NCBI GenBank assembly: GCA_028291705.1
Contig: JAQGNS010000314.1
Location: 1-38,201 of the forward strand
Length of the DNA stretch: 38,201 nt
Direction of reading: 5' to 3'
Origin: Nevskia sp.
GTDB taxonomy: Bacteria; Pseudomonadota; Gammaproteobacteria; Nevskiales; Nevskiaceae
Shown: positions 1 through 38,201 of the stretch, one piece after another
Numbering within the stretch: the first letter of the stretch is position 1
How the letters are laid out: each line of letters opens with the position of its first letter
The notes under the pieces: generated by a model
Told to the model about the DNA's origin: nothing
Seen by the model: only the letters and a program-made list of their open reading frames with translations
Database searches by the model: none
Translations under genes and position numbers: made by a program

Positions 1-45
1 GGGCGGGTAGTGCCCTACCTGCGTGGCGAGATTGCCATTCCCTGA
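1..45 (+). CDS. C-terminal end of an unidentified protein (partial)
   Basis: Frame 1 from the first base reads 14 codons (GRVVPYLRGEIAIP) and stops at TGA 43-45. The composition looks like a real protein tail and everything after the stop is non-coding repeat, so this is probably the 3' end of a gene entering from the left. The fragment is too short to assign a family. It does not resemble the usual C-terminus of KdpC, which matters because kdpDE follows. It could also be a chance reading frame. Confidence 0.35.
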   Translation, partial: GRVVPYLRGEIAIP

Positions 46-292
46 GTGGTACTGTGTAGTCTATTTTCCTGCGAAGCGGCGATGTCCGGCTAAGACAAGG
101 GGCGCTTTCTCCAGGAGCAGCACCACCAACATAGGGTGTTGCATTTCGTTTGTGAATTCAGCGAATCCAGTTTTAGCTGGGCCTGGTCTCGGGTGAGTTC
201 CGCGGATGTGCTCTGAAACCTCCGCGTACGCGCTTGCGCGCGCGGCTTTGCCTGCGGTGCCTGAAACCCTGGTTCCGCCTTGAAGGCGGGTC

Positions 293-320
293 ACTTTCTT
301 GTCTCCAGCGACAAGAAAGT
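293..320. repeat. Perfect 11-bp inverted repeat, 6-nt loop
   Basis: ACTTTCTTGTC (293-303) pairs exactly with GACAAGAAAGT (310-320) around the loop TCCAGC. The following TAACCAAAGAA makes it look like the common Xanthomonadales intergenic block that carries the words ACTTTC and AAAGTAACCAAAGAA. There is no T-run, so it is not an obvious intrinsic terminator. Confidence 0.6.
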
Positions 321-350
321 AACCAAAGAAGCGCCGCCCCGGAGTCTGCG

Positions 351-380
351 CCCATCAATCACCTGTCGGTGATTGATGGG
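351..380. repeat. Perfect 13-bp inverted repeat, 4-nt loop
   Basis: CCCATCAATCACC (351-363) pairs without mismatch with GGTGATTGATGGG (368-380) around TGTC. It lies 30 bp after the previous hairpin and is part of the same repeat mosaic. It has no T-tract on either strand, so a repeat or mRNA-stability role is more likely than termination. Confidence 0.6.
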
Positions 381-588
381 TCCCCTGCGCTTCTCGGCCA
401 AGGTGGGCGTTGGGTTTGTTTTTCTTGGCAGGCCATCCCTGGCCTGTCTAAAACGGCTTCGGCATCCATGCCTCGCCCGCGTCTACGCGCGGCTATTCCA
501 CCTTGGCCTGCGATGCGGCGCAGCCAGACGGGGAGGAACATCAAAAGCCAAAGCAACATCCAAAGCACGCGCTCCCCTGCCTTTAGTC

Positions 589-616
589 CCCTCTCCCCAC
601 GAACGTGGGGAGAGGG
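589..616. repeat. REP-like palindrome with GGTTAGGGTGAGGGG tail
   Basis: CCCTCTCCCCACG (589-601) and CGTGGGGAGAGGG (604-616) form a 13-bp stem with a 2-nt loop, followed directly by the TTAGGGTGAGGGG tail. This stem-plus-tail format is a widely dispersed extragenic palindrome in proteobacteria (from general knowledge). It supports reading the whole 46-735 region as repeat DNA. Confidence 0.6.
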
Positions 617-735
617 TTAGGGTGAGGGGCGGGTGGCGGAGCGCGTAGTTCGAGTCCCTGGATTCACCTGTGCGGGAATGACGGGGTTTGAAGGACGCAG
701 CCTTTAACCTTGGTCTCGCACGCCATATGGGCAGA

Positions 736-1424
<689 letters not shown>

Positions 1425-1428
<4 letters not shown>

Positions 1429-4184
1429 GCAATCTCCGTGCGGGGACGTTCGGCGATGACCTCGGGCGAGAATTCGATGACGAATTCCGCTCCCTTGGGT
1501 TCGGTGCGGTTGCGGGCGTAGATGCGGCCGCCCATGGCTTCGACGAAACCGCGGCAGATGGCCAGGCCAAGGCCGGTGCCGCCGCGGCCGCGGTCGCCGT
1601 CGGCGCGGGCGCGGAAGAATTTGTCGAATACTTTTTGCAGATCGCCTTCGGGAATGCCGGGGCCTTCGTCGCGCACCGAGACCAGCAGGCTGAACTTGTA
1701 TTGCGCGGCGACGATTTCGATGGTGGAGCCGGCGGGTGTGTACTTGGAGGCGTTGTCGAGCAGGTTGGCCAGGACCTGTTCCATCAGCACGTTGTCGAGC
1801 ATCAGCATCGGCAGGTTGGCGGGGATCGACAGCTTGACCTTGTGCTGCGCCAGTTGCTTGGCGCAGCGGCGCAGGGCAGCGCCGACGAGGTCGTGCAGGT
1901 CGCAGGGCTCGCGCTTGGGCTTGAGCGCGCCGGCGTCGAGCTGGGTCATGTCGAGCAGGTTGGCGACATAGCGATTGAGGCGCTCGGCTTCTTCGATGCC
2001 GGTGTTGAGCATCTCGTCGCGGGTCTTGTCGTCGTAGAGCGCGCCGTAGGACTTGAGGCTGGAGAGCGAGCCGATGATCAGGGCCAGCGGCGTGCGCAGG
2101 TCGTGCGAAAGGGAAGTGAGCAGGGCCGAGCGCAGCTTCTCGGTCTCGGCCAGCATGCGCGCCTGGTCGATGTCCTTGGCCAGGCGGATGCGTTCGATGG
2201 CGATGGCGGCGAGGTCGCCGAGGGCGTCGAGCAGGCGCCGCTCCGCCGGGTTGAGCAGGAAGTTCTTCGCCGGGCGGCTGACGCCGATCACGCCGACCTT
2301 GCCCTGGCCGGTACGCAAGGGCAGGAACAGGCGGCGGCTGCCGGGCAGGGTGTCGGTGCCGCGGCCGGTGGGCTGGGCGTGGTCCCAGCACCAGACGGCG
2401 GCGGCGAGGTCGGCGTCTTCCAGGGTGGCGTTGGCGGGTACTGCGGCCATCTGCCGCAGCGCGCCGGTGCTGGTGTCCGGGGTGAGCAGGCTGACGTCGG
2501 CCTTGAGCATCGTTGCCACCTGGCCGGCGGTGGTGGCGAGCAGGGTATCGAGCTTGCGCACGCCCGACAGCTTGCGGGCGAAGCCGAACAGTTCGGCGGT
2601 GGTGCGGGCCTGCTCGCGCGCGGTTTCGGCGAACTGCCGTTCGCGTACGGTGAGGGTACTGGTCAGTCCCGCGGCCAGGCAGAAGAAGGCCAGCGCCAGC
2701 AACTGGCTCGGGTCGGCGACGGTGAAGGTGTAGACCGGCTCGATGAAGAAGAAGTTGTAGCAGAGCGTGGACAGCACCGAAGCGAACAGCGAGGGGCCGA
2801 GGCCGTAGCGGGCGGCGCTCCACAGCACGGCGGCGAGGTAGACCAGGGAGACATTGGGCAGGTCCACCATGGCCACCACGGCGCGCCCGAACAGGGTGGC
2901 GATGGCGGTAGCGACGACGGTGTAGAAGTAGGCCTTGGGATCGGCGTTGAACCAGTCGAGGATGGGGAAGGAGCCATCGGCACTTTCGTCCTTTTCCTCG
3001 CTTTCGGGCTTGTGCGCCGGCTCTTTGCCCTTGACCTCGCGCTCGTCGGCCAGCACGTGCACGTTGATGCCGCTGGCGTGCTTGACCAGGTCGTGCACCA
3101 CCGAGCCGTGCAGCCACTCGAACCACCAGGGCCGCGCCGACTTGCCGACGACGATCTGGGTGATGTTGTTGTCGTGGGAGAAGCGCATCACGTCTTCGGC
3201 GATGTGGCGGCCGCCGGGCAGGGTGACCGTTTCGGCGCCGAGCTGCTTGGCCAGGAACATGGTCTGGGTGACGCGGTCCTGCTCGGCCGAGCTGAGGTGC
3301 AGGGTGCGCGGCGTTTCGAAGTAGACCGCGAACCACTCGGCGTCGAGGCGGTCGGCGGCGCGCTTGGCGGCGCGCACCAGCCCGGCCGCCGCGGCCGATT
3401 CGTTGATGCAGACCAGCAGCCGCTCCGCCGCCGCCCAGGGGCCGCTGATGGCGTGGCTGCGCATGTACTGGCGCATCTGGTCGTCGACGCGCTCTGCGGT
3501 GCGGCGCAGCGCCAGCTCACGCAGGGCGGTGATGTTGCCGGGCTTGAAGTAGTGGTTGAGGGCGCGCTGCGCCTGCGGCCCGGCGTAGACCTTGCCTTCG
3601 TTCAGGCGCTGGATCAGCTCGTCCGGCGTCAGGTCGATCACCTCGACGTCGTCGGCGGTGTCGAAGATGCTGTCCGGCACGGTTTCGCGGATGCGTACGC
3701 GGGTGATGCGCGCGACCACGTCGTTGAGGCTTTCGATGTGCTGGATGTTGAGGGTGGAGTAGACGTGGATGCCGGCGTCGAGCAGCTCGGTCACGTCCTG
3801 GTAGCGTTTGGGGTGGCGGCTGCCCTCGGCGTTGGTGTGCGCCAGCTCGTCCACCAGCACCAGCTGCGGCCGGCGCCGGATGATGGCGTCGATGTCCATC
3901 TCGTGCAGCATGCGGCCCTTGTATTCGATTTCCTTGCGCGGCAGCACTTCAAGGCCTGCGATCAGGGCTTCGGTTTCCTTGCGGCCGTGGGTTTCGACCA
4001 CGCCGACGCAGACGTCGACGCCGTCCTTCTTCTTCTTGTGGGCGGCCAGCAGCATCTCATAGGTCTTGCCCACGCCGGGGGCGGCGCCGAGGAAGATCTT
4101 CAGCTTGCCGCGCTTCTCCTTGTGCGCCTCTGCGAGGAGGGCTTCGGGAGATGGGCGGTTTTCGTTTTGCAGCGTTTCCGGCAT
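1425..4184 (-). CDS. kdpD: Sensor histidine kinase KdpD
   Basis: 919-residue inner-membrane sensor kinase for potassium limitation and turgor stress. Domains in order: N-terminal KdpD domain with Walker A GAAPGVGKT at 33-41 and LVLVDELAHTN near 108-118; a universal-stress-protein-like domain at about 250-375; a DUF4118 region of four membrane segments at about 418-510; a GAF-like domain; HisKA with the phospho-accepting H694 in SLSHDLRTPLALI; and an ATPase domain with LLDNASKYT, DEGPGIP and GGTGLGLAI. Length matches the family (about 890-930). I start at the ATG at 4184 (MPETLQNEN); an in-frame upstream extension to 4265 has no family similarity. It overlaps kdpE by 4 nt. A pair of direct repeats at 4251-4270 lies in its upstream region. 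Confidence 0.95.
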
Positions 4185-4250
4185 CGATCGGCGGAGGTAG
4201 TTGCTGTGTGCACAGTTTATCCCGCGCCGATCCCCGGTGCGGGTGCGGGC

Positions 4251-4270
4251 ACATAAAGAAAACATAAAGA
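4251..4270 (-). promoter_or_regulatory. Candidate KdpE-type operator: ACATAAAGA direct repeats, 11-bp period
   Basis: ACATAAAGA occurs at 4251-4259 and again at 4262-4270, exactly 11 bp apart, in the divergent region between kdpD and the amidohydrolase gene. On the kdpD strand the units read TCTTTATGT. OmpR/PhoB-family regulators usually bind two direct half-sites one helical turn apart, so autoregulation by KdpE is plausible. This is inferred from spacing and position only. Confidence 0.4.
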
Positions 4271-4348
4271 TTTCCGCCCCTTGCGCGGTTTATGATGAGA
4301 TTATCGCGGCCGCTTGCCGCCGCTTCGAACGGATTGGGGAGAAACAAC

Positions 4349-6367
4349 ATGGCGATCCAGCCGTGCCTGAAAGGTGCGTCGATACTCGCGGCGATGTGCA
4401 TGGCCGTGCCGGCTCTTGCGGCAGCGCCGATGGAGCGCTCCGTGGTCCTGACGCAGGGGCATCCTTCCGGGTTCCAGGAAGTGCGGCAGGAGGCCGGCGG
4501 CATCGTGGCGCACTTCGAATTCAACGATCGCGGCCGCGGCCCGAAGATGGATGTGCAGTACCGGCTGGCCGCGGACGGCACCTTGCAGCGCGTCGATGCG
4601 GGTGGGGTGAACTATCTCAAGGCGGCGGTGGACGAACATTTCCTGCTGCAGAAAGGGCAGGCGAGCTGGCGCAGTGCCGGCGAGAACGAGAAGCGCGCGG
4701 TTGCCGCGCCGGCCTTCTACCAGAGCATCGACAGCACGCCGGAGGAATTCACCCTGCTGGTGCAGGCGCTGCTGAAGGCGCCGGGCCAGCGCCTGCCGTT
4801 GCTGCCGGCGGGCGAGGCGCAACTGCGCAAGGTGAGCGACGAGACGGTGGCCGGCAAGGGCGGCAGTGCGCAGGTGTCGCTGTACGCGGTGACCGGCATC
4901 GATCTCACGCCGGATTACCTGTGGCTGGACGACAAGGGGCGCTTCTTCGCCAGTTACTCGGACTGGATGACGCTGGTGCGCGAGGGCTGGGAGGATGTGG
5001 TGCCGGCACTGGGCAAGCTGCAGAACGCGCAGGACCAGAAGCTCGCCGCCGCACGCGCGACTGCGCTGACGCGGCAACTGGACAAGCCGCTGGCGATCGA
5101 ACACGTGCGCGTGTTCGATCCGGATGCGCTGGCGGCCAAGGCCGGGCAGACGGTAGTGGTTCGGGACGGGCATGTCGCCGCGGTGGGTGACGACGGCACG
5201 TTGAAGTTGCCGGAGCAGACCGAGCGCCTCGACGGGCAGGGCCGCTTCCTTATGTCGGGGCTGTGGGACATGCACACGCATCTCGCCGCCAACGACGGGC
5301 CGCTGGATATCGCCGCCGGCATCACCACCATCCGCGACCTGGGCAACGATCCGGATGTGCTGGCCGGCCTGATCGAGGCCGCCGAAGCGGGACGGGACAT
5401 CGGCCCGCGCGTGATCAAGGCGGGACTGATCGACGGCCACGGGCCGTTCCAGTCGCCGATCAAGATTTTCGCCGACACGCCGGAAGAGGCGGTGAAGCAG
5501 GTGGACTACTACGCCGACCAGGGTTATGTGCAGATCAAGATCTACAGCTCGGTGAAGCCGGAGCTGGTGCCGGTGATCGTGAAGGAGGCGCGGGCGCGGG
5601 GCCTGCGCATCAGCGGCCATGTGCCGGCTTTCATGAACGCCGAGCAGTTCGTCGCCGACGGCGTCGACGAGATCCAGCACATCAATTTCCTGTTCCTCAA
5701 TTTCTTCTTCGACCAGGTGCCGGACACGCGCACGCCGGCGCGCTTCACCACCATCGCCCAGCACGGCGCCGAGCTGGACCTGAGTTCGCCGCGGGTGCAG
5801 AGCTTCGTCGAGCTGCTCAGGAGCCATCACATCGTCAGCGATCCGACCCTGGTGACGTTCGAGGGCATGTTCCTGGAGCGGCCCGGCCTGATGGGGCCGA
5901 GCTACAACCGCGTGGTCGATCGTCTGCCTTTGACGTACCAGCGCTCGTTCCGCGCCGCCACCCAGGGCCTGCCGGTGCCGGCGGGGATGGATGCGCGCTA
6001 CCGCGAGTCCTATGCGCGCATGGTGGAGATGGTGGGGTTGCTGTACCGCAGCGGCGTCACCATCGTCGCCGGCACCGACGGCTTCGATGCCTTCGCCCTG
6101 CCGCGCGAGTTCGAGCTGTACGTCAACGCCGGCATTCCGCCGGCGGAAGTGCTGCGCCTGGATACGCTGGGCGCGGCCCGCGTGATGAAGCATGACGATG
6201 CCTACGGCCGCGTGGCGCCGGGGTATGTCTCCGACCTGATCCTGGTGGACGGCGATCCGCTGCGCAATATCGCCGACATGCGAAAGGTGCGCACCGTGCT
6301 GCGCGGCGACCGGCTCTACGATTCCGCCGCGCTGTTCCAGGCGATGGGCGTGGCGCCTGCGCCTTGA
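4349..6367 (+). CDS. Secreted metal-dependent amidohydrolase (imidazolonepropionase-like)
   Basis: 672-residue amidohydrolase-superfamily enzyme with an N-terminal signal peptide (ILAAMCMAVPALAA, cleavage near 25), so probably periplasmic or secreted. A large N-terminal region (to about 240) precedes the TIM-barrel core. Metal and catalytic residues visible: H309 and H311 in WDMHTHL, K397 in VQIKIYSS, H424 in SGHVPA, H444 in EIQHINF and D577 in AGTDGF. The C-terminal part (PGYVSDLILVDGDPL) is the usual small beta domain. The ATG at 4349 follows a GGGGAG ribosome-binding site; a start at 4292 would bury the signal peptide. Related secreted enzymes include Xaa-Pro/Xaa-Arg dipeptidases and mycotoxin amidases. 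The substrate cannot be read from sequence. Confidence 0.85.
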   Translation: MAIQPCLKGASILAAMCMAVPALAAAPMERSVVLTQGHPSGFQEVRQEAGGIVAHFEFNDRGRGPKMDVQYRLAADGTLQRVDAGGVNYLKAAVDEHFLLQKGQASWRSAGENEKRAVAAPAFYQSIDSTPEEFTLLVQALLKAPGQRLPLLPAGEAQLRKVSDETVAGKGGSAQVSLYAVTGIDLTPDYLWLDDKGRFFASYSDWMTLVREGWEDVVPALGKLQNAQDQKLAAARATALTRQLDKPLAIEHVRVFDPDALAAKAGQTVVVRDGHVAAVGDDGTLKLPEQTERLDGQGRFLMSGLWDMHTHLAANDGPLDIAAGITTIRDLGNDPDVLAGLIEAAEAGRDIGPRVIKAGLIDGHGPFQSPIKIFADTPEEAVKQVDYYADQGYVQIKIYSSVKPELVPVIVKEARARGLRISGHVPAFMNAEQFVADGVDEIQHINFLFLNFFFDQVPDTRTPARFTTIAQHGAELDLSSPRVQSFVELLRSHHIVSDPTLVTFEGMFLERPGLMGPSYNRVVDRLPLTYQRSFRAATQGLPVPAGMDARYRESYARMVEMVGLLYRSGVTIVAGTDGFDAFALPREFELYVNAGIPPAEVLRLDTLGAARVMKHDDAYGRVAPGYVSDLILVDGDPLRNIADMRKVRTVLRGDRLYDSAALFQAMGVAPAP

Positions 6368-6495
6368 GCGTGGCTGCAAAAGCAAGCGCCGCACTGCGTG
6401 GGCGCGGCTACGTAAACCTTCGGTAAAACTGCGCCGCCGCGGCCCGGCACGGTGACTAGACTCGCCATTCATGCAACCCGTACGGAGGATTGGCG

Positions 6496-6846
6496 ATGTC
6501 TCACAAGATGCTGCGTGGAGTTTTCGCGCTGGCGGGCCTGCTTAGCCTGGGTGCGCTGGCGCAGCAGGATGGCACCGGCGGGCCGCCCGATGGCGGTAGC
6601 GGTGCGCAGAGCGGTTCCACGCATCGGCCGTCGGGGCCGCCGCCCGAAGCTTACGCCGCCTGCGACGGCAAGAGTGCCGGGGCCAGCGTTTCGTTCACCC
6701 TGCGCAACGGCAAGGTGGTACAGGGCGTTTGCGAGCAGGTCGGAGATCGTCTCGTTGTCGGGAGGCCGTCGCGATCCGGAATGCATGGCGGCGGCACGCA
6801 TACCGACGACGGCACCATGCCTGGGCCGCCTTCCGGCGCGGAGTGA
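6496..6846 (+). CDS. Small exported Cys-containing protein, function unknown
   Basis: 116 residues. The ATG at 6496 is preceded by ACGGAGGAT, an excellent ribosome-binding site, and is better placed than the in-frame TTG at 6490. The N-terminus (MLRGVFALAGLLSLGALAQ) is a signal peptide. After it comes a Gly/Pro/Ser-rich stretch and a small core with two cysteines (YAACDGKSAG and VVQGVCEQ) that could form a disulfide in the periplasm. The C-terminus is again low complexity. I do not recognise a named family. Neighbours give no clear role; it converges with the anti-sigma gene. Confidence 0.65.
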   Translation: MSHKMLRGVFALAGLLSLGALAQQDGTGGPPDGGSGAQSGSTHRPSGPPPEAYAACDGKSAGASVSFTLRNGKVVQGVCEQVGDRLVVGRPSRSGMHGGGTHTDDGTMPGPPSGAE

Positions 6847-6856
6847 TCGCGAAACC

Positions 6857-6882
6857 GGCCGGGCGCTTCACCGCGCCCGGCC
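6857..6882. terminator. 10-bp GC hairpin between convergent genes
   Basis: GGCCGGGCGC (6857-6866) and GCGCCCGGCC (6873-6882) form a perfect stem with a 6-nt loop, 10 bp after the stop of the small exported protein and 10 bp before the end of the anti-sigma gene. There is no T-run, so it may act as a weak bidirectional terminator or an mRNA end-stabiliser. Confidence 0.45.
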
Positions 6883-6891
6883 TGAGGCGCC

Positions 6892-7647
6892 CTAGATCGC
6901 CGACTGGATCGCCTGTTGCACTTCCTGCGTGTGCGGATCGTCCTTCTGGCCGACCACGGCGAAGCCGTAGCCGTTGCGGAACCAGTATTTGGTCGACAGG
7001 CCCAGTTCGTCGCGGGTGCCATGGACGCCGTCGAGGCGGGTGCTGGGGCGCACGTAGAAGCTGACGCGCTGGCCTTGCGTGTCCTCGTAGAGCAGCAATG
7101 CGGCGCAGCCGTCACTGGTGGAGAGCAGGCGGCCGCCGAGCAGCTTGAAGCCGTAGGTGTTGAGGTCGGGCAGGGCCAGCGGCCGGCCCAGGCGGGTCGA
7201 TAGCCAGCTCTGCAGGTCGGTTCCATCGCTGGCCTTCATTTCCACCGGGCGCAGGCGGTCGGTGGCGAAGATGCGGTGGGCTTCCACCGCGTCCTGCATC
7301 GGCGCCGGGGTGGTGGCTTCGACGCGCATCGAGCGCGCCTGCCAGCCACCGGCGCCGCCCAGCCCCAGCACCAGCACCAGGGAGGCGCACAGGGCCAGTT
7401 GGCGCTGGAAGCGCGAGCGCAGGTTGGCGCGGATGTACTTCGGGTCCAGCCGCGGGTTGGCCGGCAGCGGGCCCATGTTCATCAGGGCCACGCGCAGGGC
7501 GTCGGCGCCGCGGCGCCATTCCTCGACACGCGCCTGCGCTTCGGGGTTGGAGGCGAGATAGCTCTCGACCTGGGCGAGACGCGCCGGGTCGAGCTGGCCG
7601 TCGACATAGGCGTGCAGTTCCGCCTCGTTCGGTACCAGGGTGTTCAT
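6892..7647 (-). CDS. Membrane-anchored anti-sigma factor
   Basis: 251 residues. The N-terminal cytoplasmic helical domain (about 1-80, with ELHAYVDGQLDPARLAQVESYL) resembles anti-sigma domains of the RskA/RsiW kind, but it has no HxxxCxxC zinc motif. One membrane segment lies at about 84-102 (LALCASLVLVLGLGG), followed by a periplasmic domain of about 145 residues. The start ATG at 7647 overlaps the stop of the upstream ECF sigma gene as ATGA. By position it should bind and hold that sigma factor at the membrane and release it on an envelope or oxidative signal. The signal is unknown. Confidence 0.85.
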   Translation of the reverse strand: MNTLVPNEAELHAYVDGQLDPARLAQVESYLASNPEAQARVEEWRRGADALRVALMNMGPLPANPRLDPKYIRANLRSRFQRQLALCASLVLVLGLGGAGGWQARSMRVEATTPAPMQDAVEAHRIFATDRLRPVEMKASDGTDLQSWLSTRLGRPLALPDLNTYGFKLLGGRLLSTSDGCAALLLYEDTQGQRVSFYVRPSTRLDGVHGTRDELGLSTKYWFRNGYGFAVVGQKDDPHTQEVQQAIQSAI

Positions 7648-8153
7648 TTCACTCTCCGCAAAGGCATGGTGGGGGTTTCGCCTTCGGTCAGCTGGCGATA
7701 GGCCTGGCGCGCGCGGGACAGGCGGGACATGACGGTGCCGATGGGGATGTCCAGCGCCTGCGCCGCTTCCTGGTAGCTGAAGCCTTCGACCGTGATCATC
7801 AGCAGCAGGGCGCGCTGGTCGGCGGAAAGCTCGCCGAAGGATTCCAGCGCGGAGCGCGCCATCACGGTTTCCTCGGCGGAGGGCTCCAGCTCCGGCTCGT
7901 CGCGGAACACGTCCATCAAGCGCTGGAAGCGGCTGGCGCGGCGGCGGCCGTCGATGAACTGGCGATACAGGATGGTGAACAGCCAGGACTTGAGGCTGGC
8001 TTCCGGCCGCCGGGAATCCCCCTTGGTCAGGGCGCGCTCGATGCAGGACTGCACCAGGTCGTCGGCGTTGTTCACGTCCCGCGACAGCCACAGGGCGAAG
8101 CGCCGCAGTGCCGGGAGTAGCTCTCTAAGTGCTTGATCATCAAGGTCTTGCAT
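7644..8153 (-). CDS. ECF RNA polymerase sigma factor
   Basis: 169 residues with the two ECF domains: region 2 (about 10-80, with DDLVQSCIERAL and SWLFTILYRQFIDGRR) and region 4 (about 105-158, with LSADQRALLLMITVEGFSYQEAAQALDIPIGTVMSRLSRAR split over the helix-turn-helix). It is followed, with a 4-nt overlap, by its anti-sigma factor. It is divergent from a catalase-like/cytochrome b561 operon. Sigma factors of this context are known to control such catalase-b561 pairs (from general knowledge of ECF groups). Its own promoter and the divergent one share GGAATA-N15-CGTC, which suggests positive autoregulation. Confidence 0.92.
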   Translation of the reverse strand: MQDLDDQALRELLPALRRFALWLSRDVNNADDLVQSCIERALTKGDSRRPEASLKSWLFTILYRQFIDGRRRASRFQRLMDVFRDEPELEPSAEETVMARSALESFGELSADQRALLLMITVEGFSYQEAAQALDIPIGTVMSRLSRARQAYRQLTEGETPTMPLRRVK

Positions 8154-8203
8154 GGTGCGTTCCAGCCTGTGCGATGTAGGGGCGGTGCCTCTGACCCCCT
8201 ATT

Positions 8204-8228
8204 GACGCGTGGCCCCCGGCTTTATTCC
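8204..8228 (-). promoter_or_regulatory. ECF-type promoter GGAATA-N15-CGTC for the sigma/anti-sigma operon
   Basis: On the minus strand, GGAATA (8228-8223) and CGTC (8207-8204) are separated by exactly 15 nt. The -10 element lies about 50 nt before the sigma factor ATG at 8153. An identical motif with identical spacing faces the other way at 8261-8285. A CGTC -10 element is typical of several ECF groups. Confidence 0.7.
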
Positions 8229-8260
8229 AACGCCGGGTTGAATAATTTTTCCGATGGAAT

Positions 8261-8285
8261 GGAATAGGGCGGCGCGCCGTGCGTC
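8261..8285 (+). promoter_or_regulatory. ECF-type promoter GGAATA-N15-CGTC for the catalase-like/b561 operon
   Basis: GGAATA (8261-8266) and CGTC (8282-8285) are 15 nt apart, matching the divergent site base for base in both elements. The expected transcript start near 8293 lies downstream of the most upstream possible ATG (8254). This favours the ATG at 8329 as the true start of the catalase-like gene. Confidence 0.7.
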
Positions 8286-8328
8286 ATACAGGTCCATGAA
8301 GCAGGCCGAGCCGGCCCCGGAGCGCGTG

Positions 8329-9474
8329 ATGTCCAGACTGTCAGTCCCAATTCTGCGGGTCCGCAGACCATTCCTCAAACAACGGGGCCTCAAACAGCGC
8401 GGCGCGATACGGACCGACCTGGTCCGCTATGTGCTGATCGTCGCCCTGGTCGGCTGCTGTGCCGCCGCCTTCGCTTATGTAGCGGGTTGGCTGAGTCCGG
8501 CCCGGCTGGGGCCTGACAAGATCGTCGACGCCCTGGAAGCCCATGACGGCAAGCACCCGGGCTTCCGCCGCGCCCATGCCAAGGGGCTGTGCTTCTCCGG
8601 TTACTTCGACAGCAATGGCCAGGGTGGTGCGCTGTCCAAAGCCTCTGCGTTTGAAAGCGGGCGTTACCCGGTGATCGGCCGTTTCTCCACCGGCGGCGGC
8701 ATCCCGCAGGCGCCGGACGGTCGCGTGGTGTTCCATGCGGTGGGGTTGAGCTTCTCGCTGCCGCACGGCGAGGTGTGGCGCGCCGCGCTCGACGACGTGC
8801 CGATCTTCGTCGTGGCGACGCCGCAGGCCTTCTACGATTTCCAGAAGGCCACGGCGCCGGACCCGGCCACCGGCAAGCCGGATGCGTCGCGCGTCGCCGC
8901 CTATCTCGACAAACATCCCGAGACGCGCGCCTTCAACCAATGGCTCAAGGACAACCCGCTGCCGTCCAGCTTCGCCAACGGCACTTACTACAGCATCAAT
9001 GCCTTCCGCTTCACCGATGCTGCCGGCACGCAGCACTTCGTGCGCTGGTCGCTGGTGCCGGAAGCGGAAGCCGGGGCGCTGGACAAGAGCACGCTGGCGA
9101 CGCTCGACAAGAACTTCCTGTTCGACGAGGTGATCGGCCGCATCCAGCAGGGGCCGCAGCGCTGGCACCTGGTGCTGACCGTGGCCGAGCCGGGCGATAC
9201 GGTGAACAACGCCACGGTACAGTGGCCCGCCGAACGACGCACCATTGATGCCGGCACGCTGGTGATCGACCACGCGGACCTGGAGGATGACGGCGCCTGC
9301 CGCGACATTACCTTCGATCCCTTGATCCTGCCGAATGGCATCGGGCCATCTGATGATCCGCTGCTCAGCGCGCGTTCGGCCGCCTATTCCAGTTCGCTGA
9401 CGCGCCGCTCCGGCGAGCCGGCGCAGCCCAGCGCCCTGGCGCAGGCACACGCTGCCGGGGAGAAGCACCAGTGA
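8329..9474 (+). CDS. Membrane-anchored catalase-like heme peroxidase (SrpA type)
   Basis: 381 residues from the ATG at 8329 (MSRLSV), preceded by CCGGAG. Earlier in-frame ATGs at 8254 and 8296 lie in or next to the predicted promoter. A single membrane segment near the N-terminus (YVLIVALVGCCAAAFAYVAGWL) should anchor the enzyme facing the periplasm. The rest is a short catalase-like domain: RAHAKG with H83 corresponds to the distal histidine region of catalases, and RFSTGGG and VFHAVGLSF follow the fold. Minimal catalase-fold proteins of this kind act as peroxidases for organic or hydrogen peroxide. The stop overlaps the start of a cytochrome b561 gene (GTGA), so the pair probably forms an electron-transfer unit at the inner membrane. 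Confidence 0.85.
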   Translation: MSRLSVPILRVRRPFLKQRGLKQRGAIRTDLVRYVLIVALVGCCAAAFAYVAGWLSPARLGPDKIVDALEAHDGKHPGFRRAHAKGLCFSGYFDSNGQGGALSKASAFESGRYPVIGRFSTGGGIPQAPDGRVVFHAVGLSFSLPHGEVWRAALDDVPIFVVATPQAFYDFQKATAPDPATGKPDASRVAAYLDKHPETRAFNQWLKDNPLPSSFANGTYYSINAFRFTDAAGTQHFVRWSLVPEAEAGALDKSTLATLDKNFLFDEVIGRIQQGPQRWHLVLTVAEPGDTVNNATVQWPAERRTIDAGTLVIDHADLEDDGACRDITFDPLILPNGIGPSDDPLLSARSAAYSSSLTRRSGEPAQPSALAQAHAAGEKHQ

Positions 9475-10001
9475 GCGCCTCCACCCAACGCTTCAACATT
9501 GCGGCGCGCGCGCTGCACTGGCTGATGGCCCTGATGATCCTGGCCATGCTGTTCATCGGCATCGGCATGGTCTCCACGGTATCGGAGCTGCACAGCCGCC
9601 TGCTCGATCTGCACAAACCGGTGGGCATCGCCATCCTGGTGCTGGCGGCACTCCGGCTCGGTGTACGGCTGCGCTATGGCGCGCCCGCATTGCCGCGGGA
9701 CCTGCCGCGCTGGCAGCAGCATGCGGCGCACGTCTCGCACATCCTGCTCTATGCGCTGATGCTGGCGATGCCGCTGGTGGGTTGGGCCATGCTGTCTGCC
9801 GGCGGCTATCCGGTGGCGCTCGGCGACGGCTTCGTGCTGCCGCCGCTCGTGCCGCAGGGGCGTGCGCTATATGCCTTCCTGCGCCAGGCGCATACCGAGC
9901 TGGCCTTGCTGTTCTTCGCCGTGTTCCTGCTGCATTTCGCCGCGGCGCTGTTCCATGCGCTGATCCGCCGCGACGCGGTGCTGCGCAGCATGCGGCCATA
10001 A
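9471..10001 (+). CDS. Cytochrome b561 (di-heme membrane electron carrier)
   Basis: 176 residues with four hydrophobic segments. Heme-ligand histidines are visible in ALHWLMALM (H16), LLDLHKPVG, HAAHVSHILLY and HTELALLFF/LLHFAAALFH, as in the bacterial b561 family. The GTG start at 9471 overlaps the preceding TGA by 4 nt, so translation is coupled to the catalase-like gene. It probably passes electrons from the quinol pool to the periplasmic heme partner. Length and topology are normal for the family. Confidence 0.9.
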   Translation: MSASTQRFNIAARALHWLMALMILAMLFIGIGMVSTVSELHSRLLDLHKPVGIAILVLAALRLGVRLRYGAPALPRDLPRWQQHAAHVSHILLYALMLAMPLVGWAMLSAGGYPVALGDGFVLPPLVPQGRALYAFLRQAHTELALLFFAVFLLHFAAALFHALIRRDAVLRSMRP

Positions 10002-10030
10002 GGCCGCTACCTGATCGCAGCGCCTATATT

Positions 10031-10056
10031 GAGAAGGCCGCAACCGCGGCCTTCTC
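10031..10056 (+). terminator. 11-bp hairpin after cytochrome b561
   Basis: GAGAAGGCCGC (10031-10041) pairs perfectly with GCGGCCTTCTC (10046-10056), loop AACC, 30 nt after the b561 stop. The next bases are CGTTGCGG, so there is no real T-tract. A second perfect 10-bp hairpin (GCTTGTCCGC/GCGGACAAGC) follows at 10073-10095. The pair separates the ECF regulon from the next gene. Confidence 0.5.
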
Positions 10057-10152
10057 CGTTGCGGGCGCCCCTGCTTGTCCGCCGCGCGGACAAGCACCGA
10101 CCATGATCGGCTATGCTCCGCGCATCCAGTCCCCGCGGTAGCACACTGCACC

Positions 10153-10377
10153 ATGATTTATCCCCGTTCTGTCGACCCGCTGCACGGCATCACGCTCAAG
10201 CAGATCGTGACCGAGCTGCAAGCGCGCTTCGGCTGGGATGAAATGGCACGCGAGATTCCGATCCGCTGCTTCAGCAAGGACCCCAGCATCAACTCCAGCC
10301 TGACCTTCCTGCGACGCACGCCGTGGGCGCGCAAGCAGGTGGAGGATTGGTATGTGAGCGTTTTTGTCCTGAAGTGA
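10153..10377 (+). CDS. VF530 family (DUF2132) small DNA-binding-like protein
   Basis: 74 residues. It carries the family signature through its length: DPLHGITLKQIVTEL near the N-terminus, GWDEMAREIPIRCF in the middle, and SSLTFLRRTPWARKQVE near the end. Members are about 70-80 residues and one has a solved structure that suggests nucleic-acid binding, but the cellular role is not known. I use the ATG at 10153 (MIYPRSVDPLHG), because the upstream in-frame extension to 10075 shows no similarity. It converges with the next gene, 21 nt away. Confidence 0.85.
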   Translation: MIYPRSVDPLHGITLKQIVTELQARFGWDEMAREIPIRCFSKDPSINSSLTFLRRTPWARKQVEDWYVSVFVLK

Positions 10378-10398
10378 TTGGCGATCCCCCGGATCTGT

Positions 10399-11316
10399 CT
10401 ACGCCCGGTTCGCCGCGAATTCGATCGCGGCCTCCAGCGCCACGTAGGGCACGTAGCGAAAGTCGCGAATCGCCGTAACCTGCGCATCGCGCAGCGTCAG
10501 TTCGATGAAATAACCGGGCCGTGCGTCCTGCCGGTTGCGGAACACGGCGAGCACTTCGCCGTCGTCGAGCCAGGCCGGAACCAGGTGCCAGTCGTCGAAC
10601 CTGTCGTAGTTGCCGGTATAGCGTCCAACCTCGCGGCGGCCGGAAAGACGCGCGCGCGAAACCAGGTCGAGCTGCACGTCTTCCGCCAGCATGGCGCGCA
10701 CGCCGTCCCAATCGCGCGCGTTGAACAGCGTGGCGTAACGCGCCAAGGCAGGGGAAGCCTGGCGCGGCGCCTTCAGCTCCAGCGCGTTCCCTCGCTGCTG
10801 TTGCAGACGCGTGCGGCCGCGATGCAGCGCGGCCTTGACCGCCGGCACGCTGAATTCAAGCAGGGTGGCGATCTCTTCGAGCGAATGGCCGAGCACGTCC
10901 TTGAGGATCACGCAGCTGCGCTGCGCCGGCGGCAGCTCGACGAAGCGCGACAGGGCGGCACGCACGGTTTCCGCGTGCGCCAGCGCATCGCCGGGATCGG
11001 GTGCGCCGTCGGCGACGGTGTCGAGGACGGCATCCAGCGGCTCGCCCATGCGCCGGTCGTAGCGGCGCAGATGGTCGAGCGCGCGCCGGTGGGCAATGGT
11101 GAAGAGCCAGGGCCGCAACGGCGGCAGCTGCTCGAATTCGGACAGGGCATAGTAGGCCCGGGCCAGCGTCTCCTGAACGATGTCCTCGCCCTCGGCGACC
11201 GAGCCGGTCATGCGCGCGCAGTAGCGGTGCAGCTCGGGGCGTATCGCGGCCACCAGGTCCAGGAAGCGCTGGCGCCCCTGCTGCAATTCCGGCAGCGAGA
11301 AGTCGCGTTCGCTCAC
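10399..11316 (-). CDS. ECF-type sigma factor with SnoaL-like C-terminal extension
   Basis: 305 residues. The first part (about 1-175) holds sigma region 2 (GEDIVQETLARAYYAL, PWLFTIAHRRALDHLRR) and region 4 (LPPAQRSCVILKDVLGHSLEEIATLL, SVPAVKAALHRGR). The last 110 residues (from about 190, ARYATLFNARDWDGVRAMLAEDV) look like a SnoaL/NTF2 fold. In ECF41/SigJ-like groups such a domain replaces a separate anti-sigma factor and modulates activity. The GTG start at 11316 overlaps the stop of the preceding dehydrogenase (GTGA). Association of such sigma factors with an oxidoreductase gene is a known pattern. The domain may sense a small ligand; that is inference. Confidence 0.85.
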   Translation of the reverse strand: MSERDFSLPELQQGRQRFLDLVAAIRPELHRYCARMTGSVAEGEDIVQETLARAYYALSEFEQLPPLRPWLFTIAHRRALDHLRRYDRRMGEPLDAVLDTVADGAPDPGDALAHAETVRAALSRFVELPPAQRSCVILKDVLGHSLEEIATLLEFSVPAVKAALHRGRTRLQQQRGNALELKAPRQASPALARYATLFNARDWDGVRAMLAEDVQLDLVSRARLSGRREVGRYTGNYDRFDDWHLVPAWLDDGEVLAVFRNRQDARPGYFIELTLRDAQVTAIRDFRYVPYVALEAAIEFAANRA

Positions 11317-12074
11317 GGCGCCGGGCTGTCCAGGCACTGCATGCCGGTGTCGCCCTTGAAGCCGTAGGCGGTGCCCGCGCTGGCGCCGGGATCGGTGAGC
11401 AGTTTCACCACCTGCTCGCCGAACTGGCGCGGCGGCAAGGGTTTGCCGAAGCCGGCGAGGAAGGCTTCGACGGTGACGCCCTTGTGCCGGGCATAGGCCT
11501 GCGCGGCGGTATGCCCGAGATGGGTGTCGCCGATCATCTGCTGCGGCACCAGGACCTGGAAGCGGATGCCCAGATCCAGCTGCGCCGACACGCCGTTCGC
11601 ATAGTTCGCCATCAGCCACAGCATACGCTTGGCGCCGGCGTATCCGCCCGACAGCGGCGAGCCGCCGATGGCCGCGCCGCTGGAGCTGACCAGCACGCGG
11701 CTGCCGCGGGCCAGCGGCAGGCGCAGGGCTTCCTGCATCCAGTGGAGGCCGGCCTTGACGTCGGTATTCCAGATTTCGCTGAAGGCTTCCCAGGATTGTT
11801 CGTGCAGGGGCAGCATTTGCGGCGTGGCGCCCGCGTTGAGCACCACCACGTCGGGACGGAGTTCCCGCAGCAGCGAACCGGCAAGGGCGCGGTCGGTGAT
11901 GTCCCCCGCCACGGTGGATACGCCGAACCGCTGTTTCACCTCGGCCAGCGGCCCGGCAGTGCGCGCCATCACGGTGATTTTCGCCCCGCGTTCGACCAGG
12001 GCCTCGACCAGGCCCAGTCCGAGCCCTGCGCTGCCGCCGGTGACGATGATGCGTTGATCCTTCAGGTTTTCCAC
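11313..12074 (-). CDS. Short-chain dehydrogenase/reductase (SDR)
   Basis: 253 residues. It has the Rossmann cofactor motif TGGSAGLGLGL near the N-terminus, VVVLNAGA (the NAG motif), an SSSG segment, and a YAGAK catalytic Tyr-Lys pair (the family's YxxxK). I start at the GTG at 12074 (first residues read VENLKDQRIIVTGG), which has AAAGGG upstream. The alternative TTG at 12104 falls in the loop of a GC hairpin (12095-12115) and adds only basic residues. It is followed by the SnoaL-tailed sigma factor with a 4-nt overlap, and it may act on the signal or product of that regulon. Substrate is unknown. Confidence 0.82.
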   Translation of the reverse strand: MENLKDQRIIVTGGSAGLGLGLVEALVERGAKITVMARTAGPLAEVKQRFGVSTVAGDITDRALAGSLLRELRPDVVVLNAGATPQMLPLHEQSWEAFSEIWNTDVKAGLHWMQEALRLPLARGSRVLVSSSGAAIGGSPLSGGYAGAKRMLWLMANYANGVSAQLDLGIRFQVLVPQQMIGDTHLGHTAAQAYARHKGVTVEAFLAGFGKPLPPRQFGEQVVKLLTDPGASAGTAYGFKGDTGMQCLDSPAP

Positions 12075-12094
12075 GATGAACCGCCCTTTGCGCC

Positions 12095-12115
12095 GCGGGA
12101 CCAAGCCGGTCCCGC
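12095..12115 (-). promoter_or_regulatory. Leader hairpin before the SDR-sigma operon
   Basis: GCGGGACC (12095-12102) and GGTCCCGC (12108-12115) form an 8-bp perfect stem with a 5-nt loop, ending about 20 nt before the chosen GTG start. In the transcript it would sit just upstream of the ribosome-binding site and could affect translation. Its function is not established. Confidence 0.35.
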
Positions 12116-12188
12116 AGTGATAACGAATCAGGGGTGCGAAAGGATGCGGTCCACGTTTCAGGGCATGCCTGCGGGCTGGATGCCGCAG

Positions 12189-12386
12189 CTACGGCAGAGT
12201 GATCTTCTCCCGCGTCGGCGGCATGCGATCCGTCACCGGCCGGCAATGCGCACGCCACAGGAAAGCACTGACGCGTTCGCGGCAGTAGTGGCCAGAGACC
12301 AGGTGCAAGCGCTTTTCGGTACCAAGCGCAATGGCGGCGCGGTACCGCTGCGGACGGCGGAGGAGGGCGTGCAGCAGGGCTTTCAT
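12189..12386 (-). CDS. Small basic protein, function unknown
   Basis: 65 residues, rich in Arg and Leu (MKALLHALLRRPQRYRAA...), with no membrane segment or recognised family. Its ATG at 12386 overlaps the stop of the upstream 137-residue gene as ATGA. That coupling, and the strong regulated promoter in front of the pair, are the main reasons to believe in it. It contains two cysteines and several histidines (HYCRER, RAHCRP). Alternatively it is a chance ORF. Confidence 0.5.
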   Translation of the reverse strand: MKALLHALLRRPQRYRAAIALGTEKRLHLVSGHYCRERVSAFLWRAHCRPVTDRMPPTREKITLP

Positions 12387-12796
12387 CGGGTCGCCTGACT
12401 GCGCCGTTCGATCTCGCGCGCGGCGTAGCCGTCGGCAAGGTCCCGCGCATGTTCCGCCAGCGCCTGCTCCTCGATGGTCATGGCGGCACTGGCCAGCAGC
12501 TTGTTGTAGAGCACATGCAGCGCGCGCTGGGCGCCGAGGGTGCGGCGGTTGGCTGCCAGCCGGCTCGCCAACTTCGCGGGCTGGTTGCGGTACTTGTCGC
12601 GCAGGCGGCGCTCATCGGTCTCCGCCAGGAAATCGCCGGCCACCGCATCCATGAAGCTGTCGGTGAAGCCGGCAAGGCCGCCGTGGACCTCGTCGCGGAT
12701 GCGCTCGGCGGCGGCGAGGCCGGCCTGGTGGAGTTCGGCCGCCGCGAGTGCGGCGCGGCCCTGGCAAGGGGCGGGGCTTTGCGCCTGCTGGTTCAT
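12383..12796 (-). CDS. Alanine-rich helical protein under a repressible promoter, function unknown
   Basis: 137 residues, strongly helical, rich in Ala, Arg and Glu/Asp, no signal peptide or membrane segment. The ATG at 12796 has GGGAG at a suitable distance. I do not recognise a family. It is the first gene after a near-consensus sigma-70 promoter (TTGACA-N17-TGTAAT) overlapped by two palindromes, so its expression is likely tightly repressed and high when induced. The sequence is not a TetR-type regulator, so the repressor must be encoded elsewhere. The next gene (12189-12386) is coupled to it. Confidence 0.65.
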   Translation of the reverse strand: MNQQAQSPAPCQGRAALAAAELHQAGLAAAERIRDEVHGGLAGFTDSFMDAVAGDFLAETDERRLRDKYRNQPAKLASRLAANRRTLGAQRALHVLYNKLLASAAMTIEEQALAEHARDLADGYAAREIERRSQATR

Positions 12797-12828
12797 CGGA
12801 TGCTCCCATCGGTGCTGCTGACAGAAAC

Positions 12829-12868
12829 ATTACAACAAACGTTGTTTAAATTGTCAACAACTATTGTT
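12829..12868 (-). promoter_or_regulatory. Strong sigma-70 promoter with two AACAA-N3-TTGTT operators
   Basis: On the minus strand, TTGACA (12857-12852) and TGTAAT (12834-12829) are 17 nt apart, which is close to a consensus promoter. Two palindromes of the same format, AACAA-N3-TTGTT, lie at 12834-12846 and 12856-12868. Their centres are 22 bp apart, about two helical turns. One overlaps the -35 box and the other fills the spacer up to the -10 box. This is the layout of a repressed promoter, typical of TetR-like regulators. Confidence 0.75.
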
Positions 12869-12964
12869 GTTGCTTGAGGGCGCGGCAATCAGCCTCCTGA
12901 AACCCGCGTCGACCAGCTTTGAAACGCTATGGAGCTATGCCGAAGCGGACAGTGGGAGCGTGGC

Positions 12965-13798
12965 TCAGAACGGCATGCGCGCCGTGGCGACCACCGCGTT
13001 GTCGTAAGTCTTGAAGGTCGTCGCCGCCACCTGGTAGCCGGCGCCGAACACCACGCCCAAGCGGTTCCTGATGACGAACTTGCCGAGCACGATGCCGGGG
13101 GTCAGCAGCACCTGCGTCTTGTTGTCGTTCTTGCCGCCGATGAAGTGGGTGTAGTTCACTTCCATTTCCGGCCAGAAATAATGGTCGAGGTGGTATTGCA
13201 GGGCCGTATTCCACGAAATGGTGCGGCCGACGCTGGCCACCCGGTCCGCCGGCAACTGGATGCCCAGCGTGCTCTGGAAGTCGAAGTCGCCGAAGCCCAT
13301 GCCACCTGCGATGGTCGGCGTGAGGGTCACGGCCTGGCCGCCGTTGGGCGGGGCGCCGGTGGGTACGCTCACGCCCATGAAGCCGGTGAGGATGTAGTTG
13401 CCGTGTTCCTCGTTGGCGGAGAGGAAGCGGTACTTGGCCAGCATCGAGAAATCGCCAAAACCGTTTTCCTGCGAAGCGCCGCCGTGCTGCTCATAGGGCG
13501 GCACGTTGAGCAGGACCTCGGTGTTCTCGGTGGGGATGATCTCCAGGCCCTTGCCGTTGCCGTAGTTGTCGAGGCGGGTGTCGTTGGGCAAGTGTTCGTG
13601 CAGGTAGTCGGTGCGGAGCTCCTGCTCCAGGCGCGGCGTGACGGTGGCCAGCGGCGTGATCCAGTGGGGCTGCTCGGCCTGGCTGCGGCTGGCCATGGCG
13701 AACCAGTTGTCGATGAAGCCGTCGGCCCCTTTGTCGGCCTGGGCAGCCAGCGGCAACGACATGCCGAACAGGACGGCTCCCACCACTTTTCCTTGCAT
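12965..13798 (-). CDS. Outer-membrane beta-barrel protein (MetA-pathway/phenol-degradation-like)
   Basis: 277 residues with a signal peptide (VVGAVLFGMSLPLAAQA) and alternating aromatic/hydrophobic strands typical of an outer-membrane barrel, ending in a terminal Phe (TARMPF). Segments such as GFGDFSMLAKYRFL, TGFMGVSVPTG and LTPGIVLGKFVIRNRLG match the style of transporter-like barrels often annotated under Pfam Phenol_MetA_deg. Those names are historical and do not prove phenol metabolism. The start at 13798 (MQGKVVGA) has GGAGAAGAAG upstream; an extension to 13921 would precede the signal peptide with basic residues. It stands alone as a transcription unit. Confidence 0.75.
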   Translation of the reverse strand: MQGKVVGAVLFGMSLPLAAQADKGADGFIDNWFAMASRSQAEQPHWITPLATVTPRLEQELRTDYLHEHLPNDTRLDNYGNGKGLEIIPTENTEVLLNVPPYEQHGGASQENGFGDFSMLAKYRFLSANEEHGNYILTGFMGVSVPTGAPPNGGQAVTLTPTIAGGMGFGDFDFQSTLGIQLPADRVASVGRTISWNTALQYHLDHYFWPEMEVNYTHFIGGKNDNKTQVLLTPGIVLGKFVIRNRLGVVFGAGYQVAATTFKTYDNAVVATARMPF

Positions 13799-13995
13799 AG
13801 TGCTTCTTCTCCATGGGCGAAATCGAAAGGCATGCGGCCGGCGGGGGCGTTGTATTTGCCGGTGCATATCGCCATGTAGAATTACTTTTTCCGCCGCGTC
13901 CGGTTCCCACGAAGTTCCCACGAAGCGGACTGCGCCGGGGAAATGGCGGCTTGGGCGGCCGTTTTTTCCGCGGCCGAAAGGGATCGGGATGACGG

Positions 13996-14013
13996 GCCGC
14001 CCCTGCGGGCGGC
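13996..14013 (-). terminator. GC hairpin after the metallophosphatase gene
   Basis: GCCGCCC (13996-14002) and GGGCGGC (14007-14013) form a 7-bp stem with a 4-nt loop, about 26 bp beyond the stop codon of the minus-strand metallophosphatase gene. There is no T-tract, so termination strength is uncertain. Confidence 0.35.
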
Positions 14014-14038
14014 TTCGTCTGCGGATCGATCTTTGAAT

Positions 14039-15049
14039 CTATTGGGCGGCTGGAATCTCGAAATGATCGGCGGAGGCCCAGGCGGGGGAGGCGGCTTGCG
14101 GATCCAGCCGGTACATCGTGCCGTGCAGGGTGTCCCGGTCCAGTACCAGTTTCACATAGTGGTAGTTCGGAAACGAATTGCCGGTGAACAGATCATCCGG
14201 CCCCCGCACCACCTGTGAGGGCTTGGCGCCGCCGCCGCCGGAGACGATGTAGCTCACGCCGTCCCGCTGGAAGCGCTCGTAGTTGTGGACATGGGCAGCC
14301 ACCACCAGCAGCTTCGCGCGCAGGCCCGGTGCGGCGGTTTTCAGGAATTCGCGCAGGGCGATCTCGTTGCCGCGCGGGTTGTCGTCGCCATCGGCCTGGA
14401 GGTCGTCCACCGGTGGGTGATGCATCCAGATCAGCACGAAGCGCACGCTGGCGGGCAGCGCCGCGAGCTGCGCTTGCAGCCACTGCGCCTGGGCGCTGCC
14501 CGGCAGCAGCGAGGTGTCGCTGTCGAGGGCGATGCCGTAGAACTGCGGGCCCATCTGTACCGAATACCAGCGCAGGCCGCGCAGCTGCGGGAACTCGGAC
14601 CACCAGTTTGCCAGGCAGGCCTGCTCCTCGCATTTCTTGAATTCGTGGTTGCCGAGGGCGGGGTAGATCCGCAGGCTGGCGTCGCGCCAGGCCGTGGTTT
14701 CGCGGTGGTACTCGGCATAGTCGTCCGGGTTGCCGCCCATGTAGGGAACGTCGCCGTTGAGGAATATGCCGTCGGGATGCTCCTGCGCGATCCGGTCGAT
14801 CAGCGCCTGCCGCGCCTTTGGGTTGGTTGCGGTGACATTGGACGGGTCGGTGAAGCGCATGTCACCGTAAGCGATGAGCGTCAGGGGTTGATGCAACTCC
14901 TGACCGGAAACCTGGAAGGTTGCCGGCGACGTAGCGGCGGTGGATGGTTCAGCCGGATGCGGGAGCAGCGCGCATCCGCCGAGCGCCAGCAGGAAGGACA
15001 TCGCGGCAGCCGTCTTGGCGGCGCCCTTGATGATGTGGTGATGCCACAT
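14039..15049 (-). CDS. Lipoprotein calcineurin-like metallophosphatase
   Basis: 336 residues with a lipoprotein signal peptide (MSFLLALGGC; lipid-modified Cys near residue 26). The catalytic dinuclear-metal motifs appear in order: AYGDMRF (GDxR position), NGDVPY, LGNHEF, IWMHHPP and AAHVHNYER. This is the purple-acid-phosphatase-like metallophosphoesterase set. It is probably anchored in the envelope and hydrolyses phosphoesters in the periplasm or at the surface. It follows a TonB-dependent receptor gene on the same strand, but a strong terminator lies between them. A joint role in uptake of phosphorylated compounds is possible but unproven. Confidence 0.88.
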   Translation of the reverse strand: MWHHHIIKGAAKTAAAMSFLLALGGCALLPHPAEPSTAATSPATFQVSGQELHQPLTLIAYGDMRFTDPSNVTATNPKARQALIDRIAQEHPDGIFLNGDVPYMGGNPDDYAEYHRETTAWRDASLRIYPALGNHEFKKCEEQACLANWWSEFPQLRGLRWYSVQMGPQFYGIALDSDTSLLPGSAQAQWLQAQLAALPASVRFVLIWMHHPPVDDLQADGDDNPRGNEIALREFLKTAAPGLRAKLLVVAAHVHNYERFQRDGVSYIVSGGGGAKPSQVVRGPDDLFTGNSFPNYHYVKLVLDRDTLHGTMYRLDPQAASPAWASADHFEIPAAQ

Positions 15050-15105
15050 GAAAAATAGTCTCCTGGAAATTCGCGGCGCCGGACTCAGCGAGCCAGTGCC
15101 GGCTT

Positions 15106-15153
15106 AAAAAAATGGCACCGGATCAGTACCGGGATGAGACCCGATCCGGTGCC
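15106..15153 (-). terminator. Intrinsic terminator after the TonB-dependent receptor gene
   Basis: On the minus strand an 11-bp stem (arms at 15143-15153 and 15114-15124, GGCACCGGATC/GATCCGGTGCC) is followed by a run of seven T (15112-15106). It begins 22 nt after the receptor stop codon, so it should end that transcript before the phosphatase gene. Confidence 0.85.
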
Positions 15154-15174
15154 AAGGTCATGAACCCCGCGTCT

Positions 15175-17448
15175 TCAGAAGCTGGCGGACAGGGTGGCGA
15201 TCACGCTGCGGCCGGCAACGGTCCAGTACAGGTTGTCCGGCGACGAGGTTGCCGGGTTGTTGCCGACCGTCGTGCCGGCCAGTGCGCTGAGCTTGTTCAC
15301 GTCGAGCAGGTTATCGACGTTGACTTTCAGTGAGACCGAGGAGGCGCCCATCAGATTCCTGAGCGTGTAGCCCGCCGACAGCATCAGGTCGCTGTAAGGG
15401 GAGAATTCGGCGCCGCTGTCCTGACGACGGCCGACCCACTTGTCGATGAACGAGGCGTAGATGTCGTGACGGTTATAGATCACGCCGCCGGCCAATGTGG
15501 CATCGGGAGTCTCGGGGACGTTTTGGCCCGGCGCACCGGTGACATTTGAGGCGGTGAGCTTCGCGCTGTTGAAGCTGCCATTGCCGAATACGCTGAAGCC
15601 CAATCCCGCGTAATAAGTGGCCTCGGCTTCCACACCCTTGTAGTCCGCACCGCCGCTGTTGATAAATCTGGTGTTGGCACCGGATGAGGCAGGGTCCTTC
15701 AGAATCAGATTATTGAAGTTGATCCAATACAGATCGCCGGACAGTGTCAGACCGTTGCTCTGCCAGGCCGTGCCGACCTGGTAGTTCCAAGTTCGCTGGG
15801 GGCTGAGACTGCTATCGCCGCCGGACGGATTCGGGATGTAGAACAGGTTCAGGTTCGGCGCCAGGAAGCCTTCGGCGACCTGTGCGTAGGCGGTCCAGTT
15901 CGGACGGATCGAATAGTGCGCGGCGATGGAGGGCAGCAACTGGTCGTAGGTCTTGGCGACGTCCACCGGCGTTTGCGTGCCCTGGTTGACGGGGGCGTCG
16001 GTGCGGCGGCGGAAGTAGTTGTACTTCACGCCGGGCGTGATGGTCAGCTCCGGTGTGACCTTCCAGTCGATTTCGACGTAGGGCTGCAGCGTCAGCAACT
16101 GGTTGTGCTGCAAGCGATCGATCGGCCCGTTGGGCGCCTGGACCGGCGAGATGTTGGTGGTGCCGCCGAGCGTGTAGTCGACTTCGGTCAGCTCGCGCAG
16201 ATTGGTCTGGTTGTCGACCCACAGTCCGGCCCGGATATCGGCGAAGGAGAAGCTGCGGGTGAGCTTCGTCAGGTCGCCGAACGAGCGGTAGTTGTTGGTG
16301 AGCAGCTCGCCAGGTACGTCGTTATTGCAGAAATTGCTGGGCTCGGCCGGGTTGCCCTTGCTATCGAGCGGTATGGTACAGCCACCACCAGGCAGCACCG
16401 TTCCGTTCGGAGAAAAGCCGTTGGGGTCGAATCCGTTGCGGCCGACGTGGTAGTAGGCGTAGGTGTAGACCTTGTTGTCGAGCGTCCAGCCATCGCCGAA
16501 TTTCGTCTGGATGCCGATGTACTCGAAATCGGTGTGGATGTCGTCGAGGTTGTAGTCGTAGAAGTTCTGCTTGGTCGGATCGTTGGACAGCATGTAGTTC
16601 GAGCCGTTGGCGTCGATCAGCGCCTGGGTGACGCCGAGGCCGACGTTCTGGTGCACGTCGTTGTACATCGCCACCACGGTGATGCGGGTGTTGTCGCCGA
16701 CCGGCCGTACCACTTTCAGCATGAGGTTGTCGCGGGTCTGGCCGGTGAAGGTCAGGTAGCCGTCGCTGGTGATGCGCTCGCCGTCGATGAAGGCGGTGGT
16801 GTCACCGTACTTGTGCAGTTCGCCGGTGTCGAATTCCAGGCCGCCTTGCAGGGTGTTGAAGCTGCCGCCCGACAGGTAGGGGTTGACGGTGGTCTGCGCC
16901 GACGGAGTCTTGGTGGTGAGCGAGATGGTGCCGCCGAAGGTGGCGTTGCCGATGGTCTGGGCACTGCCGGGACCGCGGTCCACTTCGATGTCGCCCAGGT
17001 CGTGGGCCATGAAGTAGGAAGTCGTGTGGTGGGTGAAGTCGTTGGAGTCGCCCCAGGGGATGCCGTCGAGGGTGACGTTGTACTGGCCGTCCTGGAAGCC
17101 GCGGATGCTGAGGAAGGTGTTTTCCTGCAGGCCCGGTCCGTTGGGTCCAACCGAGAACACGCTGGGTGAGATCTTCACCACGTCGTCGTAGTTGCTGCCG
17201 GGCGCGACGTTGTTCTGGATGTACTGCTGGCTGATCACCGAGGTGGGCTGTGCCGCTTCCAGCGGCGCCTTGCTCGGGGCCTGGTACGGCGCCGATTCGA
17301 TCAGCTTGGCCTTGACCTCGACGCCGCCCAGCTCGGTCGTCGAATCGTTGTCCGCCAATGCCGGCCATGCGCAGCCTGCACCGGCTGCAAGGAACAACCC
17401 CGCGATGCCGCGCATGCCGTTACGCTTCCTGCGAAAACTTGTGTGCAT
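15175..17448 (-). CDS. TonB-dependent outer-membrane receptor
   Basis: 757 residues. Signal peptide (GIAGLFLAAGAGCAWPALA), then a plug domain (about 60-170) with LSIRGFQDGQYNVTLDGIPWGD and DLGDIEVDRGPGSAQTIGNATFGG split across its conserved turns, then a 22-strand-type barrel ending in Phe (VIATLSASF). It imports a ligand across the outer membrane using TonB energy. No N-terminal signalling (STN) domain is seen, so it does not signal to an ECF system directly. The ATG at 17448 has AAAGGAG upstream. Plug-domain wording is like siderophore- and phosphate-type receptors, but the substrate cannot be read. A terminator follows at 15106-15153. Confidence 0.92.
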   Translation of the reverse strand: MHTSFRRKRNGMRGIAGLFLAAGAGCAWPALADNDSTTELGGVEVKAKLIESAPYQAPSKAPLEAAQPTSVISQQYIQNNVAPGSNYDDVVKISPSVFSVGPNGPGLQENTFLSIRGFQDGQYNVTLDGIPWGDSNDFTHHTTSYFMAHDLGDIEVDRGPGSAQTIGNATFGGTISLTTKTPSAQTTVNPYLSGGSFNTLQGGLEFDTGELHKYGDTTAFIDGERITSDGYLTFTGQTRDNLMLKVVRPVGDNTRITVVAMYNDVHQNVGLGVTQALIDANGSNYMLSNDPTKQNFYDYNLDDIHTDFEYIGIQTKFGDGWTLDNKVYTYAYYHVGRNGFDPNGFSPNGTVLPGGGCTIPLDSKGNPAEPSNFCNNDVPGELLTNNYRSFGDLTKLTRSFSFADIRAGLWVDNQTNLRELTEVDYTLGGTTNISPVQAPNGPIDRLQHNQLLTLQPYVEIDWKVTPELTITPGVKYNYFRRRTDAPVNQGTQTPVDVAKTYDQLLPSIAAHYSIRPNWTAYAQVAEGFLAPNLNLFYIPNPSGGDSSLSPQRTWNYQVGTAWQSNGLTLSGDLYWINFNNLILKDPASSGANTRFINSGGADYKGVEAEATYYAGLGFSVFGNGSFNSAKLTASNVTGAPGQNVPETPDATLAGGVIYNRHDIYASFIDKWVGRRQDSGAEFSPYSDLMLSAGYTLRNLMGASSVSLKVNVDNLLDVNKLSALAGTTVGNNPATSSPDNLYWTVAGRSVIATLSASF

Positions 17449-17982
17449 CAAAGCCGTCTCTCCTTTCTCATCCAGTGGAACGCCGTACTTGCCAAAAACA
17501 AGTGGGCCGCACTGCCGCGCGCGATGAATTGCGTAGGGGGATGGGCAGTGTTTGCGCGGACCAATCGGCGAAAGCTAGGAGTGACGTATTGCTTATTTGT
17601 TACGAAAATCCTTTATTGGGTATTGGTAATGATGCAGTAATGTCCCTGCACAGATTGGGGTGAAAAACGGGCCTGAAACGGCAAAATCACACTGTTGCGG
17701 GCGGGTGATCCATCATGCCGACGCGTCTCGTCGATGCCGGTTGCGCACGAGAGCTTGCCGGAAAATTCCATTGCTTACGGATGCCTTTCATCAATTCGAT
17801 GCGGCAGCGTGTGCAATCGACGGTGTCGCGTACGGGCGGCGGCGATCATCGGCCGCCCTTCGCCTTCACCGCTGATTCCTTCGCGGTGTGGCGAGGCGTT
17901 TCAGTTCCATCAGGTCTTGTGGCGGACGTGATGCCGGCCCCAGCCCAGGCCCTAGTCTTCCAGCTTGATGTGGATTGGCGTC
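17449..17982. other. Intergenic region with AT-rich promoter zone of the TonB receptor
   Basis: About 530 bp without a convincing gene. Its distinctive part is 17580-17640, much richer in A/T than its surroundings and probably holding the receptor promoter and its control sites. I could not identify a Fur box or Pho box with confidence. The remaining 340 bp up to the VOC gene contains only overlapping shadow ORFs. Confidence 0.4.
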
Positions 17983-18447
17983 TTAGCCCGACATCTTCTG
18001 CATGCCCTGTCGGATTTCTTCCGGGCTCAGGTCGCGCAGGTGGGTGGCGACCGACCACTGGTGGCCGAAGGGATCGCGGAGTTGGCCATAGCGGTCGCCC
18101 CAGAACATGTCCGCCAGCGGCATGATGACTTTGGCCCCGGCGGCGATGGCCTGTTTGAACAGGACATCGGCATCCTCGACATAGAGGTGAATGACCACCG
18201 GCGAATGCTTCAGCGCCTGCGGACCGGCCGAGCCCATTTCGGGAAACTCGTCGACCAGCATCACGGCGGAATCGCCGATGCGGATCTGCGCGTGTATCAG
18301 CTTGCCGCCGGGGCCGGGGAGCCGGGTCACTTCGATGGCGTTGAAGGCTTGCTTGTAAAACTCGATGGCCTTGGCTGCGCCGGCGCAGACCAGATGCGGG
18401 GTCACGGTACGCATGCCTTCCGGGATTGGCTTTGCCTTGTCGCTCAT
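17983..18447 (-). CDS. VOC/glyoxalase-superfamily protein (PhnB-like)
   Basis: 154 residues with the two-module VOC fold. Typical PhnB-like segments are VTPHLVCAGAAKAIEFYKQAF at the N-terminus (shown in part), HAQIRIGDSAVMLVDEFPEMG in the middle, and MFWGDRYGQLRDPFGHQWSVATH near the C-terminus, which is the family hallmark. The ATG at 18447 has an ideal AGGAGGAG site. Members of this subfamily usually lack a proven reaction; they are often annotated as glyoxalase or bleomycin-resistance-like, without evidence for either here. Confidence 0.88.
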   Translation of the reverse strand: MSDKAKPIPEGMRTVTPHLVCAGAAKAIEFYKQAFNAIEVTRLPGPGGKLIHAQIRIGDSAVMLVDEFPEMGSAGPQALKHSPVVIHLYVEDADVLFKQAIAAGAKVIMPLADMFWGDRYGQLRDPFGHQWSVATHLRDLSPEEIRQGMQKMSG

Positions 18448-18554
18448 GTTGATCTCCTCCTGGGATGGGTTCGGCTTTCCATTCACTTTGACGCGGGCTT
18501 TCCCTCAAGGGTTTGAATCCGTGCCACGCGGAAAGTGCCCGGAGAAAAAGCCGG

Positions 18555-18833
18555 TCAGCCGGCGAGGGGAGTTTGCAGCGGAGCGGGCAGGAAGGTCCGG
18601 GAATCCCGCGCCCGGCGCAGGCGGCGGCTCAGGTAGATCCATCCCGCGGTCAGGGCGGCGAACCAGATCGCCACGATCAGGAGCAGCAGTACGGCCGTCC
18701 ACCACGAGAACGCCGGCGGTGCGGCGCTGAGGATTGCGCGCATCCGCTCCAGGTCTTCAGTGTAGGCCTGTACGCCGCCGGTATCGGCGCGCAGCATGGC
18801 CTGGGGAAGCTGGAGGATGGTCTGGAAGTGCAT
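18555..18833 (-). CDS. Small single-pass membrane protein, function unknown
   Basis: 92 residues. An N-terminal amphipathic region is followed by one strong membrane segment at about 44-68 (WWTAVLLLLIVAIWFAALTA) and a basic C-terminal tail (RRLRRARDSR), which suggests the C-terminus is cytoplasmic. No family recognised. It lies between the VOC gene and the CsbD-like gene of the stress island. It could be a genuine small stress-membrane protein or a chance ORF. Confidence 0.5.
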   Translation of the reverse strand: MHFQTILQLPQAMLRADTGGVQAYTEDLERMRAILSAAPPAFSWWTAVLLLLIVAIWFAALTAGWIYLSRRLRRARDSRTFLPAPLQTPLAG

Positions 18834-19012
18834 GCGCCATGGTCGGCGAAATCAGCTCCGCGATCTGTGCGCTGGCAGACGCAAGGCGGCTGCCCTAAGT
18901 GTGGAGACGTACAGACGCCATGTGGGGCCGCGCGTAAATTAAACCGGTTTCACCCGGGTTTTCGCGGCAACTTCGCACGGCGAGTCGGGCCCGGATTTTC
19001 ATTGGAGTTTTC

Positions 19013-19321
19013 ATGAACAAACAGGCACAGCCGCCAGTCGCCGGCGGCCCCGGCAACATCACCCGGAATGAAACGGCCCAGCACCTTGGCAACGTGACCG
19101 CACGGGTTCCCGAGGCGCCGGTGGCTGGCGTCATTTCCGCCAAGTGGAAGAAGCATATCGGCAGCGCCCGGATCGTCTGGTCCAGGTTCAGCGAGGAAGA
19201 GTTGCTGAACACCGGCGGACAAGTCGACACCCTGACGGGCATGGTGCAGGAGCGCTACGCCCTCAGTGTCGAGGAGGCAGGCCGGCGGGTCAGGAATTTC
19301 CTGCAACAGTACAAGCTGTAG
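19013..19321 (+). CDS. CsbD-like stress protein with N-terminal extension
   Basis: 102 residues. The C-terminal 60 residues are the CsbD-like domain (KWKKHIGSARIVWSRFSEEELL, then MVQERYALSVEEAGRRV, both shown in part), closely related to the second copy at 21902. The first 43 residues are a Pro/Gly/Ala-rich, probably disordered extension absent from the paralogue. The ATG at 19013 follows TTGGAG. CsbD/YjbJ proteins are abundant small stress proteins of unknown mechanism. The downstream neighbours on the other strand end with a Crp/Fnr-type regulator, a layout repeated in the second copy. Confidence 0.85.
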   Translation: MNKQAQPPVAGGPGNITRNETAQHLGNVTARVPEAPVAGVISAKWKKHIGSARIVWSRFSEEELLNTGGQVDTLTGMVQERYALSVEEAGRRVRNFLQQYKL

Positions 19322-19637
19322 GAGCAGCTATCGGCGCGCCGAGGAAATCCCGGTAGCGATCGCGGATGCGACGCAACGTGATGGATTGCCGCCGCTGCCT
19401 GACCAGGGCCGACAGGGCGATGACCGACATGACCAGCAGGACCACGGTCGATAGCGGCGACGCATAGTAGGCGAACGGATGGGATGGCGCCGCCGCATGG
19501 GGAAGCCCATCTCCGCCGCGCGTTTCCACCGGTCCTGAAAGCAACGCCGCAGGTGGACTCGCAAGCATGCCCGCCCCGAGGTACTGCGGCGCCACTTCCG
19601 CGGAAAGAAGGTCCTGGGCGACATGGTGTCGGATCAT
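19290..19637 (-). CDS. Small membrane protein downstream of the first Crp-type regulator
   Basis: 115 residues. A central membrane segment (TVVLLVMSVIALSALV, about 64-79) is followed by a basic stretch (RQRRQSITLRRIRDRYRD). No family recognised. The ATG at 19637 overlaps the stop of an upstream short ORF as ATGA. The 3' end overlaps the 3' end of the CsbD-like gene on the opposite strand by 32 bp. The overlap start and the membrane segment support it; lack of homology recall and a weak start limit confidence. Confidence 0.45.
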   Translation of the reverse strand: MIRHHVAQDLLSAEVAPQYLGAGMLASPPAALLSGPVETRGGDGLPHAAAPSHPFAYYASPLSTVVLLVMSVIALSALVRQRRQSITLRRIRDRYRDFLGAPIAAPTACTVAGNS

Positions 19638-19750
19638 GTTTCGATTCCCCGTAGCTCGGACAGCTCTTCAAACGTTTGCCGGACCTGTCCGGCAAAGCGC
19701 ACCTGCTGAAGATAGGCTGCGGTGGCGGCAGCTTCCGTACGCTGCCGCAC
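19634..19750 (-). CDS. Short ORF between the Crp-type regulator and the membrane protein
   Basis: 38 residues from the GTG at 19750, ending ...QTFEELSELRGIET, charged and helical. An in-frame ATG at 19855 would overlap the end of the crp-like gene by 46 bp and is the alternative start. No clear ribosome-binding site is seen for the GTG. The ATGA overlap with the next gene suggests a translated chain crp-like - short ORF - membrane protein. Function unknown and existence uncertain. Confidence 0.35.
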   Translation of the reverse strand: MRQRTEAAATAAYLQQVRFAGQVRQTFEELSELRGIET

Positions 19751-19809
19751 CAAGCGAGGGGATTGCGCTGGTGCAAGTGAACAGGAGGGCGCGTTGGCGG
19801 CCCGGTCTG

Positions 19810-20517
19810 CTATCCGAAAAAGCGTTCGTAGTCCGCGATGACCGCCGCATAGCATTCGCAGGACGCGCGTTCCAGGCCCTTGCGGTCGAGGATGGTGACG
19901 TCGCCGCGGCTGTAGTGGATGAGCTTCCGGCGCTGTAGCTCGCCGGCGGCGCGGGTGACGCCGCTGCGGCGCACACCCAGCATTTCCGATAGCAGCGCAT
20001 GGGTCAGGTAGAAGTGGTCGGCGTGGGCGCGGTCATGGGTCATCAGCAGCCAGCGCGCCAGGCGCGCCTCGATGACGTGGAAGCAGGTGCAGGCGGCGGT
20101 TTGCGCGAGCTGGGCCAGCAGCACGTGGATATAGCGATCGAGGTCGTGCCGCAGGGCCGGGCTGTGCTCCAGTTCGCTGCGGAAGATAGCGGCCGGCATG
20201 CGCAGGGCGGCGCCGGATCCCTGCACCAGGGCACGCACCGGGGAGGTGTCGACGCCCAGGACCAGCGAAACCCCGTGCATGCCTTCGTTGCCGATCAGGC
20301 CGACTTCCAGAGAGGCCTCGTTCTTCAGCACCGCCACCAGGGAGATGAAGCCGCCGGTGGGGAAGTAGATGTGGCGGATATGCTCGCCCGATTCGCATAG
20401 GACCGTGCCGTAGACCAGTTCAACCGGTTCGCACCGTTGCAGGATTCTTTGCCGGGCCCGGGGCGGCAAGGCCTCAAGCAAGCGGTTGACCATCGGCCCA
20501 GGAGATGCGAGTGCCAT
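19810..20517 (-). CDS. Crp/Fnr-family transcription regulator (copy 1)
   Basis: 235 residues. The N-terminal cyclic-nucleotide-binding-like beta domain contains [14 protein letters not shown] and [18 protein letters not shown], followed by the dimer helix and a C-terminal winged helix ([20 protein letters not shown] is the recognition region). It is not classical Crp or Fnr: the cAMP-binding Arg motif and the N-terminal Fe-S cysteines are absent. Cysteines sit instead at TAACTCF and at the C-terminal ERASCECY, a feature shared with copy 2 at 22190. It is likely a sensor-regulator of the stress island. It is divergent from the LTXXQ gene. Confidence 0.88.
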
Positions 20518-20880
20518 TCAGGCTTACTGCCCAGTAGATAGGTCGAGCCGGTACGACGAGGAGCGTGGCGTGTAGCCCGGATTGGGCAGGGTAGCCGGTT
20601 GCATGGGTCTTTTCGGTGCGTTGTCGCGCTTAGCCCGGCCGGCCGCCGTATCGGGAAATCCGGCTGGCGCTCACCGGCTTCATTGGGGGAACAACCGCTT
20701 TGCGGCGCGGCTTGCGTTCGAATGTTCGACAGCGCACGGACACTCGTCCGGGCCGAGCCTAAGTTGAAATGGTCGAGCCGGTGCCGCGCCAGCGCATCGA
20801 CCGATGCGCACGGCGACAGCCGCCGCGCGGCACCTCAGGCGTGCACCGCCATTCCTCATTCCCCGATCCGGAGTCAGATC
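20518..20880. other. Divergent intergenic region between Crp-type regulator and LTXXQ gene
   Basis: About 360 bp with no convincing gene. A 61-codon plus-strand ORF at 20582 has no ribosome-binding site and no family features. It should contain the promoters of both divergent genes. I could not identify a matched operator. Confidence 0.4.
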
Positions 20881-21444
20881 ATGCAAAAAACTTTCCACAA
20901 GCCCGCCTTCCCGGCGTATGCCATCGCCACCGTTGCCTTCCTCGCCTCCATCGGCGCCATGATCCCGGCCTATGCGGCGGATGCCCCGGCATCGGCGCCG
21001 CAGATGGTGCAGCTCTCGGCCGTGGATACGGCGCCCGCAGCGCCGGCCGCGGGCCAGCCCGCGGCCAGGGAAAACATTCCCCACAAGAGCGACAAGGGTG
21101 ACAAGGTCGAAACGCGTATCGACGATCTGCATACCCGCCTGGCCATCACCGCCGCGCAGGAAGATTCCTGGTCCAAGGTCGCCGCGGTGATGCGCGATAA
21201 CGCCAGCGCCATGGCGCCGTTGGTACAGGCACGCGCCAGCCAGGCCACCACCATGACGGCGGTCGACGATCTGAATTCCTACGCCAGGATCGCCGAGGCG
21301 CATGCCGACGGCATCCAGAAGTTCGCCCCGGCGTTCGAAACCCTGTACGGCAGCATGTCGGATGCGCAGAAGAAGAATGCGGACGACATTTTCCGCAAGC
21401 GCGGCCACAAGGCGATGAAGCGCATGGCCGTCAAGGCCGGCTGA
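20881..21444 (+). CDS. Periplasmic LTXXQ-motif (Spy/CpxP-like) protein
   Basis: 187 residues with a signal peptide (AIATVAFLASIGAMIPAYAA). After an Ala/Pro-rich linker, the mature helical part has DLHTRLAITAAQEDSW, which is the LTxxQ-type motif, followed by long charged helices. The family includes Spy and CpxP, periplasmic chaperones or stress sensors. The ATG at 20881 has CCGGAG upstream. A longer in-frame reading from 20599 is rejected because it would bury the signal peptide. It fits the envelope-stress theme of its neighbours. Confidence 0.82.
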   Translation: MQKTFHKPAFPAYAIATVAFLASIGAMIPAYAADAPASAPQMVQLSAVDTAPAAPAAGQPAARENIPHKSDKGDKVETRIDDLHTRLAITAAQEDSWSKVAAVMRDNASAMAPLVQARASQATTMTAVDDLNSYARIAEAHADGIQKFAPAFETLYGSMSDAQKKNADDIFRKRGHKAMKRMAVKAG

Positions 21445-21530
21445 TCGGGTCCTGCATCGGATCGTGATGCGAAACCCCGGTTGCGCGCCGGGGGCCGATT
21501 CCACCAATGTCCACCAATGGATGAATTCTC

Positions 21531-21854
21531 ATGAAAAATTCAACAACACGAAGCCCCGGCTTCCGTTTCACCGCCGGCAAGGCCGGCGCCGCTGTTGTCC
21601 TGCTGTCGATGATCAGCGGCATGGCCCTGTGCCCGGCGCTGGCCGACCGCGATCACGGACGTGGCGACCGCGGCTACGACCATGGCTATCATGGTGGCGG
21701 TGATCACGGTCACTGGCGTCATGGCTATGACCGCCGTGACTGGCGCGGCCGTCCCGAGTACGAGCCCGTTCCGGTGTATGCGCCGGCGCCGGTGTACTAC
21801 GCACCGCAGCAGTCCTCGGGCGTCAGTCTGTTTTTCCCGATCAATATCCGATAA
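21531..21854 (+). CDS. Exported His/Gly/Asp-rich protein
   Basis: 107 residues. Signal peptide (AGAAVVLLSMISGMALCPALA) and then a low-complexity region (DHGRGDRGYDHGYHGGG, HWRHGYDRRDWRG) dense in His, Gly and Asp, followed by a Pro/Tyr segment (PVPVYAPAPVYYAPQ). The composition could bind metal ions such as Ni, Cu or Zn; that is inference. Similar Xanthomonadales proteins are annotated only as hypothetical or PXPV-repeat proteins. No strong ribosome-binding site is visible before the ATG at 21531. Confidence 0.65.
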   Translation: MKNSTTRSPGFRFTAGKAGAAVVLLSMISGMALCPALADRDHGRGDRGYDHGYHGGGDHGHWRHGYDRRDWRGRPEYEPVPVYAPAPVYYAPQQSSGVSLFFPINIR

Positions 21855-21872
21855 TCGAACCCGGAGCTCATC

Positions 21873-21905
21873 ATGAACCAGACCAGCACGCGGAATCCCT
21901 CATGA
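21873..21905 (+). CDS. 10-residue leader ORF coupled to the CsbD-like gene
   Basis: MNQTSTRNPS followed by TGA at 21903-21905. It has the better ribosome-binding site (GGAGCTCATC, directly before the ATG at 21873), while the CsbD-like ATG at 21902 has only a weak one. The leader stop overlaps that ATG as ATGA, so translation of the CsbD-like gene may depend on reading the leader. A duplicated start region (ATGAACC in both) is another explanation. Confidence 0.4.
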   Translation: MNQTSTRNPS

Positions 21906-22114
21906 ACCTGCCCAGCGTCGACGAACTGAAGGGCCAATGGAAGCAGCATCTCGGCGCGGCCAAGATCGCCTGGGGCGAGTTGACCGAAGATGAACTGCTG
22001 AAGATCGAAGGGCACCAGCAGAAGCTGATCGGCCTGGTGCAGGAACGCTATGCCATCACCCGTGATGAAGCGGACCGGCAGGTCAAGAGTTTCTTCAGCA
22101 CGAACAAGCTCTGA
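21902..22114 (+). CDS. CsbD-like stress protein (YjbJ type)
   Basis: 70 residues, almost entirely the CsbD-like domain: DELKGQWKQHLGAAKIAWGE, TEDELLKIEGHQQKLIGLV and QERYAITRDEADRQVKSFF. Length is normal for the family. It lacks the extension of copy 1 (19013). It converges with a Crp/Fnr-type regulator gene at 22190, as copy 1 sits opposite its own regulator. Role: abundant small stress protein, mechanism unknown. Starts within the stop of a 10-residue leader ORF. Confidence 0.9.
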   Translation: MNLPSVDELKGQWKQHLGAAKIAWGELTEDELLKIEGHQQKLIGLVQERYAITRDEADRQVKSFFSTNKL

Positions 22115-22189
22115 CGTTGGCCCCGCATCCTGTCGCGTCGTATCGATGCGGCGGGTGCGGGTGCTGCGAAGGGTCTTGCGCCGATTTTT

Positions 22190-22918
22190 CTAGCCGGGCT
22201 GGCGCACCGGCACATAATGCAGCAGGCGGTCGGTCTCCTTCTTGACCACGCCATAGCACTCGCAGCTCAGTTGCTCCAGCTTGCGCCGGTCGGTCACGGT
22301 GATCTTGCCGCGGCTGTATTCGATGACGCCCAGCTTCTGGAGTTTGCCGGCGGCGTCGGTGACGCCTTCGCGGCGCACACCGAGCATGTTGGCGATCAGC
22401 TCCTGCGTCATGGTCAGGTGGTTGTCCGGCAAGCGGTCGAGCGAAAGCAGCAGCCAGCGGCATAACTGCTGATCGATGGAATGGTGCCGGTTGCACACGG
22501 CCGTCTGCGCCATCTGCGTAATCAGCGATTGGGTGTAGCGCAGCATCAGCAGCAGCATTTCGCCGTGGCGGTTGAATTCGTCCTTGAGCCGCTGGCCGAG
22601 CAACTGGTAGGCATGGCCGGCGCTTTGCACCACGGCCCGGCTGGGCGTGGTCTCGCCGCCCATGAACAGGGCCACGCCGATCAGGCCCTCATTGCCGACC
22701 ACCGAGATTTCCGCGGAGGCGCCGTTTTCCATGACGTAGAGCATGGAAACGATGCAGTCGGTGGGGAAGTAGACGTGACGCAGGGCGTCGCCGGATTCGT
22801 ACAGCACCTCGCCCAGCGACAGCGGCACCAGTTCCAGGTGCGGCAGCAGGCGCTCCAGTACGTCGGCAGGCAGGGCGGCCAGCAGGTGGTTTTGCTGCGG
22901 TCTGGGAGTTTCGGGCAT
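22190..22918 (-). CDS. Crp/Fnr-family transcription regulator (copy 2)
   Basis: 242 residues, same architecture as copy 1: beta domain with RHVYFPTDCIVSMLYV and EISVVGNEGLIGVALFMGG, dimer helix (LITQMAQTAVCNRHH), winged helix (ELIANMLGVRREGVTDAAG) and the C-terminal LSCECYGVV, matching SCECY of copy 1. No Fnr-type N-terminal cysteine cluster. The paired cysteines could give redox sensing, but this is inference. It is divergent from the 48-residue lmo0937-like gene and the lipoprotein/OmpA genes, which it may control. Confidence 0.9.
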   Translation of the reverse strand: MPETPRPQQNHLLAALPADVLERLLPHLELVPLSLGEVLYESGDALRHVYFPTDCIVSMLYVMENGASAEISVVGNEGLIGVALFMGGETTPSRAVVQSAGHAYQLLGQRLKDEFNRHGEMLLLMLRYTQSLITQMAQTAVCNRHHSIDQQLCRWLLLSLDRLPDNHLTMTQELIANMLGVRREGVTDAAGKLQKLGVIEYSRGKITVTDRRKLEQLSCECYGVVKKETDRLLHYVPVRQPG

Positions 22919-23135
22919 GGCGGATACCGTTCGCGTGAGAGCGACGGGTATGACGTCCCGTTTGGCCTAGCATAGTCCAATCCCGCGTCCGCTGTGTTCG
23001 ATTACGTACGGATGGAGGCAGTACCCGGCCTGGAGAGGCGCGCTGCTGTGTACGTCGCCGCACAGAAAGTGCCTGCCAACTGCGTCCAATCTAGGGCATT
23101 GCAGCTCGCAGCCGCGCATCCACCGGAGACATTCC

Positions 23136-23282
23136 ATGCTTGAAACAATCGCCGTCATCCTGCTGATCCTGTGGGCCCTGGGAATGCTGACTTCCTTTTC
23201 GATGGGCGGCTTCATCCATGTGCTGCTGGTGATCGCCATCATCGTCGTGCTGATCCGCGTCATCCAGGGCAGAAGGCTTTAG
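23136..23282 (+). CDS. 48-residue lmo0937-family membrane protein
   Basis: Short ORF MLETIAVILLILWALGML... ending ...RVIQGRRL. It has two hydrophobic helices separated by TSFSMGGFIH, which is the signature of the lmo0937 (DUF5670) family of tiny membrane proteins. The ATG at 23136 has CACCGGAGAC, an excellent ribosome-binding site. The role is unknown; genes of this family sit beside stress and OsmY/CsbD genes in many bacteria, as here. Confidence 0.85.
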   Translation: MLETIAVILLILWALGMLTSFSMGGFIHVLLVIAIIVVLIRVIQGRRL

Positions 23283-23356
23283 GCGTCTGGCTGCCGGCAG
23301 CCTATGTGTGCTGCCAGACGGACCCGGACATGTCATCCGCGTAAATCTTTGTAGTA

Positions 23357-23393
23357 CGAGAAACCCGCGGCGAGAGCCGCCCTGGTTTTCTCG
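23357..23393 (+). promoter_or_regulatory. Two-tier stem-loop in the leader of the DUF4398 gene
   Basis: An outer stem CGAGAAA (23357-23363)/TTTCTCG (23387-23393) encloses an inner stem GCGGC (23367-23371)/GCCGC (23376-23380) with a GAGA tetraloop. It ends 34 nt before the start codon. It may be a 5'-UTR structure or a terminator of the preceding small gene; a less perfect hairpin (CGTCTGGC/GCCAGACG, 23284-23320) precedes it. Confidence 0.35.
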
Positions 23394-23427
23394 ACCCAGG
23401 CTCACCAGTCAGTTCAAAGGTCACAAC

Positions 23428-23814
23428 ATGAAAACAGCCATCCATTTGCACCGCTTCCTGCTCGCCGGAGGAGCGCTCGCGCTGGCCGCCTGCGCCGCCG
23501 CGCCGCAGCCTCCTTCCGACGCCCTGCAGGGCGCCGAGATCGCCGTCACCAACGCCGAGAACGACCACGCCGCCGATGCGGCTCCGCTGGAAATGCGCAC
23601 GGCGCATGAAAAGCTCACCACCGCGCGCGCTGATGTGGCGAAGGGCGATGAACAGAGCATGGCGCAGGCGCGGCAGCTGGCCGATGAGGCCCGCGTCGAT
23701 GCCCAGCTGGCTTCGTCCAGGTCGCGTCTGGCCAAGGCCGAGGCGGTCAACCAGGAGCTGCAGAAGAACAGCAATACCTTGCGTCAGGAAACACAACGCG
23801 GTTCGGGGAGTTGA
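23428..23814 (+). CDS. DUF4398-domain lipoprotein
   Basis: 128 residues with a lipoprotein signal (AGGALALAAC, lipid-modified Cys about 22). The mature part is a helical DUF4398 domain with ALQGAEIAVTNAENDHAADAAPLEM (in part), AHEKLTTARADVAKGD and a coiled-coil tail. These proteins lie next to OmpA-type lipoproteins in many gammaproteobacteria and probably pack against the same envelope structure. The ATG at 23428 begins the signal peptide; upstream in-frame codons to 23308 are ignored. It is separated by 2 nt from the next gene. Confidence 0.85.
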   Translation: MKTAIHLHRFLLAGGALALAACAAAPQPPSDALQGAEIAVTNAENDHAADAAPLEMRTAHEKLTTARADVAKGDEQSMAQARQLADEARVDAQLASSRSRLAKAEAVNQELQKNSNTLRQETQRGSGS

Positions 23815-23816
23815 GC

Positions 23817-24641
23817 ATGAACAAGATCACCAGCGTCATCCGGGCCACCTTGTCCGGCGCTTCCATCGGTACCGCCGGCCTGCTGCTGGCCGCCTGCGCG
23901 GCCGACGTGGTCAAGGACCCGGGCGCCGCCAAGGCGCGCGCCGACCTGACCGAGCTGCAATCCGACCCGCGCCTGGCGAACCTCGCCCCGCTGGCCATCC
24001 ACGACGCCGACACCGCGGTGCAGGCAGCGGAGCAGCCGCAGACCGATCCGGCGGTGGAGACGCACCTGGTCTACATGGCCGATCACAGCGTGCGGATCGC
24101 CAGGGCTCAGGCCCAGACCAAGCTTGCCGAGGATCAGCGCAAGATGCTGAGCGAGCAGAACGGCAAGATCCAGCTCGATGCGCGTACCCGCGAGGCGGAT
24201 ACCGCCAAGGCGCAGACCGAGGCGCAGAAGCAGAAGAATGACGAGCTGCAGGCGCAGCTCGCTGCGATGCAGGCGAAGAAGACCGATCGCGGCATGGTGC
24301 TGACCCTGGGCGATGTGCTGTTCTCCACCGGCCGCGCCGACCTCAAGGCGGGTAGCGTCGCCAACCTCGATCGGCTGGTTGCGTTCCTCGGCCAGTCGCC
24401 CGACCGCACCGTCCGGATCGAAGGCCATACCGACAACCGCGGCGGCCAGAGCCTGAATCAGGCGCTGTCGCAGAAGCGCGCCGATTCGGTCGCCATGTAC
24501 CTGACCGGCCGTGGCGTCGCCAGCAACCGCGTGACCTCGGTCGGTGAAGGCTATAACGCGCCGGTGGCGGACAACACCACGGATGCGGGCCGCCAGGCCA
24601 ATCGCCGCGTTGAAGTGGTGATCCAGGATGCGCCGCTGTAA
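23817..24641 (+). CDS. OmpA-family peptidoglycan-binding lipoprotein (DUF4398-OmpA)
   Basis: 274 residues. Lipoprotein signal (GTAGLLLAAC), an N-terminal helical region similar to DUF4398 (ARADLTELQSDPRLANLAPLA), a coiled coil (about 95-155) and a C-terminal OmpA domain with FSTGRADLKAGSVANLDRL, IEGHTDNRGG and QKRADSVAMYL, containing the Asp and Arg used to hold diaminopimelate in peptidoglycan. It should link the outer membrane to the cell wall. The ATG at 23817 has GGGGAG upstream; the TTG at 23811 is an alternative. It is cotranscribed with the DUF4398 lipoprotein, 2 nt upstream. Confidence 0.92.
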   Translation: MNKITSVIRATLSGASIGTAGLLLAACAADVVKDPGAAKARADLTELQSDPRLANLAPLAIHDADTAVQAAEQPQTDPAVETHLVYMADHSVRIARAQAQTKLAEDQRKMLSEQNGKIQLDARTREADTAKAQTEAQKQKNDELQAQLAAMQAKKTDRGMVLTLGDVLFSTGRADLKAGSVANLDRLVAFLGQSPDRTVRIEGHTDNRGGQSLNQALSQKRADSVAMYLTGRGVASNRVTSVGEGYNAPVADNTTDAGRQANRRVEVVIQDAPL

Positions 24642-24714
24642 CACGGCAATTCCGCTTCCTTTCTGAATTGAAACCTAACAATGCTGGCCCTGCCGGGGCC
24701 GGCGGAGAATCATC

Positions 24715-25335
24715 ATGAATATATTTTTGTCTCGTTCCACTTTCTGTAAGACCCTGATTGCGGCCAGCCTCGTGCTCGGCCTCAACGCCGCCGTCTACGC
24801 CGACTCCACCGATGCGCCGCAGCCGCATAGCGACGGCATCGGCGCCGTGGCGACCGATACGGTGATCACCACCAAGGTGAAGTCGCAGTTCATCGACGAT
24901 GGCCGGCTGAAGAAGTCGGACATCAGCGTCGCCACCACCAACGGCGTGGTCACGCTGACGGGCACCGCGACCAGCGCGGCCGCCAAGACCGCCGCCGAAA
25001 GCATTGCCAGTAGCGTCAGTGGCGTGAAGAGCGTCGACGACCAGCTCAAGGCGCCTTCCGCGGCTGATGTCGCCGCCAGCAAGGTGGACAAGGCGGCGGT
25101 CACCACGAAGAAAGCCGTGTCCGACAGCTGGATCACCACCAAGGTGAAATCCGAAATCCTGGCGGACAGCGTCAGCAAGGGTTTCAAGGTGGGCGTCAAA
25201 ACCGTGCACGGTGTGGTGGTGCTGAAAGGCAGCCTGGGCAACCAGGACGCGATCGACCACGTCAAGGATCTCGCTTCGCAGGTGAACGGCGTCAAGAGCG
25301 TGGATACGTCCGCGCTGGTTGTCGCCAGCACCTGA
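24715..25335 (+). CDS. Periplasmic double-BON protein (OsmY-like)
   Basis: 206 residues with a signal peptide (TLIAASLVLGLNAAVYA). Two BON domains: the first (about 45-110, DTVITTKVKSQFIDDGRLK, GVVTLTGTA, SGVKSVDDQL) and the second (about 135-203, SWITTKVKSEILADS, GVVVLKGSLG, NGVKSVDTSAL). OsmY is the best-known member, an osmotic and stationary-phase periplasmic protein that binds membranes. It has GGCGGAGAATC before the ATG and ends at a clear terminator (25385-25411). It closes the stress island. Confidence 0.9.
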   Translation: MNIFLSRSTFCKTLIAASLVLGLNAAVYADSTDAPQPHSDGIGAVATDTVITTKVKSQFIDDGRLKKSDISVATTNGVVTLTGTATSAAAKTAAESIASSVSGVKSVDDQLKAPSAADVAASKVDKAAVTTKKAVSDSWITTKVKSEILADSVSKGFKVGVKTVHGVVVLKGSLGNQDAIDHVKDLASQVNGVKSVDTSALVVAST

Positions 25336-25384
25336 ACCGGTCTGCCGGCCAGGCATGGCCGGCGTATCGATCAAGGACGATCGG

Positions 25385-25411
25385 AGCCGCACCGCAAGGT
25401 GCGGCTTTTTT
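25385..25411 (+). terminator. Intrinsic terminator after the OsmY-like gene
   Basis: AGCCGCACC (25385-25393) and GGTGCGGCT (25398-25406) form a 9-bp stem with a GCAA tetraloop, followed by six T (25406-25411). It lies 50 nt after the stop codon. Confidence 0.9.
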
Positions 25412-25435
25412 GTTCGTGGACGCCTTTGAACCCCG

Positions 25436-25463
25436 TTGACGTTCGCCGGTCTTAAGCAATACT
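25436..25463 (+). promoter_or_regulatory. Candidate sigma-70 promoter of gnd
   Basis: TTGACG (25436-25441) and AATACT (25458-25463) are 16 nt apart, 62 nt before the gnd start codon and just after the upstream terminator. It differs from the sigma-E-type promoters of zwf and the ROK kinase gene. Confidence 0.5.
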
Positions 25464-25524
25464 CGAGTGGCGGCCCGTGCCTGTTATACGCCGGCACTCG
25501 GTTCATCCAGACAAGGAGTGCTAC

Positions 25525-26430
25525 ATGGAACTCGGCATGATCGGCTTGGGGCGCATGGGCGCCAACATGGCGCAGCGCCTGGTGCAGGGCAAGCATCGCG
25601 TGGTGGGCTACGACCCGGACCAGGCAGTGCGCAAGAGCATTGAGAGCAAGGGCATCGAGCCGGTGGCTTCGCTCGACGCGCTGGTGGGCAAGCTGAAGGC
25701 GCCGCGGGCGCTATGGTTGATGGTCCCCGCCGGCGAAGTGGTGGATCAGACCATCGAGGCCCTGCTGCCGCACCTGGCGCCGGGGGACACGCTGATCGAC
25801 GGCGGCAACTCCAACTTCAAGGACACGCAGCGCCGCGCCAAGGCGCTGGCGGAGAAGAAGATCGCCTATGTCGACTGCGGCACCAGCGGCGGCGTGTGGG
25901 GCCTGGCCGAGGGTTACAGCATGATGGTGGGCGGCGACGAGGCGGCAGTGGAAAAGTTGCGGCCGATCTTCGAGACGCTGGCGCCGGCGAAGGATAAAGG
26001 CTGGGGTCGCGTCGGCCCGGCCGGTTCCGGCCACTACACCAAGATGATTCACAACGGCATCGAGTACGGCATGATGCAGGCTTATGCCGAGGGCTTCTCC
26101 ATCCTCAAGCACAAGGCGGAGTTCGGGCTGGACCTGCACCAGGTGGCCGAAATCTGGCGCACCGGCAGCGTGGTGCGCTCCTGGCTGCTGGACCTGACCG
26201 CCGATGCGCTGGGCAAGAACCCGACGATGAAGGGCATCGCGCCCTACGTGGTGGATTCAGGCGAGGGGCGCTGGACGGTGGACGAGGCGATCGCGCTCGA
26301 TGTGCCGGCGCCGGTGATCACCCTGTCGCTGATCGAGCGGCTGCGCTCGCGCGATACGGAGTCGTTCTCGGACAAGCTGCTGTCGGCGATGCGCAACGAG
26401 TTCGGCGGCCACGCGATCAAGTCGGAATAG
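25525..26430 (+). CDS. gnd: 6-phosphogluconate dehydrogenase, decarboxylating (short, GndA type)
   Basis: 301 residues. Oxidises 6-phosphogluconate to ribulose-5-phosphate and CO2, reducing NAD(P)+. The N-terminal Rossmann fold starts ELGMIGLGRMGANMAQRL. IDGGNSNFKDT, CGTSGGVWGL and the substrate/catalytic segment GSGHYTKMIHNGIEYGMM are all present. The length puts it in the short subfamily (about 300 residues, often NAD-preferring) rather than the 470-residue enzyme. The ATG at 25525 has AAGGAGTG; 16 extra upstream codons are not expected. It converges with tkt and completes the oxidative branch with zwf. Confidence 0.95.
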   Translation: MELGMIGLGRMGANMAQRLVQGKHRVVGYDPDQAVRKSIESKGIEPVASLDALVGKLKAPRALWLMVPAGEVVDQTIEALLPHLAPGDTLIDGGNSNFKDTQRRAKALAEKKIAYVDCGTSGGVWGLAEGYSMMVGGDEAAVEKLRPIFETLAPAKDKGWGRVGPAGSGHYTKMIHNGIEYGMMQAYAEGFSILKHKAEFGLDLHQVAEIWRTGSVVRSWLLDLTADALGKNPTMKGIAPYVVDSGEGRWTVDEAIALDVPAPVITLSLIERLRSRDTESFSDKLLSAMRNEFGGHAIKSE

Positions 26431-26447
26431 TTGCCGCCGGATACCAG

Positions 26448-26485
26448 GGCCGCTAACGAACTGCTTTCGTTAGCGGCCTTTTTTT
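26448..26485 (+). terminator. Intrinsic terminator after gnd
   Basis: A 13-bp perfect stem, GGCCGCTAACGAA (26448-26460)/TTCGTTAGCGGCC (26466-26478), loop CTGCT, and seven T (26479-26485). It lies 18 nt after the gnd stop and before the convergent 3' end of tkt. Confidence 0.95.
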
Positions 26486-26508
26486 CAGCTTCCCGCCTGC
26501 CAATAGGG

Positions 26509-28557
26509 CTACCGATACGGCGCCGCGGCCAGCGCCAGCAGCGCCTTGGCCCGCGCGCAGACGTGCTCGACGGTGAAGCCGTATTCGCGCAGCAGCACCT
26601 CGGCCGGGGCGGAGGCGCCGAAGGTTTCCACGCCGAGCATGTCGCCGCGGCCGCCGATGTAGCGTTCCCAGCCTTGCCGCACGCCCAGCTCCACCGCCAG
26701 CCGCGCGGTGATGGCGGTTGGCAGCACGGCTTCGCGCTCGGCTTCCGGCAGGGCTTCGAACAATTCCCAGCTCGGCATCGACACGCAGCGCACGGCGAGG
26801 CCTTCCTTCTTCAACTGCTCCGCCGCGCCCAGGATCAGGCCGACCTCGGAACCGCTGGCGATGAGAATCAGGTCGGGCTTGCCGTTCGGCGCGTCGCTCA
26901 GGATGTAGGCGCCGCGGCGTAGTCCATCCGCCGCCGCGTAGCGCTTGCGGTCGAGAGTCGGCAGTTCCTGCCGGCTGAGGATCAGCGCCACCGGGCGGTC
27001 GCGCGTTTCCAGGGCCACGCGCCAGGCCACGGCGGTTTCGTTGGCGTCGGCGGGGCGGATCACCAGTAGATCCGGGACCGAGCGTAACCCGGCGAGCTGC
27101 TCCACCGGCTGGTGGGTGGGACCGTCTTCGCCCAGCGCCAGGCTGTCGTGGGTATAGACGTGAATCACGTGCAGGTGCATCAGCGCGGCCAGACGGATCG
27201 GCGGGCGCATGTAATCGGAGAAGATCAGGAAGGTGGCGTCATAGGGCACGAAGCCGCCGTGCGCGGCGAGGCCGTTGACGATGGCGCCCATGGCATGTTC
27301 GCGCACGCCGAAGTGCAGGTTGCGGCCGGCGTAGCTCCAGGTCTTCTCGGCGGAGTCGGGCGGGTTGAAGTCGCCCAGGCCCTTGAGGTCGGTCTTGGTC
27401 GAGGGATCGAGATCGGCCGAGCCGCCGATCAGCGCCGGGAATTTCGGCGCGATGGCGTTGATCACCTTGCCGGCGGCATCGCGCGAAGCCAGGCCCTTGG
27501 CGTCGGCGGGAAAGACCGGGATGTCCGCGTCCCAGCCCTGCGGCGGTTCATGGCGGCGGCGCGCTTCCAGTTCCGCATGCAGGTCGGGAAAGGCTTTGGC
27601 GTAGGCGGCCAGGCGCTTGTTCCAGGCTGTCTCGTCTTTCTTGCCGCGCTCGACCGCTTCGCGGAAGTGGCTCAGCGCCGCTTCGGGGATGAAGAAGTCT
27701 GGCTCCACCGGCCAGTCCAGCTTCTGCTTGGTCAGGCGCACGTCTTCCTTGCCCAGCGGCGAGCCGTGGGCCTTGAAGCTGTCCTGCTTGGGCGAGCCGT
27801 AGCCGAGATGGGTGCGCACCAGGATCAGTGAAGGCCGCGTTGTTTCATCGCGCGCACGCTTCAGCGCGGCGTCGATGGCGGCGAGGTCGTTGCCGTCTTC
27901 CAGCAGTTGCGTGTGCCAGCCGTAGGCTTCGAAGCGGCGCGCACGCTCCTCGGTGAAGGTGATGTTGGCGCCGGCGGCGAGGGTGACCTCGTTGTCGTCG
28001 TAAAGGCAGGTCAGCTTGCCCAGCTTGAGATGGCCGGCCAGGGAAGCGGCCTCCGAGGCCACGCCTTCCATCAGATCGCCGTCGCTGACCAGGGCATAGG
28101 TGTGATGATCGATGACGCTATGGTCCGGGCGGTTGTAGCGCGCGGCGAGGTGCGCTTCGGCGATGGCCATGCCAATGGCATTGGCCATGCCCTGGCCCAG
28201 CGGGCCGGTGGTGGTTTCCACGCCGGCGGTGTGGCCGCGCTCGGGATGTCCCGGCGCTTTGCTGCCCCACTGGCGGAACTGCTTGATGTCGTCCAGCGAC
28301 AGGTCGTAGCCGGTCAGATGCAGCAGGCTGTAGAGCAGCGCGGAGCCGTGGCCGGCGGAGAGCACGAAGCGGTCGCGGCCGAACCACTGCGGGTTGTGCG
28401 GATTGTGGCGCAGCCAGCGCGTCCACAGGGTGTAGGCCATCGGCGCGGCGCCGAGCGGCAGGCCCGGGTGGCCACTGTTGGCCTTCTGCACCATGTCCAC
28501 CGAGAGGAAGCGGATGGTGTTGACGTACAGCGGTTCCAGCGTATTGGTGTCGTTCAT
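26509..28557 (-). CDS. tkt: Transketolase
   Basis: 682 residues. Thiamine-diphosphate enzyme that moves two-carbon units between sugar phosphates in the non-oxidative pentose phosphate pathway. Visible features: [18 protein letters not shown] at the N-terminus, TTGPLGQG, the ThDP motif from SDGDLMEG to LYDDNEV, the pyrimidine domain with GVREHAMGA and [14 protein letters not shown], and [12 protein letters not shown]. Length is normal (about 665-690). I start at the ATG at 28557 because AAGGA lies 6 nt upstream; an ATG at 28563 is possible but leaves no gap to that site. It is the last gene of the zwf cluster, 30 nt after pgi. Confidence 0.96.
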
Positions 28558-28587
28558 GGCCATTCCTTGGCGATTGATGGGCGCTGC

Positions 28588-30258
28588 TTATGCGCCGCTA
28601 TGCCTCAACCGGCGATAGCGCCGGATCAGCGTGTTGGTGGAGCTGTCATGGCTCAGTTGCGGCTCATCCTTGGCCGCAAGCTCGGCAGCGGTGCGCGTAG
28701 CCAGGGCCTTGCCCAGCTCCACGCCCCACTGGTCGAACGAATCGATGTTCCAGATCACGCCCTGCACGAAGACGCTGTGCTCGTACAGCGCCACCAGGGC
28801 GCCGAGCGTTTCCGGCGTCAGCTTCTCGGCCAGGATGGTGTTGCTCGGCCGGTTGCCCTCGAAGGTTCGATGCGGCACCAGGGCCGCGGCGGTGCCCTCG
28901 GCGTGTACCTCTTCGGCGGTCTTGCCGAAGGCCAGTGCCTCGCTCTGCGCGAACAGGTTGGCCATCAGCAGGTCGTGCTGCTGGCCCAGTGGATTGAGCG
29001 GCTGGCAGAAGCCGATGAAGTCGCAGGGGATCAGGCGCGTGCCCTGGTGGATCAGCTGGTAGAAGGAGTGCTGGCCGTTGGTGCCCGGCTCGCCCCAGTA
29101 GATGGCGCTGGTGGCGTAGTCCACCGTGCGGCCGTCGAGGGTGACGTGCTTGCCGTTGCTCTCCATGGTGAGCTGCTGCAGGTAGGCCGGGAAGCGCTTG
29201 AGGTATTGCTCGTAGGGCAGCACCGCCAGCGTTTCGGCGCCGAGGAAGTTGTTGTTCCACACCGCCAGCAGGCCCAGCAGCACCGGCAGGTTGCGCTCCA
29301 GCGGCGCGTTGCGGAAATGCTCGTCCATGGCGTGGAAGCCGGCCAGCATGGCGCGGAAGTTTTCCGGGCCGATGGCCAGCATGGTGGACAGGCCGATGGC
29401 CGAGTCCATCGAGTAGCGTCCACCCACCCAGTCCCAGAAGCCGAACATGTTCTTGGTGTCGATGCCGAACTTGACCACTTCCTGGTCATTGGTCGACACC
29501 GCGACGAAGTGCTTGGCCACGGCCTTCTCGTCGCCCAGGGCCTCGATGCACCAGCGGCGCGCGGCATGGGCGTTGGTCAGGGTTTCCAGGGTGGTGAAGG
29601 TCTTGGAGCAGATGACGAACAGCGTCTCCGCCGCGTCGAGGTCGCGCACCGCCTCGGCGAAGTCGGTGCCGTCGACGTTGGAGATGAAGCGGAACTGCAG
29701 GTCGCGGCGGCTGTAGTGGCGCAGCGCCTCGTAGGCCATCACCGGGCCGAGGTCGGAGCCGCCGATGCCGATGTTGACCACGTTGCGGATCGGCTTGCCG
29801 CCGTGGCCGGTCCACTGGCCACCACGCACGCGCTCGCAGAACGCCGCCATGTGTTCGAGCACGGCATGCACTTCCGGCGACACATCTTTGCCGCCGACGC
29901 GGATCGGCTCGTCCGCCGGTGCGCGCAGGGCGGTATGCAGCACGGCGCGCTTCTCGGTGACGTTGATGCGCTCGCCGCGGAACATCGCCTCGATGCGTCC
30001 GGGCAGGCCGCAGGCCACGGCGAGGTCCTGCAGCAGGCCCAGGGTTTCGGCGGTGATGCGCTGCTTGGAGTAGTCCAGGTACAGGCCGGCGCCCTCGGCG
30101 GTATAGCGTTCGCCGCGCGAGGACTCGGTGGTGAACAGCTCGCGCAGGTGGCGGCCGCCGATCTCGTCATGATGCCGCTGCAGCGCCCGCCACTGCGGCC
30201 GCCCGCTGACCAGGGGCGCGGCCTCGGTGAAAGCCGGCCGCGGCAGGTCCGCGGTCAT
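28588..30258 (-). CDS. pgi: Glucose-6-phosphate isomerase
   Basis: 556 residues. Interconverts glucose-6-phosphate and fructose-6-phosphate. Signatures present: [13 protein letters not shown] (phosphate binding), [35 protein letters not shown], the catalytic region [20 protein letters not shown] with the conserved Glu and His, and near the end [11 protein letters not shown]. The ATG at 30258 overlaps the tal stop codon as ATGA. In some bacteria tal and pgi are fused; here they are separate but translationally coupled. Length is typical. Confidence 0.96.
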
Positions 30259-31358
30259 GCGGCGCCCTTGGCGGCACCGGTGCCGGCAAGGGCCGAGCTG
30301 CTGTCGGCGATGCGCTTGAGCAGTTCCTTCCAGGATTTGACGAAGGACTGCGCGCCGTCGTGCTGCAATTGCAGCGCCAGCGCGTCGACGTCGATGCCGG
30401 CCTTGGCGAAGCGCGCCAGCATCTCCTCGGCATCGCCGCCGTCGGGCGCCAGCGCACCGCTCAGCGCGCCATGGTCGGCGTAGGCGCGCAGGGTCTTCTC
30501 CGGCATGGTGTTGACGGTGTCGGGCGCGGCGAGGCCTTCGACGTAGAGCGTATCGGGCGCCTGCGGGTCCTTGGTGCCGGTGCTGGCCCACAGCAGGCGC
30601 TGCGGCCGCGCATTGGCGCCGGCCAGCGTGCGCCAGCGCGGCGAATCCAGCAGCTCGCGGTAGGCGCGGTAGGTGCGCTGGCCGATGGCGAGGCCGAGCT
30701 TGTTGCGCAGTTCCGGCGGCGCCTTCTCGGCGATGGCCTTGTCCCAGCGGCTGACGAAGAGCGAGGCGACCGAGGCCACACGCGGATCGCGCCTGGCGGC
30801 GATGCGGCGCTCGATGCCGCGCAGGTAGGCCTCGGCGGCGGCGAGGTACTGCTCGCGCGAGAACAGCAGGGTCACGTTGATCGGGATGCCGGCGAAGATC
30901 GCTTCCTCGATCGCGGGGACGCCTTCGGGCGTGCCGGGAATCTTGACGAACAGGTTGGGGCGGTCGGCCTGCTCATGGATCTGCTTGGCGGCGGCGATGG
31001 TGCCGGCGGTGTCCTGCGCCAGCAGCGGCGACACTTCCATCGAAACCCAGCCGTCGAAGCCGTCGGTGGCGTCGAACATCGGCCGGAACTCGTCGGCGGC
31101 GCGGCGCAGGTCTTCCAGCGCCAGCTCCATGAACAGGGCCTCGCCGGATTTGCCCGCTTTGGCCTTCTCGCGGATGCCCGCGTCATAGGCGTCGCTGTTG
31201 CCGATGGCCTCGTCGAAGATGGTCGGGTTGGAGGTCAGGCCGGTGAGGGAGAATTCCTGGATGCTCTTGCGCAGGCTGCCGTCGTCGAGCATGCCGCGGG
31301 TGATGTTGTCGAGCCACAGGCTCTGGCCGAGGTCGCGCAGCAGGCGGGTCTTGTTCAT
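30255..31358 (-). CDS. tal: Transaldolase
   Basis: 367 residues. Transfers a dihydroxyacetone unit between sedoheptulose-7-phosphate and glyceraldehyde-3-phosphate. Features: [13 protein letters not shown] near the N-terminus, VSMEVSP, the Schiff-base lysine in [21 protein letters not shown] and [10 protein letters not shown]. The size (about 365) places it in the larger bacterial class rather than the 315-residue E. coli type. The ATG at 31358 has CAGGAAC upstream and overlaps the stop of the HAD gene as ATGA. It also overlaps pgi downstream by 4 nt. Confidence 0.95.
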
Positions 31359-32110
31359 GTCGGTTCCTGGGTGGTTGCCGCTGCGTTCGTCTTGGCGCGC
31401 TGCGGCGGGGCGGCGGAGAAACTGGAAGGAGCGAGGTCGATCAACTGGTCGATGCGTTCGATGCACAGGTCGGGCGCCGGGTCGATGACCGTCTCGGCGG
31501 AGGCCAGAGCATAGTGTCCCTGGCGCACGAAGATAGTGGTGAGCCGGGCGCCGAGTGTTTGCTTCATCGCCGCCAGGATCTGCGGCTTGTCGTCGACCAT
31601 GACGTAGTGCGCGGCGGGATAGTGCTGCTGCACCGCATCCAGCGCGCCCTGCTTGTGGATGTAGATCGAGACCCGTCCGGCGACGGCGTCCCAAATGCCG
31701 GAGCGCTGCACCTTGCGCGGCTGGAACACCACGTCGCCGTCGGACAGGATCACCGGAGTGCCCAGCGTGGCGAGGTGGGCGATGGCTTCCAGGGCGCGCG
31801 GATACAGGCGCTGCGCGAAGGGGTATTCGAGCAGGAAGGGCGACATCTCCAGCATGGCGGGATGGTCGTCGAGGCCGGTGCGGAAGATTTCCAGGGCGCC
31901 GAGGTAGTCGGCGTAGCCGAGCTGCTCGCGCAGCCGGGCGTAAATGGCCCAGTAATGGTCACGCCCGGTGCGGCCGAAATCCTGCTCCAGGCGCGCATCG
32001 AGATCGTCGGCGAAGCGGTCGTTGTCGAGCAGGGTGTTATCGACATCGAGCAGGAACACGATGCCCTGCGCGGGCTGCGCAGTCGGCGGTGCGGTGTCTG
32101 CCGCTAGCAC
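31355..32110 (-). CDS. HAD-superfamily hydrolase inside the pentose phosphate operon
   Basis: 251 residues. HAD motifs: I FLLDVDNTLLDND, II VILSDGDVVF, III lysine in YIHKQGALDAV, IV YVMVDDKPQILAA. It therefore should be a phosphatase or phosphotransferase. The GTG start at 32110 has GGAGGA upstream and overlaps the 3' end of zwf by 7 nt; the stop overlaps the tal ATG. It occupies the position where 6-phosphogluconolactonase (pgl) often sits after zwf, but it has none of the Pgl features. Substrate unknown; removal of a side-product or damaged sugar phosphate is one possibility. Confidence 0.82.
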   Translation of the reverse strand: MLAADTAPPTAQPAQGIVFLLDVDNTLLDNDRFADDLDARLEQDFGRTGRDHYWAIYARLREQLGYADYLGALEIFRTGLDDHPAMLEMSPFLLEYPFAQRLYPRALEAIAHLATLGTPVILSDGDVVFQPRKVQRSGIWDAVAGRVSIYIHKQGALDAVQQHYPAAHYVMVDDKPQILAAMKQTLGARLTTIFVRQGHYALASAETVIDPAPDLCIERIDQLIDLAPSSFSAAPPQRAKTNAAATTQEPT

Positions 32111-33495
32111 GGCGGCGCTTCCTCCGGCTTCGGATCGTGCCAGCCCTGCTTGCCGCTGATGACGCGGTGCGCCGCTTCGGGTCCCCAGCTACCGGGTTCG
32201 TACGGTTCCGGCGGGGGCACGTCACCGAGCATCGGATCGACCACCCGCCACGCCGCTTCGACCGTATCGTCGCGAGTGAACAGCGAGGCGTCACCCTCGA
32301 TCGCGTCGTGCAGCAGGCGCTCGTAAGGCTCCTGGTCACCGCGCGTCTGGTGGCGGGCGACCAGTTCGACCGGCTGGCCGCGCATCTCCTCGCCGGGGCT
32401 TTTGACGCGCGCGCCGGTGGAGATCACCACCTCGGGGCTGAGGCGGAAGCGGAAATAGTTGGCGGTGGCCGGGCTGATGTCGTCGAAGGTCGCCAGCGGC
32501 GGACACTTGAGGCCGACGCGCACTTCGGTGGCGGTGATCGGCAGGTTCTTGCCGGTGCGGATGTAGAAGGGCACGCCGGCCCAGCGCCAGGTGTCGATGT
32601 GCAGGCGCAGCGCGGCGAAGGTTTCGACTTTCGAATCCTTGGGCACGCCCTCTTCGTCGAGATAGCCGCGGAACTGCCCGCGCACCACTTCCTTCGGGTC
32701 CAGCGGCCGCATGGCGCGGAACAGGCGCAGCTTCTCGGCGCGCATCGATTCCGCATCGTGGCCGGTGGGCGGGTCCATCGCCAGCAGCGCGATCACCTGC
32801 AGCAGGTGGTTCTGCACCACGTCGCGGATGGCGCCGACTTCCTCGTAGAACGCGCCGCGGCCCTGCACGCCGAATTTCTCGGCCATGGTGATCTGGATGT
32901 TGTCGACGTAGTGGCGGTTCCAGATCGGGTCGAGGAAGGAATTGGCGAAGCGGAAGTATTGAAGATTCTGCACCGCTTCCTTGCCCAGGTAGTGGTCGAT
33001 GCGAAAGATCGCCGCTTCGTCGAAGACCTCGTGCAGCTCACGGTTGAGCGCCTGCGCCGAGGCGAGGTCGCGGCCGAAAGGCTTCTCCACCACCACGCGC
33101 GCATCCTTGGCGCAACCGGCCTTGGCCAGGCCGCGCACTACCGGGCCGAACAGGCTGGGGGGAATCGCCAGGTAGTGCAGGGGGCGCTTGGCACCGCCGA
33201 GCATGGTCTTCAGGCCTTCGTAGGTCGCCGGATCGCCGTAGTCGCCGCTGACGTACTCCATCCGCGCCGACAGTTTCTCGAACGCTTCCTTGTCGACGCC
33301 GCCGTTGTGCTCCAGGCTATCGCGGGCGCGCGCGCGCAGCTTTCCGCCAGACCATTCGGAGCGGCCCACGCCGATCACCGGCATCTCCAGCTCGCCGCGT
33401 TTGGTCATCGCCTGCAGGGCGGGAAAGATTTTCTTGTAGGCCAGGTCACCGGTTGCGCCGAAGAATACGAACGCGTCCGAACTGGGTATGGTCAT
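32104..33495 (-). CDS. zwf: Glucose-6-phosphate 1-dehydrogenase
   Basis: 463 residues. First step of the oxidative pentose phosphate pathway: glucose-6-phosphate to 6-phosphogluconolactone with NADP+. Nucleotide-binding FFGATGDLAYKK (family usually LAxRK), VVVEKPFGRDL, the active-site signature RIDHYLGKEAVQN and GVPFYIRTGKNL are present. Length is slightly short of the common 490 residues. It is the first gene of the zwf-HAD-tal-pgi-tkt cluster. A sigma-E-type promoter at 33563-33591 lies about 70 nt upstream of the ATG. Confidence 0.96.
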   Translation of the reverse strand: MTIPSSDAFVFFGATGDLAYKKIFPALQAMTKRGELEMPVIGVGRSEWSGGKLRARARDSLEHNGGVDKEAFEKLSARMEYVSGDYGDPATYEGLKTMLGGAKRPLHYLAIPPSLFGPVVRGLAKAGCAKDARVVVEKPFGRDLASAQALNRELHEVFDEAAIFRIDHYLGKEAVQNLQYFRFANSFLDPIWNRHYVDNIQITMAEKFGVQGRGAFYEEVGAIRDVVQNHLLQVIALLAMDPPTGHDAESMRAEKLRLFRAMRPLDPKEVVRGQFRGYLDEEGVPKDSKVETFAALRLHIDTWRWAGVPFYIRTGKNLPITATEVRVGLKCPPLATFDDISPATANYFRFRLSPEVVISTGARVKSPGEEMRGQPVELVARHQTRGDQEPYERLLHDAIEGDASLFTRDDTVEAAWRVVDPMLGDVPPPEPYEPGSWGPEAAHRVISGKQGWHDPKPEEAPPC

Positions 33496-33562
33496 CGTCG
33501 ATTTCGCCTTATCCGTGGCTGCCCCGGGCGCGCCTGGGCGGCACCACGGAGCCTTGTGTAGG

Positions 33563-33591
33563 TCTGACCGCCGCGAGGGCGGGATCGTTCC
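33563..33591 (-). promoter_or_regulatory. Sigma-E-type promoter of the zwf operon
   Basis: On the minus strand GGAACGA (33591-33585) and GTCAGA (33568-33563) are 16 nt apart, close to the RpoE-family pattern GGAACTT-N16-GTCNNA reported in this order of bacteria (recalled). The -10 element ends 67 nt before the zwf ATG. A 37-bp block around it is 30/37 identical to the block before the ROK kinase gene. Confidence 0.6.
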
Positions 33592-33630
33592 ATGATTTAC
33601 CCGCCGCAGGCGTGGAGCGGCGCGGCGGAT

Positions 33631-34344
33631 TCATGCGTTTTTCTGCCACAACCGGAAGCCGCCGGCGAAGGCATTGGCGTTGTCGCCGCGCCGCACGCCC
33701 GGCGGCAGCTTGCGCAGGTGCCGCACATTGCCGCCGCCGAGCACGATGTAGTCGGGCTGGAGCGCGGTGCGCAGGGTTTCAATGGTCTCATCGACGTTGG
33801 CGCGCCATTTCTTCTTGCCCAGGTCTTGCAGCGCCCGCCCGCCGACATAGTCCTCGAAGGTCTTCTTGCGGAAGGGCAGATGGGCCAGTTCCAGCGGCTG
33901 CACCACACCTTCGAGAATCATGGTCGAGCCCAGCCCGGTGCCGAGACCGAGGAACAGCATGTGGCCGCCGTCGTAGCTGCCCAGGGCCTGCATCGCCGCA
34001 TCGTTGATCAGGCGCACCGGGCAGGCAAAAGCCTTCTCGAAATCGAAACCCTTCCAGCCCTTGCCGAGGTTGCGCGGATCCTGCACCACGCGGCCGTGCA
34101 GCACCGGGGTGGGGATGCCGATGCTGACCGCGTCGTAGTGCTTGCTCGCCAGCAGCGGCAGCAACTGTTCCAGCATGGCGCGCGGCGTCAGCTTCGGCCC
34201 GGAGACGAACTTGACCTCATCCCGGCCGCCCTTGAGCTTCGCCTTGACATGGGCGCCGCCGACATCCAGGACCAGGATGCGTTGCGGTGCCGCTGCGCTA
34301 CCGCTGGAAACCTTGCGTGACTTTCTGCTGCTGGCCGTATTCAT
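33631..34344 (-). CDS. ROK-family sugar kinase (polyphosphate-glucokinase-like)
   Basis: 237 residues. ATP/polyphosphate-binding DVGGAHVKAKL stands in for the usual DIGGT motif, SIGIPTPV and LINDAAMQALGSY contain the catalytic Asp region, and LGLGTGLGSTMI is the second phosphate loop. It probably phosphorylates glucose to glucose-6-phosphate, feeding zwf and pgi downstream. The closest family I can name is the polyphosphate glucokinase branch, but the phosphate donor cannot be decided from sequence. It lacks the ROK zinc-binding cysteine motif. Its promoter (34411-34439) matches that of zwf, so the two units are likely coregulated. Confidence 0.8.
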   Translation of the reverse strand: MNTASSRKSRKVSSGSAAAPQRILVLDVGGAHVKAKLKGGRDEVKFVSGPKLTPRAMLEQLLPLLASKHYDAVSIGIPTPVLHGRVVQDPRNLGKGWKGFDFEKAFACPVRLINDAAMQALGSYDGGHMLFLGLGTGLGSTMILEGVVQPLELAHLPFRKKTFEDYVGGRALQDLGKKKWRANVDETIETLRTALQPDYIVLGGGNVRHLRKLPPGVRRGDNANAFAGGFRLWQKNA

Positions 34345-34410
34345 TCCGGTTCGTCTGCTCCATGGCGATGCCCATTATGGCCGCCCGGCAGGGGCGGCAC
34401 CCGGTGCAGG

Positions 34411-34439
34411 TCTGACCGCCGCGCCGGGCCGATCGTTCC
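34411..34439 (-). promoter_or_regulatory. Sigma-E-type promoter of the ROK kinase gene
   Basis: GGAACGA (34439-34433) and GTCAGA (34416-34411) on the minus strand, 16 nt apart, with the -10 element ending 66 nt before the ATG at 34344. Both elements and the flanks are the same as at zwf. A 9-bp GC hairpin (34448-34470) sits just upstream. Confidence 0.6.
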
Positions 34440-34643
34440 GGCGGGTGCGGCGGCCGGCAATCGGCCGCCGGGGCGAAACGCAGCCCGGGATGCTGCTGCT
34501 TTTTTACGCATCCTTTATGACGCAGGCCTGATTTCCACCTGCGGCATTTCACTTTTTACGGGGATGGGACTCTCGATTTCCAACGGGCGGCGGCGATCTA
34601 ATGCCGCGGCCGGTCAACCGACGGCGCCACATGGGAACATTCC

Positions 34644-35321
34644 ATGTCAGTCGTGCCCTTGTTCGATTCCCAGATTTTCATCCTGGCCCGTCCGGGCGCC
34701 GGTGTGGCGGAGCGCTACCTGTGCTTGCGCCTGGAGCGGCTGCCGCGCCCGTACCGCGTGGCGTTCGCGGCGGCCTGTGCCGAGCGCCACGCGCCGCGGC
34801 TGCGCAATGAGCTGTCGGGTATTGCCGGCAGCGGCGAGGAATTCGGCATCGCGCTCGACTTGGTGTGGGAATCCGCCGCGCACGAGGGCATCGACCCGTC
34901 GTGGCTGGCGAGCATGCTGCTGCCTTGCGCGGAGACCTACCGCCGCCAGGCCACGGGCGCCGAGGACAGCGTCAGCACCCTGCTGGCCTGCCTGGAAGTC
35001 GCCGGTGGCGGCGAGTGCGAACCGGCACTGCGGGTCAGCCGCTGCGTGGTGCGCGCCCTGGAAGAGCAGGCGGCGCGCGAACAGCAGGTGCAGGCCCGGC
35101 ATCGGGGCCCGGTGCACACACAGTGGCCCAGCCCGCTGGCGCGGCTGGAGCGCGAACGCCAGTTCCGCGACCTGACCGAGCTGCAACACACCGCCGCCAC
35201 GCCCTCGGTGAACCTGGTGCGGCGTCTGCGCGATCGCGCAGCGATGGAAGCGGGCCTGCCGACGGATGAAGCCATCTTCGAGCCTGCCGCCGCGATGCAG
35301 CGCCACCACGGAGTGTACTGA
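34644..35321 (+). CDS. DUF416 family protein (YjaG-like)
   Basis: 225 residues. The middle part resembles E. coli YjaG: YLCLRLERLPRPYRVAFAAAC, CAERHAPRLRNELSG, ALDLVWESAAHEG and DSVSTLLACLEVAGGG. The family is soluble, helical and of unknown function. The C-terminal 60 residues (from about 165) are extra compared with YjaG. The ATG at 34644 is used because the similarity starts soon after. It is followed 2 nt later by a small membrane protein and then by the GNAT-SLT gene, all on the plus strand. Confidence 0.75.
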   Translation: MSVVPLFDSQIFILARPGAGVAERYLCLRLERLPRPYRVAFAAACAERHAPRLRNELSGIAGSGEEFGIALDLVWESAAHEGIDPSWLASMLLPCAETYRRQATGAEDSVSTLLACLEVAGGGECEPALRVSRCVVRALEEQAAREQQVQARHRGPVHTQWPSPLARLERERQFRDLTELQHTAATPSVNLVRRLRDRAAMEAGLPTDEAIFEPAAAMQRHHGVY

Positions 35322-35322
35322 A

Positions 35323-35538
35323 ATGCACGCCCTGATCGCCGATGTGGCGCTGCTGGTGGCCCTGGCCTATGGCGCATTCGCCGTGTTCATGGTGGCGGCG
35401 CCGCTGCTGCGGCGCGGCGCGTCACCCTGCATCGCGCGCGATGCGCAGGGCGCCGATGCGGCGCAGAACCCCATTACCACCGCGCGCCTGGCCGCCGCAC
35501 GCTACCCGCTGCACACCTGCAACACGCGTTCGTTTTAA
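35323..35538 (+). CDS. Small membrane protein, function unknown
   Basis: 71 residues. One N-terminal membrane segment (IADVALLVALAYGAFAVFMVAAPLL) is followed by a short polar tail with two cysteines. The ATG at 35323 lies just after the stop of the DUF416 gene and has GGAG 9 nt upstream. No family recognised. The position suggests cotranscription with DUF416. It may be a chance ORF, but the hydrophobic segment is strong. Confidence 0.55.
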   Translation: MHALIADVALLVALAYGAFAVFMVAAPLLRRGASPCIARDAQGADAAQNPITTARLAAARYPLHTCNTRSF

Positions 35539-35606
35539 ACGCGCTCATTGTTAAAGAAGCGCGCTCTCCGCGGCAATCCGCCGCATGCCCCTGACACCCC
35601 CCATCC

Positions 35607-37010
35607 ATGCACGCCTTGCGGTATCGATTTGCAACACCCGGCGACGCGGCCCTGCTGGCGCGTCTCAATGTTCAACTGGTGGAAGACGGCGCCGACTTCG
35701 GTCCGGCCGAGCCGGCTTACCTGGAGCGGCGCATGCGGCGCTGGCTCGACAGCGGACATGACCACGCGGTGTTGTTCGAGAACCGGGATGGAGAGGTGAT
35801 GGCTTACGCGGTGTACGAGGAGCAGCCGTTCGAGATCTACCTGCGCCAGTTCATGGTGCTGGGCGCGGCGCGCCGCCATGGCATCGGCCGCCAGGTGTTC
35901 GAAACGCTGCGCTCGGAGATCTGGTGCAAGGACAAGCGGCTGACCCTGGAGGTGCTGACCTCCAACCGCGCCGGCTATCGCTTCTGGCGTTCGCTGGGGT
36001 ATCGCAATTGCGCGGTGACGCTGGAGATTCCGGTGCCTGCGCCGTCGCGCGCCGAGCAAGCGCCGTCGCGCGCCGAGCAAGCGCCGCCGCGTGCCGCGCA
36101 GCCGCGTATTGTGCAGGCTGGCCGGTCCGCCTGGCTGCCGGCGCTGGCGCAGGCTTTCATTGATGCTCCGTTGCAGGCATTGCGCGGCTTGCGCGCCTGG
36201 TCCGGCCATCGCGCCCGGGCTCTGGGCCGCTACGGCAGCGCGCTGGCTTTCGCCGGCTTCGTCTCGGTGCCCGGCGCCGTGGCCGCGCCGGCCGTGCCCG
36301 TGGTGCCGGTATCGTTCACGCGCGGCACCCAGGTCTTGTCCGCGCCGGTGTCGCGCCTGCCGCGCACCACCCCGGTCGATGTGCTCAGCGACGAGGAACT
36401 GCGGGCCCTGCGCTCCAGCGGCGCGCGTTGCTCTGCCTCGATCTACCGCATGGCCTGGGCCATGGCGCGGGTCTACCAGGTCGAGCCGGCCTGGGTCGCC
36501 GCCATCATCGAGGCCGAGTCCTCCTGTCATCCGGATGCGGTGTCGAAAGCCGGTGCGCTGGGGCTGATGCAGCTGATGCCGGGCAGCGGCGCGCGCGATG
36601 CTTACCGCCAGGCCTACGGCAGGAGCGGCCAACCCGCGGATGCCCTGCTGCGCGATCCCGAGGCCAATATCCGCCTGGGTACGGCCTACCTGCGCGGCCT
36701 GCACCGGCACTTCGTCAATTTCGACTCGGCCCAGGTGCGCCTGCTGCTGGCCGTCGCCTCCTACAACTGCGGCACCGACCTGTTCGATGCGCAGTTGCCG
36801 GCGGCGTCTGCCAACTGGGAAGCGGCCGATGCCGAGCACTGGATCGCGCAGCACGCGCCGCGCGAGACCTATGGCTACGTGGTGCAGGTGCGGGTCATGG
36901 CCATGCGCTACGCCGCCGCGATCCATGCGCTGCATGCTGATCATGCGCTACGCGTGGAGCCGGTGTTGGCACACGCGGAGCCGGTGGTGGTCGCCGAAGC
37001 GTTGCCATGA
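35607..37010 (+). CDS. GNAT acetyltransferase fused to an SLT lytic transglycosylase
   Basis: 467 residues in one uninterrupted frame. Residues 1-145 are a GNAT N-acetyltransferase with the acetyl-CoA loop ARRHGIGR (R89-G94) and LTSNRAGYRFWRSLGY. A linker with three APSRAEQ-like heptads (145-165) follows. Residues 209-236 (YGSALAFAGFVSVPGAVAA) look like a buried signal peptide or anchor with an AVA-AP cleavage site. The rest is a family 1 SLT lytic transglycosylase: catalytic E304 in EAESSCHPDAVSKAGALGLM, then QLMPGS and SYNCG. A GNAT needs cytosolic acetyl-CoA, while SLT cleaves peptidoglycan in the periplasm, so the protein would span the inner membrane. No in-frame Met lies in the linker, so two separate products are unlikely unless it is processed. 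The ribosome-binding site is weak. Confidence 0.85.
   Translation: MHALRYRFATPGDAALLARLNVQLVEDGADFGPAEPAYLERRMRRWLDSGHDHAVLFENRDGEVMAYAVYEEQPFEIYLRQFMVLGAARRHGIGRQVFETLRSEIWCKDKRLTLEVLTSNRAGYRFWRSLGYRNCAVTLEIPVPAPSRAEQAPSRAEQAPPRAAQPRIVQAGRSAWLPALAQAFIDAPLQALRGLRAWSGHRARALGRYGSALAFAGFVSVPGAVAAPAVPVVPVSFTRGTQVLSAPVSRLPRTTPVDVLSDEELRALRSSGARCSASIYRMAWAMARVYQVEPAWVAAIIEAESSCHPDAVSKAGALGLMQLMPGSGARDAYRQAYGRSGQPADALLRDPEANIRLGTAYLRGLHRHFVNFDSAQVRLLLAVASYNCGTDLFDAQLPAASANWEAADAEHWIAQHAPRETYGYVVQVRVMAMRYAAAIHALHADHALRVEPVLAHAEPVVVAEALP
36039..36101 (+). repeat. Three tandem 21-bp repeats in the GNAT-SLT linker
   Basis: Two identical 21-bp units (36039-36059, 36060-36080) and a third diverged unit (36081-36101) encode APSRAEQ, APSRAEQ and APPRAAQ. 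The in-frame repeat sits between the two domains and may vary in number between strains. Confidence 0.85.
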
Positions 37011-37228
37011 TGACGCGCGAGAACGTGCCCCCGCCCTGCGCGGCGTCGGAGCTGGAGATCCTGCGTCATATCGCCGCCGGCCATGACGCCTTCACCGGCT
37101 GCGACGCCAACGGCGATTTCCGCAAGCGCCTGCAAGTCCTCGCCGAGCTGCGGCGCGCCGGGCTGATCGATCACGCGCAGCGGCTCACACCCTCGGGGTA
37201 TACCTTCCTGGCGCAGCAGGGACACTGA
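37007..37228 (+). CDS. Small winged-helix-like protein, function unknown
   Basis: 73 residues. The sequence SELEILRHIAAG, FRKRLQVLAELRRAGLIDHA and RLTPSGYTFLAQQG reads like a minimal winged-helix domain (helix, helix, wing strand with an LT-x-G turn). No named family recognised. The ATG at 37007 overlaps the stop of the GNAT-SLT gene as ATGA; a second ATG at 37010 is equally possible. Coupling to that gene suggests a shared transcript. DNA binding is inference only. Confidence 0.6.
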   Translation: MMTRENVPPPCAASELEILRHIAAGHDAFTGCDANGDFRKRLQVLAELRRAGLIDHAQRLTPSGYTFLAQQGH

Positions 37229-37240
37229 CGCGGCGCGGCT

Positions 37241-38201
37241 TCAGCCGCGCGCCAGCTTCGCCAAGGCTTCTTTCGCCAGAGTCGCAGTCAGTTCGCCAGC
37301 CGGCAGTTCGCGCGCGAGACGCGCGGCCTGGCCTGACCAGAGATTGACGAAGTCGTCCGATCCGGCCGGCTCGGTCCGCGCCCGCAGCGGTGTCACCGCG
37401 GAAGCGGCGAGCGGGAAGGGCGGCGCGGCGGCGGACAACGGTCCGAGTTCGCGCACCAGGCGGTTGACGATGCCGCGCGCCGGGCCACCGGTAAATACAT
37501 TCGTCAGCGCGGTGCCGTCGTCGGCCGCGATCTTCAGTGCCCGCAGATGCACGGCGGGCACCTTGGCTTCCGGGCAGAACAGGTAGGCCGTGCCGATCTG
37601 CACCGCCGACGCGCCAAGCGCGAGCGCCGCGACGATGCCGCGCGCATCGCTGATCGCGCCGGCGGCGATCACCGGCACGCGCACCGCATCCACCACCTGC
37701 GGCACCAGGGCGAAGGTGCCGATCTGCCGTGACATGTCCGCATTGAGGAAGTGGCCGCGATGGCCGCCGGCTTCCAGGCCCATGGCGATGATTGCATCGC
37801 AGCCGTGTTGTTCCAGCCAGCGCGCTTCGGCTACGGTGGTGGCGGAGGAGATCACCTTGGCACCGCTGGCTTTCACCCGCCGCAGCAGATCCGCCTCGGG
37901 CAGGCCGAAATGGAAGCTGACCACGTCCGGCTTGCACTCCTCGACCACGGCGCAGAAGTCGGCGTCGAAGGGCTTGCGGCTAGCCGCCGGCAGCGGCGCC
38001 GTCGCGTCCAGGCCAAGCTCGGCGTAATAGGGCGCAAGCTGCGCGCGCCAGGCGGCTTCACGCGCGGGGTCGGCCTGCGGCGGCTTGTGGCAGAAGAAGT
38101 TGAGGTTGAGCGGCCCTTTGGTGGCGCGCCGTATCTGGATCATCGCCGCGCGCACCTGCTCGGTGCCGAGCTGCGCGCAGGGCAGCGAGCCGAGGCCGCC
38201 G
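37241..38201 (-). CDS. Nitronate monooxygenase-type flavoprotein (partial, start beyond window)
   Basis: At least 319 residues. The 5' end runs off the right edge: the last bases read GGLGSLPCAQLGTEQ in frame before the GTG at 38155, which matches the N-terminal GGLGS region of 2-nitropropane dioxygenase-like enzymes. FMN-barrel features: LNLNFFCHKP, VVSFHFGLP, the phosphate-binding GLEAGGHRGH with the catalytic His, PVIAAGAISDARGI and ALGASAVQIGTAYLF. Related enzymes oxidise nitronates or propionate-3-nitronate. It ends 12 bp from the convergent small winged-helix gene. Confidence 0.9.
   Translation of the reverse strand, partial: GGLGSLPCAQLGTEQVRAAMIQIRRATKGPLNLNFFCHKPPQADPAREAAWRAQLAPYYAELGLDATAPLPAASRKPFDADFCAVVEECKPDVVSFHFGLPEADLLRRVKASGAKVISSATTVAEARWLEQHGCDAIIAMGLEAGGHRGHFLNADMSRQIGTFALVPQVVDAVRVPVIAAGAISDARGIVAALALGASAVQIGTAYLFCPEAKVPAVHLRALKIAADDGTALTNVFTGGPARGIVNRLVRELGPLSAAAPPFPLAASAVTPLRARTEPAGSDDFVNLWSGQAARLARELPAGELTATLAKEALAKLARG

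Follow-up and report, generated by a model that had tools for sequence, protein, structure and literature searches.

A single gene of Nevskia, a genus of the Gammaproteobacteria (order Nevskiales), encodes an N-terminal GNAT acetyltransferase domain and a C-terminal SLT lytic transglycosylase domain in one uninterrupted frame. The arrangement is conserved within the genus, and most loci for this type of GNAT in the order lie beside genes of the Kdp potassium pump. The reading that we favour, and that we consider reasonably probable, is that the product is a functional two-compartment protein made from one gene: the GNAT domain would remain in the cytosol, an internal Sec signal would export the SLT domain, and the protein would be linked to Kdp and turgor.

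A conserved fusion frame

The gene is located at 35607..37010 on the + strand of the window (the whole stretch of DNA analysed, a Nevskia contig of 38,201 nucleotides). As the first-pass annotation had read it, the frame is continuous over 467 codons; it begins with ATG, encodes 467 aa with no internal stop, and has the codon-position GC of a gene. Its length alone is little proof in GC-rich DNA, since the opposite strand carries a 469-aa frame across nearly the same DNA (35535-36944). We count it as real because the GNAT-linker-SLT frame is conserved in four of 18 Nevskia genomes, namely the window genome (G000), G011, G008 and G003; the other three proteins are 60, 54 and 63% identical to that of the window. 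The annotation had proposed a search for the same architecture in related genomes, and this result is positive. At the threshold used in the genus (E <= 1e-15), two further genomes (G017 and G006) have the GNAT alone, one (G001) has only a separate SLT relative, and the remaining 11 of 18 are without a match. A search of the named collection with the GNAT recovered seven loci, of which four are from Nevskia MAGs, two from Solimonas DSM strains and one from a Sinobacteraceae MAG.

The GNAT and SLT domains

The GNAT domain occupies aa 1-142 (35607..36032, + strand). In the window protein, Pfam places Acetyltransf_1 (PF00583) at aa 34-132 (E 2.6e-9; 37.8 bits against a cut-off of 20.7) and Acetyltransf_7 (PF13508) at aa 59-133 (29 bits against 27), and a GNAT match at E <= 0.001 is present in all four fusions. 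The acetyl-CoA loop of GNAT enzymes has the motif R/Q-x-x-G-x-G/A. That of the window protein, R89-R-H-G92-I-G94, is intact, and R89, G92 and G94 are invariant in alignments of the four fusions and two stand-alone relatives. Among solved structures, the best sequence matches to this half are GNATs of the BH1408 type (4e0a, 4f6a), followed by weaker matches to GNAT 4j3g and to thialysine and spermine/spermidine acetyltransferases. Each of these structures is of a lone GNAT chain, 149-185 residues long, whereas the domain in the fusion has an SLT partner.

The SLT lytic transglycosylase domain spans aa 263-440 (36393..36926, + strand), as judged from PF01464, alignment to MltE and MltC, and fold matches. 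The Pfam match in the window protein lies at aa 287-390 (E 5.7e-23; 81.1 bits against a cut-off of 21.3), and an SLT match at E <= 0.001 is found in each of the four fusions. A GNAT and an SLT domain in one frame, as initially proposed, are therefore both recovered above the curated Pfam cut-offs. The presumed catalytic glutamate, E304 (codon 36516..36518, + strand), aligns together with S305 to the ES of an MltE chain, and E304 also aligns to the ES glutamate of MltC-type chains. From the chain offsets, the MltE glutamate aligned to E304 would be E64 of the native protein; the PDB title of 6ghy describes MltE E64Q as an inactive mutant. Neither E304 nor S305 varies among the four aligned fusions, so that the loop at 89-94 and the glutamate singled out in the first reading are both present with their key residues unchanged.

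The best solved-structure matches to the SLT half are MltE/EmtA and MltC, which share the SLT domain with the fusion but have no GNAT. Against the NCBIfam equivalog models the window protein falls far short of the cut-offs for MltC (69.1 versus 375 bits) and EmtA (64.9 versus 233 bits), and it does not reach the IagB cut-off either (14.1 versus 208 bits). Neither a YceG (MltG) domain nor a type 2 amidase domain was detected by Pfam at E <= 0.1 in the window protein or at E <= 0.001 in the four fusions. Stand-alone SLT relatives that share 45-47% identity with the SLT half of the fusion occur in G001 (L005, G001:C385), in the window genome (L032, G000:C199) and in G003 (L033, G003:C59). By eye, the stand-alone proteins of G001 and G003 have lipoprotein-like (lipobox-like) N-termini, while the G000 copy is cut by a contig end. 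The Escherichia coli enzymes MltC and MltE are lipoproteins.

Linker and signal-like segment

The two domains are joined by a variable, basic, Ala/Pro-rich linker (aa 143-262; 36033..36392, + strand) that ranges from 78 to 122 aa across the four fusions. The lengths of 120, 97, 122 and 78 codons all keep the frame and contain no stops; base-shuffled linkers are stop-free in 21-33% of cases. The repeat reported for the linker is real, consisting of three copies of a 21-bp tandem unit (36039..36100, + strand), but it is absent from the other three fusions and may perhaps be an expansion by slippage.

The hydrophobic stretch that had been noted at aa 209-236 (36231..36314, + strand) is likewise present, and whether the protein is scanned in windows of 13, 17 or 19 residues, hydrophobicity peaks within this stretch. 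On the basis of hydrophobicity scans we regard it as a signal-peptide-like segment with an AVA-type cleavage motif. In all four whole proteins the top hydrophobic 13- and 19-residue windows fall in the linker, ending approximately 20-65 residues ahead of the SLT half, and each is followed by an A-x-A-like site (AVAA, VSAA, PIAAA and VAAAA). The best 19-residue Kyte-Doolittle means are moderate, 1.54-1.99 across the four fusions, which would suit a cleavable signal peptide more than a strong anchor.

We compared a signal-like score with that of shuffled linkers. A rule requiring a net charge of at least 3 was scored on G000, G011 and G008; it was equalled by 528 of 5000 shuffles for G000 and 225 of 5000 for G011, and the G008 linker has no qualifying segment. 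The rule was then eased to a net charge of at least 2 for all four fusions, where the scores were equalled by 498, 360, 651 and 103 of 5000 shuffled linkers (10, 7, 13 and 2%), a test that is weak for each genome and, the sequences being related, does not amount to four independent tests. Under the eased rule the top segment of the window protein lies at aa 224, away from about 210.

An AlphaFold model of the fusion (4 sequences; mean pLDDT 60.5, pTM 0.47), which carries no information on membrane insertion, scores better in the two domains than in the linker, where confidence is low; pLDDT is < 50 also in parts 308-333 and 340-348 of the SLT domain. Among the best 50 of 1105 Foldseek matches, the titles are mostly those of acetyltransferases or of MltE/MltC.

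Selection and origin of the fusion

For the six pairs of fusions, dN is 0.15-0.26 in the GNAT half and 0.18-0.31 in the SLT half, with dS of 0.49-0.75. The dN/dS ratio is 0.26-0.61 for GNAT and SLT, compared with 0.61-1.02 for the linker, so both domains are being maintained under constraint, and the linker that connects them changes fast. In the GNAT tree the four fusions form one clade with support of 99/98, and a single fusion event is therefore likely. The corresponding clade in the SLT-half tree has support of only 44/86, a value obtained after a misframed row (G051, with three stops given as X) and a long row (G052) had been dropped; with both rows included, the fusions appear as three changes rather than one.

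Two mobile sources were considered for the gene and rejected. Among 78 candidate viral-contig stretches there was no GNAT relative. Matches were found in 206 plasmid records, none of which covered more than 80% of the query, and in the 12 of these listed the alignments are confined to aa 251-428.

The kdp neighbourhood

GNAT of the fusion type is present in eight of 85 genomes of the order (E <= 1e-15), and six of the eight loci have kdp genes beside them, in at least three arrangements. The six comprise all four stand-alone copies and two of the four fusions. In G011 and G003 the fusion is followed by kdpA on the same strand. The stand-alone gene lies between kdpC and kdpD in G017 and ahead of kdpD in G006; in G075 and G067 it is divergent from kdpA, a layout resembling that of the Solimonas strains (L045, L046). 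Fusion and kdpA are on different contigs in G008 and in the window genome. In the latter both contigs break off near these genes, the window contig 1.2 kb past the fusion and the kdp contig 0.8 kb ahead of kdpA, and the contig ends share no sequence. More distant GNAT relatives in G209 and G413, which came from 369 sampled genomes of the class searched at E <= 1e-22, are stand-alone, and the surrounding 7-8 kb contain no kdp gene.

Because kdpA is present in 15 of the 18 genus genomes, co-occurrence of the fusion with kdp is uninformative and only position is informative. Kdp does not need the fusion, since 11 of the 14 genomes that lack it have kdpA. Nor do the six kdp-adjacent loci represent six independent events, as related species share gene order by descent.

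Companion genes and a leader element

A small gene of 73 aa (37007..37228, + strand) has a start codon that overlaps the stop codon of the fusion (ATGA), an arrangement seen in three of the four fusion genomes; the gene was not found on the G008 contig. The overlap suggests that the two genes may be translationally coupled. The small protein has winged-helix similarity below the cut-off (PF24409, 16.5 bits versus 27). Upstream, a 225-aa DUF416-like gene (34644..35321, + strand; 17.7 bits, below the Pfam cut-off of 23.7) is found in three of 18 genus genomes at E <= 1e-5, all of them fusion carriers. It precedes the fusion in the window genome and in G003, in the latter within a cluster that also contains kdpA. 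G008 has two copies of kdpA (L062, G008:C74, and L063, G008:C23), the second of which adjoins the DUF416-like gene (8177-8818 of L063), with approximately 100 bases between the end of that gene and kdpA.

Comparison of the four fusion leaders revealed a conserved 21-base element with the inverted repeat GCGGC-AATCC-GCCGC (35569..35589, + strand), positioned 14-17 bases before the fusion start codons in a leader that is otherwise not conserved. The 17-base core of the element matches exactly once per fusion genome, 17-20 bases upstream of the fusion start codon; the 14 remaining genomes of the 18 in the genus contain no exact copy. With up to 3 mismatches the 21-mer is found at 39 places in 13 of 18 genomes, compared with 8 for a reversed control; at 0 or 1 mismatch only the four fusion leaders are recovered, and 2 mismatches add two other places. 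An RNA hairpin is not favoured by folding, the leaders behaving much like shuffled sequences (z of 0.02, 0.27, -1.25 and 0.64), and the expected stem occurs in two of the four minimum-energy folds. Because the leaders fold no better than shuffles, the element is a candidate protein-binding site as likely as it is a hairpin.

Elsewhere in the window, a phosphoglucose isomerase frame (28588-30972, - strand) has an extension of about 170 residues, counted from the listed GTG, before the PGI domain, and the extension gave no Pfam hit. Genes for transketolase, G6PD, a HAD protein and a ROK-like protein are located nearby.

Discussion

A plausible sequence of events can be outlined for the fusion protein. 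The N-terminal GNAT domain would fold in the cytosol, and the C-terminal SLT domain may be directed to the periplasm by the basic linker and its hydrophobic stretch, which would serve as an internal Sec signal. There are two possible fates for such a signal: it could be kept as a single-pass anchor with an N-in/C-out orientation, or it could be cut at the A-x-A motif by signal peptidase I, in which case two enzymes would be produced in equal amounts from one chain. Precedent for such a cut comes from the FbcH polyprotein of Bradyrhizobium, which is processed at an internal signal. The gene itself may have originated once in the Nevskia lineage, when a stand-alone GNAT gene located near kdp became joined to the gene of an exported SLT protein whose signal peptide was retained. 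The most likely role would be adjustment of the envelope or of turgor tied to potassium uptake, which we infer from gene order only; the SLT domain would open peptidoglycan, while the GNAT domain may acetylate a small amine or a protein partner. It is doubtful that the whole of a more elaborate version applies, in which a self-splitting or membrane-spanning protein places two enzymes at a 1:1 ratio across the membrane, ties a potassium or turgor response to wall opening, and has its expression set by a dedicated leader element.

Several other explanations can be weighed against a functional two-compartment protein. One is that translation from an internal GTG, TTG or ATG yields the SLT domain as an additional or even the main product, which would make the signal-like segment an ordinary N-terminal signal peptide and the joined frame a by-product of a tight gene pair. 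In-frame starts do precede the hydrophobic stretch, at aa 143, 169, 189, 192 and 195 in the window protein, at ATG 159 in G003, at 171 and 177 in G011, and at 143, 152 and 159 in G008, and the window GTG at aa 143 has GGAG upstream. However, no internal start has a position common to all four fusions, the aa 143 site of the window is the only one before the hydrophobic stretch with a Shine-Dalgarno-like string, and no stop codon separates the GNAT and SLT halves in any of the four genomes. The scarcity of Shine-Dalgarno strings is a weak argument, because by eye the main ATG, too, shows none that is clear at the usual spacing; taken together, we consider this explanation unlikely. An artefact of assembly or sequencing that joins two genes might be suspected in a genome of 614 contigs with 4.56% contamination, and such a merge had been named in the first-pass annotation as a way in which its claim could fail. 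It is refuted by the presence of the fusion in three other genomes, which brings the number of assemblies to four. The annotation had also named relatives in which the same locus encodes two separate ORFs; none were seen, the relatives found being GNAT genes alone. Its third such case, an internal start that yields only the SLT part, is the explanation judged unlikely above.

It is also conceivable that one half is dead, the GNAT or SLT domain having lost its function to serve as a tether or relic. The SLT motif, usually Y-N-A-G, is YNCG at aa 386-389 of the fusion, but this is not a sign of decay, since the separate SLT relatives carry YNCG too. With R89/G92/G94 and E304/S305 invariant in all four proteins and the dN/dS ratios of both halves as low as given above, loss of either activity appears quite improbable. 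The same evidence bears on the earlier description of the gene. The view of a cytosolic-type and a periplasmic-type enzyme with a signal-like joint in a single protein is supported by conservation in four genomes; the suggestion of a recent fusion that had lost one function is not supported, dN being lower than dS in each half and the catalytic residues being retained. The annotation's further ideas, that acetyl-CoA status might be coupled to wall cleavage or that muropeptides might be acetylated, are conjectural, and the gene neighbourhood points through Kdp to potassium and turgor. Equally improbable, in our view, is an entirely cytosolic protein in which the hydrophobic stretch is a chance product of an Ala/Val-rich linker. 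The stretch is only moderately hydrophobic, its signal-like score is reached by 2-13% of shuffles, and G008 has no segment under the stricter rule; on the other hand, the stretch and A-x-A-like residues recur in four divergent linkers, lytic transglycosylases work on periplasmic murein, and two of the stand-alone SLT relatives have lipobox-like N-termini.

Among known proteins, the two-compartment fusion that we favour has relatives in kind, yet it differs from each of them. AmpD1 of Chromobacterium violaceum is a GNAT-amidase fusion that, like the Nevskia protein, carries an N-terminal GNAT domain (PF00583) on a peptidoglycan-processing enzyme (PMC12323641). Its authors see AmpD1 as apparently restricted to close relatives, leave the role of the GNAT domain open, and predict a cytoplasmic location from signal-peptide predictions (PMC12323641). 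The partner in AmpD1 is a type 2 amidase, and both halves are predicted to be on the same side of the membrane, unlike the opposite sides that we propose for the Nevskia fusion. A second comparison is MltG of Enterococcus faecalis, which according to the corresponding passages has an extended N-terminal cytoplasmic segment whose phosphorylation by IreK provides a regulatory input (PMC12369325). If the SLT domain of the fusion is exported as we propose, each of the two proteins would have, in one chain, an N-terminal part in the cytoplasm and a transglycosylase that cuts the wall on the other side of the membrane; MltG differs in having a YceG rather than an SLT domain, and its cytoplasmic part is, in the same passages, predicted to be disordered and is not an enzyme. 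In the open-licence PMC literature, no GNAT-SLT architecture was described in the titles or opening lines of abstracts among the matches listed.

Finally, we note what the fusion could mean for the control of the cell wall. The action of wall hydrolases has to be kept in step with turgor, and to our knowledge the coordination of potassium uptake with wall opening in Gram-negative bacteria is poorly understood. If our reading is correct, the Nevskia protein would be a further case, besides AmpD1 of Chromobacterium, in which a GNAT domain has been joined to a murein enzyme. A single gene that combines a cytosolic and a wall-cutting enzyme, and that belongs to a Kdp-linked family of acetyltransferases, would then offer a simple handle on the link between potassium and the wall.
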